Source: an uncultured Bacillota bacterium
GTDB lineage: Bacteria > Bacillota_I > Bacilli_A > RF39 > UBA660
Assembly (NCBI GenBank): GCA_945867665.1
Contig: CAMBIR010000012.1
Coordinates: 1 to 38,695, forward strand
Reading direction: 5' to 3'
DNA: 38,695 nt
Shown piece after piece: positions 1-38,695 of this stretch (position 1 is the first letter of the stretch; each line of letters starts with the position of its first letter). The position numbers and the translations under genes are program-made. A model generated the notes under the pieces. The model was not told the DNA's origin and did no database searches. It saw nothing but the letters and a program-made list of their open reading frames with translations.

Positions 1-23
1 ATGGAGTTTAGTTATAACTCCAT
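1..23. repeat. Inverted repeat at the window edge
   Basis: ATGGAGTT (1-8) pairs with AACTCCAT (16-23) around a 7-base loop. It could be the end of a terminator for a gene outside the window, but no T run follows on the + strand, so its role is open. Confidence 0.4.
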
Positions 24-119
24 AAAAAATTAACATTTATTTTTGAACAATCCCTAATTGAAAATAAAATAGTATAATTTTTATAGAAAAAGAATAGAAA
101 GCAGTAGGTAGTATGTAGG

Positions 120-746
120 ATGAAAAATGAGAAAAGAGATGACTATAAATTTGATAAAATAACTATGTTAGGAATTTTTGCTCTAGTTATTGTAATAACA
201 GGAATATTTGGTTTTTTATATGAATACATCTTTTATTATTTTAATGGAGGAATGAAGGGCTTTTATTGGCGAGGAGGAAATTTCTTGCCTTGGATTAATA
301 TCTATGCTACGGGGTCTTTAATGATTTATTTTTTAACTTATCATCGTCGTCATAATCCAATTTTTGTTTTTCTTGTTAGTTTTATTTCTTGCGGCATACT
401 AGAGTATATCTCAGGACTAGGCATGTATATTATTGGCAATGGCCTAAGATGTTGGGATTATAACCAAGAAATTTTAAATTTTGGAAATATTAATGGGTTT
501 GTCTGCTTAAGAAGCGTGAGTTTCTTTGGCTTATCTAGTTTACTTCTCATCTATGGCATTTTTCCACTGTGTTTTCATCTTGCTAGGAAGATGGATAAGA
601 AAACATTTTTAACCATTAGTTTTACCTTATGCTCTATTATCTTATTTGATGAATTTTATAATCTCTTATTTGCAAGAATCTTATCTCTTCCAAGAGCAAC
701 TGCCATTTATAAAAAATTAGGTGTTCATTTTGTTCATTTTAAATAA
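120..746 (+). CDS. Putative ABC-transporter type IV (CmpB-like) membrane protein
   Basis: This 208-residue integral membrane protein has about five hydrophobic segments (roughly residues 16-40, 60-78, 80-105, 130-155 and 160-185). It matches the pattern of the PF06541 family, annotated as putative ABC transporter permease or CmpB: a conserved GFYWRGGNFLPW stretch near residue 46, then EYISG, then CWDYN and the GFVCLRS motif before a transmembrane helix. No transported substrate is established for the family. A -10-like TATAAT lies at 73-78 and a hairpin terminator follows at 745-785, so it is probably a single transcription unit. The ribosome site before 120 is weak; Met16 is an alternative start. 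Confidence 0.7.
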   Translation: MKNEKRDDYKFDKITMLGIFALVIVITGIFGFLYEYIFYYFNGGMKGFYWRGGNFLPWINIYATGSLMIYFLTYHRRHNPIFVFLVSFISCGILEYISGLGMYIIGNGLRCWDYNQEILNFGNINGFVCLRSVSFFGLSSLLLIYGIFPLCFHLARKMDKKTFLTISFTLCSIILFDEFYNLLFARILSLPRATAIYKKLGVHFVHFK

Positions 747-785
747 AATACTGAAAAAAGCCTCACATCTTGATAAGTATTTTTC
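745..785 (+). terminator. Hairpin with AAAATACT/AGTATTTT stem
   Basis: An 8-bp stem (745-752 with 776-783) runs into T residues right after the CmpB-like gene. It covers the first possible TTG (770) of the next reading frame, which argues for the later start at 827. Confidence 0.5.
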
Positions 786-826
786 TAAAAAAAATCCATA
801 ATACTAAAAGAAAGGTGGAATGTAAT

Positions 827-1318
827 TTGAAAAAATTTTTAAATATTTGTTTGTGTATTTTATTATCTTTCTCTATTATTGGAACAACACTCTATGTATC
901 CTTATCTAATTCAATAACAGAAAAACAAATTAAAGAAAGTATTAAAAAAAATTTATTAACTGGTTTTATTTATGATGAGAGTGGAAATAAAACCGAAATC
1001 TTTAATACTATACTAAGACTAACTCCTTTGGATGAAGAAACAGTAATTAAACTAATGGAAAACGAAACTGCCAATGATATTTTAACAGATATTGTAAATA
1101 GTATTTATGATTATAATTTAACAGGGGATGATAGCTATAAATACACACCAGAGAGAATCATTCAGATAGTAGAGAATAATATGGATAAAGTTTTAAAGGA
1201 AATTGATTATCCAATTACTGAAAAAGAAAGAGAAGAAACTATAGATTATGTAAGGACACATACTGACTATATTATTGATACTATTTATAAAACAGATATA
1301 GGAGATTATAGAAAATGA
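827..1318 (+). CDS. Membrane-anchored protein of unknown function (possibly the first half of a split gene)
   Basis: I do not recognise this 163-residue protein. The TTG at 827 is chosen because AAAGGTGG lies 8 bases upstream; the frame is open back to 770, but that part overlaps a terminator-like hairpin. The start MKKFLN is followed by one hydrophobic segment (residues 4-25), then an acidic and lysine-rich helical region predicted to lie outside the membrane. It ends at a TGA overlapping the ATG of the next gene (ATGA). The architecture, anchor plus soluble helical region and then the membrane helices of the next gene, looks like one longer protein cut in two by a frameshift in the A run at 1312-1315. 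Ordinary translational coupling is the alternative. Confidence 0.6.
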   Translation: MKKFLNICLCILLSFSIIGTTLYVSLSNSITEKQIKESIKKNLLTGFIYDESGNKTEIFNTILRLTPLDEETVIKLMENETANDILTDIVNSIYDYNLTGDDSYKYTPERIIQIVENNMDKVLKEIDYPITEKEREETIDYVRTHTDYIIDTIYKTDIGDYRK

Positions 1319-1653
1319 TAAATATAAGAGAAATATTCAATCCAAGTTATAATTTTATTGGTCTATTATTCATTGTACTGTTGATTGTCATTATTTTAAT
1401 GATCAATAAAAATATAAAATATGCTAGTAAATTAATTGGAAATACCTTTTTAATCTCAGGTATTGTTACCTTATTTTTAGATTTTATTTTATCTCTATTT
1501 TTAAAATTAACGCTATCATCTTATTATAAAGTAATCATTGAAGTCATTAGCAATCATCTATTAAAGGAGTGTTTGTATTACTCAATATTTAGTATTGGAC
1601 TTGGAATAATTTTAAAAATGATTTTTAAATTAACTTCTTCTAAGAAGGCATAA
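1315..1653 (+). CDS. Small membrane protein of unknown function (possibly the second half of a split gene)
   Basis: This 112-residue hydrophobic protein has about three transmembrane helices (residues 14-31, 41-65 and 85-103) and a basic C-terminus. The ATG overlaps the stop of the upstream gene by 4 bases, with no separate strong ribosome site, so translation depends on termination of the upstream gene or on a -1 shift. Read together, the two frames give an anchor, an outside domain and three helices, a plausible single membrane protein of about 275 residues. No function can be assigned. Confidence 0.55.
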   Translation: MINIREIFNPSYNFIGLLFIVLLIVIILMINKNIKYASKLIGNTFLISGIVTLFLDFILSLFLKLTLSSYYKVIIEVISNHLLKECLYYSIFSIGLGIILKMIFKLTSSKKA

Positions 1654-1673
1654 AAAAAGAAAGAAGGAATAAT

Positions 1674-2468
1674 ATGTATTGTACCTCATGTGGAAAGAAA
1701 AGAGAACAGGAAGAGAAGTATTGTACTTCCTGTGGAAAAAAATTTGAAGAAAAAAAAGAAGAGTTCCAAGATAAGGAAACAGGACCAAAAATTACCAATT
1801 ATCAAAGTGAAGTACCCATTATTTTAACAGGCATTTTATCACTAGTGTTTTTACTTGTTCCCTTTATCTCCATTCCTTTAGCGATAATTAGTATTTGCCT
1901 AGGAATTTCTTACCTTCATAAAAATCATAAATTTAGTATTGGTTCTATTTTAGGAATAATTACAATAATCATTACAATTTTTCTTTTTTTATCTACTCTT
2001 TTTGCTGTACCATTATTTAATATCATTACAAATGAAATAGAGTTTCCTGAAATAGAGGAAAGAGAAGATAATACTTCAGAGCATTTTAACCTTACTGATT
2101 ATAGTTGGCAAGGAAGTGATATGAGCATTTTAACTTTTGAAGGAAATTCTAGATTTGTTTGGCAAAAAGATAATCAAAATATTTTAGAAGGAAAATATCA
2201 AATTTATAATGGAATGGACGTTGTTACATATATTACAACTCATTTAGAAGATTTTGGTTTAAGTTCTGAGGAAGGAAATGAATATTTTAAGGATAAAAGC
2301 AGTAGTTTAGAAAATTATTATTTAATTATTTTATCCACAACCAATGAAACTACTTATTTGTGTGGCATTTTAGATGATGAAAAAAAGAATTTATCCTTAA
2401 AAGATATTAAGACTAAAGAAGAATTTAGTTTCACAATAAAAGAAAGATTAGGTAGTGTTGATATTTAA
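1674..2468 (+). CDS. Zinc-ribbon membrane protein
   Basis: The N-terminus carries two CxxC knuckles (Cys3/Cys6 and Cys17/Cys20, in YCTSCGKK repeated twice), a double zinc ribbon. An acidic and lysine-rich linker follows, then two hydrophobic segments around residues 46-76 and 82-110, and a C-terminal soluble domain of about 150 residues, likely outside the membrane. The layout resembles the zinc-ribbon plus membrane-helix proteins common in Firmicutes (DUF4190-like and TcaA-like), whose roles are mostly unknown. Ribosome site GAAGGAA precedes the ATG. It follows the previous gene by 20 bases and may share its transcript. The tRNA promoter lies just downstream. Confidence 0.65.
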   Translation: MYCTSCGKKREQEEKYCTSCGKKFEEKKEEFQDKETGPKITNYQSEVPIILTGILSLVFLLVPFISIPLAIISICLGISYLHKNHKFSIGSILGIITIIITIFLFLSTLFAVPLFNIITNEIEFPEIEEREDNTSEHFNLTDYSWQGSDMSILTFEGNSRFVWQKDNQNILEGKYQIYNGMDVVTYITTHLEDFGLSSEEGNEYFKDKSSSLENYYLIILSTTNETTYLCGILDDEKKNLSLKDIKTKEEFSFTIKERLGSVDI

Positions 2469-2545
2469 AAAGTACTGAAAAAAGAATTATTTCTAAGAAA
2501 ATTTTAGCAAATCCACAAAAAAATTAATTTTTTCTAAAAAAGTGG

Positions 2546-2574
2546 TTGTCAAATCAAGAAAAGTGTTATATAAT
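2546..2574 (+). promoter_or_regulatory. Promoter of the tRNA operon
   Basis: TTGTCA (2546-2551), a 17-base spacer and TATAAT (2569-2574) form a near-consensus sigma-A promoter 38 bases before the first tRNA. Confidence 0.85.
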
Positions 2575-2612
2575 GAACTAGACATCAGCAAAAGATGTTT
2601 GTAAAGTTCGAT

Positions 2613-2701
2613 GCCTGAGTGGCGAAATAGGTAGACGCACAGGACTTAAAATCCTGCGAGATTCAAACCTCGTGTCGGTTCAAGTCCGACCTTAGGCACC
2701 A
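2613..2701 (+). tRNA. tRNA-Leu (UAA)
   Basis: This 89-base class II tRNA has acceptor GCCTGAG paired with CTTAGGC, an encoded CCA end, a long variable arm and anticodon loop CTTAAAA (anticodon UAA). It is first in a five-tRNA operon. Confidence 0.95.
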
Positions 2702-2708
2702 TTTTATT

Positions 2709-2801
2709 GGAGGAATACCCAAGTCCGGTTGAAGGGACTGGTCTTGAAAACCAGCAGGTCGTGAAAGCGGCGCTAGGGTTCGAATCCCTATTCCTCCGCC
2801 A
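2709..2801 (+). tRNA. tRNA-Ser (UGA)
   Basis: This 93-base class II tRNA has acceptor GGAGGAA/TTCCTCC, discriminator G, an encoded CCA and anticodon loop CTTGAAA (anticodon UGA). It is 7 bases after tRNA-Leu. Confidence 0.95.
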
Positions 2802-2816
2802 CTTAATTTTATTTAT

Positions 2817-2893
2817 CGCGGGATGGAGCAGTTCGGTAGCTCGTCGGGCTCATAACCCGAAGGCCGTTGGTTCAAATCCAGCTCCCGCAACCA
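2817..2893 (+). tRNA. Initiator tRNA-fMet (CAU)
   Basis: This 77-base tRNA has anticodon CAU. Two initiator marks are visible: a C1-A72 mismatch at the acceptor end (CGCGGGA against TCCCGCA) and three consecutive G:C pairs at the base of the anticodon stem (GGG/CCC). CCA is encoded. Confidence 0.95.
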
Positions 2894-2894
2894 T

Positions 2895-2971
2895 GGTTCG
2901 TTAGTCTAGAGGCCTATGACGTCTGCCTGTCACGCAGAAGATCACGGGTTCAAATCCCGTACGAACCGCCA
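2895..2971 (+). tRNA. tRNA-Asp (GUC)
   Basis: This 77-base tRNA has acceptor GGTTCGT/ACGAACC, anticodon loop CTGTCAC (anticodon GUC) and an encoded CCA. It starts one base after tRNA-fMet. Confidence 0.95.
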
Positions 2972-2975
2972 TTGT

Positions 2976-3051
<76 letters not shown>

Positions 3052-3063
3052 TGATGAAATAAC

Positions 3064-3089
3064 CCCTTATTTGATAAGGGTTTTATTTT
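3064..3089 (+). terminator. Terminator of the tRNA operon
   Basis: Stem CCCTTAT (3064-3070) and ATAAGGG (3074-3080) with a TTG loop, followed by TTTTATTTT. Confidence 0.85.
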
Positions 3090-3100
3090 GCCCAAATCAT

Positions 3101-3120
3101 TTTACAGACCATTTACAGAC
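3101..3120. repeat. Tandem 9-base repeat TTTACAGAC
   Basis: TTTACAGAC occurs at 3101-3109 and 3112-3120, at an 11-base period, just beyond the tRNA-Phe 3' end and before a decayed toxin-antitoxin unit. Such repeats can be integrase arm sites, but no integrase is present, so this is only a hint. Confidence 0.45.
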
Positions 3121-3140
3121 TATTTTCATGTAGTTTATTA

Positions 3141-3168
3141 AGAGCATTGACTGTATTGCTCTTTTTTT
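3141..3168 (+). terminator. Hairpin terminator downstream of the tRNA operon
   Basis: AGAGCA (3141-3146) pairs with TGCTCT (3157-3162) and is followed by a run of T. No gene ends just upstream, so it is a backup terminator or the relic of a lost gene. Confidence 0.7.
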
Positions 3169-3265
3169 ATGATATTTTTATCATTTATTTATAGGAAAAA
3201 AATAGAGAAAAGTATCATTAAAATTTAAGAAATGAATAAAATATTAATAGTCTAGTTAAAAGTAC

Positions 3266-3294
3266 TTGATGTACGTAAAAAAGTACATTATAAC
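3266..3294 (+). promoter_or_regulatory. Promoter with operator palindrome of the decayed toxin-antitoxin operon
   Basis: TTGATG (3266-3271), a 17-base spacer and TATAAC (3289-3294) form a promoter. Inside it, ATGTAC (3269-3274) and GTACAT (3283-3288) make an inverted repeat, and a further GTAC lies at 3262-3265. YefM-YoeB complexes are known to autoregulate through TGTACA-type palindromes, so this fits an antitoxin operator. Confidence 0.65.
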
Positions 3295-3314
3295 ATTAAA
3301 TGTGAGGAGATAAC

Positions 3315-3572
3315 ATGAGTACAATTAACATTACAAAAGCAAGATAAAAATTATTTCAATTAGTAGCTGATGTAAATGTTGGCTTTAATCCAATTACTAT
3401 AGTGAATAATAAGGAAAAAAATGCTGTTTTAATTTCTAAAGAGGAATGGAAAAATATCGAGGAAACGCTATATTTATCTAGCATTCCTGGACTAGTAGAA
3501 GATATCAATAATATTAGAAAAAATAAAAATTGGCAAGAAGCCAAGGAATTTGATCCAGATGAAGAATGGTAA
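3315..3572 (+). pseudogene. YefM/Phd-type antitoxin, inactivated by a nonsense codon
   Basis: From ATG 3315, preceded by GTGAGGAGAT, the frame reads MSTINITKAR, then TAA at 3345-3347, and continues without another stop for 74 codons to TAA 3570-3572. Ignoring the internal stop gives an 84-residue YefM/Phd-like antitoxin: the N-terminal ITKAR-KLFQLV start, the NNKEKNAVLISKEEW core and an EETLYLSSIPG helix, ending in an acidic tail. Intact relatives have Glu (GAA) where TAA stands, so a single G-to-T change explains the loss. There is no in-frame ATG soon after the stop for restart. Together with the truncated toxin this marks a dead module. Confidence 0.8.
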
Positions 3573-3714
3573 AGAGTACATTATTAAATTCTCAGAACAA
3601 TCTGAGAAGAATAAAACGAATTTAAAAAGTTCGGGATTAGATAAAAGTTGTAAGAATATTCTTGTCTTAATGAAAAGAAATACATATTTTAAGAATGTTG
3701 ACACATTACACTAA
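3559..3714 (+). pseudogene. YoeB/Txe-type toxin remnant
   Basis: The ATG at 3559 overlaps the antitoxin end by 14 bases, the usual arrangement. The 51-residue product begins KEYIIKFSEQSEKNK and has SSGLDKSCKNIL, matching the first half of YoeB/Txe family mRNA interferases (normally about 85-90 residues). It stops before the part carrying the catalytic residues. About 15 bases later another frame encodes a stretch like MNIWTRTK, which may be a leftover of the typical C-terminal RMWTHYE, suggesting an internal deletion plus frameshift. A terminator follows at 3739. Confidence 0.7.
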
Positions 3715-3738
3715 ATTATAGTTATGAATATTTGGACT

Positions 3739-3764
3739 AGAACTAAAAAAATAGTTCTTTTTTT
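3739..3764 (+). terminator. Terminator of the toxin-antitoxin remnant
   Basis: AGAACTA (3739-3745) and TAGTTCT (3752-3758) form a perfect 7-bp stem followed by T residues. Confidence 0.85.
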
Positions 3765-3891
3765 CTTAACTTTAAAAATGATAGTTATTGTAATTCAAGG
3801 AAAAATAAAAATTTTTACTATCTAAATAAAATAGATTTCTGCACTGATCAAAAAAACACTTCTATAATATATTAAAGTAGAGGTGGTGAGA

Positions 3892-4185
3892 TTGACAGAA
3901 ATTAATGTAATAGAATTAACACATTTAAAAGAGGCAAACATTATTGACATAAGAAGTTTGTATGATTATAGTATAGGGCATATTGATGGGGCAATAAATA
4001 TCCCTTATTATAATCTCTTAAACAATTACACACATTACTTAAGTAAGTATTTACTCTATTATATGTATTGTGAAACAGGAGAACAATCAAGAGAAATTGC
4101 TATTCGTTTAAATCGTTTTGGATATCATATCATAAACATTACAGGGGGCTATCAAGAATATCTTAATTTTCTATCAAAAAGGTAA
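3892..4185 (+). CDS. Rhodanese-like sulfurtransferase, single domain
   Basis: This 97-residue single rhodanese domain starts MTEINVIEL. TTG 3892 is chosen because AGAGGTGG lies just upstream; GTG codons at 3883 and 3886 fall inside that ribosome site. Family marks are visible: the NIIDIRSLYDYSIGHIDGA segment, then the active-site loop CETGEQS with the presumed persulfide-forming Cys, then GGYQEYL near the end. No signal peptide, so it is cytoplasmic. Such proteins carry sulfane sulfur for thiolation or detoxification; the substrate cannot be told from sequence. A TATAAT at 3863-3868 is the likely -10 and a terminator overlaps the stop codon. Confidence 0.85.
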   Translation: MTEINVIELTHLKEANIIDIRSLYDYSIGHIDGAINIPYYNLLNNYTHYLSKYLLYYMYCETGEQSREIAIRLNRFGYHIINITGGYQEYLNFLSKR

Positions 4186-4206
4186 GGCTTTTTCCTTACT
4201 TTTTTG
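4182..4206 (+). terminator. Terminator overlapping the rhodanese stop codon
   Basis: GTAAGG (4182-4187) and CCTTAC (4194-4199) form the stem, followed by seven T. The stop codon sits inside the left arm. Confidence 0.85.
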
Positions 4207-4219
4207 CTTTTTAAGCAGG

Positions 4220-4248
4220 TTGACTCTACTAGTTTAATGTGTTAATAT
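4220..4248 (+). promoter_or_regulatory. Promoter of the exporter gene
   Basis: TTGACT (4220-4225), a 17-base spacer and TAATAT (4243-4248), upstream of AGAGGTG and ATG 4274. Confidence 0.7.
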
Positions 4249-4273
4249 TTTAAGTAAATAAGAGGTGATAAAA

Positions 4274-5107
4274 ATGATTGATGTTATAAAAGATACCGTT
4301 ATAGATACTCTAAAATTACTTCCCTTTTTGTGGATTACTTTCTATTTTATTGAAGTAATTGAACATAAGTATAAAAATAAAAGTAAGAAATTTATCCAAA
4401 AATCAGGAAACTTCGGCCCACTTCTTGGAGGCATTCTAGGCATTATTCCTCAATGTGGCTTTTCCGTTATGGCAACTAATTTATATATTACTAGAATTAT
4501 TACCTTAGGCACACTAATTAGTATATATCTATCTACTAGTGATGAAATGTTACCAATCTTACTTGCTGAAAATAAAAATATTAAGGACATCCTCTTTTTA
4601 TTACTAATAAAAGCAATTATTGGAATTATCTCAGGATTTATGATTGATTTTATTGTAAGAAAAAAAGAAGATGTACAAGTAGAAACAATTTGTAAACAAG
4701 AACATTGTCATTGTGAAAAGGGACTATTTTCATCTAGTTTAAATCATACCCTAAATACAACAATTTTTATTTTTATTACTACATTTTTCATTAATATTCT
4801 TATGCACTATTCCCTAGAGGAGTACTTAAAAAGTATTTTTCATAGCCAATCTATCCTAACACCTTTTTTATCTAGTTTAATTGGCTTCATTCCAAATTGT
4901 GGTTCTTCTATTATTCTAACGGAATTGTATTTAAATCAAATCTTATCAACAGGAAGCTTAATCGCAGGCCTTCTAACCGGAAGTGGCGTAGCAGTTTTAG
5001 TTTTATTTAGAAACAATAAAAATAAAAAAGAAAATTTAACAATAGTAGCCCTAATCTATTTTATTGGAGTCTTTTCAGGCCTTATCTTAAACTTGCTGGG
5101 CATATAA
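4274..5107 (+). CDS. ArsP_2-like putative heavy-metal/arsenic efflux permease
   Basis: This 277-residue membrane protein has 8-10 predicted helices in two related halves. Each half has a similar Cys-containing signature, IIPQCGFSV and IPNCGSSII, typical of the ArsP_2 family (PF11449, annotated as putative 10-TM heavy-metal exporter, arsenic efflux protein or putative manganese transporter). The connecting loop has a Cys/His-rich stretch (CKQEHCHCEKG), a plausible soft-metal site. ATG 4274 is preferred over GTG 4265, which lies in the ribosome site. The substrate is not certain: arsenic compounds, Mn or other metals. The MutS-like gene starts 10 bases downstream, so the two are probably cotranscribed. 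Confidence 0.75.
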   Translation: MIDVIKDTVIDTLKLLPFLWITFYFIEVIEHKYKNKSKKFIQKSGNFGPLLGGILGIIPQCGFSVMATNLYITRIITLGTLISIYLSTSDEMLPILLAENKNIKDILFLLLIKAIIGIISGFMIDFIVRKKEDVQVETICKQEHCHCEKGLFSSSLNHTLNTTIFIFITTFFINILMHYSLEEYLKSIFHSQSILTPFLSSLIGFIPNCGSSIILTELYLNQILSTGSLIAGLLTGSGVAVLVLFRNNKNKKENLTIVALIYFIGVFSGLILNLLGI

Positions 5108-5117
5108 AGGAGAAAAA

Positions 5118-6854
5118 ATGAAACAAAAATTAGAATATCAAAAATATTTAAACCAAAAAAAATTCTATGAAAAAAAAGTAAATAAGATAGCTAGTTTAAG
5201 AATGATAGCTTTTCTCATTATGATTTTTAGTTTTATCCTAAAGTATTACTATTATAAAGTATTTTGGGAAACCATTTTTATCTTATCTCTAGTTAGTTTT
5301 TTTATTCTAGTAATCATTCATGATAAGTATTTTAAAAAATATCACTATTATGCATCTTACTTAAATATTTTAGAAAACTACCTTCAAAGAGCAAGTGGAG
5401 AGTGGAAAAAATTTAAAGATACAGGAGAGGAATTTTTAAAAGAAGAAAATCATTACTTAAGAGATTTAGATGTCCTAGGACAAAATTCCTTATTTCAATA
5501 TTTATGTATTTGTAAAACTATCGGAGGCAAGAGAAGATTATTTCAAAAATTATCAAATGAGAATCTAGATACGCAAAAATTAGTTGCCACCCAACAGGCA
5601 GTAGAAGAATTATCGAAAAGTAAAGAATTTATCATTAATTATCAAATTGCCTTAGCCAAGTATCAGAATAAAGCAATTGATTTAAGTACCATCTTTTCGA
5701 CATATACTAAAGACCAAGCCCAAAATGTTCGGGATTATCTTATCTCGGCAATGACAACAATTCTCTTAATTACTTTCTTTTGTTTATCCCTTTTTCATTT
5801 TATTAGCGTAAAATACTTCTATGGCTTATTTCTTTTTAATTATCTTATTTCTTTTATGTATAGTTTAATCTATCATAATGATTTTGATAAAATGACCAAT
5901 CTTGTTAGAACTTATCATCAAATCCCTTATCTAGCAAATATTATCCTAAAAGAAAACTTCACCAGTAAAAAGTTACAAAAAATCAAAAAAGAAGTATTCA
6001 CTACTAGTGAAATGACCAAAAAAATCAATTTTTTAGATTCTCTAAATAGCATTAAAGATAATCTCTTGTTCAATTTTTTATTTAATGGACTTTTCTGCAT
6101 AAACCTAATTTCCCGTTCGTATTTTAACTTATTTTTAAAAAAGGATTTTCCAAAATTAAAATCAAGTATTCATGATATGGAAGAATTAGAGGCATTAATT
6201 AGTCTATCCACACTTGGTATCTTAAAAGAACATATATGTATGCCAACAAAATGGGAAAAGGTGAGTATTGAATTTAAAGAAATAAAACATCCTCTTTTAG
6301 AAGAAAATATTTGTGTTGCCAATGACTTTGAAAGTGATGCTGGCGTAAATATTATTACCGGATCTAACATGGGAGGGAAAACTTCATTCCTAAGAACGGT
6401 AGGCATTAACCTTATTCTAATGAATGCGGGAACCTTTACCTGTGCTACCTCTTTTTCTTCCAATTACTTCAAAATATTTACTTCTATGCGAATTAATGAT
6501 GACATTGAAAAAGGAATCTCAACCTTTTATGGAGAACTTTTAAGAATTAAAGAAGCACTTTCCTATTTAGAGAAGGGAAATATGATTGTTTTAATTGATG
6601 AAATATTTAAAGGAACCAATTATCAAGATCGCATTTATGGTGCGAAAAAAGTGATTCAAAGATTACAAAACAAACAAGTCATTACCCTTCTAACTACGCA
6701 TGATTTTGAACTTTGCGATGAAAAAAATATTAAAAACTACCATGTTAAAGAATATTATGAAGGAGATAAAATTCAATTTGATTATAAAATAAGACCAGGA
6801 AAATGTAGAAGCACCAATGCTAAGTACTTAATGGAAAAATTAAATATTATTTAA
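5118..6854 (+). CDS. Membrane-bound MutS-family ATPase
   Basis: This 578-residue protein has the C-terminal ATPase core of MutS proteins: Walker A GSNMGGKTSFLRT near residue 415, the following GTFTCA and RINDDIEKGISTF stretches, Walker B IVLIDEIFKGTN around 489-500, and the TTHDFELC switch near 535. Unlike true MutS it has no mismatch-recognition domain. It has two hydrophobic hairpins, about residues 30-75 and 212-252, so it is membrane-associated. Similar membrane MutS-like ATPases are widespread in Firmicutes but poorly understood. Ribosome site AAAGGAG; tightly linked behind the exporter. A role in mismatch repair is unlikely. Confidence 0.85.
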   Translation: MKQKLEYQKYLNQKKFYEKKVNKIASLRMIAFLIMIFSFILKYYYYKVFWETIFILSLVSFFILVIIHDKYFKKYHYYASYLNILENYLQRASGEWKKFKDTGEEFLKEENHYLRDLDVLGQNSLFQYLCICKTIGGKRRLFQKLSNENLDTQKLVATQQAVEELSKSKEFIINYQIALAKYQNKAIDLSTIFSTYTKDQAQNVRDYLISAMTTILLITFFCLSLFHFISVKYFYGLFLFNYLISFMYSLIYHNDFDKMTNLVRTYHQIPYLANIILKENFTSKKLQKIKKEVFTTSEMTKKINFLDSLNSIKDNLLFNFLFNGLFCINLISRSYFNLFLKKDFPKLKSSIHDMEELEALISLSTLGILKEHICMPTKWEKVSIEFKEIKHPLLEENICVANDFESDAGVNIITGSNMGGKTSFLRTVGINLILMNAGTFTCATSFSSNYFKIFTSMRINDDIEKGISTFYGELLRIKEALSYLEKGNMIVLIDEIFKGTNYQDRIYGAKKVIQRLQNKQVITLLTTHDFELCDEKNIKNYHVKEYYEGDKIQFDYKIRPGKCRSTNAKYLMEKLNII

Positions 6855-6881
6855 TAAATTTAAAAGTGTAGAGGAATTTTT

Positions 6882-7562
6882 ATGAGGAAAAAAATATTAT
6901 TTGTAGTAATAATTTTATTAGTAGTAAATCCAAAATTTGTTTATGCCGGACGGGGATGTTGTTCCCATCATGGAGGTCAAAATTATTGTGGAAGTGATGG
7001 GTATTGGTATTGTAATGATGGCTCTAAAAGTCCAACTTGTAGATGTAGTGGAGGAAGTTCTAGTAACTCTAATAATTCTTTTAGTTATCAAAAAAAAGAA
7101 ATATATGGATGTACAGACAAAAATGCCTATAATTATAATCCCTCAGCCACCACAAATGATGGAAGTTGTATTCAAAAAATTTATGGATGTACCAATAAAG
7201 AAGCATTTAATTATAACGAAAAAGCAAATGTTGACAATCATTCTTGTATAGACAAAGTCTATGGTTGTATAGATATTAGTGCCATAAATTATAATAAACA
7301 GGCTAACACTAAAGATGGCAGTTGCTTATATCAAGAAAAAAGAACAGAGAAGAAAAAGATAAAATACAAAACCAAGAAAAAGTATAGTTTCTTTAGAAAA
7401 GAAGGAAAAGTAATTCAAAAAGGAAAGAATGGAAAAAAAGAAATCACTTACCAAATTACAAGAAATGAAAGCAAAGAAGTAGTTGAAAAAAAGAAATTAA
7501 GTGAAAAAATTCTAGTAAAACCAACGCCTAAGATTGTATCAACCAAAAGCAGGAAAAAATAG
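6882..7562 (+). CDS. Secreted protein with three YGC..NYN..DGSC repeats and a C-terminal G5-like domain
   Basis: This 226-residue protein has an N-terminal signal peptide (hydrophobic to about residue 22, VYAG). A Cys/His/Gly-rich stretch (GRGCCSHHGG, WYCNDGS) and a Ser/Asn linker follow. Three consecutive units of about 22-25 residues then occur between residues 75 and 150, each YGC(T/I)-x-A-NYN-x-A-x-D-SC. This motif is better known from secreted proteins of Bacteroidetes and marine bacteria. The C-terminal part (about 155-220) resembles a G5 domain: IKYKTKKK, then GKVIQKGKNGKKEITY, then ESKEVVEKKKLSEK. G5 domains occur in cell-wall-binding proteins. Expected to be exported; the repeat Cys may form disulfides. 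Ribosome site is weak (GAGG). Confidence 0.75.
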   Translation: MRKKILFVVIILLVVNPKFVYAGRGCCSHHGGQNYCGSDGYWYCNDGSKSPTCRCSGGSSSNSNNSFSYQKKEIYGCTDKNAYNYNPSATTNDGSCIQKIYGCTNKEAFNYNEKANVDNHSCIDKVYGCIDISAINYNKQANTKDGSCLYQEKRTEKKKIKYKTKKKYSFFRKEGKVIQKGKNGKKEITYQITRNESKEVVEKKKLSEKILVKPTPKIVSTKSRKK

Positions 7563-7585
7563 CACCCGTATGATGCTATCTTTTT
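7559..7585 (+). terminator. Terminator of the repeat-protein gene
   Basis: ATAGCA (7559-7564) and TGCTAT (7574-7579), then C and TTTTT. The left arm overlaps the stop codon. Confidence 0.75.
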
Positions 7586-7684
7586 AATTAATCTAGATCT
7601 CTATCAGTATTTTCATAGTATTAAAATAAGATATTCTTTTTTTAATATTTATAGTATAATAAAAATACTTAAGGAGGAACTTAC

Positions 7685-8962
7685 GTGAAAGAGAAGTATT
7701 ATGAATTTACAACAACATTTGCGATGGGAATCATTTTCTTATTTGTAGGAATGATTTTAGCAATTGGAAAGGATGGACTTTACCAAAGCATTATCTCTAC
7801 CATTATCTTTCTTTTGTGGGGAAATGCTTTTGTCCAACTAGTTCGCCTTTATTTCAGACACCAAAGTAAAGAAAAAAAGAAAAAAGCCTTAATTTCTTGC
7901 TTATTCCATCTCATTCTCTGTCTCTTTTTTGCACTTCTTCCTGATTTTATTTTAGGTCTAGCTCCTATTCTTTTTTCTCTCTATTTAACTATTCTAGGAA
8001 TAAGTCAGTATATCATGGGGTATTTAGAAATTAAAACCAAAGAAAATTTTGGCGTTCGCTACTTCTTATTAGGTTGTATCTACTTAGCAATCGCGATTCC
8101 CATTATCTTATCTCCTTTAGGAAAACTAGATAATTTTCTAATCTGCTTAGTTATATATGCCATATTCTTAGGTCTATCCTTCATCTGGGATGCCTTAATT
8201 CAAATAATTCCAATAAACACCAAAAATAAATTTAAAAGAAAAATAAAAATAACGCTTCCTAAAATCATAGAAGCCATTATTCCCTATAGAGTTATGATAG
8301 ATATTAATAGAAATCTCGAAGTAAAAGAACAAAGCTATTCCTACCATAATCCAAATGATAAAACCGTAAATCTAAATATCTTAATTCATACCTCTAATCG
8401 AGGATTTAATCGAATGGGGCATATTGATATTTACTTTGACAATAAAGTAATCTCTTACGGTTGCTACGACGAAGGATCTAGATATGTTGGAGAATTATTC
8501 GGAGATGGTGTCTTATTTCTTGCTAAAAGTAAAAAAGAATACATTAACTTCTGCATTGATAATAGCAAAAAAACCATCTTTGATTTTGGTATTCATCTAA
8601 CAGATACAGAAAAGAAAAAAGTAGCGTTAAGAATAGAAGAACTATTAAAAAATACTTACCCTTGGAATCATAAAACTGATAAAAACTATCGTAATGGAAA
8701 AAGTTATGCCGCTAAACTCTATAAAAGAACTTCCGCTAAATTCTATAAATTTAAATCGGGAAAATATAAAACTTATTATGTTTTAGGTACCAATTGCTGT
8801 TTCTTAGCGGACGATATTATTGGAAAAAGTGGCATGGATATCTTATCCATTAATGGACTAATCACACCAGGAACCTATTATGATTATTTAAATAGAAAAT
8901 TAAAAGGAAAAAATAGTAATATTATTTATAAAGAAATTTATAACAAAGATAGAAGAGCGTGA
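7685..8962 (+). CDS. Multi-helix membrane domain (HdeD-like) fused to a permuted papain-like (NlpC/P60 superfamily) domain
   Basis: GTG start at 7685 after AAGGAGGAA; TATAAT at 7655-7660. The first ~190 of 425 residues form about six to seven helices in pairs resembling HdeD/DUF308 proteins. The C-terminal ~220 residues are soluble. They contain MGHIDIYFDNKVISYG, with His near residue 246, and TNCCFLADDI with Cys near 371-372. A His motif before a Cys motif is the order of circularly permuted NlpC/P60 (LRAT/YiiX-like) hydrolases, which act on amide or ester bonds of peptides or lipids. The membrane anchor suggests a lipid or envelope substrate. Domain calls rest on motif recognition only, and no enzymatic activity is proven. 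The methyltransferase gene follows after 4 bases. Confidence 0.6.
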   Translation: MKEKYYEFTTTFAMGIIFLFVGMILAIGKDGLYQSIISTIIFLLWGNAFVQLVRLYFRHQSKEKKKKALISCLFHLILCLFFALLPDFILGLAPILFSLYLTILGISQYIMGYLEIKTKENFGVRYFLLGCIYLAIAIPIILSPLGKLDNFLICLVIYAIFLGLSFIWDALIQIIPINTKNKFKRKIKITLPKIIEAIIPYRVMIDINRNLEVKEQSYSYHNPNDKTVNLNILIHTSNRGFNRMGHIDIYFDNKVISYGCYDEGSRYVGELFGDGVLFLAKSKKEYINFCIDNSKKTIFDFGIHLTDTEKKKVALRIEELLKNTYPWNHKTDKNYRNGKSYAAKLYKRTSAKFYKFKSGKYKTYYVLGTNCCFLADDIIGKSGMDILSINGLITPGTYYDYLNRKLKGKNSNIIYKEIYNKDRRA

Positions 8963-8966
8963 TCAA

Positions 8967-9743
8967 ATGACAAATCATACCAAATTATTAGAAAATTACT
9001 ACAATAAATTTAATGAAGATAAAAGACTAAATTCAAGAAGAGGTCAAGTAGAATTTACAACAAATTTAAAATATATTGAAAAATATATTCCCTTAGGGGC
9101 TAAAATTTTAGATGTCGGAGCCGGCACTGGAAAATATAGCTTATACCTAGATAAATTAGGCTACGATGTAGAAGCAGTAGAATTAGTAAAACAGAATCTA
9201 AATGTCATCAAAAAGAAAAAACCAACCCTAAAAAGTTATTTAGGAAATGCCCTAGATTTATCATTTTTAAAAGAAAATACTTATGATGCTATTCTCCTTT
9301 TTGGTCCAATCTATCATCTAAAAAAAAGAAGTGAACAATTAAAAGCAATTGAAGAAGCAAAAAGATTATTAAAGCCAAATGGCCTTCTCTTTATTTCTTA
9401 TTGCATGAATGAATATGCCATCATCACCCATGGCTTTAAGGATGGAAACATTTTAACATCTATTGCTTCTGGAAAAGTAGACGAGAATTTTCATATTTTA
9501 GAAAAAGGAAATGAACTATATGATTATGTTCGATTAGAAGATATTAATTTCATCCAAGAAAAATCTAATTTAAAACGTCTAAAACTAGTCTCCTCCGATG
9601 GAGCAAGCAGCTATATCAAAGATACCTTAAATAAAATGGACCAAAGCACTTTTGAAGTATTTTTAAACTATCACTTAAAAACTTGTGAAAGACAAGAACT
9701 CTTAGGAGCATCTACCCATATTTTAGATATTTTAAAAAAATAG
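8967..9743 (+). CDS. Class I SAM-dependent methyltransferase
   Basis: This 258-residue protein has the Rossmann methyltransferase pattern: motif I ILDVGAGTGKYSLYL near residue 47, an acidic end of strand 2 (VEAVELV), motif IV region YDAILLFGPIYHL near 110, and RLLKPNGLLFISY near 135. The length and lack of a target-recognition domain suit a small-molecule or protein methyltransferase of the Methyltransf_11/25 type; the substrate cannot be inferred. The start lies 4 bases after the previous stop, so it is probably cotranscribed and coupled with the papain-like membrane protein. Confidence 0.9.
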   Translation: MTNHTKLLENYYNKFNEDKRLNSRRGQVEFTTNLKYIEKYIPLGAKILDVGAGTGKYSLYLDKLGYDVEAVELVKQNLNVIKKKKPTLKSYLGNALDLSFLKENTYDAILLFGPIYHLKKRSEQLKAIEEAKRLLKPNGLLFISYCMNEYAIITHGFKDGNILTSIASGKVDENFHILEKGNELYDYVRLEDINFIQEKSNLKRLKLVSSDGASSYIKDTLNKMDQSTFEVFLNYHLKTCERQELLGASTHILDILKK

Positions 9744-9770
9744 TCTTAACCTAGTTGTTTATATTAAGTA

Positions 9771-9815
9771 AAAATTCCTCTTCCTCATAAGATACACTAG
9801 AAAAGGAGGAATTTT
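9771..9815 (+). promoter_or_regulatory. Hairpin that would mask the ribosome site of the CotD-like gene
   Basis: AAAATTCCTC (9771-9780) is an exact complement of GAGGAATTTT (9806-9815), extendable by two more pairs, with a loop of about 21 bases. The right arm contains most of the AGGAGG ribosome site used by ATG 9817. In RNA the stem would hide that site, suggesting structural control of translation. Alternatively it is a leaky terminator of the methyltransferase gene, since only four T follow. Confidence 0.5.
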
Positions 9816-9816
9816 G

Positions 9817-10152
9817 ATGTTTTATAATGATGCCATGGGACGCGATGATTTAGATATTAACATCACCAATCAAAATGTAAATACCAATACAAATGATAAT
9901 ATGAATTATAATGAAGTAGGAGGATATGACATGATGCCTATGCAAGGAAATGTCATGAGTCCAATTGTAGAACCAGGAAGAGAAAGAATTGTAAATAGAA
10001 CCTTCATCCACGAAGTACCACATGTATGCCCAATCAATACAAGAATTATTAATAATCATATCTATCGCCATACTTATCAACCAAGATATACTTGCTGTGA
10101 GGAAAATGTTGTTACCCAACAACAATGTGGTTCATGTTGCTGCTTTAAATAA
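9817..10152 (+). CDS. CotD-like spore-coat-type protein
   Basis: This 111-residue protein is rich in Asn, Met, His and Cys, with no membrane segment. Residues ~48-85 read SPIVEPGRERIVNRTF, HEVPHVCPINTRIINNH and RHTYQPRY, matching the His-rich core of CotD-family inner spore coat proteins (PIVxP, VPHxxPxxT, NHxxxxH). The C-terminus is Cys-rich (CCEE, CGSCCC). Start ATG 9817 follows AAAGGAGG. The resemblance is to a short low-complexity core, so spore location is not assured; no other sporulation gene is in this window. Expression may be controlled by the hairpin over the ribosome site. Terminator follows at once. Confidence 0.6.
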   Translation: MFYNDAMGRDDLDINITNQNVNTNTNDNMNYNEVGGYDMMPMQGNVMSPIVEPGRERIVNRTFIHEVPHVCPINTRIINNHIYRHTYQPRYTCCEENVVTQQQCGSCCCFK

Positions 10153-10154
10153 CG

Positions 10155-10177
10155 GAGACTAAAGTCTCTTTTTTTTT
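10155..10177 (+). terminator. Terminator of the CotD-like gene
   Basis: GAGAC (10155-10159), TAAA loop and GTCTC (10164-10168), followed by nine T. Confidence 0.85.
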
Positions 10178-10252
10178 AAGATAAACTAATGACTTTTTCT
10201 TAAATTTTTGTTAAAATTAAAACAATTAAAGCAAAAAAAGGAGAAGATGGTT

Positions 10253-10726
10253 ATGGAAGTAGAAAAAATTAATGAGATGACTAATTTAAAATGTGATGAT
10301 GGCGTTATTGCAATCACTAAAGAAGGGGAAGTATTAGTATCCAGAAGAAATCAAATAAATGCTAGACATTGGTGCTGTCTTGATGAGATAGAAGAATGTC
10401 TAAATTTAAATTCAAACGCTGGAACAGACCAAATGGAACATGCATGGTTTTTAGCAAAAAACGGAATAATTTCTTTACAAATAGTAAAAGATTTAGTATG
10501 TATTATTGTCTCACCAGAAGTCAATATGTTAAAGACAGCACAATTACAAAGATTGTATGAAGTAATAGAAACTAATTTTAGTAATGTTGGAATGTTTGGT
10601 GTAGATTTAGTATCAGAAGACGGGAAACACAAGCCAATTGAAATAGATAATCAATTTGAATATGGAATTAAGCAAATATACCAAATATTTACTCGAAACT
10701 CTTCAGTAAACCACAAAAGAAGATAA
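10253..10726 (+). CDS. Conserved-looking protein of unknown function
   Basis: I do not recognise this 157-residue, probably cytoplasmic protein. ATG 10253 is favoured over ATG 10247 because AAAGGAG (10237-10243) is 9 rather than 3 bases away. Visible features are an N-terminal beta-like segment GVIAITKEGEVLVSRR, a region RHWCCLDEIEECLNL, and a C-terminal IEIDNQFEYGIKQIYQIF. It has four Cys, with no CxxC pair, and no signal peptide. It stands alone between two terminators, so it is a monocistronic gene. Confidence 0.65.
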   Translation: MEVEKINEMTNLKCDDGVIAITKEGEVLVSRRNQINARHWCCLDEIEECLNLNSNAGTDQMEHAWFLAKNGIISLQIVKDLVCIIVSPEVNMLKTAQLQRLYEVIETNFSNVGMFGVDLVSEDGKHKPIEIDNQFEYGIKQIYQIFTRNSSVNHKRR

Positions 10727-10747
10727 TTAAATTTAAAATAAAAATAT

Positions 10748-10767
10748 AGAGCAATTGCTCTTTTTTT
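10748..10767 (+). terminator. Terminator with AGAGC/GCTCT stem
   Basis: AGAGC, AATT loop and GCTCT (10748-10761), then a T run. Confidence 0.85.
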
Positions 10768-10811
10768 CTTTCAAAAATCTGATAAAAGATATATAACTTT
10801 AAACTAGAAAG

Positions 10812-10820
10812 TGTTATAAT
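10812..10820 (+). promoter_or_regulatory. Extended -10 promoter of the P-type ATPase gene
   Basis: TGTTATAAT is an extended -10 element (TGn plus TATAAT) with no good -35. The same element appears before rpmG, the 21380 transporter and, as TGC plus TATAAT, the PBP gene. Confidence 0.65.
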
Positions 10821-10842
10821 AAACATAAAGTAGGTGGTCTTG

Positions 10843-13464
10843 TTGATACAAATATTTGAAATAAAAAAGAAACATCAAAATCTTAAAAATAATGATACCA
10901 AAATATTAGAAAAATACTTAAAACTATCTCAACTAGATGAACAAGAAATATTAATAAAAGAAAAAACAAAAAAAGAAGGACTAGATGCAAAAGAAGCAAA
11001 GTCTAGGTTAGTTCAGGATGGAAAAAACATTGTCATTAAAGAAGAGAAAAGAAGTTTCTTATATTTTTTAATTGCTTCTTTTAAAGATGAATTTATCCTA
11101 ATTCTTTTATTTCTTAGTTTAATTAATTTCTTCTTACAAGATAAATTAGGTTCTCTAATTATCCTAATCATTGCCTTAATTAGTGCTTTAATACGTTTTG
11201 TTCAAGATTATTCTGTAGATAAATTTAATCAAAAATTAAAGTCTAGAATTTATTCAACTACAACAGTACTTAGAAATAATCAGGAATTAGAAGTTAGGGT
11301 AGAAGATGTCGTAAAGGGCGATATAATCAAACTAAATGCAGGAGCAATTATCCCAGCAGATTTAAGAATTATTGAAGCAAAAGACTTATTCTTAAATGAA
11401 TCTGTCTTTACCGGAGAAAGTGCTTTAGTAGAAAAATCTTCTTCCATGAAAAAAGATAGACAAGAAATATTTGCTATTGAAAATATTGCCTTAATGGGTT
11501 CTAGCGTTGTCAGTGGATTAGGAACAGGAGTAGTGATTGAAACAGGATTCTCTACTTATTTAGGTACACTAGGTGGAGAAATTGAAAATAAAAAAGTACA
11601 GACAAATTTTGATTTAGGGATTAAACATATCTCTAATTTGTTAATCAAATATATGATTATTGTATGCCTAGTAGTCGTAATAATTGATGGTGTAATTAAA
11701 AGAAACATCAATGAAGCCTTACTCTTTGCCTTATCGGTTGCTGTAGGCATTACCCCAAGTATGTTACCAATGATTCTAAATGTAAACCTAACCAAAGGAA
11801 GTAGAAGTCTAGCAAAGAAAAAAACATTAGTGAAAAAAATCGAATCAATCCAAAATTTAGGCGCTATTGATATTTTATGTACCGATAAAACAGGCACATT
11901 AACAGAAAATAAAATTATCCTAGAAAAATACATAGATGCCAAAGGAAAAGAAAATAACAGTATTTTAGAATATGCTTACCTCAATAGTTATTATTCTACA
12001 GGAATTAAAAATCTAGTAGATAAAGCCATCCTAGATTATGCTAAAAAAAATAATTTAAATAAGTTAGGTAAAGAGTATGAAAAAATAGATGAAATTCCTT
12101 TTGATTATACGAGAAAAAAACAAACTATCGTAGTGAAAAATGAAGGTGGATATCGGGTAATCACAAAAGGAGCTTTGGAAGAAGTATTATCAAGTTGTAG
12201 CAAAATAAAAATAGATGATGAAGTGAGCCAGATTGATGCATCAAGGAAAAAAATCATAGAAGATAAAGCAATAGAATTAGCAAGTATTGGTATGCAAGTC
12301 CTTGCAATTTCTGAAAAATTAGAATATACAAATTCCAATAGCACTTCAAAAATAGAAAGTGAAATGACGTTTGTAGGCTTTGTTGGTTTCCTAGATCCAG
12401 CCAAAAAAGATGTTAAAAATACTCTTGTCAATCTATCCAAAATAGGAATTCAAACCAAAATGTTAACCGGAGATAACCCTTATGCAACAAAAAATATTTG
12501 TAATCTAGTAGGACTAAACGGCAATGATATCTTATTAGGAAGTGATATAGATAAACTAACCGATGAAGAATTATTAGAAAAAATTGATACAATTGATGTT
12601 TTTGCCAGAATGAATCCTCTTCAAAAAGAAAGAATTGTTTCTCTTTATAAAAGAAAAGGACATGTCGTTGGTTATATGGGAGATGGTGTCAATGACGCCC
12701 CTTCCTTAAATATTGCCGATGTCGGAATATCCGTAAATACTGCTGCCTCTATTGCTAAAGAAGCCAGTGATATCATTATATTAAAACAAAGTCTTAAAGT
12801 AGTATATGATGGAGTAATAGAAGGAAGAAAAGTCTATGGCAATATCATTAAATATATGAAAATGGCCTTAAGTGCCGATTTTGGAGATGTCTTTAGTATT
12901 ATGATTGCAAGTATTTTCCTACCATTCTTACCACTTTTGCCAATTCAAATGCTCCTTCAAGACTTTATCTATGATTTCTCTCAAATTGGTATTCCTTATG
13001 ATAATGTCGATGCCGAATTCTTAAAATCACCTAAAAAATGGGATACCAAAGGAATATCTAGATTTATGAAAGTAATGGGAATTACCAGTTCCTTAATCGA
13101 TGTAATATCATTTATTATTTTCTGGTATTTACTAGGTTATAACACCAACAGTATGGCCTCATATTTCCAAACAGCGTGGTTTGTTACTTGTCTTGTAACA
13201 GAATTGATGATTATATTCAATGTAAGAACTTCTAAAAAGCCCTTTATCGAATCAAACGCAAGTAGTAAACTAAATTACTTAACCATATTTTCACTAGTAT
13301 TAACAATATTTACCCCAATTTTTTTACATAAAATTCCATCATTTCACTTTGAAATATTACCACCATCCTTTTACTTCTACCTAATCATACTCGTTTTATT
13401 CTACTTCTTTATTGTCTCAATCATAAAAAAAATATATATCAAAAAATACCATGAATGGTTATAA
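10843..13464 (+). CDS. mgtA: Magnesium-translocating P-type ATPase (MgtA/MgtB-like, type IIIB)
   Basis: This 873-residue P-type ATPase imports Mg2+ in characterised relatives. Visible in order: an actuator domain with FTGESALVEKS, the M4 segment AVGITPSMLPM typical of Mg ATPases, the phosphorylation site CTDKTGTLTENK (Asp near 348), MLTGDNPYAT, the hinge MGDGVNDAPSLNIADVG, and DFIYDFSQIGIPYDNVD in M6, matching the MgtA signature LLYDVSQ..IPFDNVD. About ten helices, normal length. TTG 10843 is preferred, 4 bases after AGGTGGT; GTG 10834 lies inside that site. No Mg riboswitch structure was recognised in the short leader. The chagasin-like lipoprotein gene follows by 16 bases. Confidence 0.9.
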   Translation: MIQIFEIKKKHQNLKNNDTKILEKYLKLSQLDEQEILIKEKTKKEGLDAKEAKSRLVQDGKNIVIKEEKRSFLYFLIASFKDEFILILLFLSLINFFLQDKLGSLIILIIALISALIRFVQDYSVDKFNQKLKSRIYSTTTVLRNNQELEVRVEDVVKGDIIKLNAGAIIPADLRIIEAKDLFLNESVFTGESALVEKSSSMKKDRQEIFAIENIALMGSSVVSGLGTGVVIETGFSTYLGTLGGEIENKKVQTNFDLGIKHISNLLIKYMIIVCLVVVIIDGVIKRNINEALLFALSVAVGITPSMLPMILNVNLTKGSRSLAKKKTLVKKIESIQNLGAIDILCTDKTGTLTENKIILEKYIDAKGKENNSILEYAYLNSYYSTGIKNLVDKAILDYAKKNNLNKLGKEYEKIDEIPFDYTRKKQTIVVKNEGGYRVITKGALEEVLSSCSKIKIDDEVSQIDASRKKIIEDKAIELASIGMQVLAISEKLEYTNSNSTSKIESEMTFVGFVGFLDPAKKDVKNTLVNLSKIGIQTKMLTGDNPYATKNICNLVGLNGNDILLGSDIDKLTDEELLEKIDTIDVFARMNPLQKERIVSLYKRKGHVVGYMGDGVNDAPSLNIADVGISVNTAASIAKEASDIIILKQSLKVVYDGVIEGRKVYGNIIKYMKMALSADFGDVFSIMIASIFLPFLPLLPIQMLLQDFIYDFSQIGIPYDNVDAEFLKSPKKWDTKGISRFMKVMGITSSLIDVISFIIFWYLLGYNTNSMASYFQTAWFVTCLVTELMIIFNVRTSKKPFIESNASSKLNYLTIFSLVLTIFTPIFLHKIPSFHFEILPPSFYFYLIILVLFYFFIVSIIKKIYIKKYHEWL

Positions 13465-13480
13465 GAAAGGAAAAATAAAA

Positions 13481-14203
13481 ATGAAAAAAAATTTAATCTA
13501 TCTCTTTATTCTACTATCTCTAACAGCGTGCGCAAAAGAAAACAAGGATAAGCCAAACACAAAAGATACAAAACTAGCTACCATTACCTTAGAAGGAAAT
13601 GAAACAACAGGATATACCTGGAATTGTACGGAAGATAATGGTTATTTAAAAATAAAAAGTACTTATCATGAAGAGGACAAAAAAGATGAAAATATGACTG
13701 GAGTAGGAGGAAAGTATACCATTACTTTAACTGGTCTAAAAGAAGGGACGACCTCTTTAATTTGTAATTATAAAAGAAAGTGGGAAGAAAACGCTTTAGA
13801 AACTAGAACTTATTCAATTGAAATTGATAAAAACTTAAAAGTAAAAGTAGGTGATTTTACAACAACTAAGACTAATGCAACAACAGAAAATAGTCAAAAA
13901 GAAAATACAACAACCAATAAAAAATTAAAAACATTTACCTTTGACAATGCTTATGGTACAGAAACAATCGAAGCAGAAGAGGCTCTAACCGCAACCGGAG
14001 CAGCAGGCGCTAGTAATATTATTTTTTACTTAAAAGAAAACAAATTATACCTATATGGCCATGGAGAAGAAGATGAATTATTAGCAGATGATGTCGATAA
14101 AATTTATTATAAAACGACTCATGCTGAACAAATTACGGTAGTCTTAAATAAAAATTCAACAATTAGTAAAGAAAATAGTTATCTTGAATATGAAAGGAAA
14201 TAA
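13481..14203 (+). CDS. Lipoprotein with a chagasin-like (I42) protease-inhibitor domain
   Basis: This 240-residue protein starts at ATG 13481 (AGAAAGGA upstream), with a signal peptide and lipobox LTAC, Cys17 being the lipidated residue. Residues ~32-125 match the chagasin/I42 inhibitor family by its three loops: NETTGYTW (40-47), GVGGKYT in the middle, and YKRKWE in place of the usual RPW. Known I42 members block papain-like cysteine proteases, so it may shield the surface from host or own proteases. A Thr/Asn-rich linker and a second domain (~150-240, FDNAYGTETIEAEEA, IIFYLKENKLYLYG) of unknown type follow. The next gene starts 3 bases on, so it is probably cotranscribed with glycine-rich protein 1. 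Confidence 0.75.
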   Translation: MKKNLIYLFILLSLTACAKENKDKPNTKDTKLATITLEGNETTGYTWNCTEDNGYLKIKSTYHEEDKKDENMTGVGGKYTITLTGLKEGTTSLICNYKRKWEENALETRTYSIEIDKNLKVKVGDFTTTKTNATTENSQKENTTTNKKLKTFTFDNAYGTETIEAEEALTATGAAGASNIIFYLKENKLYLYGHGEEDELLADDVDKIYYKTTHAEQITVVLNKNSTISKENSYLEYERK

Positions 14204-14206
14204 AAT

Positions 14207-15646
14207 ATGCGTTATCTAAAAGTTAATTCGGGGGGGGGGAAAGAGAGAAATAATCACTTAAAAAGAATACTTCACTTTCTTTTACTTTTAGTTGTATATT
14301 CTAGCCTAATAACAGGTTCAACTTATGCTTATCTTTACTTAGGAAGTAATAACAATGGCATCAGTGGATCTGGTAAATGTGAAGGAGTAAATTATAAGGG
14401 TGAGAATATAAGTGCTAGTAATTTAGTAAGTACGACTAACTATTTAGAAGGAGCAAAATCAACCATAACTTTATCAAAAAATAAAGATTGTACGATTTAT
14501 ACTTATGTTAATCTTTATCTTTATACCAATAATACAACAACCGCCCCCATTACAACAGTAAAAGCCTTAAAATATAAAATAGTCTCATCAAACAATGTAA
14601 CTTATTCAGGTGTAGTATCTTATATGGGAGATACTCTTCTAGCAACTCTTCCCTTAGACGATAAAGAAGTTACCTATACTATCTATCTTTATATTGATAG
14701 TACCCTATCTCTAGGTAACTACAATGATAAAACCTATTCAGGATATATTTATGCTACAACAGAACAAACTTCAACAGTAGGTAAGAATGAAGATAATACC
14801 AAGAAAAATCTAGGATTACAAACCATCGATTTTGACTACTTAGGTAATGAACAACAATTTATAGTTCCCCAAACGGGAACATATCAGTTAGAAACATGGG
14901 GAGCCAGTGGAGGAAATGGTACGGATGCTTATATTGGAGGATATGGTGCTTATTCGATTGGTAATATCAATATAGTGAAAAATGAACAAGTATTTGTAAA
15001 TGTTGGTGGTTCTGGAGTCACTGGAAAAATAGCACCTGGCGGTTATAATGGCGGTGGAACATCAGGAAATCAGCAAGAAACAGGAGGCTCAGGTGGTGGG
15101 GCAACCCATCTATCTTTTCAAAGTGGGTTACTTTCTAACTTAAGTTCAAAAATTAATGAGATTTTGATTGTATCTGGAGCAGGAGGAGGAGGTGCATATT
15201 TTCAAACTGAAGATACTGGATTTGGTGGACATGCGGGTGGCTACAAAGGTAGTGATGGAACTAGCACAAAATCTGAAGACAGGAAGGGAGTAGGTGGAAC
15301 CCAATCAAGTGGTGGAATAACTCAAATTTATTATAATGGTTCTCAAATTTGTAGAGGTAGTTTTGGAAAAGGCGGTAGTTATGATAGTGGTAATAAAATT
15401 TCTGCTGGTGGAGGTGCCGGACTGTATGGAGGGTCCTTTGGAGGAGATTATGGTGCTGGAGGTGGCGGAGGCTCTGGCTATATAGGTAACTCCCAACTTA
15501 CTAATAAAGCAATGTATTGTTATAACTGTGAAGAATCAACAGAAGAGTCTACCAAGACAATATCTACTACCAATGTATCAGAAACTCCAATAAGTAAATA
15601 TGCAAAAAAAGGAAATGGCTATGCCAGAATAACCATTATAAATTAA
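14207..15646 (+). CDS. Glycine-rich secreted surface protein, copy 1 (frame open, G10 tract)
   Basis: This 479-residue protein starts at ATG 14207 with GAAAGGAAA upstream. Codons 8-11 lie in a run of ten G (14230-14239). An N-terminal hydrophobic segment (LLLLVVYSSLITGSTYAYL, residues ~24-42) acts as a signal or anchor in the style of TasA/camelysin-type proteins. Residues ~45-205 form a beta-rich domain identical to copy 2. From ~208 begins a glycine-rich domain: QQFIVPQTGTYQLETWGA, YIGGYGAYSIG, then GGSGGGATHLS, ILIVSGAGGGG, ending GNGYARITII, a pattern like PF12810 and the extracellular glycine-rich region of ALK-type receptors. Function unknown; probably surface-exposed. A one-G change would shift the frame. 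Confidence 0.8.
   Translation: MRYLKVNSGGGKERNNHLKRILHFLLLLVVYSSLITGSTYAYLYLGSNNNGISGSGKCEGVNYKGENISASNLVSTTNYLEGAKSTITLSKNKDCTIYTYVNLYLYTNNTTTAPITTVKALKYKIVSSNNVTYSGVVSYMGDTLLATLPLDDKEVTYTIYLYIDSTLSLGNYNDKTYSGYIYATTEQTSTVGKNEDNTKKNLGLQTIDFDYLGNEQQFIVPQTGTYQLETWGASGGNGTDAYIGGYGAYSIGNINIVKNEQVFVNVGGSGVTGKIAPGGYNGGGTSGNQQETGGSGGGATHLSFQSGLLSNLSSKINEILIVSGAGGGGAYFQTEDTGFGGHAGGYKGSDGTSTKSEDRKGVGGTQSSGGITQIYYNGSQICRGSFGKGGSYDSGNKISAGGGAGLYGGSFGGDYGAGGGGGSGYIGNSQLTNKAMYCYNCEESTEESTKTISTTNVSETPISKYAKKGNGYARITIIN
14230..14239 (+). repeat. G10 homopolymer inside the start of glycine-rich protein 1
   Basis: Ten consecutive G, about 23 bases after the ATG, in a very AT-rich sequence. The length is compatible with an open downstream frame. 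Homopolymers of this size are classic slipped-strand sites. Confidence 0.9.
14256..14905 (+). repeat. 650-base direct repeat, copy 1
   Basis: It matches 16454-17103 base for base apart from about three differences I found by reading (one near 14284, two near 14869). It covers the signal segment and beta-rich domain of the glycine-rich protein. Homology also includes a short AAAAGTTAATT motif before the G tract. Confidence 0.95.
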
Positions 15647-15666
15647 TAAATATCTAAATAAAAAAT

Positions 15667-15695
15667 TTGAAATTTATAGAACATAATGATAAAAT
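15667..15695 (+). promoter_or_regulatory. Promoter of the Fic gene
   Basis: TTGAAA (15667-15672), a 17-base spacer and TAAAAT (15690-15695), 31 bases before ATG 15727, give the Fic gene and probably copy 2 their own start. Confidence 0.65.
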
Positions 15696-15726
15696 GAAAT
15701 CAGAACATTTAAGAGGAGGATAAACC

Positions 15727-16392
15727 ATGGAAAATAAATATAACTTAACAAGAGAACAAGCAGTATTTATTGCCAAAAGAAATATTGTTGACTATATTTG
15801 GAAAAGTGCCAATTTAGAAGGAATAGGAGTAACCTATCCAGAAACACAATCAATTTATAATGGAGGTATTGCCAATGGACTTACAGTAGATCAAATTATT
15901 GCAATTAATAATTTAAAATATGCTTGGCAATTTATCTTAGAAGAACCAGAGATTGCCTATGATTTTAAATCGTTATGTTATATCCATAAATTAGTTTGTG
16001 ATAAATTAGTTTTAAAACAAAACTTAGGACAAATTAGAACAACCCCTGTAAATATTGGAGGAACAACTTGGAAACCACAATTTCCAATTGAAAGTCAAAT
16101 TAAAGAAGAATTAGAAGAAATATTATCTCAAGAAGGAAAATCTAAAACAGAAATAGCTCTTGAAGTAATGTTATTTATAATGAGAAGGCAAATGTTTATT
16201 GATGGAAATAAAAGAGTAGCAATGCTATTTGCCAATAAAATTATGATTGATAATGGATGTGGTATTATTAGTATTTCTCAAGAAAATCAAACAATATTTT
16301 TTGAAAAACTAATTAAATTTTATGAAACTGGAAATAATAATGATTTAAAAAATTGGTTATATCAAACAAGCATCGATGGAATAGAGTTATAA
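15727..16392 (+). CDS. Fic-domain protein with altered catalytic motif
   Basis: This 221-residue protein starts at ATG 15727 after AAGAGGAGG. Fic enzymes transfer AMP or related groups to hydroxyl side chains. The Fic core is recognisable: ALEVMLFIMRRQMFIDGNKR ends in the loop QMFIDGNKR (155-163), against the consensus HxFx(D/E)GNxR. Phe, Asp, Gly, Asn and Arg are kept, but the catalytic His is Gln155. An N-terminal SANLEG (27-32) matches the inhibitory helix motif (S/T)xxxE(G/N). So it may be inactive as an AMP transferase, act by another chemistry, or serve as a binding or regulatory protein. No partner antitoxin gene adjoins it. It sits between two glycine-rich surface genes with its own promoter; copy 2 starts 19 bases on. 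Confidence 0.8.
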   Translation: MENKYNLTREQAVFIAKRNIVDYIWKSANLEGIGVTYPETQSIYNGGIANGLTVDQIIAINNLKYAWQFILEEPEIAYDFKSLCYIHKLVCDKLVLKQNLGQIRTTPVNIGGTTWKPQFPIESQIKEELEEILSQEGKSKTEIALEVMLFIMRRQMFIDGNKRVAMLFANKIMIDNGCGIISISQENQTIFFEKLIKFYETGNNNDLKNWLYQTSIDGIEL

Positions 16393-16411
16393 AATAGAAA
16401 AGAGGAATAAA

Positions 16412-17838
16412 ATGAGTAACTCAAAAGTTAATTTTGGGGGGCAAGAAATAATAACTTAAAAAGAATACTTCACTTTCTTTTGCTTTTAGTTGTATATTCT
16501 AGCCTAATAACAGGTTCAACTTATGCTTATCTTTACTTAGGAAGTAATAACAATGGCATCAGTGGATCTGGTAAATGTGAAGGAGTAAATTATAAGGGTG
16601 AGAATATAAGTGCTAGTAATTTAGTAAGTACGACTAACTATTTAGAAGGAGCAAAATCAACCATAACTTTATCAAAAAATAAAGATTGTACGATTTATAC
16701 TTATGTTAATCTTTATCTTTATACCAATAATACAACAACCGCCCCCATTACAACAGTAAAAGCCTTAAAATATAAAATAGTCTCATCAAACAATGTAACT
16801 TATTCAGGTGTAGTATCTTATATGGGAGATACTCTTCTAGCAACTCTTCCCTTAGACGATAAAGAAGTTACCTATACTATCTATCTTTATATTGATAGTA
16901 CCCTATCTCTAGGTAACTACAATGATAAAACCTATTCAGGATATATTTATGCTACAACAGAACAAACTTCAACAGTAGGTAAGAATGAAGATAATACCAA
17001 GAAAAATCTAGGATTACAAACCATCGATTTTGACTACTTAGGTAATGAACAACAATTTATAGTTCCAGAAACGGGAACATATCAGTTAGAAACATGGGGA
17101 GCCCAAGGAGGAACTTATGATGGAATAGGAGGGCTCGGTGGATATACTAAAGGCAATATTTCTCTATCCAATTTTAAAAAATTATATATTTATGTAGGAG
17201 AATATCCAAAATATGTTTCAGGAAATTGTTATCTTTCCAATCGCAATGATTCTTTTAATGGAAATAAATTTGGTTCCTGTTCGGGTGGAGGAGGAGCCAC
17301 TGATGTAAGATTAGTTCCAAATGATGTTTGGTATAGCTTTAATTCTCTAAAATCAAGAATCATAGTTGCGGGTGGCGGCGGCGGAGCAACATATAGTGGA
17401 AATGGGGGAACAGCTGGAGGAATTGCTGGGTATCAAGGAATTGGGAGTGCAGATAACAACTATCCAGCAGGAATAGGTGGAAATCAAACTTCTAGTACTT
17501 TTGGCTTTGGAAACAGAGGAACATCTAGTGGCGGAGGTGGATATTATGGGGGAGAAGAAGGTGTTGCAGCTAATGCTGGTGGTGGTTCTTCCTTTATCTC
17601 CGGACATGATGGATGTGATGCCATTGAAGAAGAATCAACGGAAACAAATATCATTCATACTGGACAAAGCAAGCACTACTCAGGACTTTATTTTACAAAT
17701 ACATTAATGATTGATGGCAATGGATATAAATGGACAACTAAAAAGGAGGAATATGTTGGCATGCCAACTCACGATGGATTAGGAATAATGGGGGGAAATA
17801 TAGGAAATGGCTATGCCAGAATAACGATTATTGAATAA
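16412..17838 (+). CDS. Glycine-rich secreted surface protein, copy 2 (out of frame at a G6 tract, phase-off)
   Basis: ATG 16412 has a good AGAGGAA site but reads only 15 codons, through GGGGGG at 16436-16441, to TAA 16457. Inserting one G gives a 475-residue protein starting MSNSKVNFGGARNNNLKRIL, which aligns with copy 1 (MRYLKVNSGGGKERNNHLKR). The body, open from 16464 to 17838, has the same signal segment and beta-rich domain. It then has a different glycine-rich domain with GGGATDVRLV, IIVAGGGGGAT, GGGSSFISGHDGC, FTNTLMIDG and a GNGYARITII end. TTG 16480 lies in frame but has no ribosome site and would cut the signal. Best read as an intact gene switched off; a sequencing error in the G run is the main alternative. 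Confidence 0.75.
16436..16441 (+). repeat. G6 homopolymer inside the start of glycine-rich protein 2
   Basis: Six G at the position equivalent to the G10 of copy 1. Seven would put ATG 16412 in frame with the rest. Confidence 0.85.
16454..17103 (+). repeat. 650-base direct repeat, copy 2
   Basis: Near-identical to 14256-14905. Recombination between the copies would remove 2198 bases including the Fic gene and join the N-terminus of copy 1 to the C-terminus of copy 2. Confidence 0.95.
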
Positions 17839-17841
17839 ATA

Positions 17842-17878
17842 AAAAATAGAAATATCAGCTCAAGGTATTTCTATTTTT
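17842..17878. terminator. Bidirectional terminator between copy 2 and the sirtuin gene
   Basis: AAAAATAGAAATA (17842-17854) pairs perfectly with TATTTCTATTTTT (17866-17878). A and T runs on both sides serve both converging genes. Confidence 0.9.
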
Positions 17879-18592
17879 ATCTAAATATTGAAAAACATCC
17901 TTAATATCATCATGAATCACCAAATCAGATAAACTATCCATAAATGTTGTATCCCTGTTAATAATAATCAAATGCTTCCCGTGAAAATAACGAACAAAAG
18001 CAGAAGCTGGATAAACCACTAAAGAAGTTCCGGCAATAATTAAAACATCCGCCGCATCAATTTCTTGGATTGCCCTAGAAATAACTTTATCATCTAGAGC
18101 CTCTTCATATAAAGTAACTGCAGGTTTTATTATTCCACCACACTTACAATGAGGAACACCATTTGTAGAAAATACTTCTGAAGCTTCCATCTTAGAATTA
18201 CAGTTCATACAATAATTATTCATAATTGTCCCATGTAATTCGATTACATTTTTACTTCCTGCCTTTTGATGCAATCCATCAATATTTTGAGTAATAATAG
18301 CTTTTAGTTTTCCTTTTTGTTCTAACCACGATAAATATTTATGACAAATATTAGGGCTAGCACTTAAACTATTCAAATTCTTTTCATAAAATGAATAAAA
18401 ATATTCAGTATTTTTCATAAAAAAAGAATGACTTAAAACCTCTTCAGGAGAATATAAAAATTTTTCATGATATAGCCCATTCTCACTTCGAAAATCCTTT
18501 AATCCACTAGCCGTAGATACACCAGCACCTCCAAAGAAAACTAAGTGCTTAGCTTCATTAATATATTGATTCAATAATTCTAACTCATTCAT
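17855..18592 (-). CDS. cobB: Sir2-family NAD-dependent protein deacylase
   Basis: This 245-residue sirtuin removes acyl groups from protein lysines using NAD in characterised members. Motifs in order: GAGVSTASGLKDFRS near residue 23 (NAD loop), TQNIDGLH near 103, a catalytic His in ELHG, a zinc knuckle with CMNC and CKCGG, GTSLVVYP near 197 and INRD near 220. The start at 18592 (ATGAATGAG, with AGGA upstream) is preferred; the open frame upstream to 18625 gives an unlikely extension. The gene stands alone on the minus strand, convergent with glycine-rich copy 2 and divergent from the Dus gene. Confidence 0.93.
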   Translation of the reverse strand: MNELELLNQYINEAKHLVFFGGAGVSTASGLKDFRSENGLYHEKFLYSPEEVLSHSFFMKNTEYFYSFYEKNLNSLSASPNICHKYLSWLEQKGKLKAIITQNIDGLHQKAGSKNVIELHGTIMNNYCMNCNSKMEASEVFSTNGVPHCKCGGIIKPAVTLYEEALDDKVISRAIQEIDAADVLIIAGTSLVVYPASAFVRYFHGKHLIIINRDTTFMDSLSDLVIHDDIKDVFQYLDKNRNTLS

Positions 18593-18691
18593 TCCTATCA
18601 CCAGAATAATTGTAATACAAAACAATATTTTTGTTAAGTATTTTCTTTTTTTTAAACTTTATGTTAAAATGTTAAACGAGTAGGTGATAAC

Positions 18692-19672
18692 ATGTTTAAA
18701 ATTGGTAATATAGAAATTAAAAATCGCATTGTCTTGGCTCCTATGGCAGGAATATGTAACAGTGCCTTTAGAAAAATCATTAAAGAAATGGGAGCAGGAT
18801 TGATTTATGCGGAAATGGTTAGCGATAAAGCCCTGGTCTATTCTAGTAAAAAAACAGAAGATATGCTTTATATGGAAGAATGTGAAAGACCTATTGCTCA
18901 ACAAATTTTTGGAAGTGATAAGGAAACTTTTGTAGAAGCAGCAAAATTAGTTTATGAAAAAATGCATCCAGATATTATTGATATCAATATGGGATGTCCC
19001 GTTCCTAAAGTTGCCATTAAATCTCAAGCTGGGTCTGCCTTATTAAAAAATCCAGAAAAAGTAAAAGAAATTGTTGCATCTGTTGTAGCGACAGTCCCTG
19101 TTCCTGTAACGGTAAAAATTAGAAGTGGCTGGGATGAAAAAAGCATTAATGCCGTAGAAATTGCTAAAGTAGTAGAGAGTGCAGGAGCATCTGCCATTAC
19201 CATCCATGGAAGAACAAGAAGTCAAGGCTATTCAGGATGTGTCAATTATGAAATCATTAAAGAAGTAAAAAAGGCCGTATCAATTCCCGTAATTGGTAAT
19301 GGCGATATTGTAGATATCGAAAGTGCCGAAAAAATGTTTGCAACTGGTGTAGATGCCATCATGATTGGAAGAGGTGCCCTAGGCAATCCTTGGCTAATTA
19401 GAGAGTTAGTAAGTTATTTTGAAGAAGGCAAGAGAATAGACAAGCCAACATTTAAAGAAAGATTAGAAATGTGTTTTCATCATATGGAATACTTAAGCAA
19501 AATAAAATGTGAAAAAATAACAGTCTTGGAAATGAGAAGTCATATTGCTTGGTATTTAAAAGGATTACCTGGTAGTATTGAAGCTAAAAATAAATGCTTT
19601 AAAGCAACCACAATAGAGGAATTAAAAGAAATCTTAAATAATTATTTTAAAGAATTAGAAAATAGTGTATAA
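18692..19672 (+). CDS. dusB: tRNA-dihydrouridine synthase (DusB-like)
   Basis: This 326-residue flavin enzyme reduces uridines in tRNA D-loops. Visible are NRIVLAPMAGICNSAFR at the N-terminus (FMN barrel), INMGCPVPKV with the catalytic Cys near residue 98, VTVKIRSGW, ITIHGRTRSQGYSG, PVIGNGDI and MIGRGALGNPW, all conserved in the DusB group. Length is normal. Ribosome site TAGGTGAT precedes the ATG. The divergent promoter region (18593-18691) is shared with the sirtuin. lysS starts 75 bases downstream, an order also common in Bacilli (dus-lysS). Confidence 0.93.
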   Translation: MFKIGNIEIKNRIVLAPMAGICNSAFRKIIKEMGAGLIYAEMVSDKALVYSSKKTEDMLYMEECERPIAQQIFGSDKETFVEAAKLVYEKMHPDIIDINMGCPVPKVAIKSQAGSALLKNPEKVKEIVASVVATVPVPVTVKIRSGWDEKSINAVEIAKVVESAGASAITIHGRTRSQGYSGCVNYEIIKEVKKAVSIPVIGNGDIVDIESAEKMFATGVDAIMIGRGALGNPWLIRELVSYFEEGKRIDKPTFKERLEMCFHHMEYLSKIKCEKITVLEMRSHIAWYLKGLPGSIEAKNKCFKATTIEELKEILNNYFKELENSV

Positions 19673-19747
19673 TAAAACTATATTTTTATTTGAATTATAT
19701 CTTACTAGGTTCAAATAAACATAAGTATTTTTAATAGAGGTGAAAAG

Positions 19748-21220
19748 ATGGAAGTAATAAGAAGTGAACAAGAACTAGTTCGTAGAGAAAAATTAGAAAA
19801 AATAAAAGAATATTGTAACCCTTATCCAGAAAAATATGAGGTAACAAATTCAATCAAAGAAGCAAGAGAAATAGATGATGGAACACAAGATATAAAAATT
19901 GCTGGCAGAATTGTTTTTATGCGTAAAATGGGAAAATTAAGTTTCTTAAGAATTCGTGATATCCAAGCATCTATCCAAGTATCTATGCAATTAGATTTAG
20001 TTGGAGAAGAAGCCTATAAGTTTATGAAAACATCACTTGATGTTGGAGATTTTATTGGGGTAAAAGGAGAAATCGTTACTACTCAAACAGGAGAGAAGAC
20101 ATTAAGAACGCATGAATTTAAATTCTTAGGTAAAGCATTAAAACCATTACCAGAAAAATTCCATGGACTATCTGACCAAGAATTGAAGTATCGAAATCGT
20201 TACGTAGATTTAATCATGAATGAAGATGCCAGAGAAAGATTTTTATTAAGAAGTAAATTAATCTGGGAAATTAGAAGTTTTTTAAATAACCACGGTTATG
20301 TAGAAATTGAAACGCCAATTTTAAATAATAAAGCAAGTGGCGCTATGGCAAAACCATTTAAAACACATCATAACGCATTAGATATTGATTTATACTTAAG
20401 AATTGCTCCAGAAACTTACTTAAAAAGAGCAATTGTTGGAGGATTTACCAAAGTATTTGAATTCGCAAGATGTTTTAGAAACGAAGGAATGGACACTACC
20501 CACTTACAAGACTTTACGATGTTAGAAGGATATGGTGCTTACTTAAATTATGAAGATAATATGAAATTTTTGCAAGAAATGATTCAAACCGTAGTTGCAA
20601 ATTTATTTGGTAAACTAGAATTGACAATAGATGGCGTAACTGTAGATATCAGTGGGGATTGGGAAAGTATTTCCATGAGAGATTTAATCTTAAAATATAC
20701 TCCAATTGATATTTATGAGTATGATACAAAAGAAAAATTATTAGAAAAAATCAAACAAGAAAAGATTGAAATCGATAGCGAAACTCCACTAGAAAACTTA
20801 GGCTATGGAAATTTAGTCGATCAGCTTTATAAGAAAGTTGCTCGTCCTCACGTAGTAAAACCATGCTTCTTAACTAAACATCCAATTAGCTTATCTCCAC
20901 TTGCCCGTGCAAATGACAACAATCCTAATTTGACGGATAGATTCCAATTAATTATCAATGGTGCAGAAATCATTAATGCTTATTCAGAATTAGTTGACCC
21001 TATTGAACAAGAAAAAAGATTAGAAGAACAGGCAAGACTAAAGAGTAATGGCGACGAAGAAGCCATGATGATGGATAGAGATTACATTGGCGCTATGGAA
21101 TATGGAATGCCACCCATCAGTGGATGGGGAATTGGAATCGATAGGTTAGTCCAAATCTTAACAGATGCTGAGAATATTAAAGATTGCGTTTTATTCCCAT
21201 TAATGAAACCAGAAGAATAA
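19748..21220 (+). CDS. lysS: Lysyl-tRNA synthetase, class II
   Basis: This 490-residue enzyme has normal length. The N-terminal OB fold carries AGRIVFMRKMGKLSFLRI. Class II motifs: motif 1 near RFLLRSKLIWEIR, motif 2 EFARCFRNEGMDTTHLQDF, motif 3 GWGIGIDRLVQ. SGAMAKPF and AETYLK-type LysS signatures are present (here APETYLK). It charges tRNA-Lys in the cytoplasm. Ribosome site AGAGGTG. No T-box leader was recognised in the 75 bases upstream. A strong terminator follows. Confidence 0.97.
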   Translation: MEVIRSEQELVRREKLEKIKEYCNPYPEKYEVTNSIKEAREIDDGTQDIKIAGRIVFMRKMGKLSFLRIRDIQASIQVSMQLDLVGEEAYKFMKTSLDVGDFIGVKGEIVTTQTGEKTLRTHEFKFLGKALKPLPEKFHGLSDQELKYRNRYVDLIMNEDARERFLLRSKLIWEIRSFLNNHGYVEIETPILNNKASGAMAKPFKTHHNALDIDLYLRIAPETYLKRAIVGGFTKVFEFARCFRNEGMDTTHLQDFTMLEGYGAYLNYEDNMKFLQEMIQTVVANLFGKLELTIDGVTVDISGDWESISMRDLILKYTPIDIYEYDTKEKLLEKIKQEKIEIDSETPLENLGYGNLVDQLYKKVARPHVVKPCFLTKHPISLSPLARANDNNPNLTDRFQLIINGAEIINAYSELVDPIEQEKRLEEQARLKSNGDEEAMMMDRDYIGAMEYGMPPISGWGIGIDRLVQILTDAENIKDCVLFPLMKPEE

Positions 21221-21231
21221 TTTGATACAAG

Positions 21232-21287
21232 AAAAATACTTTTAAAGAAAAATCTTTACTATAAGAAATTTCTTCTAAAGTATTTTT
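21232..21287 (+). terminator. Terminator of lysS
   Basis: AAAAATACTTT (21232-21242) pairs with AAAGTATTTTT (21277-21287), with further AAAGAAA/TTTCTT pairing inside and a T run after. Confidence 0.85.
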
Positions 21288-21379
21288 TTATCCCATAATT
21301 AACCCAAAAAAGTAAACAATTGGCTAAAAAGATAGTAATTAGGTCTTTTCGTGTTATAATGAATTTGGAGGTAAAAAAA

Positions 21380-22837
21380 ATGAAAAAGAAATACGGATTA
21401 ATGAAAGTATTGTCTGTATTGCTACTATTAGTCGTAGTTGCAAGTTATTTCATTAAAGATAGACAAGGAACAATTAGTTATATTGCCCTAGGAGATGTTT
21501 TCCTTAACTACGTTCAGTCCTTTTACTATTTCTTTGATACCGTTATCTTCATTTTAGTCGTTGGAGGATTTTATGGATTCTTAAATAAAATTCCTGCCTA
21601 CAAACAAATGATAGAAAGTATTTCAGAAAAAATAACAAGTAAAGGGAAAGAAAAATTATTTGTCATTCTTGTAACAATTATCTTTGCATTACTTGCATCA
21701 TTAACAGGATTAAATATCATTTTATTATTATTTATTCCTGCAATCATATCAATTATTTTATTGATAGGATATGACAAATTGGTAGCATTATCAGCAACTA
21801 TTGGTGGTGTTTTGGTTGGATATATTGGTGGTATCTTTTTAACGCTTAAAGATGCAAGTAACCAATATGCTGTAAGTTATACAACTTTTGACAAATTAGT
21901 AGGTTTAAAAAGCAATTTTAGCAATGTAATACCAAAAGTTTTATTATTAGTTGTAGCTGTTCTTTTACTGATTTATACTATTGTAAATCATATCAAAAAA
22001 GGAAGTAGTGAAAAATATAATCTTACAAAGACAGATAGTTTATTTGTTGAAACCAAAGAAAAAGAAACAAAGAAAGAAAAAGAAACAAAGAAAAAAGCCC
22101 TTCTATGGCCTCTTTATGTAGTATTAGGATTATTCTTAGTCATACTAGTTTTAGGATATTTACCATGGAATGACTTATTTGGTATTAAATGTTTTGATGA
22201 TTTCCACACATGGCTAACTGGATTAAAAATAGGAGATTATGCAGTATTTACAAGTTTAATTTCTAGTAGTTTTACCGCATTAGGAACATGGGGAAACTTA
22301 GGAAATTACATGATGGTGATTTTATTTATTGCCTTATTTATGGTTGTATTAATGCTAATCTATCACGTTCACTTTGAACAAGCAATGGATGGATTTATCT
22401 ATGGAATGAAGAAAATGCTTCCTGCCGTAATGATAACAGGACTAGCTTATTGCGTACTAGTATGTAGTTACAATAATGGTTTTTTAGAAACAATTATTAC
22501 AAATGCCGGCAAGAGCTTTGGAGATAATGTGATTATTAATGCATTAATTTCTGTTCTAGGAAGTATTTTAAATGTTGATACTTACTATACATCAGCAGGT
22601 GTATTCACTTCTATTGTATCAGCATTACCAGATAAAGCAAATTTATCAGTATATGCTCTAATGTTCCAAAGTTTATATGGCTTAGTTCAATTAGTTGGGC
22701 CAACAAGTATTTTACTAATTGTAGGTTTATCTTATTTAGAAGTACCATACAAAACTTGGTTAAAATACATTTGGAGATTTATTATTGAATTACTAATCGT
22801 TATTCTAATTACATTAATGATTGTATCTTTAATATAA
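21380..22837 (+). CDS. Multi-helix membrane transporter, possibly YfcC/DcuC-like
   Basis: This 485-residue protein has about 12 transmembrane helices in two halves, separated by a charged loop near residues 205-235 rich in KETKKEK. ATG 21380 has GGAGG upstream and an extended -10 TGTTATAAT at 21352-21360. Segments such as LTGLNIILLLFIPAI, GGVLVGYIGGIF and FTALGTWGNLGNY suggest the ion-transporter (IT) superfamily, nearest YfcC/DcuC/AbgT-type carriers. Substrate is not inferable. The middle loop and low similarity leave other transporter families possible. Confidence 0.55.
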   Translation: MKKKYGLMKVLSVLLLLVVVASYFIKDRQGTISYIALGDVFLNYVQSFYYFFDTVIFILVVGGFYGFLNKIPAYKQMIESISEKITSKGKEKLFVILVTIIFALLASLTGLNIILLLFIPAIISIILLIGYDKLVALSATIGGVLVGYIGGIFLTLKDASNQYAVSYTTFDKLVGLKSNFSNVIPKVLLLVVAVLLLIYTIVNHIKKGSSEKYNLTKTDSLFVETKEKETKKEKETKKKALLWPLYVVLGLFLVILVLGYLPWNDLFGIKCFDDFHTWLTGLKIGDYAVFTSLISSSFTALGTWGNLGNYMMVILFIALFMVVLMLIYHVHFEQAMDGFIYGMKKMLPAVMITGLAYCVLVCSYNNGFLETIITNAGKSFGDNVIINALISVLGSILNVDTYYTSAGVFTSIVSALPDKANLSVYALMFQSLYGLVQLVGPTSILLIVGLSYLEVPYKTWLKYIWRFIIELLIVILITLMIVSLI

Positions 22838-22842
22838 TAATA

Positions 22843-22875
22843 AAAAAGTTATCACTTAGCCAGTGGTAACTTTTT
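22843..22875. terminator. Bidirectional terminator after the transporter
   Basis: AAAAAGTTATCACT (22843-22856) pairs with AGTGGTAACTTTTT (22862-22875), 14 bp with one G:T on RNA. Confidence 0.9.
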
Positions 22876-22932
22876 ACTTCTCATTATTACATTTTTCAAA
22901 AAATAACCTATAATTTGATTTGAATATAAGAA

Positions 22933-22953
22933 AACCCTTGAAATACAAGGGTT
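22933..22953 (-). terminator. Hairpin downstream of tRNA-Arg
   Basis: AACCCTTG and CAAGGGTT form an 8-bp stem; on the minus strand the right arm continues into TTTTC, giving a short U tail. Confidence 0.55.
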
Positions 22954-22963
22954 AATATTCTAA

Positions 22964-23040
22964 TGGTGCGCCCATAGGGATTCGAACCCCAAACCTTCTG
23001 GTCCGTAGCCAGACGCTCTATCCAATTGGGCTATGGGCGC
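22964..23040 (-). tRNA. tRNA-Arg (ACG)
   Basis: Read on the minus strand: acceptor GCGCCCA/TGGGCGC, T-loop GTTCGAATC, anticodon loop CTACGGA (anticodon ACG, to be edited to ICG) and an encoded CCA. 77 bases. ACG implies a TadA-type deaminase elsewhere. Confidence 0.95.
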
Positions 23041-23105
23041 TTCAACGTATTCATTATATAATAAAAACATAAAAAATACAATAGTTTTTTCAAAGAAAAA
23101 TGAGA

Positions 23106-23546
23106 TTAATCATCGATGAATCCCATTTTTTTGAATGTTGTAATCACTTTTTCTGAAGATAGATCTCCTTCGATTCGATTTAAAACACTAATTTCTTTTC
23201 CTTTTTCAAAAAATAAAGTCATTGGAGTAGCCCCATCAAGATTAAATTTCTCTAAAAATTCTTTTTGAGTATCTTCAGTTTCCTCATCATAATCAATATA
23301 GTAAACATCAGTACCATATTCTTTGACAATTGCTTCAATTTTAGGTTTATAAGTCGCACAATGAGAACAAGTGCTTTTACTAACAACTAAGATAAACTTA
23401 TCCTTATTATCCACCTTTTTTATCACACCTTTATAATCGAGTTGAATAAAACTCCCTGGTTTAGGTGTATTAGCATAGTTTACTAATAATATAACAATAA
23501 TTGCAACAAATATAATTAGTGCAATATAAACAATTTTATTCTTCAT
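23106..23546 (-). CDS. Membrane-anchored thioredoxin-like protein
   Basis: This 146-residue protein has an N-terminal membrane anchor (residues 5-24) with no clear cleavage site. A thioredoxin fold follows: FILVVSKSTCSHCATYKP carries a CxxC active site (CSHC, ~60-63), VYYIDYDEE follows, and GATPMTLFF supplies the cis-Pro loop. It probably faces outside and handles thiol-disulfide exchange, or the binding of another factor, in secreted proteins. Several exported proteins here are Cys-rich. Ribosome site GAGGTGAAGG precedes the ATG. Divergent from prfB. Confidence 0.85.
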   Translation of the reverse strand: MKNKIVYIALIIFVAIIVILLVNYANTPKPGSFIQLDYKGVIKKVDNKDKFILVVSKSTCSHCATYKPKIEAIVKEYGTDVYYIDYDEETEDTQKEFLEKFNLDGATPMTLFFEKGKEISVLNRIEGDLSSEKVITTFKKMGFIDD

Positions 23547-23674
23547 CCTTCACCTCTATTCCACAAGATATATCATATCATTTTTTAATTTTTATTACAA
23601 TAAATAAACAAAAAATAATGCTTTCAATTTTTAATAATATCGGTTATAATAAAAATATAAAGGAAGTGACTAAC

Positions 23675-24764
23675 ATGGAAATTAAAGAATTAAAACAAGC
23701 TTATTTAGATTTAAAAAATGACTTAGATTCAATTAGGAGGTCTCTTTGACTACGACAGTAAAAGACAAAAGTTAGAAGAATACCAAGAAAAACAAAATGA
23801 AAGTTCTTTTTGGCAAGATAAAGATAATGCCAATAAAATTATTCAGAAAATTAATGAATTAAATACAACAGTGATTCCTATTCAACACTTAACTAAGAAA
23901 ATAGAAGACAACCTTACCACATTAGACTCACTATCAAAAGATACAGAAGATTTAAGTATTTTAATTGAAGAAGAATTAACAGAGGATACAAAGCAATTAG
24001 AAGATTTAAAATTACAAACCTATCTTTCGGGAGAGTATGATAAAAATAATTGTATTTTAGAGATTCACTCAGGAGCAGGAGGAACTGAGGCTTGTGATTG
24101 GGCAAATATGCTCCTTCGTATGTATCAAAGATATCTTTCAAAAAATCATTATAAAGTAGAAGAAGTGGATAGGCAATTAGGAGAAGAAGTAGGAATTAAA
24201 AGTGTTTGTTTAAAAGTAAGTGGCAAAAATGCTTATGGTTATTTAAAACATGAAAAAGGAATTCACCGATTAGTTAGAATTAGTCCTTTTGATGCTGGAA
24301 AAAGAAGACATACCTCCTTTGCAGCGGTAGAAGTTACACCAGAGATTGATAAATCAGTCGAAGTGGATATTCAAGATAAAGATTTAAAAATTGATATATA
24401 TAGAAGTAGTGGACCAGGAGGTCAAGGGGTCAATACAACGGATAGCGCAGTTCGGGTAACTCATTTGCCAACGGGAATTGTTGTGACTTGTCAAAATGAA
24501 CGGAGTCAAATTCAAAATAAAGAGCATTGTTTAGAAATTTTAAGAAGTAAATTATTAAAACTAGAATTAGACAAAAAGAATGAAACCATTAATAATATGA
24601 AACAGGGACAAAAAACAATTGCTTTTGGCTCTGGAAAAAGAAGCTATGTGATGTGTCCTTATACATTAGTAAAAGATAATGAAAGTGGCTACGAAACAAG
24701 CAATGTAGATAAAGTATTAGATGGGCAGTTGGATGAATTGATAAAATTTGGTTTAAAGGTGTGA
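23675..24764 (+). CDS. prfB: Peptide chain release factor 2 with programmed +1 frameshift
   Basis: The gene starts at ATG 23675 (AAGGAAGTGA upstream; TATAAT 23645-23650). 24 codons end at TGA 23747-23749; the reading then shifts +1 at CTT TGA C to continue GAC TAC GAC (DYDSKRQKLEEY) to TGA 24762-24764, a product of about 363 residues. Signals: AGGAGG at 23735-23740 three bases before CTT. RF2 marks: SPF stop-recognition tripeptide in RISPFDAG, GGQ in SSGPGGQGVNTTDSAVR. RF2 ends translation at UAA and UGA, and limiting RF2 increases the shift, an autoregulatory loop. Presence of this loop shows TGA is a stop here. Confidence 0.97.
23735..23750 (+). promoter_or_regulatory. prfB recoding site
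   Basis: Internal Shine-Dalgarno AGGAGG, three spacer bases, slippery CTT and TGAC. This is the standard autoregulatory element of RF2. Confidence 0.95.
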
Positions 24765-24768
24765 TAAA

Positions 24769-25659
24769 ATGTTTTTTAAAAGGAGAAGAAGAAAAAGGAT
24801 TAATGACATTTTGGAAAATATCGAAAAAAAAGATTTATTTAAACGTTATTTTTTACTTGCTTTGGGTTGTTTTATTGTTGCATTCGCGTTTAATGTTTTT
24901 TTTAAACAATATGAAATTGTTTGCTTTGGGGTATCTGGTTTATCTATTGTTGCAGAACATTTTGGAATTCCTAGTTTTTTATTTATTTTAATTTTTAATA
25001 TTATTTTACTAATCATTAGTTATTATACATTAGGATTTAAAAAGACTAGAAATGCAATTGTAGGTTCTTTAATTTTTCCCATCTTTGTTGCCTTAACAGA
25101 ACCTCTTGTTCCCTATATTCATTTTCAAGATGTTGAACTATTAGTAATTGCGATTTTTGGTGGCGTTTTATCGGGACTTGGTTATGGGTTAATTTATAAG
25201 ACAAATTTTAATACAGGAGGAACGGATATTATTTGCGAGATTGTTGCTAAATATACGAAAATTAGTATGGGAAAAGCCATGTGGGTATCTGATGGATTAG
25301 TGGTATTATCTGGCCTTTTTGTTTCTTCTTGGGAAGTAGTTTTATATGGATTTTTAGTTTTATATATCATTAGTTTTATGACAGATAGAGTAGTACTGGG
25401 TATTTCTCAGAGTAAAGCTTTTTATATTGTAACGAGAAATGAAGAAGAGGTTAGAAACTTTTTATTATCCATAACCGATGGTGGTGTAACTTTAGTGAAT
25501 GCAAGAGGGGGATATTCCAATGAAAAAGAGACACTTCTTTTAGGAGTTGTCCCAACAAGACAGTATTTTATTGTAAAAGAAGGACTAAGAGAAATTGATC
25601 CTAGCATTTTCTTTTTAGCCTGTGATGCTTACGAAGTTAGTTCGAGGAAGAATAAATAA
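24769..25659 (+). CDS. YitT-family membrane protein, copy 1
   Basis: This 296-residue protein has a basic N-terminus, about five to six helices (first ~29-47) and a C-terminal soluble DUF2179 domain (~225-290; AFYIVTRNEEEVRNFLL, GGVTLVNARGGYSNEKETLLL, VPTRQYFIVKE). Hallmarks of the family: TGGTDIICEIVAKY in the membrane part. YitT proteins are common in Firmicutes but their role is not settled. ATG 24769 lies 4 bases after prfB; its ribosome site AAGGTGTGAT overlaps the prfB end. The paralogue follows with a 1-base overlap. Confidence 0.9.
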   Translation: MFFKRRRRKRINDILENIEKKDLFKRYFLLALGCFIVAFAFNVFFKQYEIVCFGVSGLSIVAEHFGIPSFLFILIFNIILLIISYYTLGFKKTRNAIVGSLIFPIFVALTEPLVPYIHFQDVELLVIAIFGGVLSGLGYGLIYKTNFNTGGTDIICEIVAKYTKISMGKAMWVSDGLVVLSGLFVSSWEVVLYGFLVLYIISFMTDRVVLGISQSKAFYIVTRNEEEVRNFLLSITDGGVTLVNARGGYSNEKETLLLGVVPTRQYFIVKEGLREIDPSIFFLACDAYEVSSRKNK

Positions 25660-26537
25660 TGGAAAAAAGAGATGTAAGAATTGAAGAAGTTATTAATGCC
25701 CTAAACGCTAGGAATCGTAGCGAAAGAATTGCTATCTTTATTTGGGGAGTGTTAGTATATGCTATTTCTTTTAGTATTTTCTTTTCTCCTAAAAATATTG
25801 TAACCGGAGGCACGGTTGGTCTATCATTAATTGTGGATAAATTTTTAAAAATTGATACCAGTGTTTTTGTCTTTTTTGTCTCATTTACGCTTTTAGTGAT
25901 TGGTTATTTTCTTTTAGGAAAAAAGAATACCATTAAAACCATCTTTGGCGTTATTCTCTTACCTATTTTTTTAGAGTTTAGTAGCGTTTTTCAAGTCTTA
26001 TTCCATTTAGAGGCTTCATCATTATTTTTAACGATCTTTTTTGGAGGAATTATGATGGGACTTGGTAATGGAATGATTATTAGAAGTGGCTTTTCTGTAG
26101 GAGGATTTCAAACCATTTATCAAATTCTCTATAAGTATTTTGGCATTTCTATTGGTAAATCAACTTTGTGGGTAAACGGCGTTTTAATTTTTATAAGTGG
26201 TATGATTTTTGGCGTTTCTAATGCTCTATATGCCATTATTGGTCTATATATTTCTTCAGTAGTAACAGATAGAGTAATGTTAGAGTCATCCATTACCAAA
26301 ACTTTCTTTATTATTACCAATAAAGAAAAAGAAATTAGTCAATATATTGTCGAGAATTTAGGATATGGAATAACAGTAATGAATGCAGAAGGCGGTTATA
26401 GTGGAAAAAATAAAAAAATACTGATGTGCGCTATTCCTACAAGACATTATTATGAGCTAAAGGAGAGTATTCAAGAATTAGATGAAGAAGTATTCTTTCT
26501 AATTACGGATACTTATGAAATTTACGGTGGAGTGTAA
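25659..26537 (+). CDS. YitT-family membrane protein, copy 2
   Basis: This 292-residue paralogue of the upstream gene shares order and motifs: GGTVGLSLIVDKF, GGIMMGLGNGMIIRSGFS, GGFQTIYQILYKYFG, and a C-terminal DUF2179 domain (TFFIITNKEKEISQYIV, GITVMNAEGGYSGK, IPTRHYYELKE). The ATG shares its A with the TAA stop of copy 1, so translation is likely coupled. Two tandem copies suggest a heteromeric pair or simple redundancy. A -10 for ftsE follows. Confidence 0.9.
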   Translation: MEKRDVRIEEVINALNARNRSERIAIFIWGVLVYAISFSIFFSPKNIVTGGTVGLSLIVDKFLKIDTSVFVFFVSFTLLVIGYFLLGKKNTIKTIFGVILLPIFLEFSSVFQVLFHLEASSLFLTIFFGGIMMGLGNGMIIRSGFSVGGFQTIYQILYKYFGISIGKSTLWVNGVLIFISGMIFGVSNALYAIIGLYISSVVTDRVMLESSITKTFFIITNKEKEISQYIVENLGYGITVMNAEGGYSGKNKKILMCAIPTRHYYELKESIQELDEEVFFLITDTYEIYGGV

Positions 26538-26585
26538 AGAGAGAAATTATACTCAAAATACTGTAAAATCTAGAAAATAGTATGA

Positions 26586-26591
26586 TATAAT
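26586..26591 (+). promoter_or_regulatory. Probable -10 of ftsE
   Basis: TATAAT 24 bases before the ftsE start; the -35 region is poor. Confidence 0.45.
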
Positions 26592-26614
26592 AGGAAGAAG
26601 AAAAAGGTGATAAA

Positions 26615-27310
26615 ATGGAATTAATTAGAGTAGATAATGTACAAAAAACCTATAAAAATGGTGTTGTAGCATTATATGATTTTAATTTAAGTATTCAAAA
26701 AGGGGAATTTGTCTTTGTAATCGGTGCCTCTGGCTCAGGAAAATCTACTTTAATCAAAATGTTATATCGTGAGGAACGTCCAGATAAAGGTTCAATCTTT
26801 ATTGGAGGCATTAATGTCGCTAAATTAAAAAATAGAAAAGTATATATTTTAAGAAGAAAACTAGGAGTCGTGTTCCAAGATTTTAAATTACTTCCAAAGT
26901 TAACTGTTTTTGAAAATGTGGCTTTTGCTATGGAAGTATTTGGCTATGAAAAAAGCGAAATTCAAAAAAGAGTATTAGAAGTATTAGATTTAGTAGGCCT
27001 TAAAAATAAAGTAAGACAATATCCTGATCAATTATCAGGTGGAGAGCAACAAAGAGTAGTTATTGCAAGAGCAATTGTTAATCGCCCAAAATTATTAATC
27101 TGTGATGAACCAACGGGAAATTTAGACCCTGATACATCGATGGAAATTATGAGGGTACTAGAAAATATCAATAACTTAGGAACAACCATTATCATGGCAA
27201 CACATGATAGGGAAATCGTAAATAAAATGAAAAAAAGAGTAATTTTAATTGAAGATGGAAGATTAAAGAAAGATTATGAGAAAGGAACGTATTATAATGA
27301 GAGGTATTAG
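26615..27310 (+). CDS. ftsE: Cell-division ATP-binding protein FtsE
   Basis: This 231-residue ABC ATPase of the FtsEX complex links division to wall-hydrolase activation. Walker A GASGSGKSTLIK near residue 37, Q-loop VFQDFKLLP, signature LSGGEQQRV near 138, Walker B LLICDEPTGNLD near 160, switch His in ATHDREIV. MLYREERPDKG is typical of FtsE. Ribosome site AAAGGTGAT. The stop overlaps the ftsX start by 14 bases, so the subunits are coupled. Confidence 0.96.
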   Translation: MELIRVDNVQKTYKNGVVALYDFNLSIQKGEFVFVIGASGSGKSTLIKMLYREERPDKGSIFIGGINVAKLKNRKVYILRRKLGVVFQDFKLLPKLTVFENVAFAMEVFGYEKSEIQKRVLEVLDLVGLKNKVRQYPDQLSGGEQQRVVIARAIVNRPKLLICDEPTGNLDPDTSMEIMRVLENINNLGTTIIMATHDREIVNKMKKRVILIEDGRLKKDYEKGTYYNERY

Positions 27311-28199
27311 AACAATTCAAAGGTATATTAGAGATGCCTTTAAAAGTGTAATTAGAAATTTTTCTCTATCCTTAGCTTCTATTTCCTGTATAGCAATTAC
27401 CTTAGTTGTAGTCGCATTTTCTCTTGTAATCTCTTACAACGTAGAAAATTTTACAGAATCGATTCGAAAAGATGTAACGATGGTCATATTCTTAGACAAA
27501 ACAGCTGATAAATCAGATTATGCTAGAATAGAAAAAGCGATTCGTTCCACTGGAAACGTAGAAAAATTAACTTTTAAATCCAAACAAAAATCAGCCGAAG
27601 AAACGGCTAAAGGAAATGAAGTGTTTGAAGCAATTATCAGTGGTTGGACAGACGATACAAATCCTTTGTTAGATAGTTTTGAATTAAAAGTAAAAGATGT
27701 TGAACAAATTAAAGAAACAGCCAAGACAATTAAAAGTGTGGATAAAGTAAATACAGTAAGCTATGGGGAAGATATGGTTGACCAGTTAATTACTATCTTT
27801 GATGTTGTAAAAAAAGTATCTATTGGAGCAGTTATTGCCTTAATTGTTGTAACAGCCTTTCTAATTGCTAATACGATTAAGTTAGCGATTTATGCTAGAA
27901 AAAGAGAAATTGAAATTATGCGTCTAGTTGGTGCCTCTAATATTTCTATCAAAATTCCCTTTGTTATTGAAGGTTTATTTTTAGGACTTCTGGGCTCCAT
28001 TATTCCAATCATTATCACTATCTATGGCTATACATCACTTTATAATTTCTTCCATGGAAAATTGTTCTCCTCATCCCTTGCCAAATTAATTTCACCAACG
28101 CCATTTGTTTATTTAGCGTCCCTTCTTCTTATGATAATAGGAATATTAGTTGGAATGTTTGGCTCATGGAGGGCAGTAAAAAAATACTTAAAAATCTAA
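27297..28199 (+). CDS. ftsX: Cell-division permease FtsX
   Basis: This 300-residue protein has four helices (about 20-45, 173-195, 220-245 and 270-290) with a large outside loop between the first two. RREIEIMRLVGAS-type segment (here KREIEIMRLVGASN) is diagnostic. ATG 27297 is preferred to 27276, as AAAGGAA lies 9 bases before it. It partners FtsE and would activate peptidoglycan hydrolases outside; no such hydrolase adjoins it here. Confidence 0.95.
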   Translation: MRGIRTIQRYIRDAFKSVIRNFSLSLASISCIAITLVVVAFSLVISYNVENFTESIRKDVTMVIFLDKTADKSDYARIEKAIRSTGNVEKLTFKSKQKSAEETAKGNEVFEAIISGWTDDTNPLLDSFELKVKDVEQIKETAKTIKSVDKVNTVSYGEDMVDQLITIFDVVKKVSIGAVIALIVVTAFLIANTIKLAIYARKREIEIMRLVGASNISIKIPFVIEGLFLGLLGSIIPIIITIYGYTSLYNFFHGKLFSSSLAKLISPTPFVYLASLLLMIIGILVGMFGSWRAVKKYLKI

Positions 28200-28265
28200 T
28201 TTTGGTATGAGAAAATAGGAAAGTAAAAAATACTTAGAAATCTTATCTTTATTTTAAAAAAATCA

Positions 28266-28520
28266 TTATTTCATTTTATCTAAATAAATTTGATAATATT
28301 CTAAAATCTTTAAGTAAGTATCATGAGATACTTTCTTTTTTATTTCCTCTAATAATTCTTTTTCACATCCCATAAAAAAATCTTGATATCTATTTTTAAT
28401 ATAGAAATAAATAACATCTACCTCTTCATCAGTTAAGGGGATGTTTTGCTTTTTACTAAAATTTATAATATCATTTTTTTCTAATTTTCTAATATAATTT
28501 AAAATAAAAAAACGATTCAT
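28266..28520 (-). CDS. Small DUF2624-like protein
   Basis: About 84 residues from ATG 28520 (ATG at 28523 or 28526 are equally possible, a GTGGTGATGATGATG run). Charged and helical. The core NFSKKQNIPLTDEEVD and the following helices resemble Bacillus YqfT (DUF2624), a small cytoplasmic protein of unknown role. Convergent with ftsX and divergent from the PBP gene. Confidence 0.6.
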   Translation of the reverse strand: MNRFFILNYIRKLEKNDIINFSKKQNIPLTDEEVDVIYFYIKNRYQDFFMGCEKELLEEIKKKVSHDTYLKILEYYQIYLDKMK

Positions 28521-28636
28521 CATCATCACCACTTTATTATATGTAAATACTTAAAAAAAAGAATAGACTTCCATCTTTTTTTACAAAAAAAATAAATTTT
28601 TGTGCTATAATGTTGTTAATGTGAGGAGGAGAGAAA

Positions 28637-30877
28637 ATGGCAGAAAAAAAGAAAATCAAATTAAAAGGTTCTAGTTTTTTTGACAAGAATAAACCCATCA
28701 ATAAAATAAGAAAAACAAAATCATCTTCTCCTAAAGAAAATACTTTACATCATAAAAAGCCTCTAAATAAAATGAGTAAGACAAAGCAAGTGATTAGAAA
28801 AAATACAACTAGACCTTATAGCAATAAAGCACCAACTTCAGGAACAAGGTATTTACCAGATATTATTGAAAAGAGATATCTTTTCTTATTAGTCGTAATT
28901 GTTATTTTTTTTAGTGCGATTACAACAAGACTATTTCAACTTCAAGTTTTAGATACAGAGGATTATGAAGAAAAATTAGTTGCGGCAACAGAGAAGATTG
29001 TAGAAGGAGAATCGACTCCAAGAGGAAGAATTTATGATAGAAATTATAAATTATTAGTCGATAATGAAGCGGTAAAAACGATTTATTACAAAAAACAAAG
29101 CGGTATAACGACTGAGAAAGAATTAAAATTAGCAAAGACACTTGCAGAAAATATTGATGTTGATTATAGTAAATTAAGTGAGAAAATGTTAAAGACTTTT
29201 TGGTATAAAAATAATGAAAAGAAGGCCAAGGGGAAAATTACTAAACAAGAGCGAGAAAAATATACCCAAAGAAAGTTAAATGATGATGATTTAGAAAATT
29301 TAATTTATGAAAGAATTACTGAGGAAGAACTTTCTGTTTATAATGAACTTGACAAAAAAACAGCTTATATTTATTATTTGATGAATAAAGGCTATTCTTA
29401 TGCTGAAAAAGTCATTAAAAATTCTAGTGTAACCGATAGCGAGTATGCTTTTGTTAGTGAAAATATTGACACACTAAATGGTGTAAATACCAAATTAGAC
29501 TGGGAAAGAACGTATCCTTATGGAGATGTATTTAAATCGATTTTAGGAAATGTTTCTAGTTCAACGCAAGGCATTCCTTCTGAATTAGTGGAAGAATACT
29601 TAAAAGAAGGATATAGTATGAATGATAGAGTGGGGATTAGTTATTTAGAGTTTCAGTATGAAAAATACTTAAAAGGAACAAAAGCAAAATATAAAGTAAC
29701 TTCTGGAAATAATTATGAACTAGTTGAAACAGGTTCCAGGGGAAATGATATTGTCCTAACAATTGATATTGACCTTCAAAAATATTTAGAAGAGAAGTTA
29801 TCTGAAGAAGTATTAGCAACTAAAAATGAACCACATACTGCTTATTATGATCATAGTTTTGCTGTTGTTGCAAACCCTAAAACGGGAGAGATTTTAGCAA
29901 TGGCTGGAAAGCAAGTAAAAGAAGCAAATGGGACTTATAAAGTAACAGATTACACTCCAGGTGTCATTACAACTTCCGTAACCCCAGGTTCCATTGTTAA
30001 AGGTGCCTCTATGCTTGTTGGGTATAAATATGGTGCCATTAATATTGGTCAGTATCAAATGGATGAATGTATAAAAATAAAGGCAACCCCTGAAAAGTGT
30101 TCGTGGAGAACACTGGGATATATTAATGATATTAATGCCTTAGCGTATTCTTCTAATGTTTATCAGTATAAAATTGCTATCGCAATAGGAAATGGAACTT
30201 ATCGCTATGATCAGGCTCTAGCTTTAGATAAAAGTGCTTTTGATAAATATAGACAAATGTATTCTTCCTTTGGTCTTGGTGTTAAAACTGGAATTGATTT
30301 GCCATCTGAAGGACATGGCTATTCTGGAAAATCAACTATGCCAGGACATTTATTAGATTTTTCTATCGGACAGTATGATACCTATACGCCAATCCAGATT
30401 TCACAATATATTAATACTCTATCGAATGGAGGAACAAGACTTCAACCATATTTATTAAAAGAAGTTTATGAAACAACTAAGGATAATGCGGCGTCATTTG
30501 GAAAGAAAATATTTGAAAATAGTCCTAAAGAGTTAGGAAAGGTAGATGTTGAAGAAAAATATATCAATCGTGTAAAAGAAGGTTTTAGAGCAGTGGTTAG
30601 TTATGGTCTAGGAACCCAATATATGGGCTCGTACCAGTCTATTGGCGCTGGAAAAACCGGAACTAGTCAGAGTTTTATTGATACCAATAATGATGGAACG
30701 GTAGATACTGAAACCATCACAACAAGTTTTGTTGGCTATGCTCCTTATGATGATCCAAAGATGAGTATTGTGGTTATTAGCCCTGATGTTGCTGATGCAA
30801 CCGCGGATACAACTAGTGGAATTAATAAGCGCTTATCTTCAGAAATTGTCAATAAATACTTTGAAATTTACAAATAA
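28637..30877 (+). CDS. Class B penicillin-binding protein (PBP2/MrdA-like transpeptidase)
   Basis: This 746-residue enzyme has a basic, disordered N-terminus (1-75), one membrane helix (~80-98) and a pedestal domain with STPRGRIYDRNY (~131). Its transpeptidase domain shows SIVK (Ser452, Lys455), SSN (505-507) and KTG (673-675). It cross-links peptidoglycan outside the membrane during elongation or division. Its presence rules out a wall-less mollicute for this cell. PGSIVKGAS replaces the usual PGSTFK. Possible extended -10 TGCTATAAT at 28603-28611; ribosome site GAGGAGAGA. Confidence 0.92.
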   Translation: MAEKKKIKLKGSSFFDKNKPINKIRKTKSSSPKENTLHHKKPLNKMSKTKQVIRKNTTRPYSNKAPTSGTRYLPDIIEKRYLFLLVVIVIFFSAITTRLFQLQVLDTEDYEEKLVAATEKIVEGESTPRGRIYDRNYKLLVDNEAVKTIYYKKQSGITTEKELKLAKTLAENIDVDYSKLSEKMLKTFWYKNNEKKAKGKITKQEREKYTQRKLNDDDLENLIYERITEEELSVYNELDKKTAYIYYLMNKGYSYAEKVIKNSSVTDSEYAFVSENIDTLNGVNTKLDWERTYPYGDVFKSILGNVSSSTQGIPSELVEEYLKEGYSMNDRVGISYLEFQYEKYLKGTKAKYKVTSGNNYELVETGSRGNDIVLTIDIDLQKYLEEKLSEEVLATKNEPHTAYYDHSFAVVANPKTGEILAMAGKQVKEANGTYKVTDYTPGVITTSVTPGSIVKGASMLVGYKYGAINIGQYQMDECIKIKATPEKCSWRTLGYINDINALAYSSNVYQYKIAIAIGNGTYRYDQALALDKSAFDKYRQMYSSFGLGVKTGIDLPSEGHGYSGKSTMPGHLLDFSIGQYDTYTPIQISQYINTLSNGGTRLQPYLLKEVYETTKDNAASFGKKIFENSPKELGKVDVEEKYINRVKEGFRAVVSYGLGTQYMGSYQSIGAGKTGTSQSFIDTNNDGTVDTETITTSFVGYAPYDDPKMSIVVISPDVADATADTTSGINKRLSSEIVNKYFEIYK

Positions 30878-30888
30878 TGTGTTATAAT
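30861..30888 (+). promoter_or_regulatory. Promoter of rpmG-efp
   Basis: TTGAAA (30861-30866), a 16-base spacer and TATAAT (30883-30888) with an extended TG; the -35 lies inside the end of the PBP gene. Confidence 0.7.
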
Positions 30889-30917
30889 ACGTTCAGTGCT
30901 TTAAAAGGAGGTGCATT

Positions 30918-31088
30918 ATGGCTAAGAAAGAAAGTAGAACTTTAGTAACCTTAACATGTCAAGAATGTAAAAAAGTTACTTATAGAACTCCAAAAAATAG
31001 TGATAATACAAAAGAAAAATTAAGTTTAAATAAGTATTGCAACAATTGCCGTAGGGTATGTGAGTTTAAAGAAACAAAAACAAAATAA
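30918..31088 (+). CDS. rpmG: Ribosomal protein L33 (zinc-binding form)
   Basis: This 56-residue protein starts at ATG 30918 with AAAAGGAGG upstream: MAKKESRTLVTLTCQEC. CQEC and CNNC supply the four zinc ligands of the C+ type of L33. YRTPKNS and LNKYC are family marks. Too short for a usual ORF cut-off. It is followed by efp after 20 bases. Confidence 0.95.
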   Translation: MAKKESRTLVTLTCQECKKVTYRTPKNSDNTKEKLSLNKYCNNCRRVCEFKETKTK

Positions 31089-31108
31089 TGAGTGAGGGGA
31101 TTTAAGTT

Positions 31109-31666
31109 ATGATTAATGTAAATGATTTTAAGAATGGGGTAACCATTAGTTACGAAGGAAATATTTACCAAGTATTAGAGTCAGAACACGTAAAACCAGG
31201 AAAAGGAGCCGCTATTGTCAAAGCAAAATTAAAAAATCTAAGAACTGGTGCGATTGCAATGCAAACCTTTAATGCAGGTATTACCATTCCTAAGGCTCAC
31301 ATCAATAAACAACAAATGCAGTATTTGTATGCAACTGGAAACGTTTATAGTTTTATGAATATGGAAACATATGAACAAATTGAATTAGACGAAAGTCAGA
31401 TTAAAGACCAAGTTAAATTCTTAAAAGATGGTTTAAATGTTTATATTACTTTTTATGAAAACGAAATGTTAGGCTTAGAACTTCCAGAGAAAATTGATTA
31501 TAAAATTACATCTACTGAGCCAGCAATTAAAGGAAATACAGCAACTAATGCCACAAAGGATGCTATCATTGAGACTGGATTATTAGTACGTGTACCTTTA
31601 TTTATTGATGAAGGCGAAGAAATAATTGTATCCACAAAAGATGGAAAATATGTATCAAGAAAATAA
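31109..31666 (+). CDS. efp: Elongation factor P
   Basis: This 185-residue protein relieves ribosome stalling at polyproline. The N-terminal KOW-like domain has VLESEHVKPGKGAAIVKAKLKN in separate conserved parts: HVKPGKGAA carries the loop Lys that is modified in Bacilli. The two OB domains follow, with TGLLVRVPLFI near the end. Normal length. Ribosome site GAGGGGAT. A short AAGG/CCTT hairpin with T run overlaps the stop and may end transcription weakly. Confidence 0.97.
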   Translation: MINVNDFKNGVTISYEGNIYQVLESEHVKPGKGAAIVKAKLKNLRTGAIAMQTFNAGITIPKAHINKQQMQYLYATGNVYSFMNMETYEQIELDESQIKDQVKFLKDGLNVYITFYENEMLGLELPEKIDYKITSTEPAIKGNTATNATKDAIIETGLLVRVPLFIDEGEEIIVSTKDGKYVSRK

Positions 31667-31700
31667 GGAATTCCTTTTTTTCTTTACAGGAGAATAAAAT

Positions 31701-32201
31701 ATGAATATTGATTTAACAAAATTAATGACTAATATAGAAGATGAGACAGTTATCAATGAAAATTTTGAATTAGATGAGTCTTTCTTCAAAAATACGCCGA
31801 TTCGTGCATTAAAAAATACTTCATTTTCTGGTGGCGTCACAAAGTTATGCGATGGTAGTTATGAAATAGAAGGATGTATTAAAGGAATAATGATACTTCC
31901 AGATGATATTACCTTAGAAAATGTGGAATATCCATTTGAAAGTAGTATCAAAGAAAAATTTAGCGAGACGGGTACGGCGGAAGAAAATAATTTAAAAATA
32001 ATACAAAATAGACTTGATATTACTGATATTTTATGGCAGAATATATTAGTGGAAATTCCTTTGAAAGTAAAATCAAAAAAATCAGAGAATTTAACCTTAA
32101 AAGGAAATGGGTGGCGTCTTGTTACCGAAGAAGAATTAGCGCACGGTAATAATTCTCCACTTAGTGAGTTAAGTAAAATATTTGATTCAAGGAAGGAGTG
32201 A
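31701..32201 (+). CDS. yceD: YceD/DUF177-family protein
   Basis: This 166-residue acidic protein lies directly upstream of rpmF, the usual position of YceD (DUF177), which is linked to 23S rRNA handling in other bacteria. The C-terminal DPRWAAL-type motif of the family is replaced by a shorter form ending [13 protein letters not shown], matching the usual P(L/F)xxLxxLF pattern. CxxG Cys pairs are absent. Ribosome site AGGAGA. Its end is 4 bases from the L32 start, with AAGGAGTGAG as the site for rpmF. Confidence 0.85.
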
Positions 32202-32205
32202 GAAC

Positions 32206-32379
32206 ATGGCAGTTCCATTTAGAAAAGTTAGTAAAACAAGAAGAGATATGAGAAGAACACATTATAAAGTAGTAGCAAATGGATTAGTAAAATGCTCAAA
32301 TTGCGGTGAAATGATTCGTCCACATAGAGTTTGTCCAAAATGCGGATTTTATAAAGGTGAGCAAGTAGTTTCAAAATAG
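32206..32379 (+). CDS. rpmF: Ribosomal protein L32 (zinc-binding form)
   Basis: This 57-residue protein starts [21 protein letters not shown] and CPKC with the MIRPHRVC and GFYKG segments are the standard L32 pattern. The open frame begins at 32182, but AAGGAG and family alignment fix the start at 32206. Cotranscribed with yceD. Confidence 0.97.
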
Positions 32380-32405
32380 TCCTATCAGTTAGGGCTTTTT
32401 ATTTT
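32378..32405 (+). terminator. Terminator of yceD-rpmF
   Basis: AGTCCTA (32378-32384) pairs with TAGGGCT (32390-32396, one G:T), then TTTTATTTT. Confidence 0.8.
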
Positions 32406-32447
32406 GCCAAAAATCAAGTTAACTTTAAACTCTTCTTTCTCTTTTTT

Positions 32448-32456
32448 TGCTATACT
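32448..32456 (+). promoter_or_regulatory. Extended -10 promoter of tdk
   Basis: TGCTATACT, an extended -10 element 28 bases before ATG 32484. Confidence 0.55.
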
Positions 32457-32483
32457 AAGTAAAAATAGAAAGAGGGAATAGAA

Positions 32484-33095
32484 ATGTTACCAGCATATTT
32501 AAAATTTTGCTTTGGGGCAATGGGATGTGGCAAGACTAGAAAATTACAAGGAGATTATTTTAGCAAAATTGAAGATAATTTTGAAACAATTATTATGAAA
32601 CCAGTGATTGATAAAAAAGCTGATGATAAAACATTAGCTAGAGATGGAAAAGAATTAAGGGTAGACTTGTTAATTGAACCAGATACGAATGTCTACCTAC
32701 TTATCGCCAATTATTTAATTGAGCATAACTTAGATTTTATTTTAATTGATGAAGCACAGTTTTTATCTAAAAGACAAATTGAGGAATTATCCGATGTTGT
32801 TGATATTTTAGGAATTAACGTCATTTGTTACGGCTTACGCACTGATTTTCGAGGAGAACTTTTTGAAGGAAGTAAACGCCTCTTCGAAATGGCGGATCCT
32901 ATTGAAGCCATCACAAGACAATGTAGTTGTGGCAACAACAAAACCTATAATATGCGCATCGCTAATGGTGTCCCTATTTTTTCAGGTGAACAAATTGCTA
33001 TTGATGGTATCGATGCCACTTATCAATCTCTTTGCCGCAAATGTTACAAAAATGCTAAGAAAAAAACATTAAGTCGAAACACTAATGGAAAATAA
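32484..33095 (+). CDS. tdk: Thymidine kinase
   Basis: This 203-residue type II thymidine kinase phosphorylates thymidine in the salvage pathway. P-loop GAMGCGKTRKLQ near residue 12, Walker B-like LIDEAQFL near 91, the lasso region YGLRTDFRGELFEGS near 115, and zinc ligands CSCG and CRKC. GCGKT rather than FSGKT at the P-loop is also seen in related low-GC groups. Ribosome site AGAGGGA. Terminator follows. Confidence 0.95.
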   Translation: MLPAYLKFCFGAMGCGKTRKLQGDYFSKIEDNFETIIMKPVIDKKADDKTLARDGKELRVDLLIEPDTNVYLLIANYLIEHNLDFILIDEAQFLSKRQIEELSDVVDILGINVICYGLRTDFRGELFEGSKRLFEMADPIEAITRQCSCGNNKTYNMRIANGVPIFSGEQIAIDGIDATYQSLCRKCYKNAKKKTLSRNTNGK

Positions 33096-33160
33096 AGTAC
33101 TTAAAAATATTTTTCTAGAAAATGATTATTTTTCTAAAAAAGTAAATTTAAGTATTTTTT
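33094..33160 (+). terminator. Long hairpin after tdk
   Basis: Outer stem AAAGTACTTAAA (33094-33105) with TTTAAGTATTTT (33147-33158, one G:T); inner TAGAAAAT/ATTTTTCTA. T residues follow. It stands immediately before the csoR promoter. Confidence 0.6.
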
Positions 33161-33163
33161 CTC

Positions 33164-33198
33164 TTGACAGATATACCCCCTATTCCTATAATAGGAAT
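33164..33198 (+). promoter_or_regulatory. csoR-copA promoter overlapped by a perfect palindrome
   Basis: TTGACA (33164-33169), a 17-base spacer and TATAAT (33187-33192) form a consensus promoter. ATTCCTAT (33182-33189), one centre base and ATAGGAAT (33191-33198) form a perfect palindrome across the -10; ATACCCCC lies just upstream in the spacer. CsoR repressors bind C/G-tract dyads over their own promoters, so this is the likely operator. Confidence 0.75.
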
Positions 33199-33209
33199 TG
33201 GTGATAAAA

Positions 33210-33506
33210 ATGAAAGAATCAAAAAATACCCTTAAAACAAAAGAAAGGGAAGAAGAAGAAAAGCAAAAATTAATAAGAAGATTAAATATTATTGCTGGCC
33301 AAGTAAGTGGATTACAGCAAATGGTCTTAAATGATAGATATTGTGCTGATATTTTAATTCAAATTTCCTCAACCACCAATGCCCTAAAAAGTCTTGGGAG
33401 TGAAATTTTAAAAAATCATATGAAAAGTTGTATGGTAGAAGAAATTCAAAAAGGAAATTTTTCTACTATTGATGAAATTCTAGATTTAGTAAATCGATTA
33501 AAATAA
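33210..33506 (+). CDS. csoR: CsoR-family copper-sensing repressor
   Basis: This 98-residue protein starts at ATG 33210 after GGTGAT. It is an all-helical DUF156 protein with RRLNIIAGQVSGLQQM, then YCADIL and NHMKSC. Cys, His and Cys in these positions are the Cu(I) ligands of CsoR. In characterised members apo-CsoR represses and Cu(I) releases DNA. Placement before copA and the palindrome on the promoter support copper rather than formaldehyde or persulfide sensing. Confidence 0.9.
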   Translation: MKESKNTLKTKEREEEEKQKLIRRLNIIAGQVSGLQQMVLNDRYCADILIQISSTTNALKSLGSEILKNHMKSCMVEEIQKGNFSTIDEILDLVNRLK

Positions 33507-33533
33507 AAATCACAAAAAAGGAAGAGAATAAGG

Positions 33534-35747
33534 ATGAAAAAAATAATTTTAAAAATAGAAGGAATGAGTTGTAGCGCTTGCTCAATTGGTCTAGAAAAAT
33601 ATTTAAAGAATCAAGTAGGAATTATTGATGCCTCCGTTAATCTAGTCATGGCGGAAGCCTTAATCACTTACGAAGATAATCTAACAGAAGTGGATTTAAA
33701 TAAAATGGTTAAAGATGCGGGCTTTAAGAGTTTAGGAAATATTGAAAAAATCAAAATAAAAGAAAAAACGGAAAATAAAATCTCTTTTTCCCTTTTTACC
33801 ATTCTAACCCTTTTAATTCTCTATATTTCTATGGCTCATATGATATCTCTACCCAATATTCCCTATTTGAATATGATAGTCTATCCCAAAAATTATTCGG
33901 CTATTTTACTTTTATTATCGATTCTCTTCCTTGTTTATGGGGCAGATATTTTAAAGAATGGATTAAAAAATCTAGCACATAAAACGCCAAATATGGATAC
34001 ACTAGTTTCTATTGGTGTCCTTGCTAGTTTAATTTATAGTCTCTATAGTACCATAATGATTTTCTTAGGAGATAGTATTTATGTAGAACATCTCTATTAT
34101 GAATCAGTTTGCACAGTAATATATTTTATTAAATTAGGAAGGTATATCGATACAAAAAGTAAAAAGAAAACCAAAAGTGCCATTGAAGATTTAGTTCAAA
34201 TAACACCGACTAAGGCTTATCGAAAAGAAAAGAATAACATCAAAGAAATTACAATAGATGAGGTAAAAATAGGAGATACACTCGTATGTCAAGCAGGAAG
34301 GAAAATAGCCGTTGATGGTGTGATTACAGAAGGTACAGCATACTTTGATGAATCTTTCTTAACAGGAGAATCAATTCCAGTGAAAAAGAAAAAAGGAGAT
34401 ACCATCATGGCAGGAAGTCTAAATTTAGATGGAGAAGTCTTTTATGAAGCAAAAAAAATAGGAGCATCTTCTACCATCTCAGAAATGGTACGTCTAGTTA
34501 TTGAAGCAACCAACACGAAAGCCCCCATAGCCTCTTTTGCTGATAAATTAAGTGGAATTTTTGTTCCCGTTGTTCTTCTTATCTCAATATTCACTTTTTT
34601 TTCCTATCTTTTATTAGAAAAAAATATTGCCTTAGCACTTGTTCATTCAGTTACCGTCCTAGTAGTAGCCTGTCCCTGTGCCTTAGGCTTAGCCACTCCC
34701 TTAGCAATCGTTGTATCTGTCGGAACAAGTGCTAAAAATGGAATTTTAATAAAATCTAGTGAAATATTGGAAAATGTAAACAAAGTGCAAAATGTTGTCT
34801 TTGATAAAACAGGAACACTAACTTATGGAAAATTAAAAATAGATAAATATTATAACTATAGTACTTATTCAGATAAATCTTTTTTAGAACTAGTTGCTTC
34901 CCTAGAATCATCCTCAGCTCATCCAATTGCTTCCGCTTTTAAGTCATATCCTACATCTAAATATAAACCATTAGATTATCAAAATATTGCTGGAATAGGC
35001 TTTACAGCCCAAATTAACAATAAAAAATATTACTTAGGAAATCAAAAAATTCTAAAAAAGCTAAAACTAACAAATACATACCAAGAAAAAGAATCGTACT
35101 TATCCAAAAGAGCAGATAGTATTATTTATGTTATTGAAAATCAACAAATTATCGGTTTAATTGGCGTTAAAGATATTTTAAGAGAAAAAGCCAAAGAAGT
35201 AATATCTTTATTAAAACAAATGAACAAAAAAGTAATCATGCTAACTGGAGATAATCAAGTCACGGCCTCCATTATTGCTAAAAATTTAGATCTCGATGAA
35301 ATCATTGCCGATGTTATGCCAAAAGAAAAAGAAAAATACATTCAAAATTTAAAAAAGCAAGGCAAAGTAATGATGATAGGAGATGGAATTAACGACGCCC
35401 CAAGTTTAGTTCGAGCGGATGTTGGAATATCCATTTCTAGTGCAACAGATATCGCTAGTAATGCTGCTGATGTCATTTTAATGAATGATAACTTGCTAAA
35501 TATTATAAATTTATTTATAATAAGTAAGAAAACAATTTTCAATATTAAGGAAAATTTATTTTGGGCATTTTTGTATAACATTTTCATGATTCCAATAGCG
35601 ATTGGCATAACCCCTATTCAAATGAACCCTATGCTTGCATCTGCTGCTATGACAATGAGTAGTTTTACTGTCATCATCAATGCTCTACGCCTTAAAAAAA
35701 TCTCTTTTTATCAAAAGAAAAAGACAAATACAAATGGAGGAAAATAA
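33534..35747 (+). CDS. copA: Copper-exporting P1B-type ATPase CopA
   Basis: This 737-residue pump exports Cu(I). One N-terminal HMA domain with GMSCSACS (Cys13, Cys16), eight helices, actuator FLTGESIPV, CPC in VACPCALGLATPLA (380-382), phosphorylation site DKTGTLT (Asp424), SSAHPIA, MLTGDNQVTA, GDGINDAPSL, and the C-terminal PMLASAAMTMSSFTV with the Met and Ser residues of Cu pumps. Ribosome site AAGGAAGAG. Cotranscribed with csoR. The cysteine desulfurase gene begins one base after its stop. Confidence 0.96.
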   Translation: MKKIILKIEGMSCSACSIGLEKYLKNQVGIIDASVNLVMAEALITYEDNLTEVDLNKMVKDAGFKSLGNIEKIKIKEKTENKISFSLFTILTLLILYISMAHMISLPNIPYLNMIVYPKNYSAILLLLSILFLVYGADILKNGLKNLAHKTPNMDTLVSIGVLASLIYSLYSTIMIFLGDSIYVEHLYYESVCTVIYFIKLGRYIDTKSKKKTKSAIEDLVQITPTKAYRKEKNNIKEITIDEVKIGDTLVCQAGRKIAVDGVITEGTAYFDESFLTGESIPVKKKKGDTIMAGSLNLDGEVFYEAKKIGASSTISEMVRLVIEATNTKAPIASFADKLSGIFVPVVLLISIFTFFSYLLLEKNIALALVHSVTVLVVACPCALGLATPLAIVVSVGTSAKNGILIKSSEILENVNKVQNVVFDKTGTLTYGKLKIDKYYNYSTYSDKSFLELVASLESSSAHPIASAFKSYPTSKYKPLDYQNIAGIGFTAQINNKKYYLGNQKILKKLKLTNTYQEKESYLSKRADSIIYVIENQQIIGLIGVKDILREKAKEVISLLKQMNKKVIMLTGDNQVTASIIAKNLDLDEIIADVMPKEKEKYIQNLKKQGKVMMIGDGINDAPSLVRADVGISISSATDIASNAADVILMNDNLLNIINLFIISKKTIFNIKENLFWAFLYNIFMIPIAIGITPIQMNPMLASAAMTMSSFTVIINALRLKKISFYQKKKTNTNGGK

Positions 35748-35748
35748 A

Positions 35749-36882
35749 ATGATATATTTAGATTATGCGGCAGCAACCCCTGTTGATAAAGAAGTTCTCT
35801 TACGCTATGTGGAAGTTACAACGAAGTATTTTGCCAACCCAAATGCGAATCATAAATTAGGTCAAGACGCTGCTAAGTTAATTAGTGAATCAACAAAAAA
35901 AATTGCTTCGTATCTTGGAGTTGAACCTGAAGAAATTATTTATACCAGTGGCGCTAGTGAATCTAATAATTTAGCCATCAAAGGAATCAGCGAACGTTAT
36001 AAAAATTTTGGACGCCATATTTTAATTAGTAGTCTAGAACATAATTCGGTAGTATCATCTGCAGCCAGGCTCCAAGAACAAGGCTTTGAAGTAGAAGTTG
36101 TACCAGTTAATCAAGAAGGACTAATTGACCTTAACTCTCTAAAAAGTTTGTTACGTGAAGATACCATCTTAGTTAGTATTTGTACTGTTGATAGTGAAAT
36201 TGGATTAAAACAACCTATCGAAGAAATAGGAGAAATTCTAAAAAATTATCCCCATTGTCATTTTCATACGGATGCGACGCAAGCAATTGGAAAAATTCCT
36301 GTCCATTTAGAAAATGTTGACCTTCTGACTTTCGCTCCACACAAATTTTATGGTCTAACAGGAATAGGGGTCTTAATCAAAAAGAAAAATATCAGCCTTC
36401 GCCCTCAGATGGATGGCGGAAAATCTACAACGATTTATCGAGCCGGAACTCCTGATGTTGCTAGTATTTCTGCTTTAGAAAAAGCACTTTCCTTGTCTCT
36501 TGAAACACTAGAAAAAAGATATAAAATTGTCTCTTCTCATTATGAAAAAGTAAAAAACACCTTACTAACTTATCCAAAAGTGATAATAAATAATACTAAA
36601 AATTCTATTCCTTATACTCTAAATTTTAGTATAAGTGGAGTAAAAGCAACTTGGGTACAAGAAAAATTAGAAAGCTCTGGTATCTATGTTTCGACTAAAA
36701 CTTCTTGTTGTCCTATCATGACGCCATCAAAGTTAGTGTACGCCTTGACAAAAGATAAAAATAAAGCGCTATCATCGATTCGACTAAGTTTTTCTCATTT
36801 GACTACTTCAGAAGAAATCGATACATTCATCTTAGTATTTGCTAAGATTTATAAGGAGGCAGAAGAAAATGGAAAAATATAA
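35749..36882 (+). CDS. Cysteine desulfurase (NifS/IscS-like)
   Basis: This 377-residue PLP enzyme takes sulfur from cysteine for tRNA thiolation or Fe-S assembly. IYLDYAAATPVDKEVL at the N-terminus, ASESNNLAIKG near 60, HTDATQAIGKIP, the PLP Lys in APHKFYG (Lys199), and the persulfide loop with TSCCPIM (Cys320 or Cys321). ATG 35749 is fixed by GGAGGAAAA inside the end of copA. It overlaps the TtcA-like gene by 14 bases, so its sulfur probably goes to that enzyme. Confidence 0.92.
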   Translation: MIYLDYAAATPVDKEVLLRYVEVTTKYFANPNANHKLGQDAAKLISESTKKIASYLGVEPEEIIYTSGASESNNLAIKGISERYKNFGRHILISSLEHNSVVSSAARLQEQGFEVEVVPVNQEGLIDLNSLKSLLREDTILVSICTVDSEIGLKQPIEEIGEILKNYPHCHFHTDATQAIGKIPVHLENVDLLTFAPHKFYGLTGIGVLIKKKNISLRPQMDGGKSTTIYRAGTPDVASISALEKALSLSLETLEKRYKIVSSHYEKVKNTLLTYPKVIINNTKNSIPYTLNFSISGVKATWVQEKLESSGIYVSTKTSCCPIMTPSKLVYALTKDKNKALSSIRLSFSHLTTSEEIDTFILVFAKIYKEAEENGKI

Positions 36883-37723
36883 AGAAATTGAACGAAGTAT
36901 TATCAAAAAATATCGAAAAGAAATCTGGAGCCGTTTTGTTAAAGCGGTTATTGAATACAAATTAATTGAAGAAGGAGATAATATCATGGTGTGTATCTCT
37001 GGGGGAAAAGACTCATTTTTACTTGCAAAATGTATTCAAGAATTAGAACGTCATGGAAAATATCATTTTACAGCACACTATGTTGTTATGGACCCAGGAT
37101 ATAATGAATATAACAGAGACTTTATTTGGGATAATGCTAAGATTCTTGATGTACCAATTGAAATGTTTGACTCAAATATCTTTGATGTTGTTAGTGAAGT
37201 TGATTCCAAAAGTGCATGCTATCTTTGTGCTAAAATGCGAAGAGGATGTTTATACAACAAAGCTAAGGAATTAGGTTGTAATAAAATTGCTTTAGGGCAT
37301 CATTTTGACGACGTAATTGAAACAACGCTGCTTTCAATGCTATATGGTTCTGAGATAAAAACCATGATGCCAAAACTTCACAGCGATAATTTTGAAGGCT
37401 TAGAATTAATTCGTCCTTTATATCTTGTACATGAAGCATCCATTATTTCTTGGCGAAATACTAACGATTTAACTTTTATTAATTGTGCTTGTCGCTTTAC
37501 AGAAGGATGTTCTTTAATTAATGATGGAACAAGTAAACGAAAAGAAATCAAAGAATTAATTAAAAACTTAAGAAAAATAAATCCTAATGTTGACCATAAT
37601 ATTTTTAAGAGTTTAGATAACGTCAATTTAAATTGTGTCTTAGGAACAAAAAAAGAAGGGGTATATCATAGTTTTCTAGAAGGTTATGAGAAAAAAAATT
37701 CATCAGAAAAGGAAGAGGTATAG
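36869..37723 (+). CDS. TtcA-like tRNA thiolation enzyme (PP-loop ATPase)
   Basis: This 284-residue member of the TtcA/TilS PP-loop family starts at ATG 36869 (AAGGAGG upstream). PP-loop SGGKDSFLLAK near residue 44, a CxxC pair CYLC (117 and 120), LGHHFDDVIET near 138, and a further Cys cluster NCACR (206 and 208). Cys pair plus third Cys is the [4Fe-4S] pattern of TtcA, which makes 2-thiocytidine at position 32. Its overlap with a cysteine desulfurase fits. Exact tRNA position modified is not shown by sequence. Confidence 0.82.
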   Translation: MEKYKEIERSIIKKYRKEIWSRFVKAVIEYKLIEEGDNIMVCISGGKDSFLLAKCIQELERHGKYHFTAHYVVMDPGYNEYNRDFIWDNAKILDVPIEMFDSNIFDVVSEVDSKSACYLCAKMRRGCLYNKAKELGCNKIALGHHFDDVIETTLLSMLYGSEIKTMMPKLHSDNFEGLELIRPLYLVHEASIISWRNTNDLTFINCACRFTEGCSLINDGTSKRKEIKELIKNLRKINPNVDHNIFKSLDNVNLNCVLGTKKEGVYHSFLEGYEKKNSSEKEEV

Positions 37724-37748
37724 AAAATAGAAGACTATATCTTTTTTT
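37717..37748 (+). terminator. Terminator of the copA-desulfurase-TtcA unit
   Basis: GGTATAG (37717-37723) pairs with CTATATC (37735-37741, one G:T), followed by TTTTTTT. Confidence 0.75.
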
Positions 37749-37936
37749 ATACAAAATCATTTTCCAACACATATAAATTTTTATCTATATAAATAGGAAA
37801 AGAACCTATAAAAAGGAAAGGAAGCAAAAAAAGAAAAGGATAGCAAAGTACAATATATGAAAGATAAATAAAAAGAGAAAAAATTACATACAGAAAAAAC
37901 AATAAAAAAGAATATAAGGAAAGATAGGAATAAAAA

Positions 37937-37980
37937 CCTATAAAGTAGGTCTCTCTTTTTTTGAAAGTCCACTTTATAGG
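37937..37980. repeat. Perfect 10-bp inverted repeat
   Basis: CCTATAAAGT (37937-37946) pairs with ACTTTATAGG (37971-37980); the 24-base loop holds a T run. AACCTATAAAAAGG at about 37804 is a partial third copy of the left arm. Confidence 0.7.
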
Positions 37981-38205
37981 TTACATTTTAAAGAATACAT
38001 CTATATTTTTTATATGTTTGATTACTTTTATATCTTAAAGTACTGAATTTATCAAAAAAATTTTTAGTTAGAAACTGAAAATAAATAAAAAGACGATTTA
38101 TAGTGAAAAATTTTATTACATTTCGTTCGACTTTGGAGATTTTTATTGCCTTATGGGAAAAAGATAATAAAAGTAGTCATTAAATATTGATTTAACCCAT
38201 AATAA

Positions 38206-38252
38206 ATAGTGCCGGGATAAATTAGATTTTTAGAAATTAAATAGGGCACTAT
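38206..38252. repeat. Perfect 8-bp inverted repeat ATAGTGCC/GGCACTAT
   Basis: Arms at 38206-38213 and 38245-38252, 120 bases upstream of the first rRNA promoter. Role unknown. Confidence 0.6.
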
Positions 38253-38372
38253 AAAGTGTACGACATATCATTAAATAATATGTATTTTTTTCTAAAAAAT
38301 AGGGCTATTTTCTCTTCTTGTTAATATTTTCTCAAACAGCTGAAAAAAGTTTCAAAAAAGCACAAAAAAGCA

Positions 38373-38401
38373 TTGACAGTTTTCTCTTATTTTGATAAAG
38401 T
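38373..38401 (+). promoter_or_regulatory. rRNA promoter P1
   Basis: TTGACA (38373-38378), a 17-base spacer and TAAAGT (38396-38401). Confidence 0.7.
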
Positions 38402-38512
38402 ATTAATTGTCCTTTTGAAAGAGGGAAAAAAATCAAAAAAAACCTTATAACAATTGGAATTATTAAGATTATGACAAAGGTAAAAAAAGTTCATGAAATT
38501 AAAAAATTAGTA

Positions 38513-38541
38513 TTGACTTTGATTTAAAACTTTGTTATAGT
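38513..38541 (+). promoter_or_regulatory. rRNA promoter P2
   Basis: TTGACT (38513-38518), a 17-base spacer and TATAGT (38536-38541), about 95 bases before 16S. Tandem promoters are usual for rRNA operons in Bacilli. Confidence 0.8.
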
Positions 38542-38570
38542 ATATCTTGTCTTTGAAAGAAAGACTGATG

Positions 38571-38584
38571 TTCTTTGAAAACTG
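38571..38584 (+). promoter_or_regulatory. boxA-like antitermination element in the rRNA leader
   Basis: TTCTTTGAAAACTG matches the boxA-type leader motif found upstream of 16S in low-GC Gram-positives. Confidence 0.6.
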
Positions 38585-38634
38585 AGCAAAACGTCGATTT
38601 TGAGTAGCAGGTTAAAGATAACTCAAAAAATATT

Positions 38635-38695
38635 TTTTTGGAGAGTTTGATCCTGGCTCAGGATAAACGCTGGCGGCATGCCTAAGACATGCAAG
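38635..38695 (+). rRNA. 16S ribosomal RNA, 5' end (runs off the window)
   Basis: GAGAGTTTGATCCTGGCTCA (38641-38660) is the universal 16S start. It is followed by GGATAAACGCTGGCGGCATG and CCTAAGACATGCAAG, the Firmicutes/Mycoplasmatota pattern. The mature 5' end is estimated a few bases before GAGAG. Confidence 0.97.

Follow-up and report, generated by a model that had tools for sequence, protein, structure and literature searches.

The gene at positions 7685-8962 on the plus strand of the window, i.e., the whole analysed stretch of 38,695 nucleotides from an uncultured Bacillota bacterium, encodes a protein in which a DUF308/HdeD-like membrane half is fused to a C-terminal domain with an invariant histidine and an invariant cysteine. 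The C-terminal domain showed weak but consistent kinship, in sequence and in predicted fold, to permuted papain-like families. The fusion represents a new architecture within a known superfamily and is common to many related bacteria. It is best read as a thiol acyl-transferase or acyl-hydrolase of the permuted NlpC/P60 type on an HdeD-like scaffold facing the inner leaflet. By analogy with related enzymes, its probable targets would be fatty-acyl groups on the inner side of the cell membrane.

The gene and its membrane half

The gene is real. It starts with GTG, has an open frame of 425 aa and recurs in relatives, and inspection of the sequence revealed a perfect Shine-Dalgarno signal, AAGGAGG, on the plus strand at 7671-7677, 7 bases ahead of the start. 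A hairpin with T-rich flanks (7554-7584, reported on the minus strand) was found between this gene and the upstream gene at 6882-7562, which encodes a G5-domain protein with a signal-like N-terminus and repeated 'GCTD..AxNYNxxA' motifs. Further upstream, at 5118-6854, lies a gene for a MutS domain V ATPase with hydrophobic segments at its N-terminus; L031, L102 and L104, which are near relatives, likewise have it upstream.

The membrane half comprises residues 1-174 (7685-8206, plus strand), with six hydrophobic segments filling residues 8-172 and both termini predicted inside. The initial annotation had called this half HdeD-like, and the profile searches bore this out: DUF308 (PF03729) was matched by all 49 aligned relatives at E<=0.1 (best 2.4e-16), and the NCBIfam HdeD family (NF007577) by 15 of the 49 (best 1.9e-9). 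One of 50 relatives, L018, had been left out of this alignment for a broken frame. The window protein itself matched DUF308 with an E-value of 0.018, below the Pfam cut-off. HdeD proper is not known to carry a C-terminal enzyme domain.

Six spans with positive-inside loops were predicted for all 130 full-length relatives. The mean number of Lys and Arg was 13.8 in the predicted inner loops versus 2.7 in the outer ones, and the inner loops had the higher number in 130/130, with or without the last loop counted. The loop charges thus predict a topology with the N-terminus inside, six spans and the C-terminus inside, which would place the catalytic domain in the cytoplasm. The third span was marginal, with 42% of the relatives above KD19 1.6. 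The membrane half is followed by a basic linker and a short helix (residues 175-212; 8207-8320, plus strand) with conserved Pro192 and Pro200. The short helix is arguable as a seventh span and is one of the weak points of the predicted topology; in most relatives residues 175-212 are too polar for this. A seventh span at residues 186-212, by which the domain would end up outside, was considered unlikely, as the median KD19 was 1.38 and 18% of the relatives exceeded 1.6, versus 42-100% for the six other spans. The segment past residue 211 is acidic. In the full-length structure model residues 2-57 were drawn as a single helix, and the membrane half of this model is therefore not trustworthy in detail. 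Comparison of the full-length model with PDB retrieved long-helix look-alikes only, which were of no use.

Conserved residues, fold and kinship of the C-terminal domain

The C-terminal catalytic-type domain (residues 213-425; 8321-8959, plus strand) carries its putative active-site residues in the order His then Cys. The motifs GHIDIYF (His246) and TNCC (Cys371-372) sit where the initial annotation had placed them. Residues were counted at 22 positions in 130 non-redundant full-length relatives, selected from 187 profile matches by leaving out members shorter than 380 aa and near-duplicates. His246, the putative catalytic base (codon 8420-8422, plus strand), and Cys371, the putative nucleophile, were found in 130/130, which excludes the lack of conservation named at the outset as a refutation of the papain-like reading. 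Gly245, Pro200, Gly275, Gly391, Pro395 and Gly396 were likewise invariant. Asn370, which precedes the nucleophile in an NC motif (codons 8792-8797, plus strand), was conserved in 127 relatives, and Tyr398 in 128, Ser257 in 124 (codon 8453-8455, plus strand), His235 in 121 (codon 8387-8389, plus strand) and Tyr261 in 119. Of the two cysteines in the TNCC motif only the first stood, since Cys372 occurred in 29/130 and was Val in 69/130. An invariant His/Cys dyad in this order is the signature of the permuted NlpC/P60 (papain-like) enzymes, whose active site also contains a third polar residue and an extra conserved Tyr, according to the available part of PMC3142127. Ser257 is a candidate for the third polar residue here.

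In the alignment of 113 domain sequences (of 114; L100, at a contig edge, was left out) the mean column identity was 40% and eight columns were invariant. Invariance of His246 and Cys371 at only 40% mean identity, together with the finding that 52 of 291 genomes in the window's own family carry the gene, amounts to more than chance. It also bears on the idea that the protein has retained the fold as a non-catalytic sensor or lipid-binding protein. No activity is known for the family, and HdeD-type halves are not known to be enzymes, as this idea would have it; His and Cys being among only eight invariant columns speaks against it, and we regard it as very improbable.

The structure model of the domain had a pLDDT of 84.7 and a pTM of 0.85. 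It showed an N-terminal beta subdomain with the His and a C-terminal helical subdomain with the Cys at a helix start, with His246 predicted to begin a strand and Cys371 to begin a helix. A Cys at the start of a helix and a His on a strand is also the layout of permuted NlpC/P60 enzymes, as generally known and in part described in PMC3142127. Foldseek returned nothing at E<=0.001 from PDB, where the best match by VIA had a Z of 4.7 and an rmsd of 5.7 over 137, and nothing at E<=0.001 from BFVD. The best BFVD matches were a viral PPPDE protein (E 1.8e-3, probability 0.99), a 'cysteine peptidase' (E 4.8e-3, probability 0.99) and a phage protein (E 1.9e-2, probability 0.96), followed by a viral LRAT (E 0.18) and parechovirus polyproteins. 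The structure prediction suggested in the initial annotation thus gave no indication of an unrelated fold, and no significant PDB match either.

The PPPDE protein and the 'cysteine peptidase' among the best fold matches raise the alternative of a membrane-tethered, PPPDE-like cysteine peptidase or deacylase acting on protein, e.g., taking an acyl or a peptide off a membrane protein on the cytoplasmic side. Relatives of the PPPDE type are peptidases rather than lipid enzymes. We consider this alternative unlikely, as a fold match reveals no substrate and the nearest sequence family is an acyltransferase.

This closest named family is Lnb_N (PF13387, DUF4105; Bacteroides lipoprotein N-acyltransferase), matched by 9/113 relatives at E<=0.1, mostly weakly (best E 2.8e-5). 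A single one of the 113, L098, passed the Pfam gathering cut-off (24.2 versus 22.2 bits). When 245 genomes of the phylum were searched with Lnb_N, weak matches were found in six, and the top two were members of the present DUF308-fusion family. The window protein alone had no Pfam match to Lnb_N, LRAT, Peptidase_C92 or any enzyme family. Lnb/DUF4105 proteins resemble the present family in membrane-associated acyl chemistry, which is putative here, and, in the part of PMC12994826 available, in the His-then-Cys permuted order reported for the DUF4105 clade. They differ in that the catalytic domain of Lnb is periplasmic, whereas here it follows six spans and is predicted cytoplasmic in 130/130, and the present host is a monoderm Bacillota.

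LRAT (PF04970) was matched by 1/50 relatives (E 0.064), and hhalign brought the NC motifs of both families together over 19 columns at a non-significant P of 0.12. LRAT/PLAAT (HRASLS) proteins, with an H-box followed by an NC-box, share the proposed thiol acyl-enzyme logic and a small membrane-associated fold; they differ by another membrane anchor and by having no significant sequence match to the present family. The YaeF/YiiX-like Peptidase_C92 family (PF05708), including S. aureus LnsA, likewise consists of permuted bacterial NlpC/P60 proteins with a lipid pocket. It had no match in the window's genome at E<=0.001 and was absent among the best 25 of the 41 Pfam families matched by relatives. 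Alignment to in-phylum Peptidase_C92 by hhalign gave a score of 30.5 (P 0.0016), higher than the best of 18 unrelated control alignments (24.4), at a probability of only 16%. The GH motifs were aligned; the overlap stopped before Cys371 and left the Cys column unaligned. A stronger C92 subset scored 21.9, under the best control. Members of Peptidase_C92 are soluble, secreted or lipoprotein forms, as known in general and from the literature in part, in contrast to the six-span fusion found here.

Several other candidates were dismissed as chance, i.e., TcdB_N (PF12918; E 0.04-0.06 in the window protein and 5/113 relatives, below cut-off), PolB_N (11/113 relatives, best 0.0086), a HexPS-like match and two PDB sequence matches obtained with the 113-sequence domain alignment (A3) at E<=10. 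A PDB sequence search with another alignment of relatives (A2) gave nothing at E<=1. PHROGs gave weak scattered matches only, almost all of them to families without an assigned function, and PADLOC gave no match in three proteins. Taken together, the invariant His and Cys, the Lnb_N matches, the strand and helix positions in the model and the viral PPPDE match, each weak alone, agree with the original papain-like reading and make a permuted papain-like fold highly probable.

Distribution and gene neighbourhood

By whole-genome protein search the gene was present in the 52 genomes of the window's own family given above, and across the phylum a C-terminal domain profile picked it up in 32 of 392 genomes. 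Among the GTDB contigs, 257 stretches fitted the search patterns; 225 of these encode a relative, and the best 80 were kept. Named carriers included Romboutsia lituseburensis DSM 797, Thomasclavelia cocleata DSM 1551, Candidatus Soleaferrea massiliensis and Streptococcus mitis SK608, and the remaining carriers were mostly uncultured Bacilli and Clostridia. The architecture thus occurs widely in Bacillota, though with a patchy distribution. When the C-terminal domain served as the sole query, nearly all of the 35 matches listed for the phylum were full-length open frames of at least 408 aa, meaning that the domain practically always stands behind the membrane half. The clear exceptions among these 35 were frames of 62 aa (G440), 103 aa (G406, weak) and 345 aa (G648, close to the start of a contig); a second match in G440 was cut by the contig end. 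The survey of the fusion and its methyltransferase neighbour proposed in the initial annotation confirmed that the fusion recurs. In a tree of 55 domain sequences the window protein grouped with L101 and L102 (support 100/93 and 100/99), while the deep branches were weak.

Plasmid records contained one copy, annotated as 'DUF308 domain-containing protein', on a 285-kb Monoglobus 'plasmid' (L187, NZ_OY725741.1). In this record the family gene stands next to rnc and nrdR, and the record may be a misfiled piece of chromosome. Phage records contained one copy as well, in an unverified and unannotated 'Bacteriophage sp.' record (L188, MT835480.1), for which either a doubtful phage origin or a carried gene may be considered. 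A Viral_contigs scan with the window protein gave 19 stretches, none of which was confirmed. Broken copies in two frames each were seen in Streptococcus mitis SK608 and a Bacilli MAG (L180, 5426-6034 and 5941-6732; L155, 800-1333 and 1346-2068), which would fit either an accessory gene or errors in sequencing. In L007 (699-2864; contig shared with L107) the family protein extends in one 721-aa frame, and the extension resembles by eye an RluA-type pseudouridine synthase, as would result if two genes had fused or a stop codon had been lost.

Neighbours were surveyed at 132 loci distinct by C-terminus, with up to five genes per side; some loci had flanks of only 1.5 kb or met a contig end, so that the neighbour counts are lower bounds. 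In the window an ORF for a class I SAM methyltransferase (8967-9743, plus strand) begins 4 bases past the stop codon of the fusion gene, and the initial annotation had taken the two genes as coupled in a two-step modification of a membrane substrate. Besides the short gap and the common strand, this idea has in its favour that in the closest relative, L101 (81% identical), too, a methyltransferase gene directly follows in the same orientation. An adjacent same-strand methyltransferase was found at these two of the 132 loci only, and the methyltransferase cluster occurred within five genes at three loci. The third, L058, held the only further copy found among the neighbours by phmmer, two genes off and on the opposite strand. 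No methyltransferase stood beside L102, L031/L103 or L104, the last with only about 0.8 kb of contig downstream; L102 and L031 have other genes in its place. The methyltransferase is therefore no part of the conserved system; as a general rule the coupling is largely refuted, and a two-step modification with the adjacent methyltransferase must be regarded as extremely improbable. The commonest neighbour cluster was present at 14/132 loci, so the gene context yields no function. A conserved lipid-related neighbour was not found among the 132 loci, and the substrate accordingly is proposed by analogy.

Proposed function and its meaning

Permuted NlpC/P60 enzymes have hydrophobic pockets and, frequently, membrane anchors (PMC3142127, in the part available). 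In the available portions of the literature, roles on acyl groups or in N-acylation are described for Lnb, LnsA and Tox-Act1 (PMC12994826, PMC7387801). More specifically, LRAT/HRASLS proteins act on phospholipid acyls, Tox-Act1 is a phospholipase, Lnb is a lipoprotein N-acyltransferase and LnsA acts with LnsB in lipoprotein N-acylation (PMC12994826, PMC7387801, PMC12345273). Since the permuted NlpC/P60 enzymes of known activity act on acyls, an acyl-thioester on Cys371 is most likely here. The six DUF308/HdeD-type helices would hold the permuted NlpC/P60-like domain at the cytoplasmic membrane face, where Cys371, activated by His246, would attack an acyl bond, most likely a fatty-acyl ester, of a membrane lipid. 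The acyl-thioester would then be handed to water, as by a phospholipase, or to an acceptor, as by a transacylase, in the manner of LRAT/PLAAT and Lnb. We infer catalysis by the window protein and, by analogy, a lipid acyl substrate, and likewise the direction of acyl transfer. An integral-membrane thiol enzyme with such Cys371/His246 chemistry on membrane lipid at the cytoplasmic face has, in our judgement, an even chance of being the correct description.

A different role would be that of an Lnb counterpart in a monoderm, as a lipoprotein N-acyltransferase acylating the N-terminal Cys on the outer face. Lnb_N is indeed the best-named match, DUF4105 is reported as Lnb with one branch enriched in Firmicutes (PMC12994826, as far as available), and the monoderm S. 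aureus possesses a permuted NlpC/P60 enzyme, LnsA (PMC7387801, as far as available). Lgt, and hence lipoproteins, was near universal in the family (94/98 genomes). However, the domain is predicted inside, whereas lipoprotein N-termini are outside, and this predicted side argues against a plain Lnb role. Moreover, the Pfam name places Lnb_N at the N-terminus and in the periplasm, whereas the present domain is C-terminal behind six spans, and the gene is patchy in the family (52/291 genomes). The window's own genome (G000, 90% complete) had two CPBP matches and no match to PlsY or to Lgt, in an Lgt search that missed the B. subtilis control too; both genes are probably missing from the assembly, and the CPBP, PlsY and Lgt results were given no weight. 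All considered, an Lnb counterpart is distinctly unlikely. Returning to acyl chemistry at the cytoplasmic face, we tentatively suggest, as a possibility of less than even chance, that the family is a distinct class of bacterial integral-membrane PLAAT-like transacylases on an HdeD scaffold, serving in cytoplasmic-leaflet phospholipid remodelling or partner acylation, which would then act on the membrane side opposite to Lnb, LnsA and Lnt.

In a search by title and abstract of mainly freely readable literature, no published description of a DUF308/HdeD fusion with an NlpC/P60-type domain was found, and the fusion appears undescribed. The Firmicutes-enriched DUF4105 branch, as presented in the available part of PMC12994826, may be this fusion family. 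With the His and Cys invariant and the gene present in Romboutsia lituseburensis DSM 797 and Thomasclavelia cocleata DSM 1551, lipidomics of a Cys mutant is a direct approach. If the protein acts on acyl groups, the DUF308/HdeD membrane module would be tied to a testable chemistry, and gut Bacillota would gain a cytoplasm-facing enzyme of lipid remodelling or acyl transfer for which we found no described counterpart.
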